Of a DNA stretch of 64,000 nucleotides, positions 1-64,000 are shown in pieces; positions within the stretch are counted from its first letter, which is position 1; each line of letters opens with the position of its first letter. Origin of the DNA: Verrucomicrobiia bacterium DG1235 (GTDB taxonomy: Bacteria; Verrucomicrobiota; Verrucomicrobiia; Opitutales; Opitutaceae); assembly GCA_000155695.1 (NCBI GenBank), contig DS990592.1, positions 4,926,538 to 4,990,537 of the forward strand. The letters are read 5' to 3'. The position numbers and the translations under genes were made by a program. The notes beneath the pieces were generated by a model. It searched no databases and was not told the DNA's origin. It worked only from the letters and a program-made list of their open reading frames with translations.

Positions 1-151
1 GGGCGGCTTCGTTGAGCGAGTCGAGGGCTTCCCAGTTGTCGGTAGCGATGAGATCCTCTTCGCGGGCGTTTACGAGGGCTGCTGGGGATGGGTTGCCCAC
101 TAGGCTTAGCAGTTTTTTGTTGAAGCCTTGAATACGGCGATCGAGATCCAT
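1..151 (-). CDS. Partial hypothetical protein at left edge
   Basis: The reading frame runs from an ATG at 151 leftwards off the window without a stop, giving 50 residues beginning MDLDRRIQGFNKKLL. A stop codon (TGA) in the same frame sits immediately before the ATG, so the start is bounded. No Shine-Dalgarno sequence is clear. A second frame upstream (from a GTG at 242) ends one base before this ATG, so a frameshifted longer gene is an alternative. I do not recognise the family. Confidence 0.35.
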   Translation of the reverse strand, partial: MDLDRRIQGFNKKLLSLVGNPSPAALVNAREEDLIATDNWEALDSLNEAA

Positions 152-355
152 TCAGAAGGAAGCGACGGGTAGGTGCTTGTGGAATGCCTCGTAGCCGGCG
201 GCGATGATGGAGTGGGAGGTCTTGTGAATGGATTGCTTCACATGGGGAGCAATCGGAGCCAAAGGTTTTCGCTTAGCGCTTTTGGCGGATTTTTACTTGG
301 GATTCGCTAGCGTGCGAAGGGAATAAGGAGAGGTAATATTGTATAGTTAGAGAGC

Positions 356-1714
356 TTAGCGTGATTGGGCGAGGGACTTGGGGGCGGAGAGCTGTAAGAG
401 TGGCTGGTTGTTGTTGGCGTTGTAGAATTGGATGGATCCGGGGTCTGCGAAGAAGTAGGCGCTGCGGTTTGGGGAGAAGCCGAACTTGTTGACGAGTGTG
501 CCATTGAACCAATCGATGGAGATGGTTTTCGCTTCCGGTTCGGTTCGGATGAATTTCGGCTCGCGAGCGTTTGCTGCGAGGTCGAGTGCGACGATTGTCC
601 GATCGCCAAAGGCGGGAGTCAGGGTGCCGTAGAGGGTGGCTTCGTCGGGAGACAGGGTAAGGCTAGTGAATTGAAGGTCGCCGTATTTGTATTCGTTTTT
701 CAGTGACAGGTCGTCAATGTTCCATTTTCGGATGACACCGCGTTCTCCGTGGGTGTAGACCGATTTTCCGTCTGGGGAGAGTGTGAAGGCTCGCGGGTTG
801 AGGAGTGTTGGATGATCGGGGAGGAATTCTTCTAAGCTTGCGATGACCTTTCCGGTTTTGGCATCGCGGATTTTGGGCGCTGCGAGGCTCGACCCGTTTT
901 TCATGATGATTCGGCTCGCGTCTTGGGAGAGGGAAATGAGGCTTGGGTTTTTGCCATCATTCAAGGTTACGATGGTATCGGCGTGGGCGCTTATGAGAAG
1001 GGTGCTGTCTGTTTGACCTGCGCAGAGGTAGATGCGATCGAGATCGTCGCGGGCGAATTGAAAGTTTGGACTGAGTTTGGCTTTGGAAATGTCGAGGGTG
1101 ATTTGAATCTCCCCTGATTCTGTATCGATGAGTGAGACGGTTTCGTAGAATTCATCGAGCAGTGACTTGTTGAAGCGAATCAAGCGTCGTGTTTTGCGCA
1201 AGGAGACGTATCGGGTGGCGGCGTTGCCGGTTTCTTTCCATAGGATGGAACCATTTTTCGTAGACAGGTAGTAGGCGGCTGGGGTGTTTGTTTTCTGGTC
1301 TTCGCAGATTGCGAGAACTGCGTCCCCTGATTTGGAGAAATCAACATCGAAGTAGAATAGGCCTGAGGGCCCGAAGGCTTTGCGGGTTTGCTCTCCTTTT
1401 CGCTTTAGGAATAGTTCAGATCCGTTTTTTGAATACAGTATTGCATTTGTTGCTAGGGAGTAGTCGGCAATCTCGGTCGGTCGGGAGCCGTCGAGTCCGC
1501 CGGCTATGAGCAGGCTGCGTTTGAAGTCCCAAACGCTGTTTCCCGAGTCACGGTGGATTTGAGCCACGTCGTCGCTTAAGAACTCGATCGATTGGTAGGG
1601 CGAAAGATTGGGGGCGTTTTCTTGGGTCGATGCCAGCTCTTGCGCCAGCGCTACTCTCGCTAGGAGAAGCAGCATACTGAAAAGAGTGAGGCGGTGGCGG
1701 ATGAGTACAAGCAT
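356..1714 (-). CDS. Secreted WD40/PQQ-like beta-propeller protein
   Basis: 452 residues. The first ~24 residues form a signal peptide (basic start, hydrophobic LFSMLLLLARVALA, then AQE). The rest consists of repeated blades with motifs such as TLSPDGKSVYTHG and TLSPDEATLYGT, typical of WD40/YVTN-like propellers, with phrases like FKRSLLIAGG and IDTESGEIQITLD. It is therefore probably exported to the periplasm or surface. It has no catalytic motif and the function is unknown. It resembles the larger protein at 19468-21981 in blade wording, so the two are probably paralogues. It is transcribed alone; nothing operon-like lies upstream. Confidence 0.75.
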   Translation of the reverse strand: MLVLIRHRLTLFSMLLLLARVALAQELASTQENAPNLSPYQSIEFLSDDVAQIHRDSGNSVWDFKRSLLIAGGLDGSRPTEIADYSLATNAILYSKNGSELFLKRKGEQTRKAFGPSGLFYFDVDFSKSGDAVLAICEDQKTNTPAAYYLSTKNGSILWKETGNAATRYVSLRKTRRLIRFNKSLLDEFYETVSLIDTESGEIQITLDISKAKLSPNFQFARDDLDRIYLCAGQTDSTLLISAHADTIVTLNDGKNPSLISLSQDASRIIMKNGSSLAAPKIRDAKTGKVIASLEEFLPDHPTLLNPRAFTLSPDGKSVYTHGERGVIRKWNIDDLSLKNEYKYGDLQFTSLTLSPDEATLYGTLTPAFGDRTIVALDLAANAREPKFIRTEPEAKTISIDWFNGTLVNKFGFSPNRSAYFFADPGSIQFYNANNNQPLLQLSAPKSLAQSR

Positions 1715-2095
1715 GTGGATGCTTCAGAACTACTCCGAGCTTCGAGCATTTCCTTCAATATTGCCTAATGTTTGTATATGAATTTCTGGATACGGGAGTG
1801 TCCCTAGGTACGGATTAATGGTTGTTTAGGTGCGAGTGTACTCCCGGTTGGAAGTTGTTTAGGGTAATAGCACTAGCGCTGAGCCCTTGGGAGGGGGTGA
1901 TGATCTGGGTAGACACTCCGTGCGATTGGTGACTTGCTTGTCAAAAGGATGCCACTTTTCGGATTGTTTGGGGTGACGTATCCATTATTTGGAGAATGCG
2001 GAGGCGTTCTGGTTTTCTGCAGATTGCTGCTTTGTTTTTGTGGCGAAACGATGGTTTTTCGATTTTAATACGGTCTATTAAACTTTCTCGCCAAG
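1715..2095. other. Intergenic region, 381 bp
   Basis: This gap lies between two divergently transcribed genes, so it should carry both promoters. I see no coding frame, RNA gene or strong hairpin in it. The right half is AT-rich (T-runs near 2030-2080). Confidence 0.5.
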
Positions 2096-3004
2096 ATGGA
2101 ATCGTCTATTAGGTTTGGGAGAATGAAGTGGTTTAGACGGCTCTTTGGCTTGGGTTCGGATTCGGGGGAACGATCGTCTGAACCCATCGTCAATGAGGAT
2201 TCTCAGGCTATGCTAGAATCGCTGCAGCTGCGTTACGCGGGCTACTACCTGCCGGCGATTCATTTGCGGCAGGGGGAGTCGAATGGTTTTTCGCGTCTAG
2301 GCGGCCTGCCCAGCATGCCCTATGGAATGGAGTGGCCTTCGTGGCAAAACAAGCCTCAGGCCTTTCTCGCTCAGCTGGATTTGGGAGCCATGGGAGAGGC
2401 TTTGCCGTCTTTTTTGCCGGATACGGGCTATCTTTATTTTTTCTATGATCAGGATCAGGGAGAGTGGGGGTTTGATCCTAACGATTTTGGAGCTTGGCGG
2501 GTGCTTTACGTCCAAGGAGATCCCAGTGGTTTTCTTCCGTATTCGGTCCCTGAGGGGTTGGCAGAGGAGTCGATCTATCGGCCGAAGGCTGTTGTCCCGC
2601 AGCGTATTGAGCTTTTGCCCGATTCTCTGAGTCTTCCGAAGGCAGAGTGGGACTGGGACCGGGAGGGCGACGCGTACGACGCGCTGCGTTTGGCGGCGTT
2701 TGAGGGGCAGCCTTTGCATCAGGTTCTTGGATACCCTTCGCCCGTTCAGGATGACGACATGGAGGTCGAATGCCAGCTTGCCTCGAATGGTATCTACATG
2801 GGGAGTCCAGAGGGGCATAATGATCCGCGGATTCCAGAGTTGAAGAAGGAAGCGAGCGATTGGAAGCTTCTCCTGCAGCTAGATTCCGATGAAGAGACGG
2901 GGTGGATGTGGGGAGATTCGGGGGTGCTTTATTTTTGGATACGCGAATCCGATGCGCGAAAGGGCGATTTCAGCAAGGTGTGGCTGGTGCTGCAGTGTTG
3001 TTGA
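2096..3004 (+). CDS. DUF1963 / YwqG-like protein
   Basis: 302 residues. The central part shows the DUF1963 (YwqG) pattern: a LGGLPSMP segment near residue 70, then FLAQLDLG, then YLYFFYDQDQGEWG, then a C-terminal GDSGVLYFWIRESDARKGDF segment, which in this family precedes a strand. Such proteins are cytosolic and of unknown biochemical role. The N-terminal ~40 residues are charged and poorly conserved. Start: ATG 2096 is used; ATG 2123 (MKWFRRLFGLG) is an equally possible start, and neither has a good ribosome binding site. The gene stands alone and converges on the AEC transporter. Confidence 0.75.
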   Translation: MESSIRFGRMKWFRRLFGLGSDSGERSSEPIVNEDSQAMLESLQLRYAGYYLPAIHLRQGESNGFSRLGGLPSMPYGMEWPSWQNKPQAFLAQLDLGAMGEALPSFLPDTGYLYFFYDQDQGEWGFDPNDFGAWRVLYVQGDPSGFLPYSVPEGLAEESIYRPKAVVPQRIELLPDSLSLPKAEWDWDREGDAYDALRLAAFEGQPLHQVLGYPSPVQDDDMEVECQLASNGIYMGSPEGHNDPRIPELKKEASDWKLLLQLDSDEETGWMWGDSGVLYFWIRESDARKGDFSKVWLVLQCC

Positions 3005-3037
3005 GAGTTTGCTCTGCGCGTTAACTCTCCTTAGGCC

Positions 3038-3952
3038 TTAGAGCAGGGCGATGGCGAGGACGAGAGAGACGATTGAAAGAAGGGTGCTGATGATCACGAT
3101 GTTTCGAGCCATGACGCTGTCGTTGCCCAGCATCTCAGCGAGCACGTAGGAGAAAATGGCGGTGGGACAGGCGAGGAAGATGACGGTGACCTTCAGGCTG
3201 ACGGGGTCGAGTCCGAGAGAGCGGCCGACGAAGTAGCCGAGGATAGGGCTGAAGGCGACATTTATGAGCGAGGCGACGACTGAGAGGCTGATGCGGCCTT
3301 TGATTTCTTCGAATTTTAGGCCGGCTCCGAGGCCTATGAGAGCCAGGGGAAGCGCGAGTTGTCCGATGGCTTCGAGGGAGCGGCGGGCCATTACAGGGAT
3401 TTCCCAGCCCGCGAGGTTGAGAGCAAATCCGATGGCGCAAGCGAGGATGAGAGGATTGCGCAGGCCGTGTTGCCAAATTGCTTTGAGAGGGTGTTGGTTT
3501 TCGGTTTTGGCGTGGAGGATGAGCAAGGCAACGCCAGTGATGTTGTAAACGAGAATGCAGATGCCGCTGCTGAACATGCCGAGATCAAGTCCTTCCTGTC
3601 CAAGAGCGAAGTAGACGACGGGAAATCCGACGAATGCAAGGTTGCCACGGTAGCTGCCTTGGATGAATGCCCCGATGGAGTAGCGAGGGACTTTAAGGAG
3701 AAACACTAGGGCGTATCCAAGTACAATGGACGCGGCTATGACAATGAGGAGCGTATACAGAATCCCGATACCGGGTTCGTCTCGGAGATCGATCTCGGCG
3801 ACTTTGTACAGGAGGAGCGCGGGAAGACCCCAGAAGTAGGTCAGTCGATTCAGTTCTCGAAAGAAGCCATCGGCGAAGAAGCGGGCCTGCGACAAGGATT
3901 TACCGAAGATTATGAGGATGAGAACTGGTACTATACTTTCCAATACGACCAT
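3038..3952 (-). CDS. AEC-family (auxin efflux carrier-like) permease
   Basis: 304 residues, almost entirely hydrophobic with about ten transmembrane segments in the usual 5+5 arrangement. Family signs are the N-terminal VPVLILIIFGKSLSQ, the GSYRGNLAFVGFPVVY segment and a late CPTAIFSYVLAEMLG segment. AEC members export or import organic acids such as malate or small anions across the inner membrane; the substrate here cannot be told from sequence. It ends head-to-head with the DUF1963 gene (convergent, 33 bp apart), so no operon is indicated. Confidence 0.85.
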   Translation of the reverse strand: MVVLESIVPVLILIIFGKSLSQARFFADGFFRELNRLTYFWGLPALLLYKVAEIDLRDEPGIGILYTLLIVIAASIVLGYALVFLLKVPRYSIGAFIQGSYRGNLAFVGFPVVYFALGQEGLDLGMFSSGICILVYNITGVALLILHAKTENQHPLKAIWQHGLRNPLILACAIGFALNLAGWEIPVMARRSLEAIGQLALPLALIGLGAGLKFEEIKGRISLSVVASLINVAFSPILGYFVGRSLGLDPVSLKVTVIFLACPTAIFSYVLAEMLGNDSVMARNIVIISTLLSIVSLVLAIALL

Positions 3953-4167
3953 AGGGAGAGCGGTTAGCAGTTCTCGCTAATTGTTGCGAGCAAAGCTGCA
4001 GGGGATAAGGCATGTTCTGGTTTTTGTTCGCGTCAATTTACCTTCGTTGTGTAGGTGTTTTTGGGGATTAGGCGTTCTTGTCTTTGCGCTTTGTTTGATG
4101 GGTTTGTTACTTGTAAGTTTAGAGCTCATTCCTAGAACTGTGGCACGAATTCGAGATTTGACCCGCT

Positions 4168-5250
4168 TTGATCCACCCGAAAAAGAAGATCCTGCTGATT
4201 GACGATGATCCCTCTGTCAGCGATGCCTTGCAGATGCTGTTAAGGGACGAGTTCGATACCCACTCCGCTGCTACAGTGAGGGATGGCGTTCGATTGTTCG
4301 ACTCTTTGAGCCCAAATGCAGTGATTCTTGATCTGCATTTGCCCGACAGCCACGGTTTGGAAGCTCTTCGCTCGATCCGTAGCATGGATAGGTTTGCTCC
4401 TGTGATTATCCTCACGGGATTCGCGACGCTGGAGGCGGTAGAGGAATCGCTACGTCTGGGCGCTTCTGATTGTTTGCACAAGCCGTTCGACGCTTCAGTC
4501 CTAAAGTCGCGCCTGCGGGAGTTGACGATCGACGAAGAGCCTGTTGTCGAGGCGTCGGCGGTGGGTGAGGCGGCGGAAAAGTACGATTTCAAGGATGCTT
4601 GGCCAGAAGATTTGGCGTCGTCCGCGTTTTTGCACGATATCAGCAATCCGCTCACCAGCCTGATGGCGTTTTCCACCTTGCTGAAGGAGAGTTTTTCCGA
4701 CTCGAAGAAGTGCGAGGAGCTTTCTGGGATGATTTTCGAGAACATTTCTTATCTCTCGTCGCTGATTCAGCAATGGCGCTCGTTTTCCGAACCGGACACT
4801 CTTGAGGATGATTGCTCTGAGATGGGAGAAATCGCCGACCAGGCGATAAAGCTGGTGCAGCTTCGGGCCGAGGCCAAGGGAGTGGCGATGATTCTTCATT
4901 TGAGCGACGACAAGGTTCGCCCGTCTTTGAACCAGCATGCGGTGGTTCGGATTTTGGTAAACCTGCTGCAAAACGCGATTGAAGCTGTTGAACGCGATAC
5001 CGGAAAGGTGAATTTTCACGCCCGTATGAAAGGCGGATCCGTTGAATTCATTGTACACGACAATGGCTGCGGCATTGCGCCTGCTCTGATTCAGAAGATT
5101 TTTCAACCCCGATATACAACAAAGAAAAAGGGCACCGGTCTCGGGCTGTACATAGCGAGAACTATTGTAGAGTCAGCCAAGGGAGCGATATCGATCTGTT
5201 CGCGACCAGGCCGGGGCACGAGTTTTACAGTACAGCTTCCCAAACAGTAA
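4168..5250 (+). CDS. Response regulator-histidine kinase fusion (REC-HisKA-HATPase)
   Basis: 360 residues. Residues 6-120 are a receiver domain: KILLIDDDPS, phospho-acceptor D55 in VILDLHLPD, and the Lys in LHKPF. A kinase follows with H156 in FLHDISNPLTSL, an N-box LLQNAIEA, a G1 box DNGCGIA and a G2 box GTGLGLYIA, all intact. It is soluble with no membrane segment, so it probably relays phosphate from another kinase. Start is TTG at 4168: an in-frame stop lies at 4159 and the first receiver strand begins at residue 6, so no ATG fits. Its stop overlaps the ATG of the next gene (TAATG). First gene of the five-gene signalling operon ending at 11003. A hydrophobic 73-residue frame at 3981-4202 overlaps its start and was not accepted. 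Confidence 0.88.
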   Translation: MIHPKKKILLIDDDPSVSDALQMLLRDEFDTHSAATVRDGVRLFDSLSPNAVILDLHLPDSHGLEALRSIRSMDRFAPVIILTGFATLEAVEESLRLGASDCLHKPFDASVLKSRLRELTIDEEPVVEASAVGEAAEKYDFKDAWPEDLASSAFLHDISNPLTSLMAFSTLLKESFSDSKKCEELSGMIFENISYLSSLIQQWRSFSEPDTLEDDCSEMGEIADQAIKLVQLRAEAKGVAMILHLSDDKVRPSLNQHAVVRILVNLLQNAIEAVERDTGKVNFHARMKGGSVEFIVHDNGCGIAPALIQKIFQPRYTTKKKGTGLGLYIARTIVESAKGAISICSRPGRGTSFTVQLPKQ

Positions 5251-6686
5251 TGCCATCAATTCCCGATCTTGAAAACGAAAGTCTAGTTCTCTGCAAAAAC
5301 AGTCAAGGCACACAGTTACGCGCTACTTTGATGCGCATGACTCGGTATCTGGCGACCTTCGAGGTATATAACCCTTACAGTATTTTACAGTTGTCGGAGG
5401 CGTTAAGCGACTTCGAGATTATTATCAACTCCCGTACGGTTTATCGAGGCAGAGCTATCGTAAGCAACATGGTAAATACGGGCTTGGTGCTGGTCTGCGA
5501 GGCCTCGCTTGATGACGAAGCTTGGATGGATGTTGAGATTCTTTCTCCGGCGGCGCAGGTGGAGCGGCTTGCCGAAGACTTTGATCGTCTGATTAAGGAT
5601 TGGAACAAGCTTGAGAACGTATCGCCCGAACTCAAAATCAATGTTTCTGACATCGAGACTTTGTTGACGGATTTGCAGCGGTGGACGGAACAGCTGGAGA
5701 TCGCGGTCCGATCGTCGCCTCCACCTGATCGAGCTCGAAATGAAATTCAGGTAATCGAGAAGATAAATTCGTTGATATCTCCTGTCATTGCTGAGCAGTT
5801 TGGGAAGTTTGAGTCTATAACGGCTACGGTTTCAGAGGAGGCTATCGCCATTCACCGAGCCTACTGTCGCCGTCAGCTTCATCCTCTGGTGATGTGTGCT
5901 CCATTTGTCCATCGGACTTACGATAAGCCGTTGGGCTACGCTGGTGACTACGAGATGGTGAATATGATTCTTCGAGATCCAAATGAGGGAGCTTCGATAT
6001 TCGCCAAGGTTCTGAACAGTCAGTTCTTAGCGGCGCCACCAGCTGAAGCGCATCGCAACCGAATCGTTTATCTGATTGAAATGCTGTCCCGGGAAACGCG
6101 TCGCCGCGTCCGTTTGAGCAAGAGTGCTCGCATCTTCAATCTTGGATGCGGTCCGGCAAAGGAGGTGCAGGAGTTTTTGGCGAATGAAGACCTTTGCGAG
6201 CGGGCTGAATTCGCATTGCTCGACTTCAACGAAGAGACGATCAAGCAGACGAGCCATCTTCTAAACGACTTGAAAGCGAAACATCGTCGCTCGACTTCGA
6301 TTCGCATGATTCAGCGTTCCGTTAACCAGATATTGCGTGAGGGGGCGAAGATTGGGGACGTGGAGGAAGCTCCCACAAAGTACGATATCGTCTATTGCGC
6401 GGGGCTATTCGATTATTTGTCGGATCGGGTATGTCAGCGCCTGATAGAAACGTTTTACAATATGACAGCTCCAGGTGGCTTGGTTGTCGTAACAAACGTG
6501 GACGAGAGCAATCCGATGCAAGGGGTGATGGAGTATGTCATGGAGTGGCATTTGATATATCGAAACTCAGAGCAACTTATGGCTTTGGCTCCGAAAGAGG
6601 CGAAAGCTGAGGATATGAGGGTATTGAAAGATCCTTCAGGGGTGAATATCTTTTTAGAGATTCGAAAGCCCGAATGCCATGCCTGA
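5250..6686 (+). CDS. SAM-dependent methyltransferase, PhcB-like with extra N-terminal domain
   Basis: 478 residues. Residues ~285-475 form a class I methyltransferase: motif I FNLGCGPAKEVQEFL (residues 296-310), acidic loop LLDFNEE (D325), then YDIVYCAGLFDYLSDRV and a PGGLVVVTNVDESNP strand. These match proteins annotated as 3-OH palmitic acid methyl ester (EF) synthesis methyltransferases, the PhcB group of Ralstonia. Residues 1-95 are beta-rich and look PilZ-like (RGRAIVSNMVNTGLVLVC), but no clear c-di-GMP motif is visible; 100-200 are helical. It starts at 5250 overlapping the kinase stop and its end overlaps the next ATG by 8 bp, indicating translational coupling. The link to a fatty-acid methyl ester signal is inference from family and neighbours. 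Confidence 0.75.
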   Translation: MPSIPDLENESLVLCKNSQGTQLRATLMRMTRYLATFEVYNPYSILQLSEALSDFEIIINSRTVYRGRAIVSNMVNTGLVLVCEASLDDEAWMDVEILSPAAQVERLAEDFDRLIKDWNKLENVSPELKINVSDIETLLTDLQRWTEQLEIAVRSSPPPDRARNEIQVIEKINSLISPVIAEQFGKFESITATVSEEAIAIHRAYCRRQLHPLVMCAPFVHRTYDKPLGYAGDYEMVNMILRDPNEGASIFAKVLNSQFLAAPPAEAHRNRIVYLIEMLSRETRRRVRLSKSARIFNLGCGPAKEVQEFLANEDLCERAEFALLDFNEETIKQTSHLLNDLKAKHRRSTSIRMIQRSVNQILREGAKIGDVEEAPTKYDIVYCAGLFDYLSDRVCQRLIETFYNMTAPGGLVVVTNVDESNPMQGVMEYVMEWHLIYRNSEQLMALAPKEAKAEDMRVLKDPSGVNIFLEIRKPECHA

Positions 6687-9366
6687 AGCCGAATCCCATG
6701 AGGAGGAGGCTTTGCGGCTTCGATTCTTCGAATACAACAAGTCGACTCGAATAGCTAACTCGCGAGTCGGTACTTTGCTGATCGTTTTGTTGATGCCCTT
6801 CGGCTCTTTGCTGGACTATTTCGTCTACCCAGAGCAGCTAGGCTTCTTCTTTTTCCTGAGAATCTTGTGCTCGGTGATAGCCCTGTTTTTTTGGTGGATC
6901 ATGAAAGGGCCGCTAGGTTTGCGGTTCTATCGCGTGTTTGGACTGTTTCTATTCGCATTGCCCTCAGTGTTCATCAGTTTGATGATCTACTATACCGAAG
7001 GGGTAAGTTCGCCCTATTACGCTGGATTGAATTTGATGCTGATTGGGCTCTCGTGGGTTGCTCAAATGTATGTAGTCGAGAGTCTGATTTCGGTTTTACT
7101 GACGCTTTTAATCTACGGCTTAGCCTGTTATTTTCATGGAGCGGTCTCGATTCCTCTCCTTTTCAACAACTTGTACTTTATAGTTTTGACGGGAACGATC
7201 GGCGTTACTGGCAGCTATTTTCTGAATCGTTCGCGTTATCGCGAGTACGCGTTGCGGCATGAGCTCGACGAAAATAGGAGCGAACTAGAGGCTTCCAACC
7301 TCAAGCTGGTCGAGATGGACAAGGCCAAGACGAATTTCTTCGCGAATATTAGTCATGAGCTTCGCACTCCGCTTACTCTTCTAATTGGTCCTCTCGATAG
7401 GTTGCGTCACAATGGCGACCAACCCTCTGCGAAGGAACGCGAGGAGCTGCTGGACATCATGCAGCAGAATGCGATGCGTCTCATGCGCCTGATCAATGAC
7501 TTGCTCAATCTCGTGCGCTTGGATAGCGGCACATTGCAGCTGCGTCCTGCGACCCTCGAGCTTCGTCACTATCTCGAAGGGATTTGTCGATCCTTCTATC
7601 CGATGGCTAGTGAGCGACGGCTCGACTTTACTTGGGAAATCGAGGACGGCGGGCAGCCAAACGTGAATCTCGACCGCGACAAGGTAGAGAAGATTCTTCT
7701 TAATTTACTTTTCAACGCGATTAAGTTTACCCCGCCCGGCGGCAAAATCATCTTACGAGCCCGCCGTGACGGCGAATTCTTGAGAATCGAAGTAGAAGAT
7801 AGCGGGCAAGGGATCGCGGCGGAGGAGTTGGCTAGCATCTTCGATCGTTTCTGGCAGGCGGAGACTTCGTCGAACCGGCGCTACCAAGGTGTGGGAATTG
7901 GGCTGGCGCTTGTCCGCGATCTTGCGCGGCTGCACGGCGGCGACGTGGAAGCGAGCAGTGTTCAAGGCGAGGGCACTGTGATGCGAGTGAGTCTAAACGC
8001 GGAGGTTCCGGTCGAGCCTTTGCCGCTTGAAATAAGCGAAGGTAAGTCACCTGTGGATACAAAGTGGCTCGAGAAGCTCTATCGGAGAGCTGAGTTTTTC
8101 CCTTCACATGCGGCAGTCAAGCCGACTGGTGAAGAAGACGAACAAGAGGATGAGGCAGTGGATTCCGTCGCGGATTTAAGCGACGATTCCGAGGCGAGTA
8201 GGCCAGCGATACTGATAGCGGACGACGAGCCGGAGATGATGCGCTTTCTCCGTTCTCAATTGAGCGGTCGTTACCGCGTAGATGAAGCGAGAGATGGAGC
8301 GGAGGCGCTAGAGATTGCCTCGAAGCGTCGCCATCATCTTATTCTACTGGATTTTATGATGCCTCAAGTCGACGGTATCGAAGCGACTCGTCGCTTGCGG
8401 GAAATGCCGAGCCATCGCGGCGTGCCGATTATCATTCTTACGGCGCGAGCAGACGAGGAGGTGAAATTTCAGGCTTTGGACGCGGGAGCGACGGACTTTT
8501 TGACAAAGCCGTTCTCGTCGACGGAATTGCTCGCTCGGTGCAGGAATCTCGCTTCGGTCTACGAAATGCAGCAGCAGATCGAAGACCGAACGGTTAGGCT
8601 CGAGAAAGCGCTCGAGCAAATCAAGCAGACTGAGACGCAGATGGTACAGCAGGCGAAAATGGCTTCGCTTGGGCAACTCAGCGCGGGGCTTTTGCACGAG
8701 GTGAACAATCCGCTTAACTTTGCCACCACTTCCATCCACTTGCTGAGAAAGAGGCTAGGGAATTCGCCTCATCCGGAGCCCGAGTTGCTGGAGAAGCCAC
8801 TGACGGATTTGCATGACGGGATCCGGCGCGTGTCGTCAATTGTATCCAGCTTGCGCGAGTTCACTCATCCGGACACGGTTCGTTTCGAACGGGTCGATTT
8901 GAGGACGGCTCTCAATACTGCGATACGTTTTGTGCAGATTCCCGCTGCGGAAATCACCCTAGTTCAGGAGTTGGAAGGCAGTCCGATGATTAGCGGAAAT
9001 CAGAATCAGCTGATGCATGTATTCATTAATTTGTTGCAGAACTCCGTGGATAGTTTGCGCGAGCGTGGCGGAGAAGGACGAGAGATCCGAATTCGCTGCA
9101 GTGAGGTAGAGGAGCGGGTATCACTTGTTTTCGAGGATAATGGGATGGGTATATCCCCTGATGAAATAGATCGGGTTTTCGATGCCTTTTTTACTACGAA
9201 GAAAGTTGGACAAGGAGTGGGTTTAGGCCTCAGCATATGTCACCGTATCATCCAACAACATAAGGGCTCGATAAACGTGGAGAGTGAGGCAGGAGAATGG
9301 GCCCGCTTTATTATGGAGTTCCCCGTTTACAGCCGAAAATCTCCAGCCGTATCCATAACTAAATGA
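6679..9366 (+). CDS. Hybrid sensor kinase with two kinase modules, PhcS/CqsS-like
   Basis: 895 residues. About six membrane helices lie in residues 30-185, including a SSPYYAGLNLMLIGLSW stretch, without a sizable periplasmic loop. First kinase: H226 in NISHELRTPLTLL, N346, G1 DSGQGIA, G2 GVGIGLALV. Receiver: 510-630 with D558 in LLDFMMPQVDG. A second complete kinase follows: H673 in GLLHEVNNPLNFA and a HATPase with DNGMGIS and GVGLGLSI near the C terminus. Membrane-embedded sensors of this type (PhcS, CqsS, LqsS) detect lipophilic autoinducers; that role is inferred. The kinase-receiver-kinase order suggests an internal phosphorelay. Overlaps its upstream and downstream neighbours (8 and 4 bp). 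Confidence 0.85.
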   Translation: MPEAESHEEEALRLRFFEYNKSTRIANSRVGTLLIVLLMPFGSLLDYFVYPEQLGFFFFLRILCSVIALFFWWIMKGPLGLRFYRVFGLFLFALPSVFISLMIYYTEGVSSPYYAGLNLMLIGLSWVAQMYVVESLISVLLTLLIYGLACYFHGAVSIPLLFNNLYFIVLTGTIGVTGSYFLNRSRYREYALRHELDENRSELEASNLKLVEMDKAKTNFFANISHELRTPLTLLIGPLDRLRHNGDQPSAKEREELLDIMQQNAMRLMRLINDLLNLVRLDSGTLQLRPATLELRHYLEGICRSFYPMASERRLDFTWEIEDGGQPNVNLDRDKVEKILLNLLFNAIKFTPPGGKIILRARRDGEFLRIEVEDSGQGIAAEELASIFDRFWQAETSSNRRYQGVGIGLALVRDLARLHGGDVEASSVQGEGTVMRVSLNAEVPVEPLPLEISEGKSPVDTKWLEKLYRRAEFFPSHAAVKPTGEEDEQEDEAVDSVADLSDDSEASRPAILIADDEPEMMRFLRSQLSGRYRVDEARDGAEALEIASKRRHHLILLDFMMPQVDGIEATRRLREMPSHRGVPIIILTARADEEVKFQALDAGATDFLTKPFSSTELLARCRNLASVYEMQQQIEDRTVRLEKALEQIKQTETQMVQQAKMASLGQLSAGLLHEVNNPLNFATTSIHLLRKRLGNSPHPEPELLEKPLTDLHDGIRRVSSIVSSLREFTHPDTVRFERVDLRTALNTAIRFVQIPAAEITLVQELEGSPMISGNQNQLMHVFINLLQNSVDSLRERGGEGREIRIRCSEVEERVSLVFEDNGMGISPDEIDRVFDAFFTTKKVGQGVGLGLSICHRIIQQHKGSINVESEAGEWARFIMEFPVYSRKSPAVSITK

Positions 9367-10622
9367 CAGGCCAATACGATTATAAGAAGTTCCGCGTTTT
9401 ATTCGTGGACGATGAAGAGCAGACGACCGACTTGATGCGTGAGTATCTTGTGGATACGTTTGACATCGTGACCGCGTATAATGCGGAAGACGCATGGGAG
9501 CTCTTTCAGGAGAACCCAGGTTCATTTGCGGTGGTGGTTACCGACCAGCGCATGCCCGGCGCGCAGGGTACGGAACTGCTTGAGAAGATACGCGCTGAGC
9601 GTCCTCGCAGCATTCGAATCCTCTGCACGGCTTACGCGGATATCGATGCCGCGATCGACGCGGTCAATGTGGGGGCGATTTACAAGTACGTCACTAAACC
9701 CGTCGAAACTCCAGAGCTGGAGATCACAATCAAGCGGGCGATGGAGTTCTTTTTGATTCAGCGCGAGCGAGATTTGCTCATGCGCGAAAAGATGTCGGCG
9801 GTGCAGAGGCTTATGATGACGGATCGTCTGATCAGTCTGGGTATCTTTGCCGCCGGTCTTAACCACCACATGCGAAACGGCCTGACGGCGGTGAAGACTT
9901 TCCTCGATTTGGCTCCGCTTAAGTTGCAGAGCGAAAATGTGGATATTCGTTCTCTTCGGAATCCGAACTACTGGACGCATTTCTACGCGACCGCGCAGGA
10001 ATCGATGAATCGCGTGCTTGAGCTACTGAAGGAGGTGCAGGAGATTCCCGAGCCGCCCAGCGCTCCGACGGGTGACAGCGTTGATTTGAATGAGGTCATC
10101 GGTTCGGCGATCGAGCGTGAAAAGGCAGCTTTCGATAAGCGTTTCATCAGCGTGAATCTTAAGTCGGTGACAGTGCCGCCGATTGCTGCGAACAAGGCTA
10201 TGATCGATCGCCTTTTCGAATTGCTTTTGCGGGACGAGTCCGAGAATGCGAATGAGAACGGAAGCATTCAGATATCACTCGAAGCGGATAGCGCGGAGCA
10301 AGGTTGGGATGGAGTGCGCGTGGTGCTGGAGGACGATGGCCCCGGTCTGACGTCCGCTAACATGCAATGTCTCTTTGATCCGTTCTTCACTCGAAGCGGC
10401 AAGCCTGACCAGTACGGGATAAATCTTTTGGCAGCCTTTTTCCTCGTGCATCATCATTCCGGCACCATTGACGTCGAAAGGTCGAAAATGGGCGGTGCCC
10501 GCTTCAATATCCTTTTGCCGCTGGATCCGGGATCGATCCCGACCGCTCAGGGCGAGGAAGCGTTTCTGCAGCGCGTGATGGAAGCGGAACGCGCTTGGGA
10601 GAAAAAGTTGTTGGGAGACTAG
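9363..10622 (+). CDS. Receiver plus degenerate histidine kinase (PhcR/PhcQ-like)
   Basis: 419 residues. Receiver at 8-130: VLFVDDEEQ, D61 in VVVTDQRMPGAQG, Lys in YVTKPV. It is followed by a helical dimerisation region with GLNHHMRNGL (H168/H169), a variant of the usual His box. The ATPase part is eroded: the N-box position reads LLLRDESENA instead of an LLxNAxxA pattern and the G2 loop reads QYGINLLAA, though G1 EDDGPGL remains. It may receive phosphate or act as a scaffold rather than autophosphorylate. ATG 9363 overlaps the preceding stop (ATGA). The REC-plus-kinase-like layout is like that of PhcR in Ralstonia. Confidence 0.8.
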   Translation: MTGQYDYKKFRVLFVDDEEQTTDLMREYLVDTFDIVTAYNAEDAWELFQENPGSFAVVVTDQRMPGAQGTELLEKIRAERPRSIRILCTAYADIDAAIDAVNVGAIYKYVTKPVETPELEITIKRAMEFFLIQRERDLLMREKMSAVQRLMMTDRLISLGIFAAGLNHHMRNGLTAVKTFLDLAPLKLQSENVDIRSLRNPNYWTHFYATAQESMNRVLELLKEVQEIPEPPSAPTGDSVDLNEVIGSAIEREKAAFDKRFISVNLKSVTVPPIAANKAMIDRLFELLLRDESENANENGSIQISLEADSAEQGWDGVRVVLEDDGPGLTSANMQCLFDPFFTRSGKPDQYGINLLAAFFLVHHHSGTIDVERSKMGGARFNILLPLDPGSIPTAQGEEAFLQRVMEAERAWEKKLLGD

Positions 10623-10628
10623 AGGCAC

Positions 10629-11003
10629 ATGGTCGCGCTAAAGGCAGATTCAATTCGAAATCGAGTACTCATCATCGATGACGACCGTATGGTACTGGAG
10701 TCGCTCAACATGCTTTTTGCCCATTACGGCTGGGAGGTAGTCGCGGTCTCTTCGTGCGAAGAGGCTTTGGAGCGTCTTGATGAGACGGACTATCGTCTCG
10801 CTGTGGTGGACCATTTGATGGAGGGAAAGAATGGCTTGGAATTGATAAGGGATCTGAAGTCGAATTCCTCCGCTCAAGTGTTTATGCTTACCGGATGCGT
10901 CGAGCCGAATCTGCGGGCGGCTGCGGAGAAGGCGGGCGTGGATAGGTTCTTTTTCAAGCCGGTGCAGGCGGCGACGATGATTAAGGCGCTGGACGAGTTT
11001 TAG
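10629..11003 (+). CDS. Stand-alone response regulator receiver
   Basis: 124 residues, a single CheY-like domain: VLIIDDDRMV at the N terminus, phospho-acceptor D61 in LAVVDHLMEGKNG, Thr in FMLTGCV and Lys in FFFKPVQ. There is no output domain, so it acts by protein contact or as a phosphate shuttle. It starts 6 bp after the previous stop and closes the five-gene signalling operon. The next gene converges on it 18 bp away, so the operon ends here. Confidence 0.88.
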   Translation: MVALKADSIRNRVLIIDDDRMVLESLNMLFAHYGWEVVAVSSCEEALERLDETDYRLAVVDHLMEGKNGLELIRDLKSNSSAQVFMLTGCVEPNLRAAAEKAGVDRFFFKPVQAATMIKALDEF

Positions 11004-11021
11004 AGTTTCCGCCTGATCTTT

Positions 11022-13382
11022 TCAAATAGGCCAGAAGAAGGGCAGGGCAAGCATCACGACGATGAAAACGATGATTGCTAGCGGGGCTCCTACTTTGATG
11101 TAGTCGATAAATCGATACCCGCCGGGTCCCATAACCAAGATGTTGGCGGGATGGGATATGGGGCTGGTGAAGCTGGCGGAAGCGGCCATGGCGATGGCCA
11201 TCATGCCGGTCTGGGGTGGTATTCCGAGATCGTTGCAGGACTTGATGACGATGGGAGCCATGAGGACGACAAGCGCTGCGGTGGGAATGATGGTCGTGGC
11301 GGCTGCGGTGATTAGATAGAGCGCTCCGATGACGACCCAAGGTCCGTATCCTCCGACTGAGGACAATACTCCTTGGGCTAGGAGTTCGGCGGCTCCGGAG
11401 CGTTCGATGGCGAGTCCGAGGGGAAGCATGCCGGCGATGAGAAAGACGGATTTCCACTCGATAGCGGCGTAGGCGTCTTCCATCTTCAGGCATCCAGTCA
11501 GTACCATGAGCATAGCTCCGGCGATGGCGGTGATGGCGATGGGAAACCAGCCGAAGAAGACGGGCACGAGCACGGCTAGCATGATGGCTGAGGAGAGGAT
11601 GGCCTTGTCGCTTCGGTAGCTGCGCTTTTCGACTTGGGAGAGGATGATGAAGTCCTTCTCGGTCTGAAGCTGGTCGAGTTTCTCTCGTGGACCCATGAGC
11701 AGGAAGCTGTCGCCGTGGTGAAGGGCGACGTTGGCAAGATTTGAGCGGTAGGAACGGGCGGCTCGCATGATGCTGAGAAGCTGCACGCCGAAACGGGCTT
11801 GGAAGTCGATCTCGGCGGGAGTGTTGCCGGGCAATTGGGATTTTGGGGAGAACGTGGCTTCGGCGAGCCCAACGTTGCCTGATTCGAGAAGCTCGGCTTC
11901 CTCCTTTTCGGAGAAGCGCATTTCGAGACTTTGCAGGGACTTGATGATGGAGAGGTCTTCGAGGCGTCCGTGGAGGGTGAGCCGATCTCCGGCACGAATT
12001 TTTTCGTCAGGTTCGGGTAGAAGGATTTCTTCGCCCGACTGTCTTTGGATCTTCAATACATGGAGGTCGAAGCTGCGACGGAGTTCGCTTTCGTGTAGCG
12101 GCTTGTCGGCGAGCCAGGAGGCGGGAGGCACGGTAACCTCGAAGAGGCGTTGAGCAATATCGCCGTAGCGTTGCAGGTCTTGTTCGGAGGCGTTTTCGAC
12201 TTGGGTGAAGTTGGGATCTTCTCGGATGGCTTCGATCCGATGTATCCGTCCTTGTAGGACAAGCCTGTCTCCCACTTGTAGGGTGGCTGATGCGACGTCG
12301 TTCTCGCGGGTAGAGCCGGTTTGGCGGATGAGGAGTATGTTTAGCCCGAAGCGCTTGCGGAAGTCGAGCTGGCGAATGGTTTGGCCGGCGAGTTCGGACT
12401 CTGGAGGGATGTTTGCTTCGACCAGCAGGGTATCCGGAGAGAGCAAGGTTCCGGAGTCGCTGGCGATTTTCTCTGCTTGGAGCTCCTGCCAGCTTTTCAG
12501 TTCGTTGAGGCGCTCGACGCGGCCTTGGATGAAGAGGGAGTCGCCGCTTGCGAGCACGAAGTCGGGACCGGGCGAGAAGTGGGCTTCACCGCCACGCTGG
12601 AGGGCGACGACACGCAGGCCAAGGGCTTTGCCCAGGCGGCTTTCGCGGAGCGTTGCGCCTGCGAGGGTGGATTTGGGGAGAAGGCGGACGAAGAAGGAGC
12701 GTTCGCCCAATTGGTATTCCTTGAAGAGGGCTTTGGCGTCTGCCCCGCCGGTAAGGTTGGCGGCGGGGCCATTGTCCGGAAGGAGCAGGCGAGAGGCCAG
12801 GGCGACGAAGGCGACGCCTGCGAGCATGACGACAAGTCCGATCGGAGTGAAGTCGAAGAGGCCGAAGGGAGTGTAGCCTTCTCGGGCGAGGGCATTGCTG
12901 ATCAGAAGATTGGGAGGCGTGCCGATGAGGGTGGTGAGTCCGCCCAGCAGAGAGCCGTAGGCGAGCGGCATGAGGAGCTTTGAGGGGCTGACGCCGGTTT
13001 GGCGGGCGACGTTGAGGACGACGGGAAGCATGAGGGCGGCGACTCCGATGTTGTTCATCAAGGCGGAGAGGACGCCGGAGGTGAGCATGATGACGAAGAT
13101 CATGCGGGACTCCGTTTTTCCGGTGAACTTGAGGACGTGAACGCCGATGATGCTGGCCACGCCCGTCTGGGCGAGGCCCTCGCTGAGGATGAACATGGCC
13201 CATACGGTGATGACGGCGGGGTTGGCAAAGCCGGAAATGGCTTCTGTGGGCTCGATGATTCCTGTGAATGCCAGAGCGACGAGGACGAGTAGAGCGGTGA
13301 CGTCCATCCTGACTTTTTCCGCGATGAAAAGGATGAGCGCGGCGAGGAGGATACCGAGAACGAGAGCGATCTGAAGCGTCAT
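11022..13382 (-). CDS. SLC13 (DASS)-family permease with four RCK_C-like domains
   Basis: 786 residues. Two membrane halves (residues 1-205 and ~590-786) carry divalent anion/sodium symporter signs: FANPAVITVWAMFILSEGL, LMNNIGVAALMLPVV, GTPPNLLISNAL, and late TTIIPTAALVVLMAPI and SFTSPISHPANILVMGPG. Between them is a large cytosolic insert holding four repeats of the TrkA-C/RCK_C type, at about 226-295, 320-385, 413-482 and 505-572, each ending in a GDRLxLxGR-like turn. Family members move sulfate, dicarboxylates or other anions with Na+; the substrate is not determined here. RCK_C domains usually bind small ligands and gate transport. Monocistronic, convergent with the response regulator. 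Confidence 0.85.
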   Translation of the reverse strand: MTLQIALVLGILLAALILFIAEKVRMDVTALLVLVALAFTGIIEPTEAISGFANPAVITVWAMFILSEGLAQTGVASIIGVHVLKFTGKTESRMIFVIMLTSGVLSALMNNIGVAALMLPVVLNVARQTGVSPSKLLMPLAYGSLLGGLTTLIGTPPNLLISNALAREGYTPFGLFDFTPIGLVVMLAGVAFVALASRLLLPDNGPAANLTGGADAKALFKEYQLGERSFFVRLLPKSTLAGATLRESRLGKALGLRVVALQRGGEAHFSPGPDFVLASGDSLFIQGRVERLNELKSWQELQAEKIASDSGTLLSPDTLLVEANIPPESELAGQTIRQLDFRKRFGLNILLIRQTGSTRENDVASATLQVGDRLVLQGRIHRIEAIREDPNFTQVENASEQDLQRYGDIAQRLFEVTVPPASWLADKPLHESELRRSFDLHVLKIQRQSGEEILLPEPDEKIRAGDRLTLHGRLEDLSIIKSLQSLEMRFSEKEEAELLESGNVGLAEATFSPKSQLPGNTPAEIDFQARFGVQLLSIMRAARSYRSNLANVALHHGDSFLLMGPREKLDQLQTEKDFIILSQVEKRSYRSDKAILSSAIMLAVLVPVFFGWFPIAITAIAGAMLMVLTGCLKMEDAYAAIEWKSVFLIAGMLPLGLAIERSGAAELLAQGVLSSVGGYGPWVVIGALYLITAAATTIIPTAALVVLMAPIVIKSCNDLGIPPQTGMMAIAMAASASFTSPISHPANILVMGPGGYRFIDYIKVGAPLAIIVFIVVMLALPFFWPI

Positions 13383-13542
13383 GGGGTAGGTGGTGTCTTC
13401 GATCTTGTGGCAAAATCATGCGGAGGGCGATGGGAATTTGGGGGCCTGCCGAGATAAACTTAACGATTCAGCAAAACGTAATTGGTTGTGCGATGATCTT
13501 CAGCTACTTTTTTTAGGCTAATAAAACTCTACCCTATCTTCT

Positions 13543-15075
13543 ATGAAATACCTCATCCCTCTTTGCGCCGTAGTTGCGGCAAGTCTTATGTCCGCTGCGG
13601 ACGAGCCACAGAAGTTGACAGTCGACACGACCGAGAGCAGCGGCGTGATCAGCCGTCATCTTTACGGCCATTTTGCCGAGCACCTCGGTCGTGGAATATA
13701 CGACGGTTTTTGGAAGAAGGATGCCGACGGCCAATATGTTGTGCGCGATGATGTGGTCGCGTCGATGAAGGAGCTCGGGGTGCCGAATCTGCGTTGGCCG
13801 GGCGGCTGTTTTGCGGACTATTACTTTTGGGAGCATGGAATCGGTCCGAAGGAGGATCGTCCCAGCGTGGTCAACAATCTCTGGGGGGGAGTGACCGAGG
13901 ACAATTCGGTCGGCACGCACGAGTTTATGGAGCTTGTGGCCGAATTGGAGACGGAGCCGATCGTGGTTGGCAATGTTGGCAGCGGCACGGTCGAGGACAT
14001 GGCCAATTGGTGGCAATACATCAATCATCCGGGCGAGAGTCCGATGGCGAAACTCCGTCGCGAGAATGGTCGTGAAGACCCTTGGAACGTGAGCTTCTGG
14101 GGTGTGGGCAACGAGAGCTGGGGCTGCGGTGGAAACATGCGTCCCGAGTACTACGCCGATCTTTATCGCCGCTTCGCTACCTTCCTTCACAGTTATGGGG
14201 ATACAAAAGCCTTTCGCATTGCGACTGGGCCGGCTGGTGCCGACTACAATTGGACTGAAGTCGTGATGGAGCGGGCGGGCAACATGATAGATGGCATCGA
14301 CTTGCACCACTACACGCTCGACGGCTCTTGGACGACGCATAAGGGGCAGGCTGTCAATTTCGACGAGGGTGGCTGGTTTCGTCTGATGGGGAGAACTCAG
14401 GAAATGGACGAGCTGCTCACGAATCACTCTGCTATCATGGACGCTCATGATCCGGAGAAACGCGTTTGGCTCATCGTGGGCGAGTGGGGGACCTGGCACG
14501 AGCAGGAGGAAGGCTCGACTCCCGGATTCCTTTATCAGCAAAACACGTTGCGCGACGCGTTGACCGCATCGATCACGCTAGATATTTTTCATCAACATCT
14601 CGACCGTGTGAAAATGGCGAACATCGCCCAGACGATTAACGTACTGCAGGCGATGATCCTTACCGATGGCGAGCGCATGCTGCGCACGCCGACTTACCAC
14701 ACCTTCGATATGTATAAAGTCCACCGCGAGGCTAAGGCCCTGCCGTTCGAGCTCGATCGCGGCGAGTATGAGTATGAGGGTGAGTCTATTCCCGCTTTGA
14801 GCGCTACCGCTTCGATTGACGATGCAGGGCGTATCCACATTAGTCTGACAAACATCGATCCGAATGCGAGTCGCGTGGTCGAGGTGGATCTGAAAGGAAT
14901 GGATGCGAAAAAGGTTCGTTGGGGGAAGATTCTGACGGCTGACGCGATGAATACGCACAACACCTTTGACGCGCCCGATACGCTAGTGCCTCAGGATTTC
15001 AGTGGGGCAAAAGTAGAGGGCGGTAAACTGGTGGTTGAGCTTCCTGCGAAGTCGCTCGTGACGCTGGAGCTTTGA
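13543..15075 (+). CDS. Exported alpha-L-arabinofuranosidase, GH51
   Basis: 510 residues with a signal peptide (MKYLIPLCAVVAASLMSAA). The GH51 pattern is complete: ISRHLYGHFAEHLGRGIYDG near residue 36, NLRWPGGCFAD, the acid/base in WGVGNESWGCGG (E191) and the nucleophile in VGEWGTWHE (about E314), then a C-terminal beta-sandwich ending in KSLVTLEL. It removes arabinofuranose from arabinan, arabinoxylan or arabinogalactan. The signal peptide places the enzyme outside the cytoplasm, unlike many GH51 enzymes. It converges on the glycosidase at 15140-16798, suggesting a small polysaccharide-use locus without visible transporters. Confidence 0.93.
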   Translation: MKYLIPLCAVVAASLMSAADEPQKLTVDTTESSGVISRHLYGHFAEHLGRGIYDGFWKKDADGQYVVRDDVVASMKELGVPNLRWPGGCFADYYFWEHGIGPKEDRPSVVNNLWGGVTEDNSVGTHEFMELVAELETEPIVVGNVGSGTVEDMANWWQYINHPGESPMAKLRRENGREDPWNVSFWGVGNESWGCGGNMRPEYYADLYRRFATFLHSYGDTKAFRIATGPAGADYNWTEVVMERAGNMIDGIDLHHYTLDGSWTTHKGQAVNFDEGGWFRLMGRTQEMDELLTNHSAIMDAHDPEKRVWLIVGEWGTWHEQEEGSTPGFLYQQNTLRDALTASITLDIFHQHLDRVKMANIAQTINVLQAMILTDGERMLRTPTYHTFDMYKVHREAKALPFELDRGEYEYEGESIPALSATASIDDAGRIHISLTNIDPNASRVVEVDLKGMDAKKVRWGKILTADAMNTHNTFDAPDTLVPQDFSGAKVEGGKLVVELPAKSLVTLEL

Positions 15076-15139
15076 TGGTGGAGGGGAGCTAGGGCTTTAC
15101 GCAGCTATCAATCGCGGTACGGGTCGCTTCCCGCCTTAA

Positions 15140-16798
15140 TTATTTGTAGCGGTATAGTTTTACTTTTTGGATACTGAATTGGCCGGGGACGAGGCGGATG
15201 TGTCGCCCTTGGTGGGTTTGGTCGCCGTTGTTCCAGAAGATGTTCTGGAGCTGTTCGTCGACGTACTTGACGCTTTCGGCGGAGACGATGCCGGCTTCTT
15301 CGTTTAGCTCGAGGGAGTCGAATGTAATGGTAATTCCGATACCGGCGAAGATGAATTCGTCTTCGCCGGTCTGTATGACGAGTCCGCCGGCTGGCACGCG
15401 AGGGCCGCGGGAGACGTCGCCGCTTTCGTTGATGACTCCGTCGGCTAGCGATGGGGGGCGAGCGTATTCAAATTTCACATGCATCTCGTAGTCGCCGAGG
15501 CGGATTTGTTTGGGGGCGCGTTGCTGGTCGCTGATTTGGAGGAAGCCCCGCATGGTGTCTTTGCCTTGGTGCTCGAGGATGAGGTGTTCGAGCTGGTCGA
15601 CGATGTCGTAGCTATTGGCGAGCAGGTTTTCGGCGGTGCCGGATATGGACTCGATGCCGAAGGGGCTGAAGCCCATGGCGTCGTGCTCGGCGTAGGCGTA
15701 GAGGGCGTTGACGGAGGCTTCGTTACTGCGGAGGGCTTCGGGGATATAGAGGGGGTTACCGCTTCGGGTGTAGCGTTCGGTCCACTCGGTGAAGTTGGGG
15801 AAATAGATGTCGGGGGCGATGAAGTCGATGGAGGGAGCGGCGGCTCGCCAGACGTCGATGAGGTGGGGGAGGGGGCCGGCGCTGACGTGCTGGCCGGGTT
15901 CGTAGCCCGGGCGGATGAGGGCGGCGTTGACGAAGGAGGGAAGGTCGTATTCCTCGCGTCCCGCTTTCGTTACTTGCTCGGTGTAGTAGGCGAAGTGCCA
16001 GGCCATGAAGATTTCCTCGCTTTGGGGCGAGGAGCCGAAGACTTCGGTCCAGGAGCCGGATGTGGAAGAGTTCGAGGCGGCCCATGCCGCTTGTAGTTCC
16101 GGCGTGAGGGAATCCCTGTGTTCGTCGAGGTAGTTGAGGAGGGCAGTTGGGACTGCGGAGGTGTAGGCCTGATTGGCGGTGTCGCTGTATTCGCGAGCGA
16201 GGTTGACCATGCCGATCTCGTTTTCCGGCTGCATCATAATGACTGTCTGATCTGTATCCACTTTCTTGATATGACGCATGAGGGCGCGATAGGCGCGAGC
16301 GTCGGCGAGGTAGTTTTCCTCGTGAAAAGGGGAGAGTATTTCGTAGGGGCGCCCGTCTCGATCGCGGGCTCGGGGGAAGCGTTGGTAGTTGGTCTTTACC
16401 CACGCAGGCGTGTAGCTGGACATGCTGTTTTTCCAGCTGCCGAACCAGAGGAGATTCAACTTCATGCCATGGGCGCGAGCGTCTTCGATGAGGCTGTCGA
16501 CGAGGGCGAAATCGAATTTGCCTTCGGCGGGCTCGATGAGGTCCCAGTAGACGGGGGCGACCACGGTGTTCATATTGAGCTGCTGGAATTTTTTCCAGTA
16601 TTGGCCGAGGCGTTCTCGGTTTGAGGCGATGGAGTTGCCGAGCTCTCCGCCGCGTACGAGGAAGGGCTGGCCTTCGACGATGAGCTGAGTGGCGGTGCCT
16701 TGTTTTTGGAGGTGGGGAATATCCCCTTTAGCTGCAGAGGTGAACAGGGAAAGCGATAGGGTGATTATTGTGAGCGTGAGGGTGATTTTTGGATACAT
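15140..16798 (-). CDS. Exported GH35/DUF5597-type glycoside hydrolase (putative beta-galactosidase)
   Basis: 552 residues, signal peptide at the N terminus (IITLSLSLFTSAAKG). The TIM-barrel start reads FLVRGGELGN, then NMNTVVAPVYWDLIEPAEGKFDF, as in clan GH-A beta-galactosidases, and an acid/base NE pair is seen in MQPENEIGM (N193, E194). A late YIPEALRS segment is a candidate nucleophile region. The C-terminal ~120 residues look like the beta-sandwich often annotated DUF5597. Likely acts on galactosides in the periplasm or outside. A 16-bp palindrome lies 56 bp upstream of the start. Confidence 0.82.
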   Translation of the reverse strand: MYPKITLTLTIITLSLSLFTSAAKGDIPHLQKQGTATQLIVEGQPFLVRGGELGNSIASNRERLGQYWKKFQQLNMNTVVAPVYWDLIEPAEGKFDFALVDSLIEDARAHGMKLNLLWFGSWKNSMSSYTPAWVKTNYQRFPRARDRDGRPYEILSPFHEENYLADARAYRALMRHIKKVDTDQTVIMMQPENEIGMVNLAREYSDTANQAYTSAVPTALLNYLDEHRDSLTPELQAAWAASNSSTSGSWTEVFGSSPQSEEIFMAWHFAYYTEQVTKAGREEYDLPSFVNAALIRPGYEPGQHVSAGPLPHLIDVWRAAAPSIDFIAPDIYFPNFTEWTERYTRSGNPLYIPEALRSNEASVNALYAYAEHDAMGFSPFGIESISGTAENLLANSYDIVDQLEHLILEHQGKDTMRGFLQISDQQRAPKQIRLGDYEMHVKFEYARPPSLADGVINESGDVSRGPRVPAGGLVIQTGEDEFIFAGIGITITFDSLELNEEAGIVSAESVKYVDEQLQNIFWNNGDQTHQGRHIRLVPGQFSIQKVKLYRYK

Positions 16799-16853
16799 GG
16801 GTTGTGGTGACTCGGGTTTTGGAAATTGGGTGATGGAGTATACTGAGGTAAGG

Positions 16854-16869
16854 ACTTACATATGTAAGT
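16854..16869. promoter_or_regulatory. Perfect 16-bp palindrome, candidate operator
   Basis: ACTTACATATGTAAGT is its own reverse complement. It lies in the 238-bp gap between the divergent GH35-like gene (start 16798) and a hybrid kinase (start 17037), 56 bp upstream of the former. Length and symmetry are like binding sites of LacI/GntR-type sugar regulators; no such regulator is adjacent. Confidence 0.45.
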
Positions 16870-17036
16870 GCGCTGATCAGAACCACAATGAGTCTGTACG
16901 TTGAATGATTTTGACCGGCAGAAAGGTGTGGGTGGGATTGATGGGGATTTCGCAGTAAATTATATCTTAAACGCTTTTCATTGTCTCTGGTTCGTGGGAC
17001 GGGTGTCGATGTGACGATGACGACTTAAACGATTAG

Positions 17037-18920
17037 ATGTTAGACCAGTTACGAAGACTTCTAGGGCATGATCAAGGGGGCCCGCTACTCGATTTGGAAA
17101 CATTGCGCCTAAGGGTGCTGAGACTTGCGCTGGGTTACGTTCTAATTTTTTCGGCTCCTGTGTTGCTTCTGTTGGTTTACCGTGGGCTGAGCGAGCATTG
17201 GAACTGGTACTTGTTGGTACAGATATTCGCTTATGTGGCTCTGGCGGTGGGTTTTTGGTCTTCGTCTCGAGGAGGTAGCAGAGGCCTGTCCCATCTGGTG
17301 GTGGTCGTCGTCATTCTAGTGGGAGTTTGTGGAATCGCTGCTTGGGGTCCGGCTCCGAGCCGTCTAATCGTTCTCAACTTCGGATGCGTGTTTGCGGCCA
17401 TGTTTCACAGCTGCAAGGCTTCTATGGGCACGCTCGCGGTCAGCATCGGCTTGGTCTCGCTGGCTGCTTACTTGAATCCTTATGTGGCCATTCTTGATGG
17501 CGGGGATTCGGTATCTGACCATACGGCCGGGCAATGGGTAGTCACCTTGTCCTCGTTTGCTTTCTACACGGTGTGCAGTGCGCTGTTGGTCGCATGGGTT
17601 ACCAAGACTTTGCAGAATACGATTACCGCGCTGCGAGGCCGTGAGCAGGAGCTTCAAAATTCCAATGACATTCTTAAGGAGCAGGCGGTGAAGCTTGAGG
17701 AGCAGGCGGTCGAACTAGAAGAGCAGGCTAAGGCTTTGAAAGAGGAGCGAGACCGAACGGAAGCCGCTTCAAAGGCGAAGGATCGGTTTTTGTCAGTGAT
17801 AAGCCATGAGCTTCGTACGCCGCTGAATCCGATTCTCGGTTTTCTGGATCTTTTGGAGGAGGATCAGGCCTTGCGCTCGGAGAGCAAGGACCAGTTGGAA
17901 TTGATGCGGCGATCTGGAGAGCACTTGCTGCTTATGATCGACAAGGTCGTCGACTTTTCGGAACTGGATCGCGGTGAGCTAACGCTTGTTAGGAACGAGA
18001 GAACTTGGGCGGAGTTGCGAAGGGACATCCGGAGTCGGCTGCAATTGCTGGCCGAGGAGAAGAACTTGGAGTTCCATGTGCACTGCGAGGGCGCGGCTCG
18101 TGATCGATTGGTTTTAGATAACCGCAGAACTTTGCAGATTATCGACGAGCTCGGCAGCAATGCCTTGAAGTTTACGGACAAGGGAAGTGTGGCGATAGCT
18201 CTGTGCTTAGCGAGCGGCGATGGAGGCAGGACGCATCGGCTTGCGATCGAAGTGAGTGACACGGGGTGTGGGATAGATTGCAAGGCGATCGATCGCTTGT
18301 TTGACCCGTTTGTGCAGGAGAAGTCCGGCTGGACGCGTGATGCGGGTGGATTTGGTCTGGGGCTATCCGCGTGTCAGGCAATAGCAGGAGCGATGGGCGG
18401 CGCCATTCGGGTGGAGAGCGAAATAGGAATTGGCTCGACCTTTACAGTGGAGATTCCTGTTGAGTTAGTGCTGGTGGGAACAACCGATCCCAAGCGAAAA
18501 AGCAAACTGATGCAGTTCACTCAGCCGCCGGAAGTACTGGTTGTTGAGGACGACCTCGTAAACCAAAAGGTAGTGACGGCTTTGCTCAAGAAATTGGGAG
18601 CCAAGACCGTTTGCGTGGACAACGGAAAGAAGGCAGTGGAGATCCTTCGTCCGGGGGCGTTCGATTTGGTGCTGATGGATATCAGCATGCCGGTTATGGA
18701 TGGGATCGAGGCGACGGAGGAGATTCGGAAAAACGATGCTTTGAAGGATTTGCCGATCGTAGCTCTGACGGCTCACTCGTATTCGAAATCTGAGAAAGCC
18801 TGTTTTGAGGCGGGAATGAATGGCTTTTTGACGAAGCCTGCTAAGGCAGATCAGTTGTTCGAAATAATCTCAAAGTTGATCGGGAAAAAACCGGAATCTG
18901 CCGAGGCGAGGTTGGGTTGA
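17037..18920 (+). CDS. Hybrid sensor histidine kinase (TM-HisKA-HATPase-REC)
   Basis: 627 residues. Five to six membrane helices in residues 28-190, then a Glu/Gln-rich coiled coil (about 200-245, repeated EEQAVELEEQA), then H257 in VISHELRTPLNPI, a HATPase with DTGCGID and GFGLGLSA, and a C-terminal receiver (500-615) with D548 in LVLMDISMPVMDG. No separate sensory PAS domain; the membrane part is presumably the sensor. The usual N-box Asn is present (LGSNALKFT). Monocistronic; no partner regulator is adjacent, so the phosphate target is unknown. Confidence 0.88.
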   Translation: MLDQLRRLLGHDQGGPLLDLETLRLRVLRLALGYVLIFSAPVLLLLVYRGLSEHWNWYLLVQIFAYVALAVGFWSSSRGGSRGLSHLVVVVVILVGVCGIAAWGPAPSRLIVLNFGCVFAAMFHSCKASMGTLAVSIGLVSLAAYLNPYVAILDGGDSVSDHTAGQWVVTLSSFAFYTVCSALLVAWVTKTLQNTITALRGREQELQNSNDILKEQAVKLEEQAVELEEQAKALKEERDRTEAASKAKDRFLSVISHELRTPLNPILGFLDLLEEDQALRSESKDQLELMRRSGEHLLLMIDKVVDFSELDRGELTLVRNERTWAELRRDIRSRLQLLAEEKNLEFHVHCEGAARDRLVLDNRRTLQIIDELGSNALKFTDKGSVAIALCLASGDGGRTHRLAIEVSDTGCGIDCKAIDRLFDPFVQEKSGWTRDAGGFGLGLSACQAIAGAMGGAIRVESEIGIGSTFTVEIPVELVLVGTTDPKRKSKLMQFTQPPEVLVVEDDLVNQKVVTALLKKLGAKTVCVDNGKKAVEILRPGAFDLVLMDISMPVMDGIEATEEIRKNDALKDLPIVALTAHSYSKSEKACFEAGMNGFLTKPAKADQLFEIISKLIGKKPESAEARLG

Positions 18921-18956
18921 TCTATAGAGATCATTTTCCGTGTATTCGAGAAATGA

Positions 18957-19421
18957 CTACGCCTTTAGTTTCTCGAAAAGCTTGTAGTGGGTCGCTTGCA
19001 TGCCGAGGGAGCGGTAGGTGGATTGGGCGACTTGGTTTTCTTGCTCGACGTAGAGGCGGAAGCCGCAGATGCGTGGGTCGGCTGAAGCAAGTTTTTCGAT
19101 GTGTTGGTAGAGTCGGGTGAATATGCCTTGACGCCGCGCTTCGGGGATGACGTAGACGCTTTGTATCCACCAGAAAATACCGTTTCGCCAGTCGCTCCAT
19201 TCGGTGGTGATCATGAGGCTGGCGAGGACAGTGTCGTCCTGTTCAGCGACGAGATAGAACCCGAGCTCGGGGTGTTGAAAGAGTGAGGTAACGCCGGCGG
19301 TAATGGTTTCGGGGTCGAGTTTCTTGTCCTCGGTTTCGTGGGCCATGGCGGTGTTGAACTTCGCGATGGTCGGAACGTCGACTGGCGTGGCGAGGCGGAT
19401 GATGAGGGGGGTTGTAGGCAT
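18957..19421 (-). CDS. GNAT-family N-acetyltransferase
   Basis: 154 residues. GNAT fold with strand FYLVAEQDDTVLASLMIT, then the acetyl-CoA loop VIPEARRQGIFTRLYQHI (the R/Q-x-x-G-x-G/A type motif) and the C-terminal ENQVAQSTYRSLGMQ segment typical of the family. Substrate unknown. Start: ATG 19421 (MPTTPLIIRLATPVD) is used because residues upstream of it are low-complexity and would overlap the end of the propeller gene. It follows that gene by 46 bp on the same strand and may be cotranscribed with it. Confidence 0.85.
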   Translation of the reverse strand: MPTTPLIIRLATPVDVPTIAKFNTAMAHETEDKKLDPETITAGVTSLFQHPELGFYLVAEQDDTVLASLMITTEWSDWRNGIFWWIQSVYVIPEARRQGIFTRLYQHIEKLASADPRICGFRLYVEQENQVAQSTYRSLGMQATHYKLFEKLKA

Positions 19422-19467
19422 TGTTTGTCGTAGATTTGAACGGTTGAGAGGGGGATTTGAGGGAGCG

Positions 19468-21981
19468 TTATTCGATGCCGATGATTCGGCCAAACAGGAT
19501 GCCGTTTTCTGGGATGTCGAAATTCCATGCGGGAGGGATGGCGGGATCGGCGGTGAGGGGCTCTCCTTGGTCGCTCCATTCGACGAGATTGTCGCTGACC
19601 TGCATTTGGTAGGCGGTCGCTTGTTCGGCGGTGCTCGTTGTTACGAGGAGGCCGGCTGGACTCTCTTCAATTGAGGCTGAGAGCAGTCGGGCTGTCTGAA
19701 TTTGGCCCCCTTCGGCAAGCGCTTCGCGACCGACGAAGAGGTAGGTGGAGCCATCCGTGTTCGTCGAAATACTGGAGTCTCTGTAGTAGTCGATAGGCGT
19801 GCTTCGGAGCTTTAGTGGAGTTGAGCTTTTATGCGTAGCGAGATCGACAGTGTAGAGCGTATCGTCGAGCGTCATGATGAAGAGTCGCGTTTGGTCGGTG
19901 GATAGGCTTGTGGAAGCGATGGTTTTGTCTTCGGGAAGCTTGAAGGGAGTTTCTGACAGAATTGATTGAGAGCTTGTATCTATTTTTAGGGTACGAAGTA
20001 GGTCTTTGTCAGAAGAATCCTGCTGGGCGACAAAGAGTATCTCGTTTGGTTCGTCTAGGAATTGGAGAGAGTCGATGTCTGCGAAGGATTCGGATCGGTA
20101 GAGAAGATCGCCCTCTGGGATGGAGTAGATCTCGATTTGCTTGTTGTTTGTGTCTTCGATGTCGGTGGTGATGCGGCCGTAGCGCGTGCCGTCGTGTGAA
20201 AGGGCGTGCTCCCATGCTCCGCCATTTTCGAAATTTGAGAAATCTAGGACGAATGCGTTTTCCTCGATGTCGAATACGCCACTGGTTTCGCTTGGATTGG
20301 TAAGGATGAACTGCTCTCCGTTTGCCCCAAAGTCGTAGTAGCCGGCATCGAAGCCAAAGTCTGGGGCGGACCAGATGATTTGTCCTGTGAAGGTGTCGAG
20401 AGCGTGGAGTCCGCCTCCGATTTTCAGCAAGGCGCGCCCAGTGCTTTCGTCGAGTAGGAGATCGTCGGTGAATCTGAAATTTGGATACAGTCCTTTATTC
20501 ACGATGGAAAAGTCGGTTCCTGATCGTTCTTCCATGACGCCGCTTTTGTAGATGAGCAGGTAGTTGGAGCGGTTTGAGATGTAGGCGGAGCCGAGGAGCT
20601 GCCCGTAGGTAGCCGGGAGCAAATTAGTTTCGGCCCCGTCGTCCAGATCGAAAAAGTGGGTCGAGTTGCTGGAGCTGAAGTATAAGTAGCGCCCGTCCGG
20701 TGATAGCTTGAGCGTTTCAGAAGGGGACGTTACGAAGCCGCTCCCTGCCAGGGTCAGGGCGAAGGGGCGAAGAAAATTGTAGCGAAGCGAACTGTCTGAA
20801 GTGTTGAAGGCTACGATGTAGTCGTTTTCTCGACCGGTGGAGCGAGCGGCAAGCAGGATGGACTCGTCGGGCGTGAGCAGGAGGTGAGTGAAGGGAACGT
20901 TCGTGTGGGTGAAGGTTCTGATTGATGAGTGGGAATCGAGATCCCATTTTTCGATGCGGCCGGGTGCGGTTAGGATGTAGAGGGATTCTCCGTCGGGCGA
21001 TAGGTTGAAGGAGGTTTGGAAGAATTGAGAGGTGTTGAGAGGAATGTCTTTTACGTCTGCGATTGTTTCTCCTGTAAGTGTGTTGATGATACGGATCGGT
21101 TCGAAGCTGCCGCCGAACTGAAGGATGATGCGGCTGGCATCGAGAGACATCTCAGGGGCGTGGTATCGGGGGTAGAATCCAAGCGAGCCGTAGTTGGCTT
21201 CGACAAGGGTATTTGAGATCGCGTTCAGAAAATACACGGTGTCGCCGTTTCCCGCTGCCACGATGAGTCGGTCGAGTGGATCGATGTACGATTGGGAAAA
21301 ATCGGTCATGTGAGCCGCGCTGATATCTCCAGAGACAATGGTTTGGCCGGTGGTTTCGTCGATTAGGGAGAGGCGATCGTGCCAGCTGGAACCAACGGTT
21401 CTTTCAAGTATCGCGATACGGCCAGTTTCGCTCATTGCGTGGAAGTGGGTATCGGAGTTTACGGATTCGAACCAGAGTCGCGTTCCGTCGACGATTGAAA
21501 GTCGCTCTATGAATTGATCTGATAGGGAAGTGTGGCGCCCCGTGGCGAGGACAGTTTGTCCGTCTTGTGTGAAGTTGGCTTCCATGTAGTTGTTTTCTGG
21601 ATCGCCAATGGGAAGCAAATCAGGGCTGTCTCCGGTTTTCAGATACAGTTTTCCGGAGTCTAGAATTAGTTGGGTGTCTGATTCGTATTCGTAGTCGATA
21701 ACGGGGGCTTGGGAAGGGCGCGATTCGGAGACGAGTTCTTCGCCGGAGTCGATTCGCCAGACGGAAACGCCTGCTTGAGTGTGGAACTGGACTACTTGAG
21801 GGGTGAGGAATTCGAGTTTGGAGACGCTCGTGTTTCCGGTTGTCCAAGAGGGGCTGCCTATGAGTGGAAAGGTGTTTGCGAGGGATGAGCTGGGGAGCGA
21901 ACAAAGAATAAGGCAGAGGGCGAAGGGGTAGATCAGCAAAGTTTTTCTTGGATGAGAGTGGATTGCGCAAGACCGGGTCAT
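19468..21981 (-). CDS. Large secreted beta-propeller protein
   Basis: 837 residues, with a signal peptide (TLLIYPFALCLILCSLPSSSLA). Many blade repeats of the WD40/YVTN type follow: YIDPLDRLIVAAGNGDTVYFL, NLSPDGESLYILTAPG, LLTPDESILLAARSTG, KLSPDGRYLYFSSSNS. The number of blades suggests two propellers. The last ~80 residues (YQMQVSDNLVEWSDQGEPL) resemble the C-terminal region common in secreted verrucomicrobial proteins, in which a result value is compared with a reference. No enzymatic motif. Related in style to the 452-residue protein at 356-1714. Function unknown; likely a surface or periplasmic binding protein. Confidence 0.75.
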   Translation of the reverse strand: MTRSCAIHSHPRKTLLIYPFALCLILCSLPSSSLANTFPLIGSPSWTTGNTSVSKLEFLTPQVVQFHTQAGVSVWRIDSGEELVSESRPSQAPVIDYEYESDTQLILDSGKLYLKTGDSPDLLPIGDPENNYMEANFTQDGQTVLATGRHTSLSDQFIERLSIVDGTRLWFESVNSDTHFHAMSETGRIAILERTVGSSWHDRLSLIDETTGQTIVSGDISAAHMTDFSQSYIDPLDRLIVAAGNGDTVYFLNAISNTLVEANYGSLGFYPRYHAPEMSLDASRIILQFGGSFEPIRIINTLTGETIADVKDIPLNTSQFFQTSFNLSPDGESLYILTAPGRIEKWDLDSHSSIRTFTHTNVPFTHLLLTPDESILLAARSTGRENDYIVAFNTSDSSLRYNFLRPFALTLAGSGFVTSPSETLKLSPDGRYLYFSSSNSTHFFDLDDGAETNLLPATYGQLLGSAYISNRSNYLLIYKSGVMEERSGTDFSIVNKGLYPNFRFTDDLLLDESTGRALLKIGGGLHALDTFTGQIIWSAPDFGFDAGYYDFGANGEQFILTNPSETSGVFDIEENAFVLDFSNFENGGAWEHALSHDGTRYGRITTDIEDTNNKQIEIYSIPEGDLLYRSESFADIDSLQFLDEPNEILFVAQQDSSDKDLLRTLKIDTSSQSILSETPFKLPEDKTIASTSLSTDQTRLFIMTLDDTLYTVDLATHKSSTPLKLRSTPIDYYRDSSISTNTDGSTYLFVGREALAEGGQIQTARLLSASIEESPAGLLVTTSTAEQATAYQMQVSDNLVEWSDQGEPLTADPAIPPAWNFDIPENGILFGRIIGIE

Positions 21982-22108
21982 GAAGTGTAGTGTGACGCTT
22001 TTCCCATCGAAATCGCAATCTTTAGCTAAGTAATTTCTTTATGGTTTTGGCCTGTGGCGAGTTTCCGCTTGGCAGGCTTTGTCGGAAGGATGCAGGCTGT
22101 TCCTCATT

Positions 22109-23122
22109 ATGAAAGCTATCCAATTCCAGCCCGGTCTCTCCATCAATAGTCCTGACGTCGCTCGCGAAGTTGACCTGCCTTTGCCAGAAGCATCGGGTCG
22201 CGACATCTTAGTGGAAATCGAGGCTGTCGCTCTCAACCCGGTGGATACCAAAGTACGACCTGGCGCGGAAGGAGAGCCCAAGGTGTTGGGCTACGACGCT
22301 TCTGGAACTGTGGTCGCTGTGGGTAATGAGACGAAGATCTTGCAGGTGGGAGACAAGGTTTATTATGCGGGCGACATTACCCGTCCCGGGTCGAACGCGC
22401 AGTTTCAATTGGTAGACGAACGGATCGCTGCGGTCCGTCCCAGTTCGCTTGACGCTGGTTCGAGCGCGGCGCTGCCGCTAACTTCGCTGACTGCTTGGGA
22501 ATCGCTTTTTGATCGACTTGGTATTGATCCGGAAGGGGCGGACAGGGGGAAGTCGCTTCTTATCATAGGTGGAGCGGGCGGCGTGGGGTCAATTGGGATA
22601 CAGCTCGCCAAGCTCGCGGGCCTTACGGTTATCGCGACGGCTTCTCGTCCAGAGAGCGAACAATGGTGTCGCGACCTAGGGGCGGACTACGTGGTCAATC
22701 ATCGCGAGGAGCTCGCTCCTCAGTTGAAGGAGTTCGGTTATGAAACGGTCGACTACATCGCGAACTATAACAACACCGAGGCGTATTGGGACGTGATGGG
22801 TGAGGTGATCGCTCCGCAGGGAGGCGTTGTCTTGATCGTCGAACAGAAGGGCAATCTCGATGTCGGTGGCTTGTACAAGCTGAAGAGCGTGAGCATTGCC
22901 TGGGAGCTGATGTTTACTCGTTCGATGTTCAAGACAGCGGATATGGTGAAGCAGCATGAGATCCTGAAGCGCGTTGCGGAGCTGATTGATTCCGGAAAAA
23001 TTAAGACGACAGCCAATGGCTCGCTCGGTCAAATTACCGCGGAGAACGTCGTCAAAGCGCACCTTCAAATCGAAACGGGACGATCGATTGGAAAGCTGGT
23101 GCTTGAAGGCTGGCCAGAGTGA
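22109..23122 (+). CDS. Zinc-type alcohol dehydrogenase-like / quinone oxidoreductase (MDR family)
   Basis: 337 residues from ATG 22109, the start that aligns with the family (MKAIQFQPGLS). GroES-like domain first (EIEAVALNPVDTKVRPG, VLGYDASGTVVAVG), then a Rossmann NADPH domain with SLLIIGGAGGVGSIGIQLAKL. The usual catalytic zinc cysteines are absent, as expected for the quinone-reductase-like branch of medium-chain dehydrogenases. It probably reduces quinones or reactive carbonyls with NADPH in the cytosol. Single gene, divergent from the propeller gene with a 127-bp gap. Confidence 0.88.
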   Translation: MKAIQFQPGLSINSPDVAREVDLPLPEASGRDILVEIEAVALNPVDTKVRPGAEGEPKVLGYDASGTVVAVGNETKILQVGDKVYYAGDITRPGSNAQFQLVDERIAAVRPSSLDAGSSAALPLTSLTAWESLFDRLGIDPEGADRGKSLLIIGGAGGVGSIGIQLAKLAGLTVIATASRPESEQWCRDLGADYVVNHREELAPQLKEFGYETVDYIANYNNTEAYWDVMGEVIAPQGGVVLIVEQKGNLDVGGLYKLKSVSIAWELMFTRSMFKTADMVKQHEILKRVAELIDSGKIKTTANGSLGQITAENVVKAHLQIETGRSIGKLVLEGWPE

Positions 23123-23374
23123 ACGCCTGCTGAGTGAGGGTTTACCCCCTCATTTGATCTGCGTGTGAGAAGGTGATTTGTTAAGCCTTCTCCTGAAATT
23201 GGATATTTTTGGATTATTCGAGGCGATAAACGTTTCGGGAACGCTTGCGAAACGCTGACCTTGGTAAGGTGGCGTCTGTTATCGGAAGCGCTGCGACGGG
23301 TCCTGTGCCTTTTTGATTTGTCGCCAGTTCTTTCCGAGTGAGTCGCAGCAGTATAATCCAACGAGTTACAGTAC

Positions 23375-26300
23375 ATGGTACTAAAACGATTTTTGTTTCT
23401 GAGTGCCATGGCACGCTTATCAGTGATGCTATCCTCCGCCCTGTTTGCGGAAGATCCTTACGAGGTCGATTGGACGATCGATGTGGATACCTCGCAGGGG
23501 GATCTGGTGACGGGCGTGGATGTGGACAAAGACGGCAATGTCTATATGATAGGGATGAGCCGAGGGGACGCGTTTCGGACAAACCGAGGAGTCGGCGATC
23601 GTTTCAACAACGAACCGTTTCTGGTGAAGTACAACGCCTCCGGCGATGAGCTTTGGGCGGTGCAAAGGGACGAGAACGATCGTGGCAACACGAGCCAGAG
23701 GTATCGTTACCTTAAGGTGGATGCCTTGCAGAACGTGTTCGTGTATTGCGCGATGGGACTGTATTGTTGCGACCGGATTTTGAAGTTTTCGAAAGACGGG
23801 CAGCTGGTTTGGACGCGCTCGGTCCCCAGCGGACGGTCTTATCTGTCGGTCGATGACGAAGGAGGAGTCTACCTCACCGCGCGCTACGATGCCGTGCTCC
23901 ATGGCATCAAGGTGATGAAGTTTTCCTCCAACGGATCTTTGACTCTCGACTTGCCGCTCTACGGACTGCCGTTTCCCTCGCATTATTCGACTACGCTCGT
24001 CGTGAGCGGACCTGATGGCGGACTCTATGTGGCGGGGAACGATGAGGGGACGCCGTATTTTGCGAGATATGACGAGTCGGGCTCTCAAGAGTGGCTCAAT
24101 CCTTTCGGGGAACAATCGTATACGAGTCCTGAAAGGATAGAGTTTGATCGCGAAGGGAGCGCTTACCTTCTACATCGGGTTTCAACGGAAAGCGGCAAAA
24201 AGTACCAGCTTTCGAAAGTGGACTCAGGCGGCCAATGGAAATGGACGACGGACCTTCTGTTCGGGGACGGGATCGATCTCGCAATTGGGAATTCTGGAGA
24301 TGTCTATGTTTTTGGATACGAGAAGGTGACGAGCGATATCGAGGATGAGCGGGTTTCCGCTATCTTGTTGAAGTACGATACGGAAGGGGAGCTCTTATGG
24401 GAATGGGGCCTTCCCAATAATCTGAATTCGTCCCGGTCTTCAACGACGCGTGAGCGGCTTTCAGCTTCGGTTTCAGTTGGTGTTATAGAAGGCACGGTTA
24501 GCGGCGATGCAGTCTATGTGGGAGGGCAGGATGATCGTAGTCTTGTGGAGTCGGAGGGTAGGGTGGGATTTCTGTCGCGGTACGTATCGGGCGATACAGA
24601 TGGGGATGGCCTCTTGGACGAGTGGGAGACGGACGGGATTCCCTACGTGGACAGCATGGGTCGCGATCAACGTTTTCTGCTGCCGGATGCAGATCCGTTT
24701 CACAAGGACCTCTATGTCGAGGTAGACAGCATGCAAGGTCTCGCCTTGAGCGAGGGCGCTCTGCTCGAACTAGAATTCGCCTTCTATTTGGCGCCCTATA
24801 CGAATCCGGATGGGGATACCGGGGCGACCTTGCATCTGTTGATTGACGAGACGGATCTGCCCTTCGAGGAAGTTTGGCAAACCGACGGATGCTGGCCGCT
24901 AGATTTCGACGAGTGGCGACTTTTCAACTACGGTACCACCGGAGAGCAATCCAATGCGGAGCTTTTGGAGGCAAAGGCATTGGCGTATCGTTATTGTATT
25001 GTGGCGAATGCGTCAGGTCCAAAACGGATAGGCGGTTGCGGACTCACGCCCGGCGACGACTTCGTGATATTCATTGGTAGCGGATACAGTGATATCGATC
25101 AGGCCGCAGTGTTTATGCACGAGCTCGGGCACAATCTAGGGCTGAAGCATGGCGGTGCAGATGACATCAACGGGAAAGTAAATTATCCCAGCGTCATGAA
25201 TTACGCATACAGTTACCGGCAAAGCTGGAATGAGGCGTTTTGGACGCTGGATTTCACCCGAACTCCTGCAGGTGAATTCGATGTGCTGTATGAATCCGCT
25301 TTGGATGAGACTGTTGGCGTCGGCGAGGACGGTGGCTTCTACGAGTTCGTGTTTTTGCCTTTCGGAGTTTCGGTGCAAGGTAGCGAAGCTCGAGGGTTTG
25401 ATTACCTGCAATTGGATGGCGGCGAGGTGGACTTTGGAGACTTGACTAACACCAATCTTCAAGACGGTAGTTTCGACTCTTCCGTGTCTCAGGATCTTAA
25501 CTACATCGATACCAATCTTGGCGTAACGCTGCCTAAAACGGCCTCGGCTGGAGAGGAGTTTTATCCGCATGACGATTGGAAGAACACGACCCTAAAACTC
25601 GCGGCGGCGATGGGCGACGACGCATTGCCCGGCACCTTCCCTCAGGATGAACTGACGATCGAGGCCAAGGACTGGATGGAAGCGAATTTTCCGGTTCCCG
25701 CTGGCGCGAATTGGGCGCCTGAACTAGACGTTCCGGCGAACGTTTCGGTGAGCGCCCATGAGTCGACGCCGGAGCTAACGGTGGCTGTCAGCGATGAGGA
25801 GGATGCTGGAGAAGACCTTGTATTGACTGCTACGAGCGACTCGCCGCACTTGATCGCTGCCAGCGGTATCAGTCTAGGCGGTTTCGGCGAGAGTCGAACC
25901 ATTCAATTGACGCCTCTTGATGAAACGGTGCGAGGAGTGGCGAAGATAATGCTTACGGTGACAGATACCGACGGCAGATCGACTCACTCGAGTTTCGAGC
26001 TAGAAATATTAGCCTTCGCCAATGCCTTGCCGGAGCTATCTGTCCCTCCCCATCAGATCGTAGCCTTCAAGAACCACTCCAGCGATGTGTATCCGTTTTC
26101 CGTTACCGATATGGATGAAACAGCAAGCGGCATTTCAGTTTCCGCTAGCAGTTCGAACCAGTTTCTAATTTCAGATGAGAATATAAAATTGGAAGGAGAA
26201 GGCTCGGAGCGTAGTTTCAGTTTCACTACGAACGATGCATTTGGGGATTTCGTGAATATCACGCTTACTGCGACTGACAGCTTTGGCGGGAGTTCGGAAT

Positions 26301-27757
26301 TTCGCCTCCGCGTCTTTGTTCGCGATAATGCGCCGCCCGCGGTCTATGTGCCCACGACGCAAATTTTTGTCGAAAATGCATTGGAAGCTCAAATCGGTAT
26401 AACGGTGTATGATGGAGAAGAAGGGGGCGCTCCGCTAGAAGTCACCGTTCGCAGTGATTCGCAGGAGCTGATTCCCGATAGCGGCTTGAGCGTGCACGGA
26501 AACGATGAGTCCCGGTACATCATCGTGGCGCCAGAACCCGACGTGACTGGGGGACCGGTGTCGCTTACGATAAGGGCGACCGATAGTGCTGGCTTGAGCT
26601 CGGAGGAGGTTGTAATGGTGATTGTCGATTCGGCTGAATCTAATCCGTGGCTCGAAGAACAAACGCGTGCTCCACTGCCAACGCCTCGGCATAGCCTGTC
26701 ATCGGTGTCCTTCGGCGGAAATATCTATACCATAGGGGGAGCGAATGGATACCCTATCGTTCCGGTTGTGGAGGTGTACGATCCCACGACAGACTTGTGG
26801 GAAAGCAGAGCGGAGATGCCGACTGCTAGGCAGGACACCGCGGTTGCCGTTGTGGACGGTAAGATTTTTGTAATTGGCGGTCAAATACAGGAGATAGAAG
26901 ACAATATCTCTGGCGTGAATGAAGTTTACGATCCTGTTTCAGATGCTTGGTCGGTTCGCGCGTCATTGCCTCAGGCAAGGACTGGGGCATCGGCAATAGC
27001 GTTTGAGAATAGGATTTACGTTTTCGGCGGTAGGAATTTTAGTGTCGGTAATTTGGATACGGTGGATATCTATGAACCGGATTCTGATACATGGAGTTCA
27101 GGAGGAGTGATGCCGTTTGCGGATAACTATTTTAGGCTAAGCCTCATTGGAGAAAAGTTGTTTTTAGTAGGCGGGCGTCAGGACGCGGATTCTGTTTGGC
27201 AATATGATTTTGGCGCTGATAGTTGGGAGAGGAAAGCCGATATTCCTACGCCGAGGCAAAACCTCGCGACCGTGGTGCTTGATGGAAAGATCTACGCGAC
27301 TGGTGGAGCTCCCGATGCTAGCTCCGTAGTGGAGGTCTATGATCCTGAAGCTGATGCGTGGGCGAGCGCTCCTCAAATGCCGACTGCTCGTGGGTTTCAC
27401 TCAGCCGTTTCGGTGGGGAATAGCATTTACGTAATTGGCGGTCGTTCGAACTACGAAAATTTTGAGGCGACGCCGTCCTCGCGGATCGTCGAGAGGTTCA
27501 CTCTCGCTTCGGGCGAGGTGGATGCGGAGGTATTTGGTTTTAAGATACGCAAAGTCTTTCCGTTTGGTGATGCGGATTATGTGACTTTGTCCTGGCCGGC
27601 TACGAGTGCTGAGTATGTGCTGGAGACATCGTCTACGCTCGGGGACGAATGGAGTGTGGTGTCGCAGTTTGAAGCGGAAACGAATGCAGGTGAAATTCGC
27701 TTGAATGTTCCGAAAGAGAATGACCCGCAATTCTATCGGCTGCGGCTGGTGGAATAG
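23375..27757 (+). CDS. 1460-residue exported mosaic protein: propeller, metzincin-type protease, Ig-like and Kelch repeats
   Basis: An N-terminal signal (FLFLSAMARLSVMLSSALFA) is followed by ~350 residues of propeller-like repeats (GVDVDKDGNVYMIG, YLSVDDEGGVYL), then a DTDGDGLLDEWE calcium-binding-like motif near 410. A zinc protease signature FMHELGHNLGLKHGG (H582, E583, H586, H592) and a Met-turn-like SVMNYAYSY follow, so the protease module is of the metzincin type. Residues ~785-1090 hold three or four Ig/cadherin-like domains, ~1095-1370 hold Kelch repeats (YTIGGANGYP, FVIGGQIQE, YVIGGRSNY), and the last ~80 residues resemble a generic secretion-associated tail (YVLETSSTLGDEWSVV). Likely a surface or secreted proteinase. 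No operon partner. Confidence 0.82.
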   Translation: MVLKRFLFLSAMARLSVMLSSALFAEDPYEVDWTIDVDTSQGDLVTGVDVDKDGNVYMIGMSRGDAFRTNRGVGDRFNNEPFLVKYNASGDELWAVQRDENDRGNTSQRYRYLKVDALQNVFVYCAMGLYCCDRILKFSKDGQLVWTRSVPSGRSYLSVDDEGGVYLTARYDAVLHGIKVMKFSSNGSLTLDLPLYGLPFPSHYSTTLVVSGPDGGLYVAGNDEGTPYFARYDESGSQEWLNPFGEQSYTSPERIEFDREGSAYLLHRVSTESGKKYQLSKVDSGGQWKWTTDLLFGDGIDLAIGNSGDVYVFGYEKVTSDIEDERVSAILLKYDTEGELLWEWGLPNNLNSSRSSTTRERLSASVSVGVIEGTVSGDAVYVGGQDDRSLVESEGRVGFLSRYVSGDTDGDGLLDEWETDGIPYVDSMGRDQRFLLPDADPFHKDLYVEVDSMQGLALSEGALLELEFAFYLAPYTNPDGDTGATLHLLIDETDLPFEEVWQTDGCWPLDFDEWRLFNYGTTGEQSNAELLEAKALAYRYCIVANASGPKRIGGCGLTPGDDFVIFIGSGYSDIDQAAVFMHELGHNLGLKHGGADDINGKVNYPSVMNYAYSYRQSWNEAFWTLDFTRTPAGEFDVLYESALDETVGVGEDGGFYEFVFLPFGVSVQGSEARGFDYLQLDGGEVDFGDLTNTNLQDGSFDSSVSQDLNYIDTNLGVTLPKTASAGEEFYPHDDWKNTTLKLAAAMGDDALPGTFPQDELTIEAKDWMEANFPVPAGANWAPELDVPANVSVSAHESTPELTVAVSDEEDAGEDLVLTATSDSPHLIAASGISLGGFGESRTIQLTPLDETVRGVAKIMLTVTDTDGRSTHSSFELEILAFANALPELSVPPHQIVAFKNHSSDVYPFSVTDMDETASGISVSASSSNQFLISDENIKLEGEGSERSFSFTTNDAFGDFVNITLTATDSFGGSSEFRLRVFVRDNAPPAVYVPTTQIFVENALEAQIGITVYDGEEGGAPLEVTVRSDSQELIPDSGLSVHGNDESRYIIVAPEPDVTGGPVSLTIRATDSAGLSSEEVVMVIVDSAESNPWLEEQTRAPLPTPRHSLSSVSFGGNIYTIGGANGYPIVPVVEVYDPTTDLWESRAEMPTARQDTAVAVVDGKIFVIGGQIQEIEDNISGVNEVYDPVSDAWSVRASLPQARTGASAIAFENRIYVFGGRNFSVGNLDTVDIYEPDSDTWSSGGVMPFADNYFRLSLIGEKLFLVGGRQDADSVWQYDFGADSWERKADIPTPRQNLATVVLDGKIYATGGAPDASSVVEVYDPEADAWASAPQMPTARGFHSAVSVGNSIYVIGGRSNYENFEATPSSRIVERFTLASGEVDAEVFGFKIRKVFPFGDADYVTLSWPATSAEYVLETSSTLGDEWSVVSQFEAETNAGEIRLNVPKENDPQFYRLRLVE

Positions 27758-27810
27758 CTGAGCTTGAGTGTCTTTTTCAAATTCTGACTACCCGTAGGAA
27801 ATTCGATAGT

Positions 27811-28854
27811 CTATTTTACGCGATACCAAGGGCTGCCTCGCTCGTCGATTAGGTCGTGGATGAACTTGAGTTTTTCAATGACTGGAGTGGCAGTTATGAA
27901 TGGATAGGCGTCGGGCATGCCGAGGCTGCGGTTGAAGCTGTTGATCAGGCAGGCGAGAGCCGGCCATGCTTCGATGATGGACTCGAAGGAATTTAGGTCG
28001 ATTTCCTCGTAGTTGAAAACTGGATCATTTTTACGTGTCCTATTGATTTTAACGCTGGAGTGGATGGCGGTGCCGATCGAATCCATCATGTGAAGGTAGT
28101 GAGCCCAGGTCTCCGCCCAGTCTTCCCAGGGGTGAGCGGCGGCGTAGCTGCTGATGTGCGACTTGGACCAGTTGGCCTTCGGACCGTCTTTGTAGTGCTT
28201 TTTGAGGGCCTCGCCGTAGTCCTGCGTTTCGTCGCCGAAGAGTTCCCGGAATGCGTCTTCGCAATGGCCTTGAACGAGCTGGTCCCAATAGAAGTGGCCG
28301 ACTTCGTGCCGCAGGTGACCGACGAGGGTGCGGTAGGGTTCGCCGAGTGCGGTGCGGCGTCGCTCGCGTTCCGAGTCGTTGGCTTCAGCGACGTTGAGAG
28401 TCACGATGCCAGCTGCGTGACCGGTGAGGATTGGCTCTTCTTTCGGGTCGTCTGGGTCGGCGAGAAAGCGGAAGAGGAGACCGTCGGGATTGGACTCGCT
28501 GCGTGGTTGAGGCCTGAGTCCAAGTCTTTCGAGGTTGTAGACGAGGCGTCGTTTCGCTTCTTCGATCTTCGCCCAGGTGACGTGGTTTTCGGGAAGCGTT
28601 AGGTCGGGTATGATGTCAGTCAAACTGCAGGAATCGCAATAGGTCTGCTGCGAGTCGGCTTTGACGACCCAATTGCAGGTGTGGAACTCCGCGTAGTTGT
28701 GGCAGCGTTTAAAGTCGCCGCTTTCGGGCTCGCTAGGCAGGGCGACCATTTCGGAGCTTTCGAGGTCGAACCCGATGGAATTCCCGCAGCTGAGGCAGAC
28801 GGTGTTAGTGAAGAAGACTCGTGAGTCGCAGTTTGAGCAGTAGAAATTTTTCAT
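27811..28854 (-). CDS. Putative zinc-binding metallopeptidase with zinc ribbon (PF15887/PF10005 type)
   Basis: 347 residues, no signal peptide. N-terminal zinc ribbon with CSNC and CLSCGN pairs (residues 6-24), then CHNYAEFHTCNW and CDSC cysteines. The peptidase core carries LRHEVGHFYWDQLV, an HExxH motif (HEVGH), with FRELFGDE downstream as probable further ligand region. The combination matches the putative zinc-binding metallopeptidase family, a cytosolic group of unknown substrate. It converges on the mosaic protease gene (53 bp apart) but is not otherwise linked to it. Confidence 0.85.
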   Translation of the reverse strand: MKNFYCSNCDSRVFFTNTVCLSCGNSIGFDLESSEMVALPSEPESGDFKRCHNYAEFHTCNWVVKADSQQTYCDSCSLTDIIPDLTLPENHVTWAKIEEAKRRLVYNLERLGLRPQPRSESNPDGLLFRFLADPDDPKEEPILTGHAAGIVTLNVAEANDSERERRRTALGEPYRTLVGHLRHEVGHFYWDQLVQGHCEDAFRELFGDETQDYGEALKKHYKDGPKANWSKSHISSYAAAHPWEDWAETWAHYLHMMDSIGTAIHSSVKINRTRKNDPVFNYEEIDLNSFESIIEAWPALACLINSFNRSLGMPDAYPFITATPVIEKLKFIHDLIDERGSPWYRVK

Positions 28855-29148
28855 GGGTGGGCGAGGTGGGCTGTCTGGCTAGGGTCTCTTGGGCTTAGGC
28901 GAATGAAACTCGCTTGGGATAGAGACAGATAACTCTAGTGTATCGGTAAGTCTGATACGCAATGGACGGCGATTTCAATTCTGCGCATTTTTGTTGAGTC
29001 TTCAGTTTCGCGTGAAGTTGAAGGTTGGTGATGCTAGGGAAGCTCCGATTCGAGATCAAGGCTCAGTTATTAGAAGAGCTTAGTTTTCTAATGGTGAATA
29101 TTAGTTTGGAAAAATAATCTCCTTGCGTTGGGCGGGGGCGGTTCTTCT

Positions 29149-30852
29149 ATGCGGTTGATGCCTGAAGCCGAGTCGAAACGTGATCTCTACATTCCTTATG
29201 CCGGACCTGTCCTTCTGGAAGTTCCTTTGCTGAACAAGGGCAGCGCCTTCACGGAGCGAGAGCGGCGCGAGTTCAATCTGGAAGGCCTTCTGCCGCATTG
29301 TATTGAGACGATCGAGGAACAGCGTGAACGTTCTTATCTGCAGTTCAGTGAACTGACTTCGCGGATGGAGAAGCACATCTATCTGCGCGGAATTCAGGAT
29401 ACCAACGAGACCTTGTATTATTCTCTGCTGGCTCGTTACCTGGAGGAAATGTTGCCGCTGATCTACACGCCGACTGTGGGCGAAGCGTGTCAGCGTTTTT
29501 CGCAGATCTATCGCCGCAAGCGTGGACTGTTCATCAGCTACGAGGATAGGGACAAGATAGATCGGATCTTGCGCAACGCGACGCGCAAGCGGGTGAGCGT
29601 AATTGTGGTGACCGATGGGGAGCGTATTCTTGGCTTGGGCGATCAGGGCATTGGCGGAATGGGGATTCCGATAGGGAAGTTAGCAATCTACTCAGCGTGT
29701 GGCGGTATCAGTCCGGCGAATACATTGCCAATCACATTGGATGTGGGGTGCGATAACGAGGATTTGATCAATGACCCGATGTACATGGGCAAACGTTCAC
29801 CGCGAATTCGCGGGGAGGCGTATTTCGAGTTTGTGGACAAGTTTATTACGGCGGTGAAGGACTTGTGGCCGGACGTGCTTTTGCAGTTCGAAGACTTTGC
29901 CCAGCCCAATGCGATGCCGCTCTTGAAGCGATATCAGGACGAGCTGTGCTGTTTCAACGATGATATTCAGGGCACGGCTGCGGTGACGGCTGGCACCTTG
30001 CTGGCTGCCTGTGAACGCAAGGGTGAAACGCTTGCGGATCAGCGTATTTGTTTTGTGGGCGCGGGATCGGCGGGATGTGGGATTGCTGCCCATCTAGTGG
30101 CGCATCTGAGGTCGGTCGGGCTTTCGGAAGCGGATGCGAAGTCGCGCATGTTTATGGTGGATAGGGAGGGGCTTTTGACGACTGATATGAGAGGCTTGTT
30201 AGACTTCCAGAGAGATCTCGCTCAGGATGGCGAGCTTGCCGACGCGTGGCGGGACGAAAGCGGGCGAGTGCCCCTAATGAAAGTGATGGAGCAGGTGAAG
30301 CCAACGGTGTTGGTGGGTGTTTCCGGACAGTTTGGATTGTTCAAAGAGGAGCAGATTCGAGAGATGGCCAAGCATGTGGAGCGGCCCATCATATTGCCAT
30401 TGTCCAACCCTACCGCTTTGGCGGAAGCTACGCCGCAGGATGTGATAAATTGGACGGATGGTAAGGGGATTGTGGCTACGGGTAGTCCGTTCGAGCCGGT
30501 CAACTACAAGGGGCAGGCGCATCAGGTTTCTCAGTGCAACAATAGCTATATCTTTCCGGGTATCGGCTTGGGCGTGCTGGCGAGCAAGGCGCGTCGCGTG
30601 ACGGAAGGCATGCTAATCGCGGCGAGTCGAACTCTGGCGGACAGCGCTCCGCAGCAGAGAAGCCTGGGGCAGCCCTTGTTGCCGGCTCTCAATGAGATTC
30701 GAGATTTGAGTCGCCTGATCGCGCGTCGGGTGGCAAAGCAAGCGATGGAGGAGGGGGTCGCCTTCGAGCTAACGGAGTTGGCTTTGGAGCGAGCGATCGA
30801 CAAGGTCTTCTGGGAACCGCAGTACCGCCGGTATCAGCGTACGTCCTTGTAG
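29149..30852 (+). CDS. maeA: NAD-dependent malic enzyme
   Basis: 567 residues from ATG 29149. Malic enzyme landmarks: [25 protein letters not shown] near residue 100, [36 protein letters not shown], the metal/substrate segment [25 protein letters not shown] and the NAD fold [16 protein letters not shown]. Length is that of the large-subunit SfcA/MaeA type (about 565), not the short bacterial type. It decarboxylates malate to pyruvate in the cytosol. The ATG is preceded by an in-frame TTG at 29128 that is less likely. Single gene. Confidence 0.93.
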
Positions 30853-30942
30853 CGGTGGGGGCGAAGTCATTGTCCTGAAGCTGCTTTTGGTGAACGAGTC
30901 GGACTGGATTGTATCCGTCTCGAATGGCTCTCGATTTATTCG

Positions 30943-32511
30943 CTATTGAAAGGGCAGTTGAAGCTGTGACTTTGACCTCGGCGTTTGGCTTGTTTTTTTT
31001 CGGTTCGAGACCTTTCGACTGCCGTGCTTTTGTTTTACGGCGTCGGCATGCTCCTTGAATTCAGGAAGAGCTCGTAGGGCCTTGAATTTGACGCGGGCTT
31101 TTCGAATGGCTTCCGCGTGGTCGATGATGGGGAGCGGGTAGTGTTTTCCGAGGAGGCAGGAGAGCTTTTTCTGTTGGGTTTGGCTGAGGGTCCAAGGCTC
31201 GTGGACGTGCTCTGCGGGAATGGCGGCTAACTCTGGTACCCAGCGCTTGATGAAAATGCCGCGAGGGTCTTGGTCGCGTCCTTGTTTTATGGGGTTGTAG
31301 ATACGCAAGGTGTTGATGCCGGTGGTGCCACTTTGCATCTGGATCTGCGAATAGTGGATACCTGGTTCGTAGTCGAGGAAGGCGCGGGCGAGGTGGTCTT
31401 TGAAGTGTCGCCAATCGATCCAGAGGTCGTAGGCGGCGAATGAGACCAGCATGGCTCGCATGCGGAAATTGATCCATTTATGTGTGTTGAGATAGCGGAT
31501 ACACGCATCTACGAAAGGGTATCCGGTGTGTCCGGTTTGCCAAGCTTCGAGAAATGCGTGGTTAGGCTCGAGCCGGCGTAGTCCTTCGAGGGCGGGGTTG
31601 AAGGGCTTGAATTCGATGGAGGGTTGGTCTTCCAGCTTCTGTATGAAGTGGCAGTGCCAGTGGCAGCGGGAGAGAAAGGAACGGAGGGCCATAAGCGAAT
31701 AGCGCTCGTGGTAGGGCGTCTTTTCGGCTTTGGCGGCGGCCTTTTGCTCGCGGAGGTGGGCGGCTTTTGTCCAGGTGGATTGGACGACGGTTTTCATGGA
31801 AATGCAGCCGTAGGCTAGGTAGGGGCTGAGGCGGGAGCAGCTGGTATCCGCAGTGAGGGGGCTACTCATCTCCTTATGGTAGGCGCGGCCTCGTTCTTGT
31901 AGGAAAGATGCGAGGCATTTGTTTGCTGGGGTTTCGCCACCGGCTTGGAGGCTTGGGTTTGCGGGGGGAGTGCGGAGGACTTTGGGAAAGTCGGTTGGGG
32001 ATTGGCTTTTGAGGATGGGTGCGATGTGCTTGGGGGCGGAGATTTGCTCGACTTTCATCCGTTCGTGCCAGCGGTCGGCCCAGCCGTCGCGAGTGGTAAG
32101 GCGTCGAATGACTCCATTTTGTGGATACTCGATCCATTGTATGCGTTGGGTCTTGGTCCAGGCGGCGACGTCTCGGTCGCGACGGAAAGTGAGGGCGTTG
32201 CCTGTTTCCTCGTGCGAGAAGAGGCGGAAGGGGCCGATGGATTTCAGGAGCGATTGGAAGACTTCGGTCGCGGTACCTTCGTGGACGACGAGGGCTGTTC
32301 CGAGTTTGCGGAGGGAGGTGTCGAGGTCGCGCAAAGAGTCGTTGATGAAGGAACCGTGGCATGGGGCGATGTCGTTACTGTCGAGCAGGATTGGTTCGAC
32401 GATGTAGAGTGGCAGAACCGGACCGAGGCGGGAGGCTTCGAACAGGGGGCGGTGGTCGTGTACGCGTAGGTCGCGCTTGAACCAGACGATGCTATAGGCG
32501 GGATCGCTCAT
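30943..32511 (-). CDS. Deoxyribodipyrimidine photolyase / cryptochrome family protein
   Basis: 522 residues. The N-terminal alpha/beta antenna domain starts IVWFKRDLRVHDHRPL. The FAD-binding domain has SRLSPYLAYGCISMKTV, then GYPFVDACIRYLNTHKWINFRMRAMLVSF and DYEPGIHYSQIQMQSG, corresponding to the flavin- and DNA-contacting core, so it is likely an active light-dependent DNA repair enzyme. The C-terminal ~45 residues form a basic, unstructured tail ending QLQLPFQ, which fits a sliding-clamp binding peptide. A separate photolyase-like gene lies 1.3 kb away. Confidence 0.88.
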   Translation of the reverse strand: MSDPAYSIVWFKRDLRVHDHRPLFEASRLGPVLPLYIVEPILLDSNDIAPCHGSFINDSLRDLDTSLRKLGTALVVHEGTATEVFQSLLKSIGPFRLFSHEETGNALTFRRDRDVAAWTKTQRIQWIEYPQNGVIRRLTTRDGWADRWHERMKVEQISAPKHIAPILKSQSPTDFPKVLRTPPANPSLQAGGETPANKCLASFLQERGRAYHKEMSSPLTADTSCSRLSPYLAYGCISMKTVVQSTWTKAAHLREQKAAAKAEKTPYHERYSLMALRSFLSRCHWHCHFIQKLEDQPSIEFKPFNPALEGLRRLEPNHAFLEAWQTGHTGYPFVDACIRYLNTHKWINFRMRAMLVSFAAYDLWIDWRHFKDHLARAFLDYEPGIHYSQIQMQSGTTGINTLRIYNPIKQGRDQDPRGIFIKRWVPELAAIPAEHVHEPWTLSQTQQKKLSCLLGKHYPLPIIDHAEAIRKARVKFKALRALPEFKEHADAVKQKHGSRKVSNRKKTSQTPRSKSQLQLPFQ

Positions 32512-32729
32512 GGTCTTGGCGTGGCGGCTTGGGTCGGGGCGAAGCGGGTCCTTGGGGTGTGGGTGTATTTGCCACTAGGCTTTTTTCGATGAGTGAACTG
32601 CTTCAAAAGCTTGTATCCAAATCCTGACATACGGGTGCAACGGAGATGACTCGGAAATGAATTCTGAAAACGAGTAGGGTGAACTCCGTCGCAGTTTTTT
32701 TGGGGTGGCGGGAGTTTTATTGGTCGTTG

Positions 32730-33722
32730 ATGAAAAACGCTTTTTTAGGATCTTTGGTCGCTGACGCTTTGGCGATGCCGGTGCACTGGTATTATGATCG
32801 AGCAGCGCTTGATGCGAATTATCCGGATCTGGATGGATACAGGGCTCCGCTAGCGCAGCACAGTGGGAGCATTCTTTGGCGTTCTCATTATGAGGCGCTT
32901 AATGAGAAGGGGGATATTTTGCACGATCAGGCTCGTTTCTGGGGGCAGCGGGGGATTCATTATCATCAGAACTTGGCGGCCGGCGAGAATACGGTGAACT
33001 TCAAGCTGGCGTGCGAACTGTACAAGCAAGTGCGAGCGGGCGGGGCGTATGCGGAAGACGATTGGCTGGAGCTCTATATTGGCAGGATGCTGACGCCCGG
33101 CTGGCATGGGGATACGTATTTGGAGGAATATCATCGGGCCTTCTTCACAGGCTACGCTCAGGGCAAGGCTCCGCGAAAATGCGGAATCGAAGACGAGCAC
33201 ATTGGCGGCCTTGCTCATGTGCCGGCTTTGGTGGCGGCCTTGGAAGGGGAGACTCGGGAGGAGGTTCGAGCGGGGGTGAAGCGTCATGTGGCTTTGACGC
33301 ATCGTCATGAGGGGGTGCTTCGTGCAGCGGATTGCTTGGCTCGTCTGCTATTTGATATCAGAGAAGGCATGTCGGTACGGGCGGCCTTACTAGTATCTGG
33401 CTCGGATTGGTTTTCGACTCGAAAGGCAAGCGCGTGGGAGCGTTTGGAGGACCGGGAGGTGATTGGACGCATTTTGAGTCCAGCCTGCTACATTGACCAT
33501 TCGTTTCCGGCGGCCTTGTATTTGGCTTGGAAATACAGTGATGATTTCGGAAGGGCTATTGTTGCCAACACGAAAGTGGGTGGAGATAGCTGCCATCGGG
33601 GAGCTGTGGTCGGGGCTTTGGTTGGACTAGCAGATCCAGAGGGCTTAGCGGCGTGGCTGCCATCGCTCCTGGCCTACGAGATTGTTTCGCGGGAGGATAG
33701 CGATTCTAGCAAGGCCCTTTAG
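32730..33722 (+). CDS. ADP-ribosylglycohydrolase (DraG-like) family protein
   Basis: 330 residues from ATG 32730, where the family N terminus begins (MKNAFLGSLVADALAMPVHW). Helical fold with metal-binding stretches: GSLVADALAMPV, the HIGGLAHVPALVAAL segment, ALTHRHEGVLRAAD and the C-terminal VGGDSCHRGAVVGALVGLA, where two acidic/His residues bind Mg2+. It removes ADP-ribose from proteins or hydrolyses O-acetyl-ADP-ribose; the precise substrate is not evident. Divergent from the photolyase gene and convergent with the DUF2256/cryptochrome pair (17 bp overlap at 3' ends). Confidence 0.85.
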   Translation: MKNAFLGSLVADALAMPVHWYYDRAALDANYPDLDGYRAPLAQHSGSILWRSHYEALNEKGDILHDQARFWGQRGIHYHQNLAAGENTVNFKLACELYKQVRAGGAYAEDDWLELYIGRMLTPGWHGDTYLEEYHRAFFTGYAQGKAPRKCGIEDEHIGGLAHVPALVAALEGETREEVRAGVKRHVALTHRHEGVLRAADCLARLLFDIREGMSVRAALLVSGSDWFSTRKASAWERLEDREVIGRILSPACYIDHSFPAALYLAWKYSDDFGRAIVANTKVGGDSCHRGAVVGALVGLADPEGLAAWLPSLLAYEIVSREDSDSSKAL

Positions 33723-33873
33723 CGGGAGTGTTTTTTCGGGAACGCTGCCTACGGCAACGCTCCGAGCAGTAGGTGACGTTGTCCCAGTTGAGTTGCCATT
33801 TTTTGCGCCAAGAAAAGGGGCGCTCGCAGACCGGACAGATTTTACTGGGCAGCTTGGCTTTATGATGAGGCAT
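33706..33873 (-). CDS. DUF2256 zinc-finger-like small protein
   Basis: 55 residues read directly from the minus strand. Two Cys pairs and a basic, aromatic stretch define it: KICPVCERPFSWRKKWQLNW followed by YCSERCRRQ. This is the DUF2256 pattern, a short family found beside cryptochrome/photolyase genes. The CPVC and CSERC cysteines probably bind zinc. ATG at 33873 overlaps the stop of the upstream cryptochrome-like gene by 14 bp, so translation is probably coupled. Its 3' end overlaps the oppositely oriented ADP-ribosylglycohydrolase gene. It is easily missed by gene callers because of its size. Confidence 0.88.
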   Translation of the reverse strand: MPHHKAKLPSKICPVCERPFSWRKKWQLNWDNVTYCSERCRRQRSRKNTPAKGPC

Positions 33874-35131
33874 GGCGATTTGAAGAGTCTTCAGCGGACA
33901 TTCGCTGGGCGACGGATTGGATGCCTTTCCTGAACTTGAAAAAGCCGTGGGTGGCGCTGGGAAAGAGTTCTTTTTCCCACCACGGACGGAAGTAGGAAAG
34001 CGCGACGCCTTCGGCCTTCAGAGAGGCGGCGATACTGTGCCAGAGGTCCCGCCAGGGACCGACTTGGGGCTGGGCGAGAAAGAGGGTTTGCAGATTGTTT
34101 CGCTTGGCCCATTCGAGGATATTGCGAGCGGTCGGCTGTGGGGTGAATTCCGTATTGCATCCGTGCTTGCTTTCGAGTGAAGCAAGGGCCTCAGCGAGAC
34201 ATGCTTTTTTGTATGTGGAAACGGTCGGCGAAGTGTTTTCGACTTCGTAAGAAAGTTCCGGATACAGGCCGAGGACGGGGGTGGTCGGGTCGAGGCTGGG
34301 AATGTGCTCTCGTAGGTCTTCGTCGAGGATGAGCAGGCCTTGGCCATTTGAAAGAAATGGGGGCGGGAGCGGGAGCTCTGTGGAAGTGATTGGGCTGTCT
34401 GGATGGGATTCCTCGATTGCGTCGGCTTGGGTAGCGAGGCCGTTGACGTCTGGGAATCGGTTTGCCGTGAATTTCGCTATGTTGCTGGAGCGAGCGAGGT
34501 AGTTCTTTCCTTTCGTATGGAGACCGGCTACCCAGCGCCAGCTGAGAGTGTTGCTGGCGGGGTCTCCATCCAGTAGGTGGCGTAGGAAGAAGTCGGCGCC
34601 CAATTGCCATGGGAGTTTGAGTGTGAAGATCCAGATGCTGGCGAACCACATGCGAGTGTGATTGTGAAGGTAGCCGGTTTCTTGAAGCTCCTGAGACCAT
34701 GTATCGAAACATTTGATACCGGTAGATGCGGAGTCTGCTCTAGGGTAGTCCTGATAGTCGGCTGCTTTGTTTTTCAGGATTTCTAGATCTTCTCGATAGC
34801 GGGTCCATAGGACGGGTCGGTTCTCTAGGTAGCCCTTCCAGTAGACGCGCCAAAAGACCTCTTGAAGGAACTTTTCCGCTTCGGCGAAGGTGTGGGATTT
34901 CAGAATGGTAGCGACGACCTCCTCTTCTGAAATAAGGCCGTTACGAATGTAGGGAGAAAGCTGTGACACGTAAACGTGTTGACCGGCTCCTCCGTCGTGA
35001 TTTCGATTTGCCCGGTAGTCGCTTCCGGCTCTGACGACGAAGTCTTTCAGCCTGTTCAGTGCCTCGCCCCGGCTAGGGACGAACGAAGTGAGAGGAGCAG
35101 CGGGTTGAGCGGATTCGAGACCGTGGTTCAC
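33860..35131 (-). CDS. Photolyase/cryptochrome-like FAD protein with apparently permuted domains
   Basis: 423 residues. The first ~240 residues are the FAD-binding helical domain: QHVYVSQLSPYIRNGLISEE, FLQEVFWRVYWKGYL, then DGDPASNTLSWRWVAG, matching photolyase FAD-domain motifs. The alpha/beta domain that normally precedes it is not at the N terminus; a Rossmann-like region lies at ~265-400 instead (LLILDEDLREHIP, QTLFLAQPQVGPWRDLW, ALSYFRPWWEKELFPSATHG). The protein therefore looks circularly permuted relative to standard photolyases. Role could be DNA repair, light sensing or chemistry on RNA; unproven. Coupled to the DUF2256 gene. Confidence 0.75.
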   Translation of the reverse strand: MNHGLESAQPAAPLTSFVPSRGEALNRLKDFVVRAGSDYRANRNHDGGAGQHVYVSQLSPYIRNGLISEEEVVATILKSHTFAEAEKFLQEVFWRVYWKGYLENRPVLWTRYREDLEILKNKAADYQDYPRADSASTGIKCFDTWSQELQETGYLHNHTRMWFASIWIFTLKLPWQLGADFFLRHLLDGDPASNTLSWRWVAGLHTKGKNYLARSSNIAKFTANRFPDVNGLATQADAIEESHPDSPITSTELPLPPPFLSNGQGLLILDEDLREHIPSLDPTTPVLGLYPELSYEVENTSPTVSTYKKACLAEALASLESKHGCNTEFTPQPTARNILEWAKRNNLQTLFLAQPQVGPWRDLWHSIAASLKAEGVALSYFRPWWEKELFPSATHGFFKFRKGIQSVAQRMSAEDSSNRHASS

Positions 35132-35179
35132 GGTGAGGATGGAGAGAAGAAAACTTGGGTTTGAAGTCTAAGCAAAGAC

Positions 35180-35203
35180 GAGCCGAGCTTTCCAGCTCGG
35201 CTC
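35180..35203 (-). terminator. Hairpin, probable terminator
   Basis: GAGCCGAGCT and its exact complement form a 10-bp stem with a 4-base loop. It lies 28 bp beyond the stop of the fasciclin gene (minus strand). The T-run after it on that strand is short (GTCTTTG), so efficiency is uncertain. Confidence 0.6.
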
Positions 35204-35231
35204 GATTTGACCTGTTGTTTGCGACTAAGAA

Positions 35232-35741
35232 TTATGCTTCGGGAATGATGACTTTGTCTATGACGTGAATCACTCCGTTGGATGCCATGATGTCGGTAGC
35301 TACGACTGTGGCGTCTTGCACCATGACCGATCCATTGCTGAGGGCGATGTTGAGTTTTGTGCCGTTGGCGGTGTCTACCATTCCAGCTGATACGTCCTTG
35401 GCTAAGACTTTGGCGGGTACGACGTGGTAGGTAAGAATGGCGATGAGCTGGTCCTTGTTTTCCGGCTTGAGCAAGGTTTCGAGGGTTCCTTCTGGCAAGG
35501 CGGCAAAGGCTGCGTCCGTGGGAGCGAAGACTGTGTAGGGCCCGTCTCCTTGCAGCACGCCGACGAGGTCGGCCGCCTTCACCGCAGCGACGAGAGTCGA
35601 GAAGTTCTCAGCGGAAGCTGCGACTCCGACGATATCTTTGGTTTCCTTTTTGCTCTTGTAGCTACCCGCTGTGGCGGAGCTGAGGGCGAGTGTGCCAGCC
35701 AAGGTAATAATCAGTGCTTTGAGTGTTGTTTTAAGTGTCAT
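35232..35741 (-). CDS. Exported fasciclin (FAS1) domain protein
   Basis: 169 residues. Signal peptide at 1-25 ([18 protein letters not shown]), then one FAS1 domain: [22 protein letters not shown] at ~60-80 (the H1-box-like region), [15 protein letters not shown], and the H2-like [13 protein letters not shown] at the end. Single-domain FAS1 proteins occur widely in marine bacteria and are thought to mediate adhesion or stress roles. A lone gene; the hairpin at 35180-35203 probably ends its transcript. Confidence 0.92.
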
Positions 35742-36196
35742 TCGTTTCTCTCCAAGGGTATTAATTGTTTCAAGTTGAATTCAGGTTGAATTCGGTTTTG
35801 TAGTGAATACGAAGGATTTGAACAATTGATTGGAAGAATTAGAATCTTTTATTGTGAAAATATTGATTCAAACATGGTTCAATCTTTTTTTGCTTTGATG
35901 TGCGAGGTATCGATAGTTGGTTTTTTTTGGTTAGGTTCTTCGCAGATGGGTTCGTCTGGCTTCCTGCGATTGATTTCGAATCTTCAGGCGGCGGGACAGG
36001 GTGACTTGTTTCGGCTGCAGGGTGCCAGATGACGAGGCAAGCATGTCTCGAGCGTTGTCGTTATGGGGCTGTTGCGAGTTGTCATGGGTTTTTCCATACA
36101 GCTCTGGCTGTTCGCTCCTATAATTCGACCTACTCAGATGACCGCCGTCGATGAATTGAACTCGCACTGCGGAATCTAAGCATAAACACTGTTGGT
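35742..36196. other. Intergenic region, 455 bp
   Basis: It carries the promoter of the fasciclin gene (minus) and of the radical SAM gene (plus). Two short overlapping frames exist (about 35826-36032 plus, 35931-36167 minus); neither has a recognisable domain or ribosome binding site, and I do not call them. The part near 35820-35930 is AT-rich. Confidence 0.5.
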
Positions 36197-37207
36197 ATGG
36201 CCCTAGACCCCAAAGATCAGATCCTAGCCGGCTCGGAAAGAGTCGATAAGACCTTTAGCTTCAACACTCAGGATCCCACTCAACCTGCTCAGTGGTGGTT
36301 TCAGAACACGGAGGAGGGCTTGGGATTGTTCGTCGTTTTTTATACCTTGGCGTGCCGATGGAATCGCTGTCTCGGCTGCAACCTTCCGTCCATGTCGTCT
36401 TTGGAGAAGGTTCACTTCAAAGATATTATAGAGCAGGTCGATGCGGTATTCGCCATCCCGGAAATCCGAGGCAAGCTGGGCGAGATAGATAAGGTAATCT
36501 TGAGCAATAACGGCTCGATGCTCGATGAGATTACCTTTCCGTCGACGGCCTTGTTTCATCTGATGGTTCAACTGAATTGTCTGTTGCCGAAGATGAATTC
36601 GGTTTGTCTGGAGACGCGGCCCGAGTATGTGGATTGGGATGAGCTTGCTTTGTTGGATCGGCTTTTGAAGGAGCGCGAAAGCGATTGTCATATGGAGCTC
36701 GCGATTGGCTTTGAGGCCTTTGACGAGACGATTCGCAACGAAGTGTTTGTGAAAGGGCTTTCGCTTCCGGTTTTCGAAAAACTGCTGGAGCGTATGCGGC
36801 CTTATGGATACGGGCTGAAGTGTTACTTTATGCAAAAGCCGGTTCCGAGTATGAGTGAGGAGGAGGCTATCGATGACATAAAGGCGGCGATCGATTACCT
36901 GTCTTCGTCTTCTGACAAGTTTGGCGTGCCGATCAATATGCACCTAAATCCCACCTATGCGGCGAAAGGGACACCGCTTGCTAGTTCGTTCCAAAAAGGT
37001 GAATACACTCCGCCGCAGCTGGAAAGCGTAGCGAAAGCGGCTGCTTCCGCAAAGGGCAAGGGGCTATCGCTTTTTATCGGCTTGTTCGACGAAGGCTTGG
37101 CGGTGCCGGGTGGTTCGTTTATCCGTCCGGGAGACAAGGCTCTCGTGGCGCGCTTGGACGAATTTAACAAGACGCAGAATTTCGACTTGTTGGAGGAGTA
37201 TGCTTGA
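36197..37207 (+). CDS. Radical SAM family protein, unknown function
   Basis: 336 residues. The candidate cluster motif is ACRWNRCLGCNLPS (about residues 51-64), giving CX4CX2C spacing rather than the standard CX3CX2C, near the position expected after the first strand. Downstream VILSNNGSMLDE and CLETRPEYVD, then ELAIGFEAFDETIRNEVFVKG fit the TIM-barrel strands of the RaSEA/Elp3-like radical SAM group. Not otherwise assignable. Monocistronic, no neighbours with related function. Could be a tRNA- or protein-modifying enzyme; that is speculation. Confidence 0.72.
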   Translation: MALDPKDQILAGSERVDKTFSFNTQDPTQPAQWWFQNTEEGLGLFVVFYTLACRWNRCLGCNLPSMSSLEKVHFKDIIEQVDAVFAIPEIRGKLGEIDKVILSNNGSMLDEITFPSTALFHLMVQLNCLLPKMNSVCLETRPEYVDWDELALLDRLLKERESDCHMELAIGFEAFDETIRNEVFVKGLSLPVFEKLLERMRPYGYGLKCYFMQKPVPSMSEEEAIDDIKAAIDYLSSSSDKFGVPINMHLNPTYAAKGTPLASSFQKGEYTPPQLESVAKAAASAKGKGLSLFIGLFDEGLAVPGGSFIRPGDKALVARLDEFNKTQNFDLLEEYA

Positions 37208-37295
37208 CGGCTGCTGGTTCTATGGCGGCGGCGATGTGGATGTTTCGGTCGATTGCGGATTGAAACGTTTGTAACTAGAATTTGGGTACGAAAAA

Positions 37296-37895
37296 CTAGG
37301 GCTCTTGTTTTGTTTCTTTGCGTTTTGGTTCGGTTAGTTTGAGTTCGGCTCGAAGTTTTTGAGCTAATTCGGCTGCGTTGGAAATGCGTTCGTCTGCTGG
37401 ACCTTCGTAGTTGAGGCACTCGACAAGTAGTTTGCAAACGGGGTGCTTTTTCTTGAATCTGCCAGGTAAGGCGGGAGTCGTTGATGCATCCGGAGCTGCT
37501 GGGGTTTCGAATTCCCAGGAACCACTTCTGAAAACCGCCGTCCCTGAGAATGGACTGTTCATTCCGGTAGGTATGTCTGCAAGAGCGTTAGGGGCGCGTA
37601 TGGAGTCTATTTCGACTTGGTGCAGTTTGAAGTGAGAGTATCCAGCTTCCTGGGTTATCTCTGCTGCTCTCAGTACGGCTAGATTAAACGTTGTTTTTTC
37701 AGAACCGTTGAGTATGCCGCAAAAGGTTATCTCGTATACATTCGCATCTAGTTTTTCATCGGCATACCCAACCAGACTTTTGGCGTTGGTGGGTTTATAT
37801 ACGGTCGTTTGACAGCCGCTGGTTAGCAAGATTGCAAGCGCGGGGATAGCTAGGAAAGATAGTTTTAATTCTCTGTGATATCGTTTTGTTTGCAT
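37296..37895 (-). CDS. CC0125/CC1285-family lipoprotein
   Basis: 199 residues from ATG 37895. Signal peptide type II with lipobox LLTSGC, so it is lipid-anchored. The mature part begins with YKPTNAKSLVGYADEKLD, VYEITFCGI and LAVLRAAEITQEAGYSHF, which fits the small lipoprotein family with a central Y-D-N pattern described as CC0125/CC1285. Function unknown; location probably outer or inner membrane, facing the periplasm. It follows the NadR-like kinase region by 57 bp but is probably a separate transcript. An upstream ATG at 37919 would add 8 residues. Confidence 0.65.
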   Translation of the reverse strand: MQTKRYHRELKLSFLAIPALAILLTSGCQTTVYKPTNAKSLVGYADEKLDANVYEITFCGILNGSEKTTFNLAVLRAAEITQEAGYSHFKLHQVEIDSIRAPNALADIPTGMNSPFSGTAVFRSGSWEFETPAAPDASTTPALPGRFKKKHPVCKLLVECLNYEGPADERISNAAELAQKLRAELKLTEPKRKETKQEP

Positions 37896-37952
37896 GGATA
37901 TATTACGCTTAAGAATCAACGACTTGATTTCGTTTTTGAGAGGATTGTTTTT

Positions 37953-38486
37953 CTATCGAATATCCTGCAACTCTGTCAGGACAGTTTGGATACGTTGTTC
38001 GATTGAGCCGCGAAGGATCGTCGGGTTGATTTGGTATCGGGCCAGTATTCCTTGGAAAAGGGAGTGAAGCTTTGTTCGCTCGTTGGAGCTGACGCGCTGG
38101 CCGGGGTCGGCTTCCCAGGGGATATCTGGCTGACAGAAAAAGTAGCGGGTGTAGTCTCGCTCTACGAAGGTTTGGTCGACCCAGGGAATGTGCACGTCGA
38201 AGTAGTGCTCGGCGTAGAGGATGGAAGAGAGGAGGTTGGTGTCGTGCAGGATAAACTTCGTCGCCGTTCGCGCTGCTTCGTCTTCGCCTTTTAGTTGGCC
38301 GCGAGCGATGGGGTCGAGGTCGCGGGCTTCAAGCGGTCGGCTGACCTGGTCTGCGTACTCGCGCACATATTCCTTGGAGTAGGGCTCTCCGAGTTTTTGC
38401 GAGAGGGCCTCGATAAGAGTAGTTTTTCCGGTACACTCTGCCCCGGTGAAAACAATTCGAAGCGGGATTTTCTGCTTAGCTAGCAT
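37953..38486 (-). CDS. NadR-like P-loop kinase / AAA_28 ATPase
   Basis: 177 residues from ATG 38486. Walker A loop GAECTGKTTLIEAL (residues ~13-26), then the Lys/Asp-rich segment KEYVREYADQVS, ILHDTNLLSSILYAEHYF, and ERDYTRYFFCQPDIPWEAD, as in the C-terminal ribosylnicotinamide-kinase domain of NadR. Its start overlaps the end of the permease gene by 11 bp, so the pair is an operon. In a locus tied to a TPP riboswitch, a role in trapping imported thiamine by phosphorylation is plausible; nicotinamide riboside kinase is the alternative. Confidence 0.75.
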   Translation of the reverse strand: MLAKQKIPLRIVFTGAECTGKTTLIEALSQKLGEPYSKEYVREYADQVSRPLEARDLDPIARGQLKGEDEAARTATKFILHDTNLLSSILYAEHYFDVHIPWVDQTFVERDYTRYFFCQPDIPWEADPGQRVSSNERTKLHSLFQGILARYQINPTILRGSIEQRIQTVLTELQDIR

Positions 38487-39090
38487 TGCGGAGCATTTCC
38501 TTTTTCCAGCTCGCGTATCCAACAAGCGCTAGGACTGTGAAGACGAGGAACATGGCTACCGCGACCCAATAGCCTTGGCTGCCCCAGAGAACGACGAAGG
38601 CGATATCGGCCGCGATCCAGACCAGCCAGTTTTCGATGTATTTTCGGCCGAGCATCCATTGGGCGAGGAAGGAGAGGGTGGTGGCGAAAGCGTCCAGGTA
38701 AGGGGCGGTGCCTTCGCTGTAGCGGGAGAGAAGGGTCCCGACTGCGACGGTGCCGACAATTGCGATTGCGATGGCCCAGGCGAGAGGCCCGCCGCGCAGA
38801 GGGCTGATGGGCAATTCCTTTTCGGCGAGGTCGCCATTTTTGCTTCGAGTCGTCTTGCTCCATTGTTGCCAGCCGTAGATAGAAATGGGGATGAAGCAGG
38901 CATTCAGGACGAGGGCCGCGTAGAGGCCCGCCGAATAGCTCAGGTAGGCGTATAGGGTGTAGCAAAGTATGTAGAAAAGCCAGGCGAGGGCTTTTTCTTT
39001 GATGCTCAGGTAGACGCCGACGAGGCCGGTGGCGGTTCCAAGCCATTCAACGAGAGAGGTTTGCTGGATTTGGTCGATAAAGGTATCCAT
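38476..39090 (-). CDS. PnuC-family permease, possibly thiamine type (PnuT)
   Basis: 204 residues from ATG 39090, with seven predicted membrane helices. PnuC motifs: LVEWLGTATGLVGVYLSIKEKALAW near the N terminus, ISIYGWQQW at the end of helix 3 and NWLVWIAADIAFVVLW towards the C terminus. PnuC-type proteins import nicotinamide riboside, thiamine or riboflavin by facilitated diffusion coupled to phosphorylation. The TPP riboswitch nearby and the downstream kinase suggest thiamine, but specificity is not shown by sequence alone. First gene of a two-gene operon; divergent from the TonB receptor. Confidence 0.85.
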   Translation of the reverse strand: MDTFIDQIQQTSLVEWLGTATGLVGVYLSIKEKALAWLFYILCYTLYAYLSYSAGLYAALVLNACFIPISIYGWQQWSKTTRSKNGDLAEKELPISPLRGGPLAWAIAIAIVGTVAVGTLLSRYSEGTAPYLDAFATTLSFLAQWMLGRKYIENWLVWIAADIAFVVLWGSQGYWVAVAMFLVFTVLALVGYASWKKEMLRNAS

Positions 39091-39202
39091 TGCGAGTCTA
39101 GCTTTCAAAAACGGACTTCGGGGCCGCTGTCGACCTTCGATGTCGGCTTCGCTGCAAGACTTGTTGTTGACAAGGGCGGCTCGAGGGCTACTTCAAAACG
39201 CA

Positions 39203-39320
39203 ATCCTTGGGGGCGACCTGGTATGGGTCTGAGATGTTTCCTTGCCGGTGGTTAACAGCCATCTGCGCAGAAGCGGTCCCTTAGAACCTGATCCGGTTGA
39301 TCCCGGCGTAGGAAAAGGTA
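39203..39320 (+). promoter_or_regulatory. TPP (THI-box) riboswitch
   Basis: Plus-strand signature: GGTCTGAGATG near 39226-39236 and TTAGAACCTGATCCGGTTGA at 39281-39300, followed by TCCCGGCGTAGGAAAAGG, matching the conserved CUGAGA, ACCUGAU and CCxGCGUAGGGAA elements. A closing stem pairs CCTT (39205-39208) with AAGG (39315-39318). It precedes the TonB-dependent receptor by about 80 bp, where a further hairpin (39324-39359) may be the expression platform. Confidence 0.9.
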
Positions 39321-39400
39321 AGAGTCGACCTCTCAAAAGAGGAAACCTCGCTTTTCGACGCTCATTGCCGGGTCTCAAACATCAATAATTGAGATCCAAA

Positions 39401-41494
39401 ATGTACAAACGTAGAAACAAAATGATGCTGTCGCTCGCGGCAGCCAGCGCATGTGCGTCCGCTTGGACGCGCGACACTGACACGATGTCGGTTGTGGAGC
39501 TTCCAGAGCTCTTCGTGACTGGCTCCCTCTGGCAGTCCGAATTGCTGGACACGACCGCGAGCGTGACTGTGCTCGACGACCAGCGCTTTACTGGCAACGG
39601 CTCACAGCACTTCGAAAACCTCATCGGCGCCATACCGAATCTCACTTGGACGGGCGGCACCTCGCGTCCCCGCTACATCCAAATTCGTGGCATCGGAGAG
39701 AATTCGCAGTTCGAGGGGGAAACGCCGGACTCGTCGGTCCGTTTCGTTATCGACGATCTCGACTTCACTGGAGTGGGCACCATTGGCAGCCTTTTTGACA
39801 TGGAGCAGGTAGAAGTGCTGCGCGGTCCTCAGGCCGGAGCCTTCGGTCTCAACGCGGCGGGAGGGGTTATCAAGCTCGTCTCCGCAGCCCCGACGGCCTA
39901 TCGCTCGGGACTCGTCGAAACAAGCATCGGCGAGGATAACCTCTTCTCGGCGGGAGTGGCCTTCGGTGGCGCTCTGGCAGGAGAGGAGCTGAGCTATCGC
40001 ATCTCGATTCATCAGCTTTCTCAAGACGGTTGGCGCGACAACAAGACGCTCGGCCGCAGCGATACGAACGAGCGGGACGAGCTGACCACACGTCTGAAGT
40101 TGCGTTGGCTCGCCTCGGACGCTTGGAGCTGGGACGGTACGGTCTTCTATGCCGACGCCAATAACGGCTACGACGAGTGGTCCTTGGACAATACCGGCTT
40201 CGAGGTGTACTCTGACGAGCCCGGGCGCGACGAGCAGGAGTCGTTTGCCGGCAGCCTGCGTGGGACGTGGCAACAGTCTGACGACGCCACCTTTACCACC
40301 ATTACTAGTGTTAGCGCTACCGATTCCTACTATAGCTACGACTCGGACTGGACCACGCTCAGCAGTGTCGATCCTCGCTCTTACGATGCCTACATGGAAA
40401 TCGCCCGCGAGCGCGAAGCATTTTCGCAGGAGGTCCGTTACGACTCCGTAGCCGATGGAGCCATTGATCGCTGGACGCTAGGTGCTTATCTTGGCCTGCT
40501 CGACGAATCAAGTGACATCGACTACCGCGACATGTGGAGCAGTCTCGAGTGGCCAGTGCTGGCGGACTCGAGCTATGAAAGCGAGAATCTCGCCGTCTTC
40601 GGCCAGGTCGAAAAGGCGCTCTCCGAGAAGACGCGTCTTACTCTCGGCCTGCGTACCGAGTACTACTCCATCGAGGCCGATTCGGAAGGCCTGTATTATG
40701 GATCTCCGTTGCCTAGTGGTAATGGCAAGGAGTCCGGCACCGTATTTGGAGGCAAGCTTACCCTTGAGAACGATCTGGCTGAAAACCATCTCTTCTTCGC
40801 CACCCTCGCTCGTGGTTATAAAGCAGGAGGGGCAAACATCGCTGCCTTTCTCGAAGAAGGCGATCCTCTCACCTATGGCGACGAGACTCTGTGGAATTAT
40901 GAGCTCGGGCTGCGTAGCCGCTGGCTCGATGGCGTGCTGACTTCGACGGTGACTGCCTTCTACCTCGACCGCAGCGACGCCCAGTTGCGCGATTCTGCTG
41001 GGGCTGGCGGCTTTTTTCGCTATTTCACCTCCAATCAAGGAGACGCCGAGCATTTCGGTCTGGAAGCTGAAACTCGTTGGTACGTATCCGAGAATTGGAC
41101 ATTGAATGCCGGTATCGGTTTGCTCGATACGAAACACGATGCTACTGGTAGCGAGCTTTCAAATTCCCCGAGCTATACTTACAATGCCGCTCTCAGCTAC
41201 AGCGGAGATAGCGGATTGTTTGGCAGTCTGGAGCTCACTGGTAGCGATGAGTATTTCGAGTCGAATAGCTCAAGCAACAACGAGAAGCGTACCGCCTATT
41301 CGCTGGTGAATGCAACGATTGGATACAAGTACGAGGATTGGACCTTTTCGCTCTGGGCTAATAATCTCTTCGACGAGGAGTACCAGAAACGTCTCTTCTA
41401 TTTCGGAAACGCTCAGCCCGACTGGACTCCGACTCGCTACGAGGATCCGGCGGATCCAAGGCAGATCGGCGTGACCGCTCGATATACGTTTTAG
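39401..41494 (+). CDS. TonB-dependent outer-membrane receptor, probable thiamine transporter
   Basis: 697 residues from ATG 39401. N-terminal signal region (MMLSLAAASACASA), a TonB-box-like stretch near VVELPELFVTG, a plug domain (RYIQIRGIGENS, VLRGPQAGAFGLNAAGGVI), then a ~530-residue beta-barrel rich in alternating aromatic residues and ending RQIGVTARYTF with a terminal Phe. It takes up a ligand by TonB energy. The TPP riboswitch upstream makes thiamine or thiamine phosphate the best candidate, together with the PnuC-type permease transcribed divergently. A strong terminator follows. Confidence 0.88.
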   Translation: MYKRRNKMMLSLAAASACASAWTRDTDTMSVVELPELFVTGSLWQSELLDTTASVTVLDDQRFTGNGSQHFENLIGAIPNLTWTGGTSRPRYIQIRGIGENSQFEGETPDSSVRFVIDDLDFTGVGTIGSLFDMEQVEVLRGPQAGAFGLNAAGGVIKLVSAAPTAYRSGLVETSIGEDNLFSAGVAFGGALAGEELSYRISIHQLSQDGWRDNKTLGRSDTNERDELTTRLKLRWLASDAWSWDGTVFYADANNGYDEWSLDNTGFEVYSDEPGRDEQESFAGSLRGTWQQSDDATFTTITSVSATDSYYSYDSDWTTLSSVDPRSYDAYMEIAREREAFSQEVRYDSVADGAIDRWTLGAYLGLLDESSDIDYRDMWSSLEWPVLADSSYESENLAVFGQVEKALSEKTRLTLGLRTEYYSIEADSEGLYYGSPLPSGNGKESGTVFGGKLTLENDLAENHLFFATLARGYKAGGANIAAFLEEGDPLTYGDETLWNYELGLRSRWLDGVLTSTVTAFYLDRSDAQLRDSAGAGGFFRYFTSNQGDAEHFGLEAETRWYVSENWTLNAGIGLLDTKHDATGSELSNSPSYTYNAALSYSGDSGLFGSLELTGSDEYFESNSSSNNEKRTAYSLVNATIGYKYEDWTFSLWANNLFDEEYQKRLFYFGNAQPDWTPTRYEDPADPRQIGVTARYTF

Positions 41495-41522
41495 GCGCTC
41501 CGCGTAACTGGTTTTTAATTAC

Positions 41523-41553
41523 AAAGGATCCCTGATTGCAGGGATCCTTTTTT
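41523..41553 (+). terminator. Rho-independent terminator
   Basis: A perfect 12-bp stem (AAAGGATCCCTG and its complement) with loop ATTG is followed by a run of six T. It lies 29 bp after the receptor stop. Confidence 0.9.
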
Positions 41554-41711
41554 GCGTCTAGGGCAGCAGGGGGGGGGTGATCACTGATGATCAAGAGATG
41601 ATTAGTGGCAGCATGGCCTCTTCCTTCGGCTCAGACGTTCCGATGAGAGGGTCGTTGCAGTTGCGGATTAGTGGGGCACTGTAGTAGGCTTTTCTTATAG
41701 CTTGATGCCCC

Positions 41712-42985
41712 ATGAAACTACGTTTTCTATCCCTCGCGCTTTTAATTGCTTGGCCCGTTCAAGCCGAAGAAATCCCTTTGGAATGGATTGATCCGGATAC
41801 GGGACGTCGGGTCGTTCGACTGTCGAGCGAGCCGGATACGGCGAGTCTTTATTTCCATCAGGACGCGTTTACCAAAGATGGTTCGCGGGCGATCGTGGTG
41901 AATCCTCGTGGGATTGCTACGATTGACCTTAAAACGCGCGAGACTCGGATGATCGTGCCGGAGGTCGGCTATCGTCCGGGAACGAGCGCAGGGATCGAAG
42001 TGGGTGCGGTTACGGGCGATGTTTATTACTACAAGGACAATACCCTGTACGCGGTTAATCCGGATACGTTGGAGCAGCGTAAGGTGATCGAGCTTTCGCC
42101 GAACGATCGCATGTCAGACATCAACGCTGACGAGACGCTGCTAGTCGGCACCTATACGAAACCTGATCCAGACCGGCCGAAGTTCAGCAGTTGGCCCCGC
42201 CGGGGACGGTGATGCATGGGAATGACGGGCGCGTACTGACTTTTGCCGAGATGCGGGAGGTGTTGATCCACCAACGGCTTCAGCAGAAGCTTCCGATGGA
42301 GCTCTTCACGATCGATCTACGCACGGGCAAGCGGACGGTACTGCAGGAGACGACGCATTGGCTGGGCCACGTGCAGTTCAATCCAGTCGATCCGAATTTG
42401 ATAATGTTCTGTCATGAGGGTAACTGGCACGTGGTCGATCGTATTTGGACGATCCGCACGGATGGCACCGGTTTGGCGAAGCGGCATATGCGTACCATGA
42501 ACATGGAAATCGCGGGGCATGAGTTCTTCGGGCCTGCCGGGAAAACGATTTGGTATGATCTGCAGACTCCGCGCGGTGAGGATTTTTGGGTGGCCGCCTA
42601 CGATTTGGAGGACGGTCGCCGGCGGCAATATCATATCGAGCGCAACGAATGGTCGGTGCATTTCAACATATCGCCGGATGGAAAACTGCTCGCTGGCGAT
42701 GGCGGAGATTCGGAGATGGTGGCTCATGCTCCCGACGGCAAGTGGCTCTACTTATTTCGGCCGCGCGGTATACCCGACGTGGCGGATATCAGCGCGGAGG
42801 GTTCGGAGTCGTTAATCCATCCAGGCGTTTTGGAGGCGGAGAAGTTGGTGAACATGTCGGACCATGATTATAGATTGGAGCCGAATGTGCATTTCACCTC
42901 TGATCAGAAGTGGCTTCTTTTTCGCTCCAACATGCACGGGCCGATACACGTCTATGCGGTTGAGCTCGCTGCGGCTGAGAAGTAG
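41712..42985 (+). pseudogene. Oligogalacturonate lyase (PL22), frameshifted
   Basis: Two frames cover one gene. The first (41712-42212) has a signal peptide (FLSLALLIAWPVQA) and EIPLEWIDPDTGRRVVRLS, then propeller blades to about residue 155. The second (from about 42179 to 42985) continues without gap: EVQQLAPPGTVMHGN, EVLIHQRLQQKLPMELFTID, HWLGHVQFNPVDPNLIMFCHEG and MNMEIAGHEFFGP. Both parts fit PL22 oligogalacturonide lyases, which cleave unsaturated pectin fragments. A single base missing or added around 42171-42181 explains the break; no frameshift signal is visible. Either a real pseudogene or a sequencing error. Confidence 0.78.
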
Positions 42986-43099
42986 TTGATTTCTGGTTAC
43001 ACGGATTGGGTAGTCGCGAACGGACTTTGGGTGTGGCTCTCGATGCTCGGGCCGGGTGTTGTTCGCGAAGGGAGGAGGGAGCGTCTGAGGAAAAGGCGT

Positions 43100-43801
43100 T
43101 TAATCTGTGTTGGTCGCGGCGCTTAGGGGCTTGTCGGCGACGTAAATCATGTAGGCTTCGCGTCGGGAGGAGCCGAATACTTTGGCGGGCATGGCTTGTA
43201 CGTTGAAGCCTGCCTTCTTGAGCATGCGTTCGATTGCCGCGTCGGGGGCGGCGAACCAGATGGCTGCTCGTCCGCCGGGACGCAGGGCGCTCCAGATTTT
43301 CTTTATGCCCTGCTTCCCGTATAGGTTGTGATTTTCCGTTTTCACCATGGCGGTGGTGTTGTTGTCGATATCGAGGGCGATTGCGTCGTAGGGGGATTGT
43401 GAGGAGCGGGCGATCACGTCGGTGACGTCTTCGGTGAGCACTTCTACGCGTTCGTCCTTCAGCGCGTCGCCGTTGAGGTTGGCCATGAAGGTGCGGTTCC
43501 ATTCGACGATCTCGGGGAACAGTTCGACGACGTGCACAGTTGCTTGAGGTCCTGTTGATTCAAGTACGCTTTTTAAAGTGAAGCCTAGGCCGAGTCCACC
43601 GATGAGCACTTTGGGTTGAAGGTCTGCTGCGGCGTGATGTTCGCATGCCACTCTGCCGAGTTCGATTTCGGAAGTAGCGACTTTGGAATGCATGAGCTGC
43701 TGACCGTTTACTCGAATGCAAAAGCTGCCGTCGTGTTTGACGAGCGTCATGCGAGCTCCGTTGGGGGTGGTCGTTTCTGCGAGCGTTACGTTAGGCTTCA
43801 T
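43100..43801 (-). CDS. Spermidine-synthase-like methyltransferase-fold protein
   Basis: 233 residues. The core has KVLIGGLGLGFTLKSVLEST (residues ~63-82), a glycine-rich SAM/decarboxy-SAM loop, VVELFPEIVEWNR with the acidic residue after the second strand, and YDAIALDIDNNTTAM. This matches spermine/spermidine synthase-domain proteins; the N-terminal tetramerisation domain of true SpeE is short here. Whether it makes polyamines is unclear. Single gene, convergent with the lyase. Confidence 0.8.
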   Translation of the reverse strand: MKPNVTLAETTTPNGARMTLVKHDGSFCIRVNGQQLMHSKVATSEIELGRVACEHHAAADLQPKVLIGGLGLGFTLKSVLESTGPQATVHVVELFPEIVEWNRTFMANLNGDALKDERVEVLTEDVTDVIARSSQSPYDAIALDIDNNTTAMVKTENHNLYGKQGIKKIWSALRPGGRAAIWFAAPDAAIERMLKKAGFNVQAMPAKVFGSSRREAYMIYVADKPLSAATNTD

Positions 43802-44416
43802 TGGAGGGCAGCAGAGAGGAGTTGATTTCGGGATGCAAGTAATTGGGAAGGGAGGATGTAGGAGAATCGAGCCGCGGAGTGGGTGCCGGGTCCGCGATGG
43901 GGTGAGTCGTGAGGGGGCTAGAAGCCGATGATCTGGATATTGGGCTTTGGCGGTGGCATTGGGGCAGCGCTTTTTATGAGGCTGATCTTTATTGGTGTTT
44001 GCTCTTCGGGCCTACTCATTCGCCCAGGCAATAGTGAGCGAAGTCGGCGGACTGGCATGAGCGGATGGGAGTACGGCGTGAGGGGTCGTCGATTTACTGC
44101 TACATCAAAACGCGTAGTTTGATACTTTTTCCGTTCGAAACCCGTTTAGCGTTCTGCTGAGCAGTAGTCGGTTTTTGGCTACGCGGTTTTGGTTGATCGT
44201 GAACCTTGGGTTTGGTGTATTGCCGTTCGAATCCGGCATGGATCGCAGCGTGAAGGCTTGCGTTAGTATCGTTTTATGTATAACTGATGAGCATATCCCA
44301 TCGTAGCTTTTAAATAAACGGTAGATTCCGAACATTTCCTATGAGTTTTTATAAAGTCTCGACCGTCAAATATAGTGCGAGGTGGATGTTGGATCTAGTT
44401 TAGAAAATGTTTGAAT
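43802..44416. other. Intergenic region, 615 bp
   Basis: No gene is supported here. Short frames at 43928-44122 (plus) and 44105-44335 (minus) lack any recognisable motif or ribosome binding site. Base composition shifts towards AT at about 44250, marking the edge of the acquired segment. Confidence 0.45.
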
Positions 44417-45307
44417 ATGAATATAGACGAAATTATTAAGAGGGTCCCTGTCTGGGAGAATGCGAAATCTATTCGTTATGAGCCTTTGAGTGGTGGGTAT
44501 TCGAATTTTATATATAAGATTTTCGTCGACGACAAAATTTATGCTCTAAGGATTAATGGTAAGCAAAATACATTTTTAGGGTTAGAGTACGAAGATGAAG
44601 TCAGTGCTATGTCTCTTGCTGCTACGCAGGGTTTGACGCCGATGGTTCTGCAGTGCGAAAATGAATCAGATTTTCTAATAACTGAATTTATAGAGGGAGA
44701 AATGCTTTCCGTCGAAGATGCGAGTAACCCTAGGAACTTAAACAAGGTAATTGGAGTTCTGAAGAAGATTCATGAGATACCGTATTCCGGCAAACGTACC
44801 AGCACTCCGTTTTCGTTGACGCGGGGTTATCTCAAAGGTGCTGAAGAGCTTGGAATTCCTTGTCCGCCGGATTTAGAAAAATTCTTGGAAGATATGAGTG
44901 TTTTTGAAGTAGCGCGCCAAGAGGATTCTAGTTATTTGAAGCATTATTGTCACAACGATGCGTTCACTCATAATATGATAATTTCTAGTGACGATAGTAT
45001 TAAGATGCTAGATTGGGAGCTTTCCGGTTTGGGGGATATATGGTTTGATCTCGCGACTTTGTCCTTTTCCTGTGGTTTCGACGAAACAACCGATGAGGTT
45101 ATGTTGAAAAGTTACTTCGGTTATTCTGATGGGGATATGCGCAAAACGCTGCATGATATGAAGTCAGTGTGTATGGTTCGTGAGATTGGCTGGGCTTTGC
45201 TGCATACTGCTATTAATAGAAGTCAAAATATCCCTGGTGCGGACTATATGGAGTTTTCTAATTCAGTGTTGGATAGGCTTAAGCAGGGCCTTGTTAGTTT
45301 AGTGTGA
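44417..45307 (+). CDS. Choline/aminoglycoside kinase-like phosphotransferase
   Basis: 296 residues from ATG 44417. Protein-kinase-like fold of the APH/choline kinase family: N-terminal LSGGYSNFIYKI loop, ITEFIEGE hinge, catalytic Brenner motif HNDAFTHNMI (H, D, N) and metal-binding MLDWELSGLGD. It resembles LicA-type choline or ethanolamine kinases more than antibiotic-inactivating enzymes. The codon and base composition are much more AT-rich than adjacent genes, so recent transfer is likely. Single gene. Confidence 0.8.
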   Translation: MNIDEIIKRVPVWENAKSIRYEPLSGGYSNFIYKIFVDDKIYALRINGKQNTFLGLEYEDEVSAMSLAATQGLTPMVLQCENESDFLITEFIEGEMLSVEDASNPRNLNKVIGVLKKIHEIPYSGKRTSTPFSLTRGYLKGAEELGIPCPPDLEKFLEDMSVFEVARQEDSSYLKHYCHNDAFTHNMIISSDDSIKMLDWELSGLGDIWFDLATLSFSCGFDETTDEVMLKSYFGYSDGDMRKTLHDMKSVCMVREIGWALLHTAINRSQNIPGADYMEFSNSVLDRLKQGLVSLV

Positions 45308-45814
45308 TTTGCTCGCGTGGGAGATCCTATTCTCTCCAGTAGGTAAACCGAACGAGCTTGAACCAAGATTGTTGTAGGGGAGAGAGGTGAGCTGGTGCCG
45401 GTGGGGGCGCATCGGAAAACCTTCGTAAGTCAAACATTATGGACGACTCCGTCCGGCACTTTTCGCCGCAATTGATGACTTGAACTCTTCGTTCGCATGG
45501 CTTTGTCGGGTCATCGAGAAGGAGGGGAGAGAACTCTTGGTCGTTCGTGTTTAGAGGCATGATCAAGCGTTCCACGGCTATGGAGTATTGCTGATGTGGC
45601 GGCAGCTGGACCACTATTTTGTGAGACTGCTCTGATTCGGTATTTGCTCTTCGAGCTTCCTCCGCCGCTCAAGCTAAGGAGCACGTAGGCGGTGAACTGA
45701 TGTGATTGTACCCTCTTGTTTTTTCACTGTTTTGAAAAAGTCTGTAACCTTTTGTCAGGAATAGGGCACTTCGTTTCGAAAGATGAATTTTATCCTTAAA
45801 CGAAATCGAAGACT
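45308..45814. other. Intergenic region, 507 bp
   Basis: A minus-strand frame at 45327-45614 (95 residues) lacks any recognisable domain or ribosome binding site; I treat it as non-coding but cannot exclude a small gene. No other structure is seen. Confidence 0.4.
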
Positions 45815-46012
45815 ATGAATGACAGAACGAACAACATGAAAACCTGCGCGGGCATTGCTGCGATCATTAGCCTAGTAGGTTTCCTCGTCGTACTGCTTTT
45901 CGCAATTTTCTCGCCCGAAAATTTGCCAGCTAGCGCTTGGATCGTGGCTCCGCTATGCATCATGGGCATTGCTCTTGGACGATTAGCGACCAGAGGCGAG
46001 ATGCTACGATAG
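45815..46012 (+). CDS. Small two-helix membrane protein
   Basis: 65 residues. Two hydrophobic segments (residues ~13-32 and 41-56, IISLVGFLVVLLFAIF and WIVAPLCIMGIALG) with a short loop between. No family is recognised. A plain ATG start at 45815; the base composition is like the rest of the chromosome. Probably an inner-membrane peptide; the call rests on hydropathy and codon use only. Confidence 0.45.
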   Translation: MNDRTNNMKTCAGIAAIISLVGFLVVLLFAIFSPENLPASAWIVAPLCIMGIALGRLATRGEMLR

Positions 46013-46374
46013 TGGGCAAGGGAAGATGCTTTGGTTGTGCTTTTTAACCGCTAATGGCCGCTAATGGACGCAAATTTTGATCGGGCTTCGGGGGCAGCTT
46101 GATAGCTGCTGAGTGATCGGGCTGTGTTTTGTTTTTAACCACAAGAAGCACAAGGGTCATAAAAGATCGGGTTTTGCTTTTTTAATCACAGATGAACACT
46201 GATGGACCTGGAATTTTTATTTTGCTTCGGGAGCAGCTTTTAGTTTGTGCAGGCCGATTGCTTGGTGGCGATAGGTTAGGAGCTTGATCGAGAGAGACAG
46301 CTGGGCGTGTTGTCATTTCCGCTTGTGGATTGCTACGTGCGAACAACGCAGGTACTCGGACGGTTGATACGATT
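46013..46374. repeat. Intergenic dispersed-repeat remnants
   Basis: Contains degenerate copies of the short repeats that recur in this genome segment: CCGCTAATGGCCGCTAATGG near 46050, a GGGGGCAGC-type unit near 46090, and ACAGATGAACACTGATGGAC near 46185. Similar words occur at 53.5 kb and 56.6-56.9 kb. No gene is supported in this stretch. Confidence 0.5.
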
Positions 46375-48324
46375 ATGAAAATTTTTAGACAGGAAAGTTC
46401 GTTTTGGCTGTTTGCCAGCTTGTTGATAGTGCTCCTAGGAGTTCCTTCCTCGCTGGATGCAGACACCTTTTGGTATAGGGTCGTTAACGATGAAGTAACG
46501 ATTACTGGATACGAGGGGACTGAGGAGACGGTGATTGTTCCCGACACGGTTGATGGGCTTCCCGTTACTCGGATCGGTGTTGAGGCTTTTCTTGAGTCTG
46601 ATTCGGTACGAAGCCTTACCCTTGGCGAGAACCTTGAGCGCATTGAATACGCCGCATTTCGAGATTGCACGAATTTGGAAGAAGTCTTTTTCGGAGACGC
46701 GTTAACAAGCATTGGCGAAGCTGCCTTTTCCTATTGTGAAGCCCTCCAGAATATAACCCTCCCGATGTGGCTCACTGAACTGGGTGATTCTGCTTTCAGT
46801 GGAAGTGGGCTCGTGAGCATCGACATTCCGCATCGCGTCACTGAAATCGGGCACTATGCCTTCGTGGATTGCTATGATTTGTCCGAGGTCGTGATAGGGG
46901 ATAAGGTCGCTAGTATCGGCGTCAATGCCTTCTCACACTGCAGCAATTTGAAAACGATTAGTATCCCAGATGCGGTTACGAGTATCGGTGATCATGCCTT
47001 CTCTAGCTGTACAGGCCTTGAGAGCGTAACCATAGGCAAGGGTTTGGCTTTGATTGATTATAAAGCGTTTGTCGGATGTACGAATTTGGTGCGCATCGCG
47101 TTCGAAGGAGATGCTCCAGCTTTAAAAGAGTCCGTGTTCATGGGGGCTCCGAATGGGGTCGTATACTATACGGCAGATAGTTCGGGGTGGGGGCAGGTTT
47201 TTGGCAATTTGCCCACTGCTCAATGGTATCCATATACTTATGACATAGTTGGAGAGGAGGTTGCCGTTACTGGATACATTGGCGCGGGAAGACAGATCGA
47301 GCTGCCGGATGAAATAGAAGGTTTGCCGGTGAGCTCGATCGCTGACGAAGCGTTTCTTGATGAAGGGAACCTAATCAGCGTTAGGCTTTCGGAAGGCATT
47401 TCCAGTGTGGGCGATCGTGCGTTTTGGGGATGCGATCGCTTCATTGGGTTTTTCACGAACCAGAGCAACTCCACCTTTAGCAGTAGGCGTGGGGTGCTTT
47501 TCGATAAGGAAATGGCGACTTTGCTGATTTATCCGCCCGGCAAACGCGGCCAGTATTATGTGCCGGGAAGCGTATCCACTATTGCTGACGATGCTTTTGC
47601 CTACACGGTCGAATTGGCTACAATAAGGTTTGACGAGGGACTCGAAACGATTGGGAACCGAGCGTTTCTCAACAGCAGTTCGCTTGAGTCGGTTACGCTT
47701 ACGGCCAGCGTCGTTAGCCTCGGTGAGCAAGCGTTTGCAGGCTGTCCTGAGCTCGAGCAAGTTTATTTCAAAGGGAATGCGCCCGTGCACGGAGATAATC
47801 TTTTCGACAACGGGGCGGAGCAAGCGGTTGTTTACTATGAGTTGGGGACGACTGGCTGGGAATCACGCTTTGGCGGGCTTCCTACGATCGAATGGGATCC
47901 GCAAGCCACCTACGCAGCGTGGATTGCTAGCTATTCTCTGGACGAACAAGACATGGGACTTCAGGACGATCCAGACCACGACGGTCAGCCAAATGGCATC
48001 GAGAATCTTTTTGGAACAGATCCGACCCAAGCGACCGCAGGGCTCGCTCTTGTCGAGATAAGTGAGACAGCGACCACCTTTGTCCATCCTCACAATGCTG
48101 CTTCCGCCAACGATCTGGTTTTCGCTTATCAGTGGTCGCTGGATCTGCGTCAGTTTTACTCCTCCAATTCATATGATGATGCAGGCTTAACCAGAGTAGA
48201 GTTTTCGACTCAATTGGATACGCCGATTGCGGGACTCGCAACGGTCACCGCAACGATAAACGGCTACGGCCTCCCTCGCAGTATTTTCGTCCGAATTCAA
48301 GCGACTCAGGATCCGGTTTTTTAG
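46375..48324 (+). CDS. Exported BspA-like leucine-rich repeat protein (LRR_5)
   Basis: 649 residues from ATG 46375. Signal peptide (FWLFASLLIVLLGVPSSLDA). Two blocks of ~23-residue LRR_5 repeats follow (residues ~35-250 and ~315-480), with the usual pattern of IGxxAFxxCxxLxxVxIxxxVxxI, for example ALTSIGEAAFSYCEALQNI. Each block is preceded by a similar head (VNDEVTITGYEGTEETVIVP and VGEEVAVTGYIGAGRQIELP), an internal duplication. The C-terminal region has DPDHDGQPNGIENLFGTDP, a calcium-binding-like motif typical of secreted Verrucomicrobiota proteins. Probable adhesin or surface protein. Confidence 0.85.
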   Translation: MKIFRQESSFWLFASLLIVLLGVPSSLDADTFWYRVVNDEVTITGYEGTEETVIVPDTVDGLPVTRIGVEAFLESDSVRSLTLGENLERIEYAAFRDCTNLEEVFFGDALTSIGEAAFSYCEALQNITLPMWLTELGDSAFSGSGLVSIDIPHRVTEIGHYAFVDCYDLSEVVIGDKVASIGVNAFSHCSNLKTISIPDAVTSIGDHAFSSCTGLESVTIGKGLALIDYKAFVGCTNLVRIAFEGDAPALKESVFMGAPNGVVYYTADSSGWGQVFGNLPTAQWYPYTYDIVGEEVAVTGYIGAGRQIELPDEIEGLPVSSIADEAFLDEGNLISVRLSEGISSVGDRAFWGCDRFIGFFTNQSNSTFSSRRGVLFDKEMATLLIYPPGKRGQYYVPGSVSTIADDAFAYTVELATIRFDEGLETIGNRAFLNSSSLESVTLTASVVSLGEQAFAGCPELEQVYFKGNAPVHGDNLFDNGAEQAVVYYELGTTGWESRFGGLPTIEWDPQATYAAWIASYSLDEQDMGLQDDPDHDGQPNGIENLFGTDPTQATAGLALVEISETATTFVHPHNAASANDLVFAYQWSLDLRQFYSSNSYDDAGLTRVEFSTQLDTPIAGLATVTATINGYGLPRSIFVRIQATQDPVF

Positions 48325-48410
48325 AGGGCAGGCACTAGCGGAAGCGTTGAGTTTGGGGCTAAGTCGGGAACGTATGGTGGCGGTTATCGAGATCCCATTT
48401 AGGAGTTTTA

Positions 48411-48641
48411 ATGTTTTGGCTAGAGAGTTGTCAGGAGGGGTTCGTTTCGGAAGTCGGGGAATATCAAATATTACGGATCGACCCCTTTTTCGCCTTCACC
48501 TTCAAGGAGGGCTTGAATCATTTTTCGGAGAACGCTTCGCCGCTAAGCGGGAAATATCTCGTCTACGCAGGCCAAGAGCAGGACTTTAGCGATGGGATGA
48601 AGGCGCTTCCGTTTGATCGAGTCGAAGAGGTGTTTGCTTGA
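48411..48641 (+). CDS. Small hypothetical protein with partial downstream duplicate
   Basis: 76 residues from ATG 48411, preceded by a clear ribosome binding site (AGGAG at 48401-48405). Sequence has no known domain: FVSEVGEYQILRIDPFFAFT then LVYAGQEQDFSDGMKALPFD. A 43-bp segment of this gene, encoding the EYQILRIDPFF part, is repeated 208 bp downstream (48667-48709) outside any gene, so a tandem copy has been truncated. Function unknown. Confidence 0.45.
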   Translation: MFWLESCQEGFVSEVGEYQILRIDPFFAFTFKEGLNHFSENASPLSGKYLVYAGQEQDFSDGMKALPFDRVEEVFA

Positions 48642-48709
48642 GGGTACTCCTTCTGCGAACGGATTCGAATATCAAACATTACGGATCGACTCCTTTTTTT
48701 CTCCACCTT
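48459..48709 (+). repeat. Direct repeat pair (48459-48502 and 48667-48709)
   Basis: Two ~43-bp copies share GAATATCAAA, then one variable base, then ATTACGGATCGAC, with a few later differences. The first lies inside the small gene at 48411; the second is a truncated remnant. The pair sits just before the GIY-YIG gene. Confidence 0.7.
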
Positions 48710-48778
48710 TTCCTTTTTTACCCACTAATATCAATTGAGTGGTGACGGCGAAGGTTTTTGTCTGAAGTATCTATCGGT

Positions 48779-49372
48779 ATGTTCACTGCAGAGAAAGGTA
48801 AATACATTCCAAGTGTGAATGAATGTAACAGGGCCGCTCGAGTCAGCCGACTACTTAAGAGGGGGAGTAATCCTGAATTGGAGTTTGCAAAACGATGGGA
48901 CCCTAGAGGAGGTGACTACTGTGTGTATTGTTTACTGGAATCAGGGAAGCATGTCCGCTATATCGGAATTACAAGCCAAGCGATCGAAGTTCGATTGAAG
49001 CAGCACTTTGCTGATTGCGGACGTGCGAGTAACGTCTACAAGGAAAATTGGCTGAAGAGTTGTCAGGCAAGTGGTACACCGATTGATATCCATGTGATTC
49101 GCTCTGGTTTAAGCCTGGATCAGGCTGGGGCAATCGAGGTATTGTTGATTCAGCTGCTGAAACGACCGTTTCGACTTACAAACACTCATTCAGGGGGCTC
49201 ATCTGGATATGCTGGCCTGTCAGAGGAGAGTCGAAAGAAACACAAAAGAAATAGTATGGCAGGGCAGGTTAAATCTCTTGTGGTTGAGCAACAGCGGATT
49301 GATTTAGAGCGAGGATTTTGTGATCTCGAAGAATGGAATCAGCTTTGTGAAATCGAAGAAGGAGTGAAATGA
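48779..49372 (+). CDS. GIY-YIG nuclease with NUMOD3-like tail
   Basis: 197 residues from ATG 48779. A GIY-YIG domain at ~46-140: YCVYCLL for the GIY strand, HVRYIGIT for YIG (residues 59-65), catalytic-type Arg at R72 in EVRLKQH and Glu at E120 in GAIEVLLIQLL, followed by LTNTHSGGSSGYAG, which in homing-type members is followed by a NUMOD3 DNA-binding helix; LSEESRKKHKRN fits that. It cuts or nicks DNA in this family. The stop overlaps the start of the integrase-like gene (ATGA), so the two are translationally coupled. AT-richer than the flanking chromosome. Confidence 0.78.
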   Translation: MFTAEKGKYIPSVNECNRAARVSRLLKRGSNPELEFAKRWDPRGGDYCVYCLLESGKHVRYIGITSQAIEVRLKQHFADCGRASNVYKENWLKSCQASGTPIDIHVIRSGLSLDQAGAIEVLLIQLLKRPFRLTNTHSGGSSGYAGLSEESRKKHKRNSMAGQVKSLVVEQQRIDLERGFCDLEEWNQLCEIEEGVK

Positions 49373-50295
49373 TCGACTGGGAATCTGATTTTATAAAATA
49401 CCTTAGAGCTTGCGGTGTAACACTTCGAACCGAGAAAACTTATGTTAATTGGGTACGCAAATATATGGAATCTGGTTTCTTAGCGAATCCTCGGCGGTTT
49501 AGTGAAAGTGATTTAGGAGCTTTTTTGAATTACTTGAAGAGTGAAAAAGAGACGAGTAGCTCATCTCTAAACCAAGCTCGATATGCTCTATTGAAATTTG
49601 CAAAAAGTTTGAGCCTAGATTTTGATGAGGAACGTGTTCAGACGGTATCACGTAATACACCTCATAGAAATGTTGCGAGCCTGTCTTCTCGCGATTGTGA
49701 TCGATTAATAGATTCCCTGGAAGGTGATTCGCGTCTTCTAGTAGGGTTTTGCTATGGTTCAGGATTGAGAGCAAGTGAAGTCGTGGGTCTGCGAATTCGA
49801 GATATAGATCTGGCAAGGCGCTTGATAACCGTAGGTGGTGGTCCAGCGGCTAGACCACGAGTCACGGTGTTCTCTAGTGAATTACTTAGCGATCTCGAAG
49901 TTCATATCGAATACTTGACTCGTCTTTTTTTGCAGGACCAAGAAATGCAGATTCAAGGAGTTTGGATAAGAGGAGAAAAAGCAGGTGCCCAGAAAGAACA
50001 ACCGCTTGATTGGCAGTGGGTTTTCCCGTCTCGCAAATTGTACCTTGATCCTCGAAATGGAAAAAGAACTCGACATCACATTACTACGAATACTCTGCGC
50101 GGAGCCATTCGGAGTGGATGTGAAAAGGCTGGACTAAAAAGGGGAATCTCCGCCGGAGTTCTGCGCGATAGCTTTGGTGCGCATCTCTTGAGAGCTGGAG
50201 TCGGTGCTCGAGATATTTCTGAAATTATGGGACTAAATAGCCGTGATGGGTTGTTCGAAGAGGCCTCGAAGATTTCGAGCGGTAGAGATGCATAA
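49369..50295 (+). CDS. Integron-integrase-like tyrosine recombinase with degraded active site
   Basis: 308 residues. N-terminal SAM-like domain 7-90 (LRTEKTYVNWVRKYM). Catalytic domain retains R134 in SGLRASEV and R266, and the IntI-specific insert is recognisable (DWQWVFPSRKLYLDPRNGKR then RHHITTNTLRGAIR). However the catalytic Lys position reads GGPAARPR, HTLRHS reads GVLRDS (G263, D267), the LLGH motif reads IMGL, and no Tyr-containing segment exists before the stop at 50295. The protein is therefore probably unable to recombine DNA. It may be a decaying relic or a DNA-binding partner of the coupled GIY-YIG protein. No attC sites were found. Confidence 0.75.
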   Translation: MIDWESDFIKYLRACGVTLRTEKTYVNWVRKYMESGFLANPRRFSESDLGAFLNYLKSEKETSSSSLNQARYALLKFAKSLSLDFDEERVQTVSRNTPHRNVASLSSRDCDRLIDSLEGDSRLLVGFCYGSGLRASEVVGLRIRDIDLARRLITVGGGPAARPRVTVFSSELLSDLEVHIEYLTRLFLQDQEMQIQGVWIRGEKAGAQKEQPLDWQWVFPSRKLYLDPRNGKRTRHHITTNTLRGAIRSGCEKAGLKRGISAGVLRDSFGAHLLRAGVGARDISEIMGLNSRDGLFEEASKISSGRDA

Positions 50296-50651
50296 TAGTA
50301 CCATTTTTGATATGTAATCCGGGAGCGGTATTGATGTTGCATTAATTCCTCCACTATGTGGTGGAAGCTCGGGATCTGGAGTACGATCGTATTCTCTCAA
50401 AGCTATACCGTGGGGCGGGCTCTATAGTGCTAAAGTGATACCGACCGAAATAATTAGCATTTTCGTAGGTTTAGCTGATTGCCGACAGGAGCGATGCAGT
50501 TTGTGTATGATTGTCGTGCTTAGTTTGCCAGACTGATCAGTCAATGAATACAATACCTACAGGTTGTCAGGTAAGTCCTGCTGCGGTTCCTTGTTTTGGG
50601 AGGGCAATTGGCCAGTTCCTCTTCAACGAGATTCGTCGTCTCAATGTGAGA
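50296..50651. other. Intergenic region, 356 bp
   Basis: Lies between the integrase-like gene and the small gene on the opposite strand. I find no coding frame of merit and no attC-like pair of inverted core sites. A short hairpin-like CCAC/GTGG pairing occurs near 50351-50363. Confidence 0.45.
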
Positions 50652-50837
50652 TCACATTTCTTTTGCATTATCCTCATCGAGGATTCGTTTGTATCGAGCT
50701 AGCCTTTGTTCCCTGCGTATGCGAACTGCTTCCTGATTGAAATTTACAATCTTCGAACAGCTATCCTCTGGTGATGGCTCTTCCAGGGGCAGGGATAACT
50801 GGTTTTTGTTCTTCGCCTTATGGTTTTTGTTGTTCAT
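50652..50837 (-). CDS. Small clamp-motif protein coupled to dCTP deaminase
   Basis: 61 residues from ATG 50837; 20 bp overlap with the 3' end of the deaminase gene, so translation is probably coupled. The N terminus is Lys/Asn-rich, then carries NQLSLPLEE (QLSLPL at residues 13-18), the same hexapeptide as the beta-clamp binding motif of Hda. The C-terminal half is a charged helix (NFNQEAVRIRREQRLARYKR). No known family. The motif suggests contact with the replication sliding clamp, so it may sense replication for the neighbouring defence enzyme; this is inference. Confidence 0.65.
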   Translation of the reverse strand: MNNKNHKAKNKNQLSLPLEEPSPEDSCSKIVNFNQEAVRIRREQRLARYKRILDEDNAKEM

Positions 50838-52404
50838 CCAGATCTTTGGCTTGCTGATCCAGTGCATACTTTTCGAGAACGCTAACGGCTTCAAGGTTTA
50901 TTCTTGACCTTGGGGATTCCGTTTTGGGATCTGAGTCTCGTAACTTGCAGGTTTTGAGGTCTTTACGTTTCTGAGACGCGTAGGATAAAAGATCGAGATA
51001 GCGGGATGGGGCCAATCCCTCAAAGGGGAAAAGCCGAACTTGATTTTGATCAGAATTGTCGAGAGTCAATGTATCTCGATGTAAGATAGTAGCTCGGCTT
51101 TTAGGGTACGGCTCTATGAAGTGAATGTTCATGATTCCACTCAGAACTATGTGCCTTGCGCAGTTGTGGCATGGAAATGTTGTCACATAGATACTGCCTC
51201 CTGTGATTTCCGAAGAATGATCCTTAAATGCATTGAATATAGCATGCATTTCAGCGTGAATGGCCCTAGAATATTCAGTTATGTCGCCTATTTCTGAGTC
51301 TTTTAATAATTTTTCGATTTGAGGAGAATCATGGAGTTCAAGTTTGTCAGAGAAATGAGTGCGGATTGTGTCGGCTAGTTTACTTATAATTTTGTTTTTT
51401 GTAACATCGTTTAAGCACTGTTTTTCTTGCCAGTTGTAGCATCGATTATCCCATGTTGTTGGGGGACTGTTTTTATTGTTGTGTGTGTTTTCATCGTTGT
51501 ACACCCCTCCCCCTGCCTTGGGGACATCGTTCCATCCTAATCCGATAATGTTGCCGCTTTTACTAACTACAGAAGCTCCGACTTGTCTCGACATGCAGGC
51601 GCTATTGGAAGCGGAAGACCAGGCGGCGTACATAGATTTTTCGTGAATATCTGGAGTTATTAATTTAGTTCCAAAAACGATATCATTGAACCTCTTTATC
51701 TTGGTTTGTACATGGTCTATATCCGTTCCGTTTGTGTTGATGAAATAATCGGATTGGTGGAAAACTTTACCTAGTTTTTGTGTGTATTCGGGTTCTGATT
51801 CTTTATGTCCTTTACTGTCTGCCTCGATGAGATCTTCTGCCTTAATGTTTAGTGAAGTATTACCTCCTGTAAGTTTTGCTATTCTTGTTTTTCTGTCTGA
51901 GAAAACGCCAATTAAGAAAAATGAGTCGCCGTAAACTTTTTTTAAAATATTGATTTCGTCAGGATGCTTCAGGGAATCAATCAGATAACAAATTCTATCA
52001 GATTCGTTTTGGACTCTTTTATTTTCTTTTTTATAAGCTAAAATGTCTGCAATGGCTGATACAGCCAAGTAGTTTGATTGTTTGTGTTTCTTTCTGATGT
52101 TGTCGCCAGCTTTTATATAGTTGTTCTTTCGCTTGATTATATCATCAGAATCAAGGATTTCGTGAGAAATCTCTTGGATTAGCCGGCTGATCTTAATTTT
52201 GTGAACTTTGTAGTTTCTACTTTCTATTTCACCGGCATAACTATTAACGACATCTTGTATGGGGGTCCCAATCGGGCAGCAGAATGCGACGACCAATTCG
52301 TCAGTAATTGACTGAGATATTAGTTCGTCAGCTTTATTGGATTTTTTGGTAGATGACTTTTCTGGAGTTCTCTCCTTTGGGACTCTTAGAGCTGATTCAG
52401 TCAT
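50818..52404 (-). CDS. Anti-phage dCTP deaminase (AvcD/DcdV-like)
   Basis: 528 residues. N-terminal ~250 residues are a nucleotide-kinase-like domain with FCCPIGTPIQDVVNSY (43-48 is the CPIGTP loop), in the place of the usual P-loop. The C-terminal half is a cytidine/deoxycytidylate deaminase: HAEMHAIF (H383, E385) and FPCHNCARHIV (C412, C415) coordinate zinc. This layout is that of the AvcD/DcdV defence family, which depletes dCTP and dCMP after phage infection. Known members are held inactive by an upstream RNA (AvcI) or peptide. It is AT-rich relative to flanking chromosome genes. Confidence 0.85.
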   Translation of the reverse strand: MTESALRVPKERTPEKSSTKKSNKADELISQSITDELVVAFCCPIGTPIQDVVNSYAGEIESRNYKVHKIKISRLIQEISHEILDSDDIIKRKNNYIKAGDNIRKKHKQSNYLAVSAIADILAYKKENKRVQNESDRICYLIDSLKHPDEINILKKVYGDSFFLIGVFSDRKTRIAKLTGGNTSLNIKAEDLIEADSKGHKESEPEYTQKLGKVFHQSDYFINTNGTDIDHVQTKIKRFNDIVFGTKLITPDIHEKSMYAAWSSASNSACMSRQVGASVVSKSGNIIGLGWNDVPKAGGGVYNDENTHNNKNSPPTTWDNRCYNWQEKQCLNDVTKNKIISKLADTIRTHFSDKLELHDSPQIEKLLKDSEIGDITEYSRAIHAEMHAIFNAFKDHSSEITGGSIYVTTFPCHNCARHIVLSGIMNIHFIEPYPKSRATILHRDTLTLDNSDQNQVRLFPFEGLAPSRYLDLLSYASQKRKDLKTCKLRDSDPKTESPRSRINLEAVSVLEKYALDQQAKDLDEQQKP

Positions 52405-52549
52405 TTCATTTTGAAGTGTTGGATTGGTGACTAGGTAAAATGCCTGTCTATTAGTAAGTACTTAGCTCTGCAATTAAATTGTTGCTGATCATGATTTGAG
52501 AAGATTTCTGATCTCGAATTGATTGGATTCGAGCGGCTTGGAATCTTTT
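52405..52549 (-). ncRNA. Candidate AvcI-like regulatory RNA region upstream of deaminase
   Basis: The region between the deaminase start and the hairpin terminator of lpxI is non-coding, AT-rich and contains a perfect 7-bp stem-loop (CTCGAAT / ATTCGAG at 52513-52533). In AvcID systems a small RNA encoded directly upstream of the deaminase gene inhibits the enzyme. Only the position supports this; no RNA sequence conservation could be checked. Confidence 0.25.
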
Positions 52550-52575
52550 AAAGGAATGCAGTATTGCATTCTTTT
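52550..52575 (-). terminator. Hairpin terminator after lpxI
   Basis: An 11-bp stem (AAAGGAATGCA with TGCATTCTTTT, one G-T pair) and a 4-base loop, about 26 bp downstream of the lpxI stop on the minus strand, followed by T-rich sequence. Confidence 0.65.
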
Positions 52576-52600
52576 GGATCAAGTAGTGTCAGAATCGTTT

Positions 52601-53437
52601 TCAAAATCCGATGATCTGGATCTTGGCTTTGGCGGCGGCGGCGAGGATTTTTTCTTTTTCGACCATGATGACGTCGCCGGCTTTTAGGACTGCGGTGCGG
52701 ATGTTTTGCTCGGCCATGATCTCTAGGGTGCGTAGTCCGAAAACGGGTACGTCGAAGCGGTAGTCTTGCTCGCGCTTGACGGTTTTGACGAAGATGAGCT
52801 GGTCGGTCTTGAAGGTGCCGGCTCGTTTGAGCATGGGGTCGGTGCCTTCGAAGGCTTCGACCGCTAAGACTGTTCCTTTGCGCACGACGACGCCTTGGCC
52901 GACGTCGAGGCGAGCCATCTCTTGGGCGATCTCGATGCCGTGCTGGATGTAGGTGTCCTCGATTTTCTCATACGCTTTGGTCATGTGGCCGGGAGTGGCC
53001 ATTTGGTCGTCGAGGAAGCTGCGGGCGTCGAGGGCGGTTTGACCGTTGGCGGCGAGCTCGTCGGCGATGGCTCCGAAGATGGTGTGGGCGTTCTTGCGCT
53101 TGAGCTTGAGGAGGAGGGCGGCGGCTTTGACGTCGGGCTTGAGGTCGCGGAAGAGTTTGCCGGGCTTCACTTGGCCGGCGGCGATGGTGTAGCGGCAGTC
53201 GAATTTGCGCAGGGCTTTGAGCCAGGTTCCGACTTTGCCGACGTTGATGATGGCTCGTTTGTCGGCGGGGAAGAGGTCGATGGTTTCGGCGGCGGCTTCG
53301 CCTTCGAAGGCGATGAGGCGGAGGTCGATGCCGGCGGCGAGGGCTTTCTCCGCGACCAGACGTGGGTAGACGCCGCGCCCGGCGATAAGGCCGACGGGGG
53401 CGGTGGGGGTGAAGCCTGGTGGGAGGAATTGGGACAT
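52601..53437 (-). CDS. lpxI: LpxI-type UDP-2,3-diacylglucosamine pyrophosphatase
   Basis: 278 residues. Family landmarks: N-terminal GLIAGRGVYPRLVAEKALA, then TIAAGQVKPGKLFRDLKPD, LDARSFLDDQMATPGHM and the C-terminal LIFVKTVKREQDYRFDVPVFGLRTLEIM. It hydrolyses UDP-2,3-diacylglucosamine to lipid X in lipid A synthesis at the cytosolic face of the inner membrane. This form replaces LpxH in many bacteria. Monocistronic, with a hairpin terminator just downstream. Confidence 0.92.
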   Translation of the reverse strand: MSQFLPPGFTPTAPVGLIAGRGVYPRLVAEKALAAGIDLRLIAFEGEAAAETIDLFPADKRAIINVGKVGTWLKALRKFDCRYTIAAGQVKPGKLFRDLKPDVKAAALLLKLKRKNAHTIFGAIADELAANGQTALDARSFLDDQMATPGHMTKAYEKIEDTYIQHGIEIAQEMARLDVGQGVVVRKGTVLAVEAFEGTDPMLKRAGTFKTDQLIFVKTVKREQDYRFDVPVFGLRTLEIMAEQNIRTAVLKAGDVIMVEKEKILAAAAKAKIQIIGF

Positions 53438-53456
53438 GGATGGTTGTGCTTTTTTT

Positions 53457-53563
53457 ACCGCAGATGGACGCGGATGAACTCAGATATTGATCTGGTCGTG
53501 ATTGGGAGCGCGTCTGATGACGCTGTGTTGTTATCTAATTTTCATCTGCGTGTATCTGCGGTT
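53457..53563. repeat. Dispersed intergenic repeat block
   Basis: Holds ACCGCAGATGG followed by ACGCGGATGAACTCAGAT (53457-53485), then TTGGGAGCGCGTCTGATGACG-like text at 53502-53532, then an inverted relative of the first word (CATCTGCGTGTATCTGCGGTT, 53543-53563). Near-identical copies of the first two occur at 56629-56657 and 56713-56743, and the inverted word recurs at 53941-53968. Confidence 0.75.
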
Positions 53564-53949
53564 CAGGAATTAGTTCGTACGACTCGCTTCCATTCTAGTT
53601 TTGGGTGTTTGAAGTTTATGATCAGGCCGACTTTCATTTTGGTGATTGCTAGATAGTTGAGCATTTGACCGATTTCGTTGTCGGTAATTTGATCGATGAC
53701 TTTGGTGTCTACTACGATTTTGTCGTAGGCTATCAGGTCTGGGATGTAGTCGCCGACATTTGTACCTTTGTAATCTATTGTGAATCGTGGTTGTTGGACA
53801 TAAGGGATTGATTGTAGTCCAAATTCGACTACTATAGCATTCTCGTAGGGCTTTTCTTTGAGCCCGTGTCCGAGAATGTTAGAAACTTCCATAGCAGCTC
53901 CAAGAATGGCGAAGTTTTCGGTTTTGTATTCGAAATCATCTGAGTCCAT
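53563..53949 (-). CDS. GxxExxY protein (PD-(D/E)XK_3 fold)
   Basis: 128 residues. Family signature in GHGLKEKPYENA (G29, E32, Y35). Predicted nuclease-fold elements: D71 in YIPDLIAYD and VVDTK (D81, K83), where the usual ExK is replaced by DTK. Homologues are small PD-(D/E)XK-related proteins of unknown role, often present in many copies per Verrucomicrobiota genome and associated with short palindromic repeats. The gene is bracketed by such repeats, its stop lying within one. Function is unknown. Confidence 0.8.
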   Translation of the reverse strand: MDSDDFEYKTENFAILGAAMEVSNILGHGLKEKPYENAIVVEFGLQSIPYVQQPRFTIDYKGTNVGDYIPDLIAYDKIVVDTKVIDQITDNEIGQMLNYLAITKMKVGLIINFKHPKLEWKRVVRTNS

Positions 53950-53968
53950 CTGCGTGAATCTGCGGTTT
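53941..53968. repeat. Inverted short repeat at GxxExxY start
   Basis: The segment CCATCTGCGTGAATCTGCGG is the inverted form of the ACCGCAGATGGACGC word found at 53457. It overlaps the first codons of the GxxExxY gene, so the gene is flanked on both sides by related repeats. Confidence 0.6.
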
Positions 53969-53980
53969 AAAATACCTCTT

Positions 53981-56551
53981 CTAGTTGGCGACTATGTTTA
54001 GGATGCGGCCGGGGACGTAGATGACTTTTCTTATGGTTTTGCCTTCTAGGTGGGCGGCGACGCGTTCGTCGGCTTGGGCGATGGCGAGGACTTCGTCTTG
54101 TGTCGAAGTTTTGGATACCATGGCTTGGCCACGCATCTTGCCCATGACTTGGAAGACGACGTTGACTTCGTCGGAGACGAGCTTCTTTTCGTCGAATTCG
54201 GGCCAGGGGCCGAAGCAGACTGAGTTTTGCTCGCCGAGGCGAGACCAGAGCTCTTCGCCGATGTGAGGGGCCATGGGGGCTATCATTTGCACGAAGGCTT
54301 TGGCGGTGGCGAGAGAGATGGCTTCTTGCCCTTGCAGGTGGTTGATGAGGATCATCAACTGCGAAATGGCGGTGTTGAAGCTGAGGGCGTCGAGGTCCTC
54401 GCTGACCTTTTTAATGGTTTCGTGGAGGAGCTTCTCGGTTTCTTTGGAGTCTTGGTAGCCGTCTTGGATCTTGGAGTTGAGCTCGCCGTCTTTGCCGACG
54501 ATCTCGCGCCAGGCTTTGTTGAGGAAGCGGCTGATGCCGCCGATGCCTTTGGAGTTCCAGGGCTTGCGGGCTTCGAGCGGGCCGAGGAACATGAGGTACA
54601 TGCGCATGGTGTCGGCTCCGTATTCATTAACTACGGACACGGGATCGACGCCGTTGCCGGCGGATTTGGAGATCTTTTTGCCGTCTTCGCCGAGGAGCAT
54701 GCCTTGGTGGAAGAGCTTGCGGAATGGCTCCTTGTTTTTCACGACGCCTGCATCGTAGAGCACCTTGTGCCAGAAGCGGGCGTAGAGGAGGTGGAGCACG
54801 GCGTGCTCGGCGCCGCCGACGTACATGTCGGGAGTTTTCCAATACTCGAGGGCTTCGGGGGAGGCGAGGGCGTCCTCGTTGTGAGGATCCATGTAGCGGA
54901 GGTAGTACCAGCAGGAGCCGGCCCACTGGGGCATGGTGTTGGTCTCGCGGGAGGCGCGTACCCACATCTCGCCTTCGGGCTTTTCGCCGGAGGCGGGGAC
55001 GTAGGCGCCGGTGGCGAAGTTGTACCAGATCTCCATCCAGTCGTCGGCTTTCTTGAGCGGGCTTTCGCCGGTGCCGGCTGGCTCGTAGGACTCGACGTAG
55101 GGGAGCTCGAGGGGAAGGGAGGAAGGTGGTACGGGAAGGGCATAGACGGTGCCGGTCTCGTCGGTGTAGGTGACGGGCTCTGCAGGGAGCCAGTCGGCGA
55201 GGGTGCCGGATGCGACTGCGGTGACGTAGTCTTCTTTGGATACCCAGGCGATGGGGAAGGGCTCGCCCCAGTAGCGCTGGCGGGAGAAGAGCCAGTCGCG
55301 GAGTTTGTACTGGGTGGATTCTTCGCCGGTGCCGGCGGACTTGAGCTGGGCGGTGATTTTTTCTTTGGCTTCTTGCCAGGGGAGTCCGTCGAATTCGCCG
55401 GAGTTGATGAGGACGCCGTCGCCGGTGTAGGGGAGGGTGTCTTCGTCGCTGCCTTTGATGACGGGCGTGATCGGGAGATCGAATTGCTCGGCGAATTCGT
55501 GGTCGCGCTTGTCGTGGGCGGGCACGGCCATGATGGCGCCGGTGCCGTAGGAGATGAGCACGTAGTCGGCGATCCAGACTGGGATCTTGTCTCCAGTAAT
55601 TGGATGCACGGCGTAGGAGCCGGTGAAGACGCCGGTCTTGCCTTTGGCGAGGTCGGTGCGCTCGAGGTCGGACTTGGCGGCGGCTGCGGTGATGTATTGG
55701 GCGACTTCGTCTTTCTTGTCGGCGGAGGTGAGCTTGTCGACGAGCGGGTGCTCGGGAGAGAGCACCATGTAGGTGACGCCCATGAGGGTGTCGGGGCGGG
55801 TGGTGTAGATCTCGAGGGAGTCGTCGTGTCCGTAGAGGGCGAAGCGGGCGGTGGCTCCGGTGGATTTGCCGATCCACTCAGCTTGCATCTTTTTGGTGGA
55901 TGCGGGCCAGTCTACGTCCTTGAGGTCTTCGATGAGTCGGTCGGCGTACTCGGTGATTTTTAGAACGACTTGGCGGAGGTTGCGGCGGACGACGGGGTGG
56001 TTGCCGCGTTCGGATTTGCCGTCGATGACTTCTTCGTTGGCGAGGACGGTTTTGAGTTCGTCGCACCACCAGACGGGGCGCATGTCTACGTAGGCGAGGC
56101 CGCGCTTGAAGAGTTGGAGGAAAATCCACTGGGTCCAGCGGTAGTACTTCGGGTCGGTGGTGTCTACTTCGCGGTCGTAGTCGAAGGAGAAGCCGATGGT
56201 CTTGAGCTGCTTGCGGAAGTGGCCGATGCGCTCGACGGAAGTGGTGCGCGGGTGTTTGCCGGTCTTGATGGCGTATTGTTCGGTGGCGAGGCCGAAGGCG
56301 TCCCAACCGATGGGGTGGAGGACGTTTTTGCCTTGGGCGCGCTTGTAGCGGGCGAGGATGTCGGAGCCGGTGTAGCCGAGCGGGTGTCCGATGTGGAGGC
56401 CGGCGCCGGACGGGTAGGGGAACATGTCGAGGACGAAGAACTTCTCCTTGTCGGACTCGTTGGAGGCCGCGAATGTTTTGTTGTCTTCCCAGTAGCGCTG
56501 CCAGGTCGATTCGATTTCGCTGAAGTTGTAGTCGGGTGATTTTGTGGACAT
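53981..56551 (-). CDS. leuS: Leucyl-tRNA synthetase
   Basis: 856 residues from ATG 56551. Class I synthetase motifs: PYPSGAGLHIGHPLGY (HIGH) near residue 45 and KKISKSAGNG (KMSKS variant) near 610. The CP1 editing domain is present, with TTRPDTLMGVTYMVLSPEHP and IPVWIADYVLISYGTGAIM typical of leucyl-tRNA proofreading. The C-terminal anticodon-binding and zinc-less tail ends RKVIYVPGRILNIVAN. Essential for protein synthesis. A longer start at 56596 would add 15 non-conserved residues; upstream sequence carries repeats. Confidence 0.96.
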   Translation of the reverse strand: MSTKSPDYNFSEIESTWQRYWEDNKTFAASNESDKEKFFVLDMFPYPSGAGLHIGHPLGYTGSDILARYKRAQGKNVLHPIGWDAFGLATEQYAIKTGKHPRTTSVERIGHFRKQLKTIGFSFDYDREVDTTDPKYYRWTQWIFLQLFKRGLAYVDMRPVWWCDELKTVLANEEVIDGKSERGNHPVVRRNLRQVVLKITEYADRLIEDLKDVDWPASTKKMQAEWIGKSTGATARFALYGHDDSLEIYTTRPDTLMGVTYMVLSPEHPLVDKLTSADKKDEVAQYITAAAAKSDLERTDLAKGKTGVFTGSYAVHPITGDKIPVWIADYVLISYGTGAIMAVPAHDKRDHEFAEQFDLPITPVIKGSDEDTLPYTGDGVLINSGEFDGLPWQEAKEKITAQLKSAGTGEESTQYKLRDWLFSRQRYWGEPFPIAWVSKEDYVTAVASGTLADWLPAEPVTYTDETGTVYALPVPPSSLPLELPYVESYEPAGTGESPLKKADDWMEIWYNFATGAYVPASGEKPEGEMWVRASRETNTMPQWAGSCWYYLRYMDPHNEDALASPEALEYWKTPDMYVGGAEHAVLHLLYARFWHKVLYDAGVVKNKEPFRKLFHQGMLLGEDGKKISKSAGNGVDPVSVVNEYGADTMRMYLMFLGPLEARKPWNSKGIGGISRFLNKAWREIVGKDGELNSKIQDGYQDSKETEKLLHETIKKVSEDLDALSFNTAISQLMILINHLQGQEAISLATAKAFVQMIAPMAPHIGEELWSRLGEQNSVCFGPWPEFDEKKLVSDEVNVVFQVMGKMRGQAMVSKTSTQDEVLAIAQADERVAAHLEGKTIRKVIYVPGRILNIVAN

Positions 56552-57178
56552 GATGGAAAGTGTTTTTGTGGAAAGGGTCTGCCCGCGTATGGGCATGAAT
56601 TTTTGAAAAGTATTTAAAGTGGTTTTTGACCGTAGATGGACGCGGATGAACTCAGATGGTCTTTGAGGGTGTATTTACCGCGAATGACCGCTAATTTTGA
56701 TTTGGTTGTGTGTTGGGAGCGCGTCTGATGACGCTGTGTTGTTTTTGAAATTAGGAGTGTTAGCCCACGAATCGCACGAATGGGCATGAATGGGAGGGAG
56801 ATGTTTTTTTGCCCACAGATGTTGGGTCACTGCGTTCCTGTGTCGCTATGCTCGGTAGCTCAGATGGGCGCAGATGATATGAAGTTGCGTGTTGGGAGCG
56901 AGTCTGACGGCGGTGTGTAGCGAATCGGTTTACCATTGGAAAAAGAGGAGGGATGTTGGGGAAAAGGGGGTTGGCGTCAAGGTTGGGGGAGGAGTGGTGA
57001 GTGGTGAGGAGGGAGTGGTGAATTGTTCGAGGGGGCTTGGGAGGGGGGCGATCGTTTTTCTTAGTATTCCGAGGAAAAGTTGAAGGGTGAAGGAGGTTTG
57101 AGTGAGCGAAATTGAGTTGGGGGGATTTCATGGAAAAGTCATTTGGAGTTCACGGGGACTTCATAGTGGCTCGCTAGT
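56552..57178. other. Intergenic region with dispersed repeats, 627 bp
   Basis: Contains repeat copies at 56629-56657 and 56713-56743 (like those at 53.5 kb), a weaker GTTGGGAGCG copy at 56891, and a GTGAGTR-type stretch near 56993-57020. It holds the leuS promoter and that of the next membrane protein; no gene is supported. Confidence 0.6.
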
Positions 57179-57886
57179 ATGCGAGGCGTGTTGAGTTTGA
57201 TTCTTGAGCGTTTGCGTGAGTTGCTGGCGGGCCGGCCGGAAGAGATCTTTGGCTGGCTGTCGGGGCGGTCGCGGGGGAGCTGGGCTGTGTGTCTGCTGGC
57301 GATTTGGATTGGGTGCGGGGCGTATGGGGCGACGATCGGGCTTTGGCGGAGCGGGGAGCAGGCGGTGTTTACGGCGGTGAAGTTTCCTTTGGTCGTGCTA
57401 CTGACTTGTGGCGGAAACGTTTTGCTTAATGGGATTCTGGCTCAGGTTTGTTCGAGCGGCCTTAGTTTTCGGCAATCGACTTTGGCGATCTTGATGAGCT
57501 TTGGGGTGGCGGCGATGGTTTTGCTGTCTCTCTCGCCGCTGACTTTGTTTCTGCTTTTGAATACGCCACCTCTCGGTTCGGAAGCGGCGGAGACGGGGCA
57601 TAGCCTGACTTTGTTGGCTCACGTGGGAGTGATCGCTTTTGCCGGTTGGGCGGGGAATTGGAATCTGTATCGATTGCTCAAATACACGGCTCCTTCGACG
57701 CTGAACGCTCGATCCACTTTGTTCGCCTGGCTAGCGGGAAATCTGCTGCTGGGAAGTCAGGTTTCTTGGATCCTGAGGCCCTTTATCGGAAATCCTAATT
57801 TGCCTGTGCAGTTCTTGCGGGATGATCCGTTCTGGGGCGGGTTTTACGAGCAGGTCTGGCGGTCGCTGATGCAATTATTCTCTTAA
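57179..57886 (+). CDS. Multi-pass membrane protein (Yip1-like), gene 1 of pair
   Basis: 235 residues with five or so hydrophobic helices (for example FPLVVLLTCGGNVLLNGIL and AAMVLLSLSPLTLFLLLN). The C terminus WILRPFIGNPNLPVQFLRDDP is a feature shared by an uncharacterised family in Verrucomicrobiota and Planctomycetota; the overall look is Yip1-like. Probable inner-membrane protein. It is followed after 24 bp by a second protein of the same style, so the two form an operon and may form a heteromer. Function unknown. Confidence 0.65.
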   Translation: MRGVLSLILERLRELLAGRPEEIFGWLSGRSRGSWAVCLLAIWIGCGAYGATIGLWRSGEQAVFTAVKFPLVVLLTCGGNVLLNGILAQVCSSGLSFRQSTLAILMSFGVAAMVLLSLSPLTLFLLLNTPPLGSEAAETGHSLTLLAHVGVIAFAGWAGNWNLYRLLKYTAPSTLNARSTLFAWLAGNLLLGSQVSWILRPFIGNPNLPVQFLRDDPFWGGFYEQVWRSLMQLFS

Positions 57887-57910
57887 TTCTATTACTGTAT
57901 CTAAAATATT

Positions 57911-58666
57911 ATGACAACTGATCCGAAACCTATTGATCTTAAATCTGAAGAAACGAAGCGGCCTGATGTGAAGGAGTTGCCTGACGTTTACGCTGAGGAG
58001 CCGATGGAGGATGTTGGCTTTTGGGCTTCGCTTGAGGCTTTGTTAAAACGGCCGGGGAGAGTTTTGTTCGCGTTGCGAAATGGTGCTTCGTTTGGAGTGG
58101 CCGGGTCTCTGGCGTTGATCGCGGTGGTTTGCCTTGCCGTTTATGGAGTGGTGGCGGGCAGTCTTTCCGGTGGGGTTCAGCTTTGGGCGGCTCCGGTGAA
58201 GATCGTATTAGGGACGGCGGTGGCGTCTTTGATTTGTCTGCCGAGTCTCTACGTCTTCTTGTGCTTGGGCGGATTTGACGCTCGGGTGAAGGAGGTCTTT
58301 GGGGCTTTGATTGCGATGGTAAGCTTGTCGGCGGTGATGCTGATCGGACTGGCTCCGGTCGCCTGGGTTTTCTCTCAATCGACGGATTCGGTGGCGCTCA
58401 TGGCGGTGATGCACCTTGTGTTTTGGGGCGTCGCGGTTGGTTTGGGAGCGAGGCTTTTGAGTCGGTTTTTAGGGCGAAGGGGCGGGAGCGCTCGCCTGAA
58501 GGGGTGGCTGGCGATCTATCTGTTGGTTTGCGTGCAGATGATGACTTCGCTTCGGCCGATTGTGGGGACTGCGGATACGCTGCTGCCGACGGAGAAGCGT
58601 TTTTTCATCCAGCATTTTTTTGAGGTGCTGGATGGGGAGGGGGAGAGAGTGGTGAGTAGTGAGTAG
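57911..58666 (+). CDS. Multi-pass membrane protein (Yip1-like), gene 2 of pair
   Basis: 251 residues, a charged N-terminal tail of ~35 residues and then about five membrane helices (AGSLALIAVVCLAVYGVV, AVMLIGLAPVAWVFSQ). The C terminus again has QMMTSLRPIVGT followed by an aromatic stretch, parallel to its upstream neighbour. The stop codon lies inside a GTGAGTR tandem repeat, so the last few residues may come from repeat sequence. Function unknown. Confidence 0.6.
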   Translation: MTTDPKPIDLKSEETKRPDVKELPDVYAEEPMEDVGFWASLEALLKRPGRVLFALRNGASFGVAGSLALIAVVCLAVYGVVAGSLSGGVQLWAAPVKIVLGTAVASLICLPSLYVFLCLGGFDARVKEVFGALIAMVSLSAVMLIGLAPVAWVFSQSTDSVALMAVMHLVFWGVAVGLGARLLSRFLGRRGGSARLKGWLAIYLLVCVQMMTSLRPIVGTADTLLPTEKRFFIQHFFEVLDGEGERVVSSE

Positions 58667-58718
58667 TGAGTGGTGAGTGGTGAGTAGTGAGTAGTGAGTG
58701 GTGAGTGGTGAGTGGTGA
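58648..58718. repeat. GTGAGTR tandem repeat
   Basis: About ten copies of a 7-bp unit, GTGAGTG or GTGAGTA, running across the end of the membrane protein gene. Shorter blocks of the same unit occur at 56993-57020, 58743-58757 and 63008-63028. Confidence 0.8.
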
Positions 58719-58782
58719 AATTTTGGGGAGGAAGGAGGGAGGAGTGGTGAGTGGTGAATTGGGGAAGACGGAAGGTTGGGGG

Positions 58783-60108
58783 CTAGAGGGGGCGGATGAG
58801 GAGGTTGCGGAAGGAGACTTGGTCGGCGTGGTCTTGGAGGAGGATGGGGCCGGTCCAGCTGCCGAAGCCTTCGTGCTGGGAGTACTTGCTTTTTGCGAAG
58901 GCGGTCTGCCATTCTTCGGATCCGTATTGGATTTCAACTACGGGTTGGCCGTTGAGGTAGTGGGTGATTTGGTCGCCTTGGACGAGGATGCGGGCGTTGT
59001 TCCATTCACCAACGGGACGGATGGGTTTGTCGTGGGCGGGGCGTTTGAGGTCGTAGAGGGCTGCGGTGCGGTGGGTGGGGTCTTCGCGATCGCTGTGTTT
59101 GGCGTCGTCGAGGATTTGGTACTCTAGGCCGAGGCTACCGCGGGTGCGGTATTTGAGGCCGCTATTGCCGGCTTCGGTAATCTTCCAGTCGAAGAGGAGT
59201 TCGAAGTTTTGGTAGTGGGTTTTGGTGACGATGTCGCCGGGCTTGAGGCCGCGGCGGGTGATGATACCGTCTTCGATGCTCCATTTTTCGGATACGGGGG
59301 ATCCGTTGACTTTTGTCCATTGGGAGAAGTCGCCGGATTGGAAGAGGTCGGTCCAGGTGGTTTCGGCGGGGATGGATTTTACTTTGATATTTCTCCAGCG
59401 GACGGTGCCTTCTGGGCCGGAGTGGACTTGGAGTCCGAAGAAGCCGGATGAGCGGTCGTCGTCGACGAGGAAGGCGCAGGGGACTCCGTTGACCCAGGTG
59501 CGGATAGTGTTGCCGGAGGCGTAGATGGTCATGCGGTTCCAGACGTCGGGGCCTTTGAGGGCGGCTCGGGCTGCGGCGTGGCCGGCTTCGCGGGAGAGGG
59601 GGAACTTCCAGCCGCCCATGACTTCGCCGTAGATGCCGCCGGTCCAGGCTCGGTCGGTGGCTTCCATTTCGCTTTGGTAGCCGAAGACGCGCTCGACTCC
59701 GTTGGCGTCGGCGGGCTGGGTGTCGGCGCGGAACATGATGCCGGAGTTTCCGTAGACGTCCCACTTGAACTCGGTGGTGAAGATGAAGTTGTCGTAGGTC
59801 TGGTCGGTGCAGAGGAAGGCGTTGGGCGAGAGGTCGGGGATGCAGGTGCCGACGATTTCGCCGTTATCGACGTGGTAGGGCATCTGGGCGCCTTTGACGG
59901 TCCATCCGGTGAGGTCGCGGCCGTTGAAGAGGTTGACAAAACCGGGCTGGCTGAGGTCGGGCTCGGGCTCCGTATTCAGAAGTAGGGTACTGGGATCGAT
60001 GCCTTTTGGCCAGTCGTTGGGGGTGTCTTGGGCGTGGCAGGCGGTGATGGTAGAGGCGAGTAGGATGAGGGTGGTGGCGAGGATGGGGGTGATGAGGTTG
60101 GTGGGCAT
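58783..60108 (-). CDS. Exported protein with two DUF1080 (3-keto-disaccharide hydrolase) domains
   Basis: 441 residues. Signal peptide (LATTLILLASTITACHA), then DUF1080 domain 1 (residues ~53-245: FVNLFNGRDLTGWTVKGAQ, NFIFTTEFKWD, NSGIMFRADTQ) and domain 2 (~250-440: TDLFQSGDFSQWTKV, NFELLFDWKITEAGNSGLKY). Each forms a jelly-roll. The family includes enzymes that hydrolyse 3-keto-glycosides and sugar-binding domains. Placed next to an exported Gfo/Idh/MocA oxidoreductase and a ROK regulator, it likely belongs to an oxidative sugar-degradation path; the link to the neighbours is inference. Confidence 0.85.
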   Translation of the reverse strand: MPTNLITPILATTLILLASTITACHAQDTPNDWPKGIDPSTLLLNTEPEPDLSQPGFVNLFNGRDLTGWTVKGAQMPYHVDNGEIVGTCIPDLSPNAFLCTDQTYDNFIFTTEFKWDVYGNSGIMFRADTQPADANGVERVFGYQSEMEATDRAWTGGIYGEVMGGWKFPLSREAGHAAARAALKGPDVWNRMTIYASGNTIRTWVNGVPCAFLVDDDRSSGFFGLQVHSGPEGTVRWRNIKVKSIPAETTWTDLFQSGDFSQWTKVNGSPVSEKWSIEDGIITRRGLKPGDIVTKTHYQNFELLFDWKITEAGNSGLKYRTRGSLGLEYQILDDAKHSDREDPTHRTAALYDLKRPAHDKPIRPVGEWNNARILVQGDQITHYLNGQPVVEIQYGSEEWQTAFAKSKYSQHEGFGSWTGPILLQDHADQVSFRNLLIRPL

Positions 60109-60326
60109 GGTGACGGGTTGTGTAGGGAGAAAGGGTTGGGTTGGGTTGGGTTTTAACAGGGGTTCCGCTGCGCGGAAGCAGGGTCGCCTTTGGCGAGCAG
60201 GATTGGGTTGTTTTTTTGGGGGGAATGGAGAATCGCGGCGCCCATTCGGTAGGCTCAGGCTCTTCGACTAGGCAGCTTCCAGCGGATTGGGTTGTTGGGT
60301 TCTGCGGTCTGGACCAAGGTCCAACC

Positions 60327-61757
60327 CTACAGGTTGTAGTATTGTTGCCAGGCGGGGCGGGGGGTGGGGTCGAGGAGGGATTGGGCGAGCTTGTTGTTGG
60401 TGATGCGGTTTTTCTTAGGGTCGAATTTTAGGGTGCCTCCGAGGCGTTGGGCGATGCATCCGAGGTTGAAGACTTGGGTGAGGGGGCCGCTGATGGAGAA
60501 GGGGGAGCGGGATTCTTCTTGGCCTTTGCAGGCGAGGAGGAAGTTGGCGTAGTGGTTGGAGTTTTTCTGGGGGAAGCGGGGGAGCTTGCGGCGCATGTCC
60601 ATGTATTTCTCGTAGGGGAGGATCTGGAGGATGCGTTCGTGGGAGTCGCCTTGGAAGACGTGCTCCTTGCTGTAGATGATTTTGCCGGGGCGTTTGATTT
60701 CGAAGGGTACGCGGGCGGTCTTGCCGGTGTGGGGATCGGTCTGGAGGGTGCCGAGCTCGGGCTCGACGGGCGGGAGGTTTTCGGTGCCGTCGTACCAGGT
60801 GACGTCGCAGGCGGGCATTTTGCCGCGTTTTTCGAAGGCGAAGTTTATGGTGGAGGCTTGTGGGTATACGAGGGGGTTGGGGCCTTCTCGTTTGAGGGCG
60901 GTGATTTTCTGGGGGAGGCCGAGGTGGAGGAATTGGTGGGCTGTATCGAGAATGTGGGGACCCCAGTCGCCGAAGGCGCCGGAGCCGTAGTCGAACCAGG
61001 AGCGCCATTCTTGGGGGTGGAGCTTGGCGCTGAAGGGGTGTTCGGGGGCGTAGTCCATCCAGAGCTCCCAGTCCATGCCTTCGGGGAGGGGTTCGGATGG
61101 GTACTCGGCGACGGTGGCGCCCCAGCCGTGCCAGCGGCGCTTGTTGTTCATGTAGGCGGTGATGCGGGTGACGTCTTTGATGAGGCCGGCTTCGGTCCAG
61201 GCTTTGAATTGGAAGTAGTTTCCGCCGGAGTGGCCTTGGTTGCCCATTTGGGTGACGACTCCGGAGCGGTGGGCGAGGTCGATGAGGCGCTGGGTTTGGC
61301 CGAAGGTGTGGGCGAGGGGTTTCTCGACGTAGACGTGTTTGCCGAGAGACATGGCTAGCATGGTGATGCTGAAGTGGGAGTGGTCGGGGGTGGCGACGAG
61401 GACGGCGTCGATGTCGTCGGCCATGGCGTCGAACATTTTGCGGAAGTCGACGAAGGTTTTCGCCTTTGGGTAGAGGGTTTGGGCTTCGGCGGTGTGTGGG
61501 CCGCGCAGGTCGACGTCGCAGAGGGCGACGACTTGGCAGTGTCCGCTTTGGGCGAGGGCTTTGAGGTCGTTGAGGCCTTGGTTGCCGATGCCGACGACGG
61601 CGAGGTTGACGGTCGAGCTCGGGGCACTTTTTCCCCAGAGCATGCTGGAGGGGAGGAAGGCGAAGGCGCCGAGGGCGGCGGACGTTTTCAGGAAGTGGCG
61701 GCGAGATGGGTTGGATGGTTCCGAAGCCGCGGTGAAAGGGGTGGGGGTGCTAGCCAT
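60327..61757 (-). CDS. Exported Gfo/Idh/MocA-family oxidoreductase
   Basis: 476 residues. Tat-type signal SRRHFLKTSAALGAFAFLP near residue 18, so it is exported folded with its NAD(P) cofactor. Rossmann fold: VNLAVVGIGNQGLNDLKAL, ALCDVDLRG, then VLVATPDHSHF, and the catalytic-Lys segment YVEKPLAHT with PLAHT-type H/K, typical of the family. It oxidises or reduces sugars or sugar derivatives, here likely in the periplasm. It lies downstream of a candidate operator and shares the locus with the DUF1080 protein. Confidence 0.88.
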   Translation of the reverse strand: MASTPTPFTAASEPSNPSRRHFLKTSAALGAFAFLPSSMLWGKSAPSSTVNLAVVGIGNQGLNDLKALAQSGHCQVVALCDVDLRGPHTAEAQTLYPKAKTFVDFRKMFDAMADDIDAVLVATPDHSHFSITMLAMSLGKHVYVEKPLAHTFGQTQRLIDLAHRSGVVTQMGNQGHSGGNYFQFKAWTEAGLIKDVTRITAYMNNKRRWHGWGATVAEYPSEPLPEGMDWELWMDYAPEHPFSAKLHPQEWRSWFDYGSGAFGDWGPHILDTAHQFLHLGLPQKITALKREGPNPLVYPQASTINFAFEKRGKMPACDVTWYDGTENLPPVEPELGTLQTDPHTGKTARVPFEIKRPGKIIYSKEHVFQGDSHERILQILPYEKYMDMRRKLPRFPQKNSNHYANFLLACKGQEESRSPFSISGPLTQVFNLGCIAQRLGGTLKFDPKKNRITNNKLAQSLLDPTPRPAWQQYYNL

Positions 61758-61794
61758 GTTCGCGACGGTAGCGCCTTGGGGCTTGAAATCAATA

Positions 61795-61809
61795 GTTTAT
61801 TAACTAAAC
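61795..61809. promoter_or_regulatory. Inverted repeat, candidate ROK operator
   Basis: GTTTA and TAAAC separated by 5 bp, in the 61-bp gap between the divergent oxidoreductase and ROK genes. The short symmetric AT-rich form is like sites bound by ROK-type repressors. Confidence 0.4.
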
Positions 61810-61818
61810 AAACTGGAG

Positions 61819-63021
61819 ATGAAGGAGCGATTCGACAGGGGAGACATTCGCAGGATGAACGCGGTGAGCGCGTTGAATCAGTTGCGGCGGGGTGGTCCGA
61901 TGTCGCGGGCTCAGATCGCGGAGCGGCTGGGGCTGACGCGGGCGACGGTGTCGAACATCGTGGCGGATTTGATTGGGGTTTCTCTGGTGACGGAGAGCGA
62001 GTTTGAGGAGGGCGGACTGGGGCGTAGGGGGATGTTACTCGAGCTGAATCCAGCTTGCGGGTCGATGATCGCGGTGGAGTTGGATATCGATCGGGTGGCG
62101 GTGGTTTTGGCGAATGTGGGGATGGATTTTCTGTGGCGTGGCGAGGTGGCTTTGGCTCGGAACGTATCGCCGGAGGAGGGGATGCGGAGCGCTTTGGAGT
62201 TGGTGGAGGAGGTGATGGAGGAGGGGGAGAGTCGCTTGCTGCGCTGTTTGGGGATTTGCGTGGCCTGGGCGGGCTTGGTCGAGAGAAAGAGTGGCGAGTT
62301 GGCCTTGGGCCCAACCTCGGGTTGGGCGGGGGTGGCGATCAAGCAGAATTGGGAGGCGCGTTTCGGGGTGCCGGTTTTCGTGGAGAACGAGGCGCATGCG
62401 GGTGCGATCGCGGCGCATCATTTGGGTGAGCCGCGTGGGGAGGCTGACTTGATTTACCTGAGCTTGGGGGTGGGTTTGAGCGCGGGGGTGTTCGTGGACG
62501 GGGAATTGTTGCGCGGGAGGCAGGGCTTCGCGGGGCAGGTGGGGCATGTGCCGTTCGTGGCGGGCGGGGAGCTTTGCGGCTGCGGGAAGTGCGGCTGCTG
62601 GGTGACGGAGATCGGGGCGTCGGGGGTGTTGAGAAAGCTAGAGCGGGCTGGCGTGGGATTTGGCGCGGGCGAAGGGGGGGATTTGGGCTGGATCGAGCGG
62701 ATTTGCGATTTGGCGGCGGCTGGGGATGAGCGGGTTTTGGCGGCGCTGGCTGAAGAGGGACGTCAGATCGGCGAGGGGCTGGTGCAGCTGGTGCAGGTTT
62801 TCAATCCGTCGCGGGTGGTGATCGGCGGGCATCTGCGTAGGCTGGTGAAGCTTTGCGAGGGGGAGATTCGGCGGGCTTTGGAGGCGGGGGTGCTGTTTCC
62901 GATGAGGGATGGGTTGACGGTGGCGGTTAGCGAGTCGGAGGAGGATCAGCTGATGGGGTGCTTGGCGACTGTGTTTGACGCGGTGATGAAGAACCCGATG
63001 GGGAGAAGTGGTGAGTGGTGA
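61819..63021 (+). CDS. ROK-family transcriptional regulator
   Basis: 400 residues. N-terminal winged helix-turn-helix (GPMSRAQIAERLGLTRATVSNIV), then a ROK sugar-kinase-like domain with MIAVELDIDRVAVVLANVG, AGAIAAHHLGEP, SLGVGLSAGVFVDGELLRGRQG and the zinc motif CGCGKCGCWVTE. It likely represses the divergent oxidoreductase gene and responds to a sugar. ATG 61819 is used; it has GGAG directly before it. The last residues and the stop lie within a GTGAGTR repeat. Confidence 0.9.
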   Translation: MKERFDRGDIRRMNAVSALNQLRRGGPMSRAQIAERLGLTRATVSNIVADLIGVSLVTESEFEEGGLGRRGMLLELNPACGSMIAVELDIDRVAVVLANVGMDFLWRGEVALARNVSPEEGMRSALELVEEVMEEGESRLLRCLGICVAWAGLVERKSGELALGPTSGWAGVAIKQNWEARFGVPVFVENEAHAGAIAAHHLGEPRGEADLIYLSLGVGLSAGVFVDGELLRGRQGFAGQVGHVPFVAGGELCGCGKCGCWVTEIGASGVLRKLERAGVGFGAGEGGDLGWIERICDLAAAGDERVLAALAEEGRQIGEGLVQLVQVFNPSRVVIGGHLRRLVKLCEGEIRRALEAGVLFPMRDGLTVAVSESEEDQLMGCLATVFDAVMKNPMGRSGEW

Positions 63022-63126
63022 GTAGTGAGGGAGTTGGTCAGGTTGGCTTTGCCAAATAGGTGGCCTACGGCCGGTAGGTTTTTGAGTGACTGATGGGTGG
63101 CAAGTAGAGTCGATGGGCGAGTGGGT

Positions 63127-63861
63127 TCATTGCAGGAGGAGTTTGGTGGCGTAGGCGAGGGCGATGCCGAGGGTGAAGCTGAGAAGGGTGCCGACGAGGA
63201 TGTATTCGGTTTCGCGGCGGCTTTCGTTGGCTTTTTGGAAGCGAAGAATGGATTTGGCGGCGATGAGGAAGCCGGCGGCGGAGAGTTGGCCGGAGTAGAC
63301 GAAGATGAGCAGGAGAAGTCGCTCGAGGTGGCCGATGTAGCGTCCGGCTCCGTTGAGGCCGGCGTCGGTTTGGAGTGCGCTCGGGTCGGTGGAGAGCATG
63401 GTGGGGAGGGCTTTGGCGATGAAGTGTCCGGCGGCGAGGGTGTTGGCTAGGATGCCGGTGAGGACGACGAGAGTTTGCAGGTAGGTGACGGGATTGTGGT
63501 TGAGCCACCAGGGGTTGAAGAGTCCGATGCGGGACCAGTCGATGGCGGCGATGGCGAAGATGACGGCGAGGTGGGCGGCCTGGTCGGCGACGAAGGCGGG
63601 AGCCTCGCGAATGAAGCGGGGGGAGAGACGGATTTTTAGAAGGTCGATAAGGCCGTGGCTGGCGACGACGAGAAGGGGAATGCGCCACTCGGTGAAGTCG
63701 CCGAGGAGGAGATAGGCGCAGAGGCCGGTGATGAGGAGGTGGAGGAGGAGGGTGAGAGGCCGTCCTTTAGCTCGGGCCATGGCGTCGGTCTGCAGGGCGA
63801 AGTCCGAGAGGAGGTGGGCGGCGAGCAGGGGGACGAGGAGGGCGAGGTCGAAGGACGGCAT
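63127..63861 (-). CDS. DUF3307-family membrane protein
   Basis: 244 residues from ATG 63861. Five to seven hydrophobic helices. N terminus LLVPLLAAHLLSDFALQTD and ASHGLIDLLKIRLSP are typical of DUF3307, as is the Asp/His pattern. Members usually sit next to SatD-like or regulatory proteins, and the role is unknown. The next gene upstream (same strand) ends 59 bp away at the window edge, which may be that partner. Confidence 0.75.
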   Translation of the reverse strand: MPSFDLALLVPLLAAHLLSDFALQTDAMARAKGRPLTLLLHLLITGLCAYLLLGDFTEWRIPLLVVASHGLIDLLKIRLSPRFIREAPAFVADQAAHLAVIFAIAAIDWSRIGLFNPWWLNHNPVTYLQTLVVLTGILANTLAAGHFIAKALPTMLSTDPSALQTDAGLNGAGRYIGHLERLLLLIFVYSGQLSAAGFLIAAKSILRFQKANESRRETEYILVGTLLSFTLGIALAYATKLLLQ

Positions 63862-63920
63862 GGTATAAGTGAATTTGTGGAGGGTGAGCTGTGAAATGAG
63901 GAGGGGTGTGCGGGCTGGCC

Positions 63921-64000
63921 TTATGGGGAGGGGGCTGACTGGCTGAGGGCTTGGGAGATGTATTGGAGGGCTTGTTTTACGAGTTTCCACTGGGCACTGG
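63921..64000 (-). CDS. C-terminal fragment of unidentified protein at right edge
   Basis: Open in one frame from the edge to a TAA at 63921-63923. The residues visible (SAQWKLVKQALQYISQAL) form an amphipathic helix; a SatD-like neighbour of DUF3307 is a possibility, not shown. Incomplete. Confidence 0.4.
   Translation of the reverse strand, partial: SAQWKLVKQALQYISQALSQSAPSP

Follow-up and report, generated by a model that had tools for sequence, protein, structure and literature searches.

Results

Organization of the five-gene cluster

Does a compact signalling cluster of Verrucomicrobiia bacterium DG1235 belong to the Phc family of cell-density systems, or does it merely resemble it? The family is known from the plant pathogen Ralstonia, where the PhcB substrate is a 3-hydroxy C14/C16 chain, PhcS is a membrane sensor kinase and PhcR is a REC-kinase protein. 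The window, i.e., the whole stretch of 64,000 nucleotides that was analysed, bears five open reading frames (g1 to g5 in the ORF listing), all on the + strand at 4168-11003:

4168..5250, +, g1, soluble receiver-histidine kinase, 360 aa, TTG start (Pfam, tree, genus conservation)
5250..6686, +, g2, PhcB-type SAM methyltransferase, 478 aa (profiles, tree, alignment)
5250..5534, +, N-terminal six-strand beta domain of g2, common to PhcB (alignment, predicted model)
5319-5321, +, R24 codon of g2, equivalent of PhcB R22 (alignment)
5820..6683, +, class I methyltransferase domain of g2 (Pfam, structure comparison)
6679..9366, +, g3, PhcS-type hybrid sensor, 895 aa, TM - HK1 - REC - HK2 (Pfam, profiles)
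6679..7293, +, six-TM sensory region of g3, PhcS TM homologue, weakly MASE8-like (profile, hydropathy)
7303..8007, +, HK1, first kinase of g3, H226 (absent from the betaproteobacterial PhcS examined)
8200..8553, +, internal receiver of g3, D558
8638..9333, +, HK2, PhcS-type kinase of g3, H673 (H-box His, as PhcS H230)
9363..10622, +, g4, PhcQ-type receiver-pseudokinase, 419 aa (profiles, tree, motif check)
10629..11003, +, g5, single-domain receiver, 124 aa (Pfam)

The ORFs from g1 to g4 overlap by 1, 8 and 4 bases and a gap of 6 bases separates g4 from g5, which bears out the preliminary description of five genes with overlaps or gaps below 10 bp. Pfam matched the domain make-up proposed there (REC-HK, methyltransferase, hybrid with two kinase modules, REC-kinase, lone REC): it assigned Response_reg and HATPase_c to g1, with HisKA slightly below the cut-off (26.3 of 26.9 bits), a methyltransferase to g2, two HisKA/HATPase_c pairs and Response_reg to g3, Response_reg and HATPase_c to g4 (HisKA 17.3 of 26.9 bits), and Response_reg to g5. 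The homologues of PhcB, PhcS and PhcQ are adjacent, in that order and on one strand, as in an operon, and the neighbours on both sides (3038-3952 and 11022-13382) lie on the opposite strand. Promoter-like or terminator-like sites at the cluster were not in excess over shuffles. The identical five-gene order in six other genomes of the genus indicates that the arrangement is not due to chance; g1 and g5 are each kept in 7/8 same-genus genomes, DG1235 included.

Relationship of g2 to PhcB

Profiles were built solely from betaproteobacterial PhcB, PhcS and PhcQ and run against 699 sequences, including 150 shuffles. The PhcB profiles found g2 in this set with E values of 1.1e-93 for the methyltransferase (MT) and 1.2e-26 for the N-domain. 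All matches of the beta-only profiles were ORFs already carrying Phc-cluster domains, and none of the 150 shuffles was hit. In a 68-row MT tree, g2 groups with PhcB and five C-only MTs fall outside, the outgroups being few and long; the MT score and this grouping speak against a clade unrelated to PhcB. L133, an MT with no visible N-domain, falls inside the PhcB group of the same tree. The identity of g2 to PhcB is 35-40% over the full length, N-terminal domain included, as calculated for 48 of the 79 unbroken betaproteobacterial PhcB rows (37-40% in 37, 36% in 10 and 35% in one). One betaproteobacterial locus, L060, has its MT frame split into two pieces.

The N-terminal beta domain had been taken for an addition unlike the Ralstonia system. 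This view has to be abandoned: the PhcB of Ralstonia and Cupriavidus has the same domain, which is present at 80/80 betaproteobacterial loci. The predicted model of g2 represents it as a six-strand beta domain, and the structural comparison of the model covered mainly residues 220-475. Residue R24 of g2 aligns with PhcB R22, R22C being a published site (PMC6989110), and the motifs PLGYAGDY and AGLFDY are common to the g2 side and betaproteobacterial PhcB. A PilZ identity of the domain was rejected at the sequence-profile level: HHalign gave 0.2% against 13 PilZ rows and 99.7% for PilZ halves compared with each other, and none of the 43 N-domain members matched Pfam PilZ at E 1.

The g3 sensor is of the PhcS type, with an additional kinase and receiver

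The six-TM region is likewise related to PhcS: the betaproteobacterial PhcS TM profile found this part of g3 among the 699 sequences with E 6.2e-27. Hydropathy revealed six hydrophobic segments within residues 25-170, in line with the six-TM hybrid kinase originally described; R. pickettii PhcS also has six, and the consensus TEGxxSPYYAGLNL is common to the g3-type and betaproteobacterial PhcS TM regions. The kinase foreign to Ralstonia had been sought in the second module. The sensor does carry an additional kinase, but this is HK1: all 81 betaproteobacterial PhcS kinases scored higher with HK2, which is thus the PhcS kinase. The H-box His of R. pickettii PhcS, at position 230, corresponds to H673 of HK2, and H230 is a published site (PMC11960443). 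HK1 and a receiver are located between the TM region and the PhcS kinase in 29/31 clusters of the phylum and in 0/80 betaproteobacterial ones; H226 of HK1, D558 of the receiver and H673 of HK2 are each invariant in 29/29 hybrids. One candidate for a split sensor, L145, turned out to be one 906-codon frame, interrupted once by an in-frame stop codon that lies in the linker ahead of the receiver, and is therefore not usable as proof of a relay.

The TM regions also bear on a different explanation, in which the cluster does not serve cell-cell signalling at all: g2 would modify a membrane acid or a protein, and g3, g4, g1 and g5 would form a phosphorelay within the cell that responds to the state of the membrane. 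MASE8 (Pfam PF20968) matches 18/44 PhcS/g3 TM regions (best 1e-8; g3 itself is below the cut-off, at 15.5 of 26.2 bits), and MASE-type domains may react to membrane state; the PhcS-type TM region is also weakly similar to a diguanylate cyclase in the PDB (E 0.021). Furthermore, a query with the C-terminal part of the LysR-type regulator PhcA found no match in five genomes of the phylum at E 0.001 while recovering both controls (94% and 72%). On the other hand, the ester that PhcB produces in Ralstonia is a quorum signal with PhcS as its sensor (PMC8578825), and we consider a purely internal relay rather unlikely.

Nature of g4 and g1

The preliminary description was right in calling the kinase of g4 degenerate, since this part lacks both N-box Asn residues as well as the final G2 Gly. 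The tree places g4 with PhcQ (SH-aLRT 96) and not with PhcR. The betaproteobacterial PhcQ profile gave a weak direct match to the g4 C-terminus (E 3.2e-5 among the 699 sequences). A chain of profile comparisons connects the PhcQ C-terminus to verrucomicrobial PhcQ-like proteins (98.0%) and these to g4-like proteins (99.6%); PhcQ compared with PhcR gave 0.2%. The R. pickettii PhcQ C-terminus alone matched no Pfam kinase family at E 10, and model searches with PhcQ matched receivers, barely covering the C-terminal half. This part of PhcQ has been called uncharacterized (PMC6989110). In light of the profile chain and the motif-poor kinase of g4, its most plausible reading is that of a decayed histidine kinase.

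As for g1, its H-box and N-box are intact, as is the greater part of its G-box residues. It gives a better score against the REC-HK2 half of g3 than against PhcR and falls in the tree, with weak supports, among other REC-HKs of the phylum and not with PhcR; its identity as PhcR is not demonstrable from these data.

Taken together, the sequences identify g2, g3 and g4 as homologues of PhcB, PhcS and PhcQ, g4 being a PhcQ-type pseudokinase, so that the likeness to the Ralstonia system goes beyond resemblance. Since REC and HK each match more than 100 NCBIfam models, one might think of an ordinary two-component cluster with a methyltransferase present by chance, its Phc likeness reflecting shared REC/HK domains. 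The profile search contradicts this reading, as profiles made from Phc proteins alone recognise both the MT with its N-domain and the TM region, and found nothing but Phc-cluster ORFs among the 699 sequences; the gene order B-S-Q is, moreover, kept in two phyla. We regard such a chance association as extremely improbable.

Distribution of the cluster and adjoining genes

A phcB-type cluster is patchy in the phylum (22/387 genomes), and a search of the class around R. pickettii matched 4/274 genomes, R. pickettii included, two of them through the MT half alone. The phylum marker family TIGR02598 yielded no match, and none in the controls either; a 16S probe site is missing from the DG1235 genome and present in 7/57 relatives. 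In a study that compared 6,937 proteobacterial genomes, the distribution of the phc cluster was called restricted, with its occurrence in Betaproteobacteria (PMC10653808). Because a verrucomicrobe cluster encodes Phc relatives, signalling of the Phc type seems to have a greater age and a broader range than the Proteobacteria from which it has been described. In the tree with outgroups, whose branches are very long, betaproteobacterial PhcB is nested in verrucomicrobial rows, and in the sensor tree a branch of 90/90 (below the tool's star) joins betaproteobacterial PhcS with nine rows from the same taxonomic order. Descent of betaproteobacterial PhcB from verrucomicrobial stock is nevertheless only one possible direction: without outgroups, the midpoint root falls between the two groups, the outgroups are long, and two groups were sampled.

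A type I PKS lies directly upstream of phcB in 10/33 loci of the phylum (one of them Pfam-scanned), which fits an acyl substrate for PhcB; none was found in the DG1235 cluster, nor in its own genome at E 1e-30. The acyl chains can thus differ between lineages, and the 35-40% identity of g2 to PhcB is low enough for a changed substrate. A retuned Phc homologue is accordingly conceivable, in which g2 O-methylates another acid or a polyketide and g3 senses the product, so that signalling proceeds without a 3-hydroxy fatty acid methyl ester. MTs related to the C-terminal half of g2 adjoin GGDEF-EAL genes in Rhizobium and Roseateles, which also suits this option. The N-domain, both MT motifs and the TM consensus, being common to both sides, argue against it, and we hold it to be a real but not a probable possibility.

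Discussion

In this work, we conclude that the DG1235 cluster is probably a phcBSRQ-type cell-density signalling operon that makes and senses an ester; its product, ligand and output are what we infer from the homologies. The molecule made and detected is presumably a fatty acid methyl ester. In the proposed mechanism, g2 would use SAM to methylate a fatty acyl chain, and the ester would exit the cell, its sensor being the six-TM region of g3. Within g3, HK1 would phosphorylate the internal receiver, which may gate HK2, the PhcS kinase; the targets of HK2 would then be the receivers in g4, g1 and g5. Having lost ATP-binding motifs from its kinase part, g4 could work as a phospho-switch through protein contact, g2 itself being among its possible partners, thereby creating positive feedback on signal synthesis. 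Direct receiver control of PhcB has been raised as possible (PMC6989110), and L150 offers a natural receiver-PhcB fusion, with a receiver joined to the PhcB N-terminus in a single ORF of 685 aa. With PhcA missing from the phylum genomes examined, the output would ultimately run through another regulator, encoded outside the cluster.

The presence of Phc in a second phylum, with a fuller sensor, makes the open points of the system testable outside a plant pathogen: the PKS adjoining phcB at ten loci hints strongly at the PhcB substrate, g4 points to the nature of the PhcQ C-terminus, and the L150 fusion bears on receiver control of PhcB. We only tentatively suggest a joint reading, in which Phc is at home in Verrucomicrobiota and Ralstonia harbours a reduced offshoot, the sensor is a two-kinase relay, PhcQ is a former histidine kinase kept as a switch whose receiver acts directly on PhcB, and in one lineage a dedicated PKS assembles the acyl chain, which leaves PhcB as a methyl ester. 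If true, the signal could be a tailor-made lipid that varies from lineage to lineage.

Comparison with known systems

The DSF system RpfC/RpfF combines a hybrid sensor with a synthase, and the DG1235 cluster resembles it in this respect, differing in the synthase, as RpfF is unrelated to the PhcB-type enzyme. In CqsA/CqsS and LqsA/LqsS, a six-TM sensor kinase adjoins the synthase. Lqs and Phc differ in genes and signal (PMC10653808), and the receiver of the RpfC sensor acts on signal synthesis (PMC6989110). MASE8 membrane sensors are similar to fewer than half of the PhcS/g3 TM regions, with g3 itself under the cut-off. Unlike PhcBSRQ/PhcA of Ralstonia, Cupriavidus and Paraburkholderia, the DG1235 cluster has HK1 and a receiver between the TM region and the kinase of g3, a recognisable, though motif-poor, kinase part in g4, an extra REC-HK in front and a lone REC behind; the phylum genomes examined are without PhcA and the cluster is without a demonstrable PhcR. 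Just as in those bacteria, however, it encodes a full-length PhcB with its N-domain, a sensor with the PhcS six-TM region and an HK2-type kinase, and a PhcQ-type receiver protein, in the order B-S-Q and in an operon without a DNA-binding domain.

The cluster in the window and its genus

The five plus-strand ORFs are present in the window exactly where the preliminary description had placed them. According to Pfam, they encode, in order, a REC-HK (g1), a methyltransferase (MT; g2), an HK-REC-HK hybrid (g3), a REC-HATPase protein (g4) and a lone REC (g5). Their junctions are overlaps of 1, 8 and 4 bases and then a 6-base gap, while the flanking genes lie on the opposite strand. Six hydrophobic segments precede the first kinase of g3, as in R. 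pickettii PhcS, which supports the six-TM sensor proposed earlier. A single match to g2 was found in its own genome. Six further genomes of the genus (L022-L027) bear the five genes in identical order, and an eighth, G005, has a distant version at 42% identity with g1 and g5 not adjoining.

Other ORFs were seen in the window:
17037-18920, plus strand: another HK-REC hybrid kinase
48758-50295, plus strand: integron-integrase-like tyrosine recombinase (TIGR02249, E 2.1e-52, below cut-off), adjoined by a GIY-YIG ORF, both in a lower-GC stretch at 44-52 kb
50821-52404, minus strand: 528 aa deaminase (PADLOC anti-phage dCTPase model, E 9.1e-147; Pfam dCMP_cyt_deam_1 matched too)

Taxon and distribution

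A degenerate 16S probe site was present in 7/57 relatives. We infer that the phylum is Verrucomicrobiota, because all seven carry GCTGCCACCCGTAGGTGT, which we take to be the EUB338-III site of Verrucomicrobia. The methyltransferase was detected in 15/95 relatives, own genome counted (E 0.001), and, at E 1e-20, in 22 of the 387 genomes sampled from the phylum and in 14/198 genera among the good genomes of this sample. Of 33 more loci fetched from these genomes, L035 (two short MT pieces only) was left out; 30 of the remaining 32 encode the N-domain together with the MT (31 counting the window). In L153, the MT has no N-domain visible to the profile and no sensor nearby. L154 and L134 are second, shorter Phc-like loci where an MT without the N-domain stands beside a simple TM-HK2 sensor; L154 has a g4-like gene as well.

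A comparison of 6,937 proteobacterial genomes, whose subject did not extend to other phyla, described a restricted phc distribution, in Betaproteobacteria (PMC10653808). Our literature search, with subscription papers mostly outside its reach, found no earlier report of PhcB or such signalling in Verrucomicrobia, and automatic annotations may already carry the Phc name.

Homology to betaproteobacterial Phc proteins

The tblastn search of plasmids with g2 gave 142 records, one of which, a Paraburkholderia graminis plasmid, spans 96% of g2 at 38.7% and encodes a TM-HK sensor, then receivers, downstream. Methyltransferases akin to the PhcB C-terminal half were also seen beside GGDEF-EAL genes on Rhizobium and Roseateles plasmids (L019:4866-5903 and L021:4935-5981). 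A nine-row alignment headed by P. graminis was used to scan named genomes, and the best 80 of at least 568 confirmed relatives were taken. Judging by record titles and organism names, all 80 listed loci are betaproteobacterial and include Cupriavidus, Paraburkholderia, Janthinobacterium and Ralstonia. The N-terminal domain, previously regarded as unlike Ralstonia, belongs to the methyltransferase at 80/80 of these loci (L060 has the frame split in two). At 80/80 the methyltransferase is adjoined by a TM-HK sensor that lacks HK1 and receiver (in L110 the sensor runs off the contig end).

The R. pickettii set comprises:
PhcB, 470 aa
PhcS, 442 aa
PhcR, REC-HK, 368 aa
PhcQ, 335 aa

The H-box His230 of this PhcS and Arg22 of this PhcB, aligned to R24 of g2, coincide with the published positions PhcS H230 of R. 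pseudosolanacearum OE1-1 (PMC11960443) and PhcB R22C of GMI1000 (PMC6989110).

Against circularity, profiles were built from betaproteobacterial sequences alone and run against 699 sequences: the ORFs of the 32 phylum loci and the window, plus 150 shuffles of g2, g3 and g4. The proposed likeness to PhcB and PhcS was borne out in the window by E 1.1e-93 (MT) and 6.2e-27 (TM region), and the N-domain and the PhcQ C-terminus gave 1.2e-26 and 3.2e-5. All matches up to E 10 fell on ORFs already known to bear Phc-cluster domains, and 0/150 shuffles were matched. As far as sequence comparison goes, the cluster is real, homologous to Phc and wider than described. The PhcA C-terminal part had no match in 5/5 phylum genomes and clear matches in 2/2 controls.

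The sensor

The TM-HK1-REC-HK2 architecture was found in 29 of the 31 phylum loci with N-domain and MT, window included; L149 has a TM-HK2 sensor only. L145:10589-13306 is a TM-HK1-REC-HK2 frame interrupted once, by an in-frame stop in the linker that leads from HK1 to the receiver. Across the g3-type hybrids, H226 (HK1), D558 (REC) and H673 (HK2) never vary, and both kinases retain their N and G boxes in 28 or 29/29.

The second kinase had been taken for a departure from Ralstonia, wrongly: HK2 outscores HK1 for the kinase of 81/81 betaproteobacterial sensors by at least 88 bits, so that the second kinase is evidently PhcS's own, and HK1 with the receiver is, on these scores, the extra (or lost) piece. 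In the TM+HK2 tree, no single branch sets the hybrids apart (AU p 2.9e-5). The betaproteobacterial sensors share a branch (90/90) with the nine hybrids of the same-order group, and the phylum's simple sensors fall inside the remaining hybrids. The HK1-REC and TM+HK2 distances correlate with a Mantel r of 0.944, reached in 0/2000 permutations, which suggests that HK1-REC has long travelled together with the rest of the sensor. A single origin would entail one or more losses within the phylum; whether Ralstonia lost it hinges on the root of the tree.

g4 as a relative of PhcQ

In PMC6989110, PhcQ has a receiver and, at its C-terminal end, a part called uncharacterized. A quick tree built from 73 receiver proteins, many of its branches long, groups g4, the phylum's PhcQ-like proteins and PhcQ together (SH-aLRT 96, 47 rows) and leaves PhcR and g1 outside. 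In HHalign, the PhcQ C-terminus (80 rows) matched the PhcQ-like set (17 rows) at 98.0% (E 1.8e-13, 201 columns), and the latter matched the g4-like set (16 rows) at 99.6% (E 2.1e-24, 244 columns); PhcQ to g4-like directly gave 95.0% across only 60 columns, and PhcQ vs. PhcR 0.2%. HATPase_c is matched by g4 itself and, at E 10, not by the R. pickettii PhcQ C-terminus alone. Two of the 16 g4-like rows are ordinary REC-HKs and were excluded; in the other 14, both N-box Asn and the last G2 Gly are replaced in 14/14, and the H-box His is retained in 11/14. PhcQ can be read as a probable histidine kinase decayed stepwise. Besides the receiver, its predicted model (pLDDT 87.4) has long helices and a mixed domain of small size. 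When this model was searched by fold, in effect only the receiver was covered.

Clues to the mechanism and comparison with Phc

In L150:2089-4146, a receiver is fused ahead of the N-domain and MT of a PhcB-type methyltransferase within one open frame of 685 codons. This accords with the suggestion in PMC6989110 that the PhcQ receiver may act on PhcB.

A type I PKS lies directly upstream of phcB, on the same strand, in 9/9 loci of the same-order group of relatives and in L147, i.e., in 10/33 loci searched, window counted (L028, L029, L030, L031, L032, L033, L034, L146, L147 and L148). The PKSs are of 2082-2130 aa, and of 2603 aa in L147, whose start, by eye, resembles an acyl-AMP ligase. A domain scan of one of them gave KS-AT-DH-ER-KR-ACP and no thioesterase at E 0.001. 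The acyl substrate of PhcB in these loci is probably PKS-made. The fetched sequence of 81 betaproteobacterial phc loci contains no relative of the PKS; the window's genome likewise gave none at E 1e-30, in a search that did pick up a positive control genome.

The protein relations with Phc are established at the level of sequence. Within the cluster, a fatty ester signal would be made by g2 and sensed, with a possible inner relay inside g3 and feedback on g2. This Phc-type cluster is not a new principle, and its chemistry is putative, but the phylum's version has parts that recast PhcS and PhcQ. The PhcS of Ralstonia and other Betaproteobacteria is a TM-HK protein without HK1 and receiver, whereas the phylum sensor, in 29 of the 31 loci, carries both ahead of HK2.
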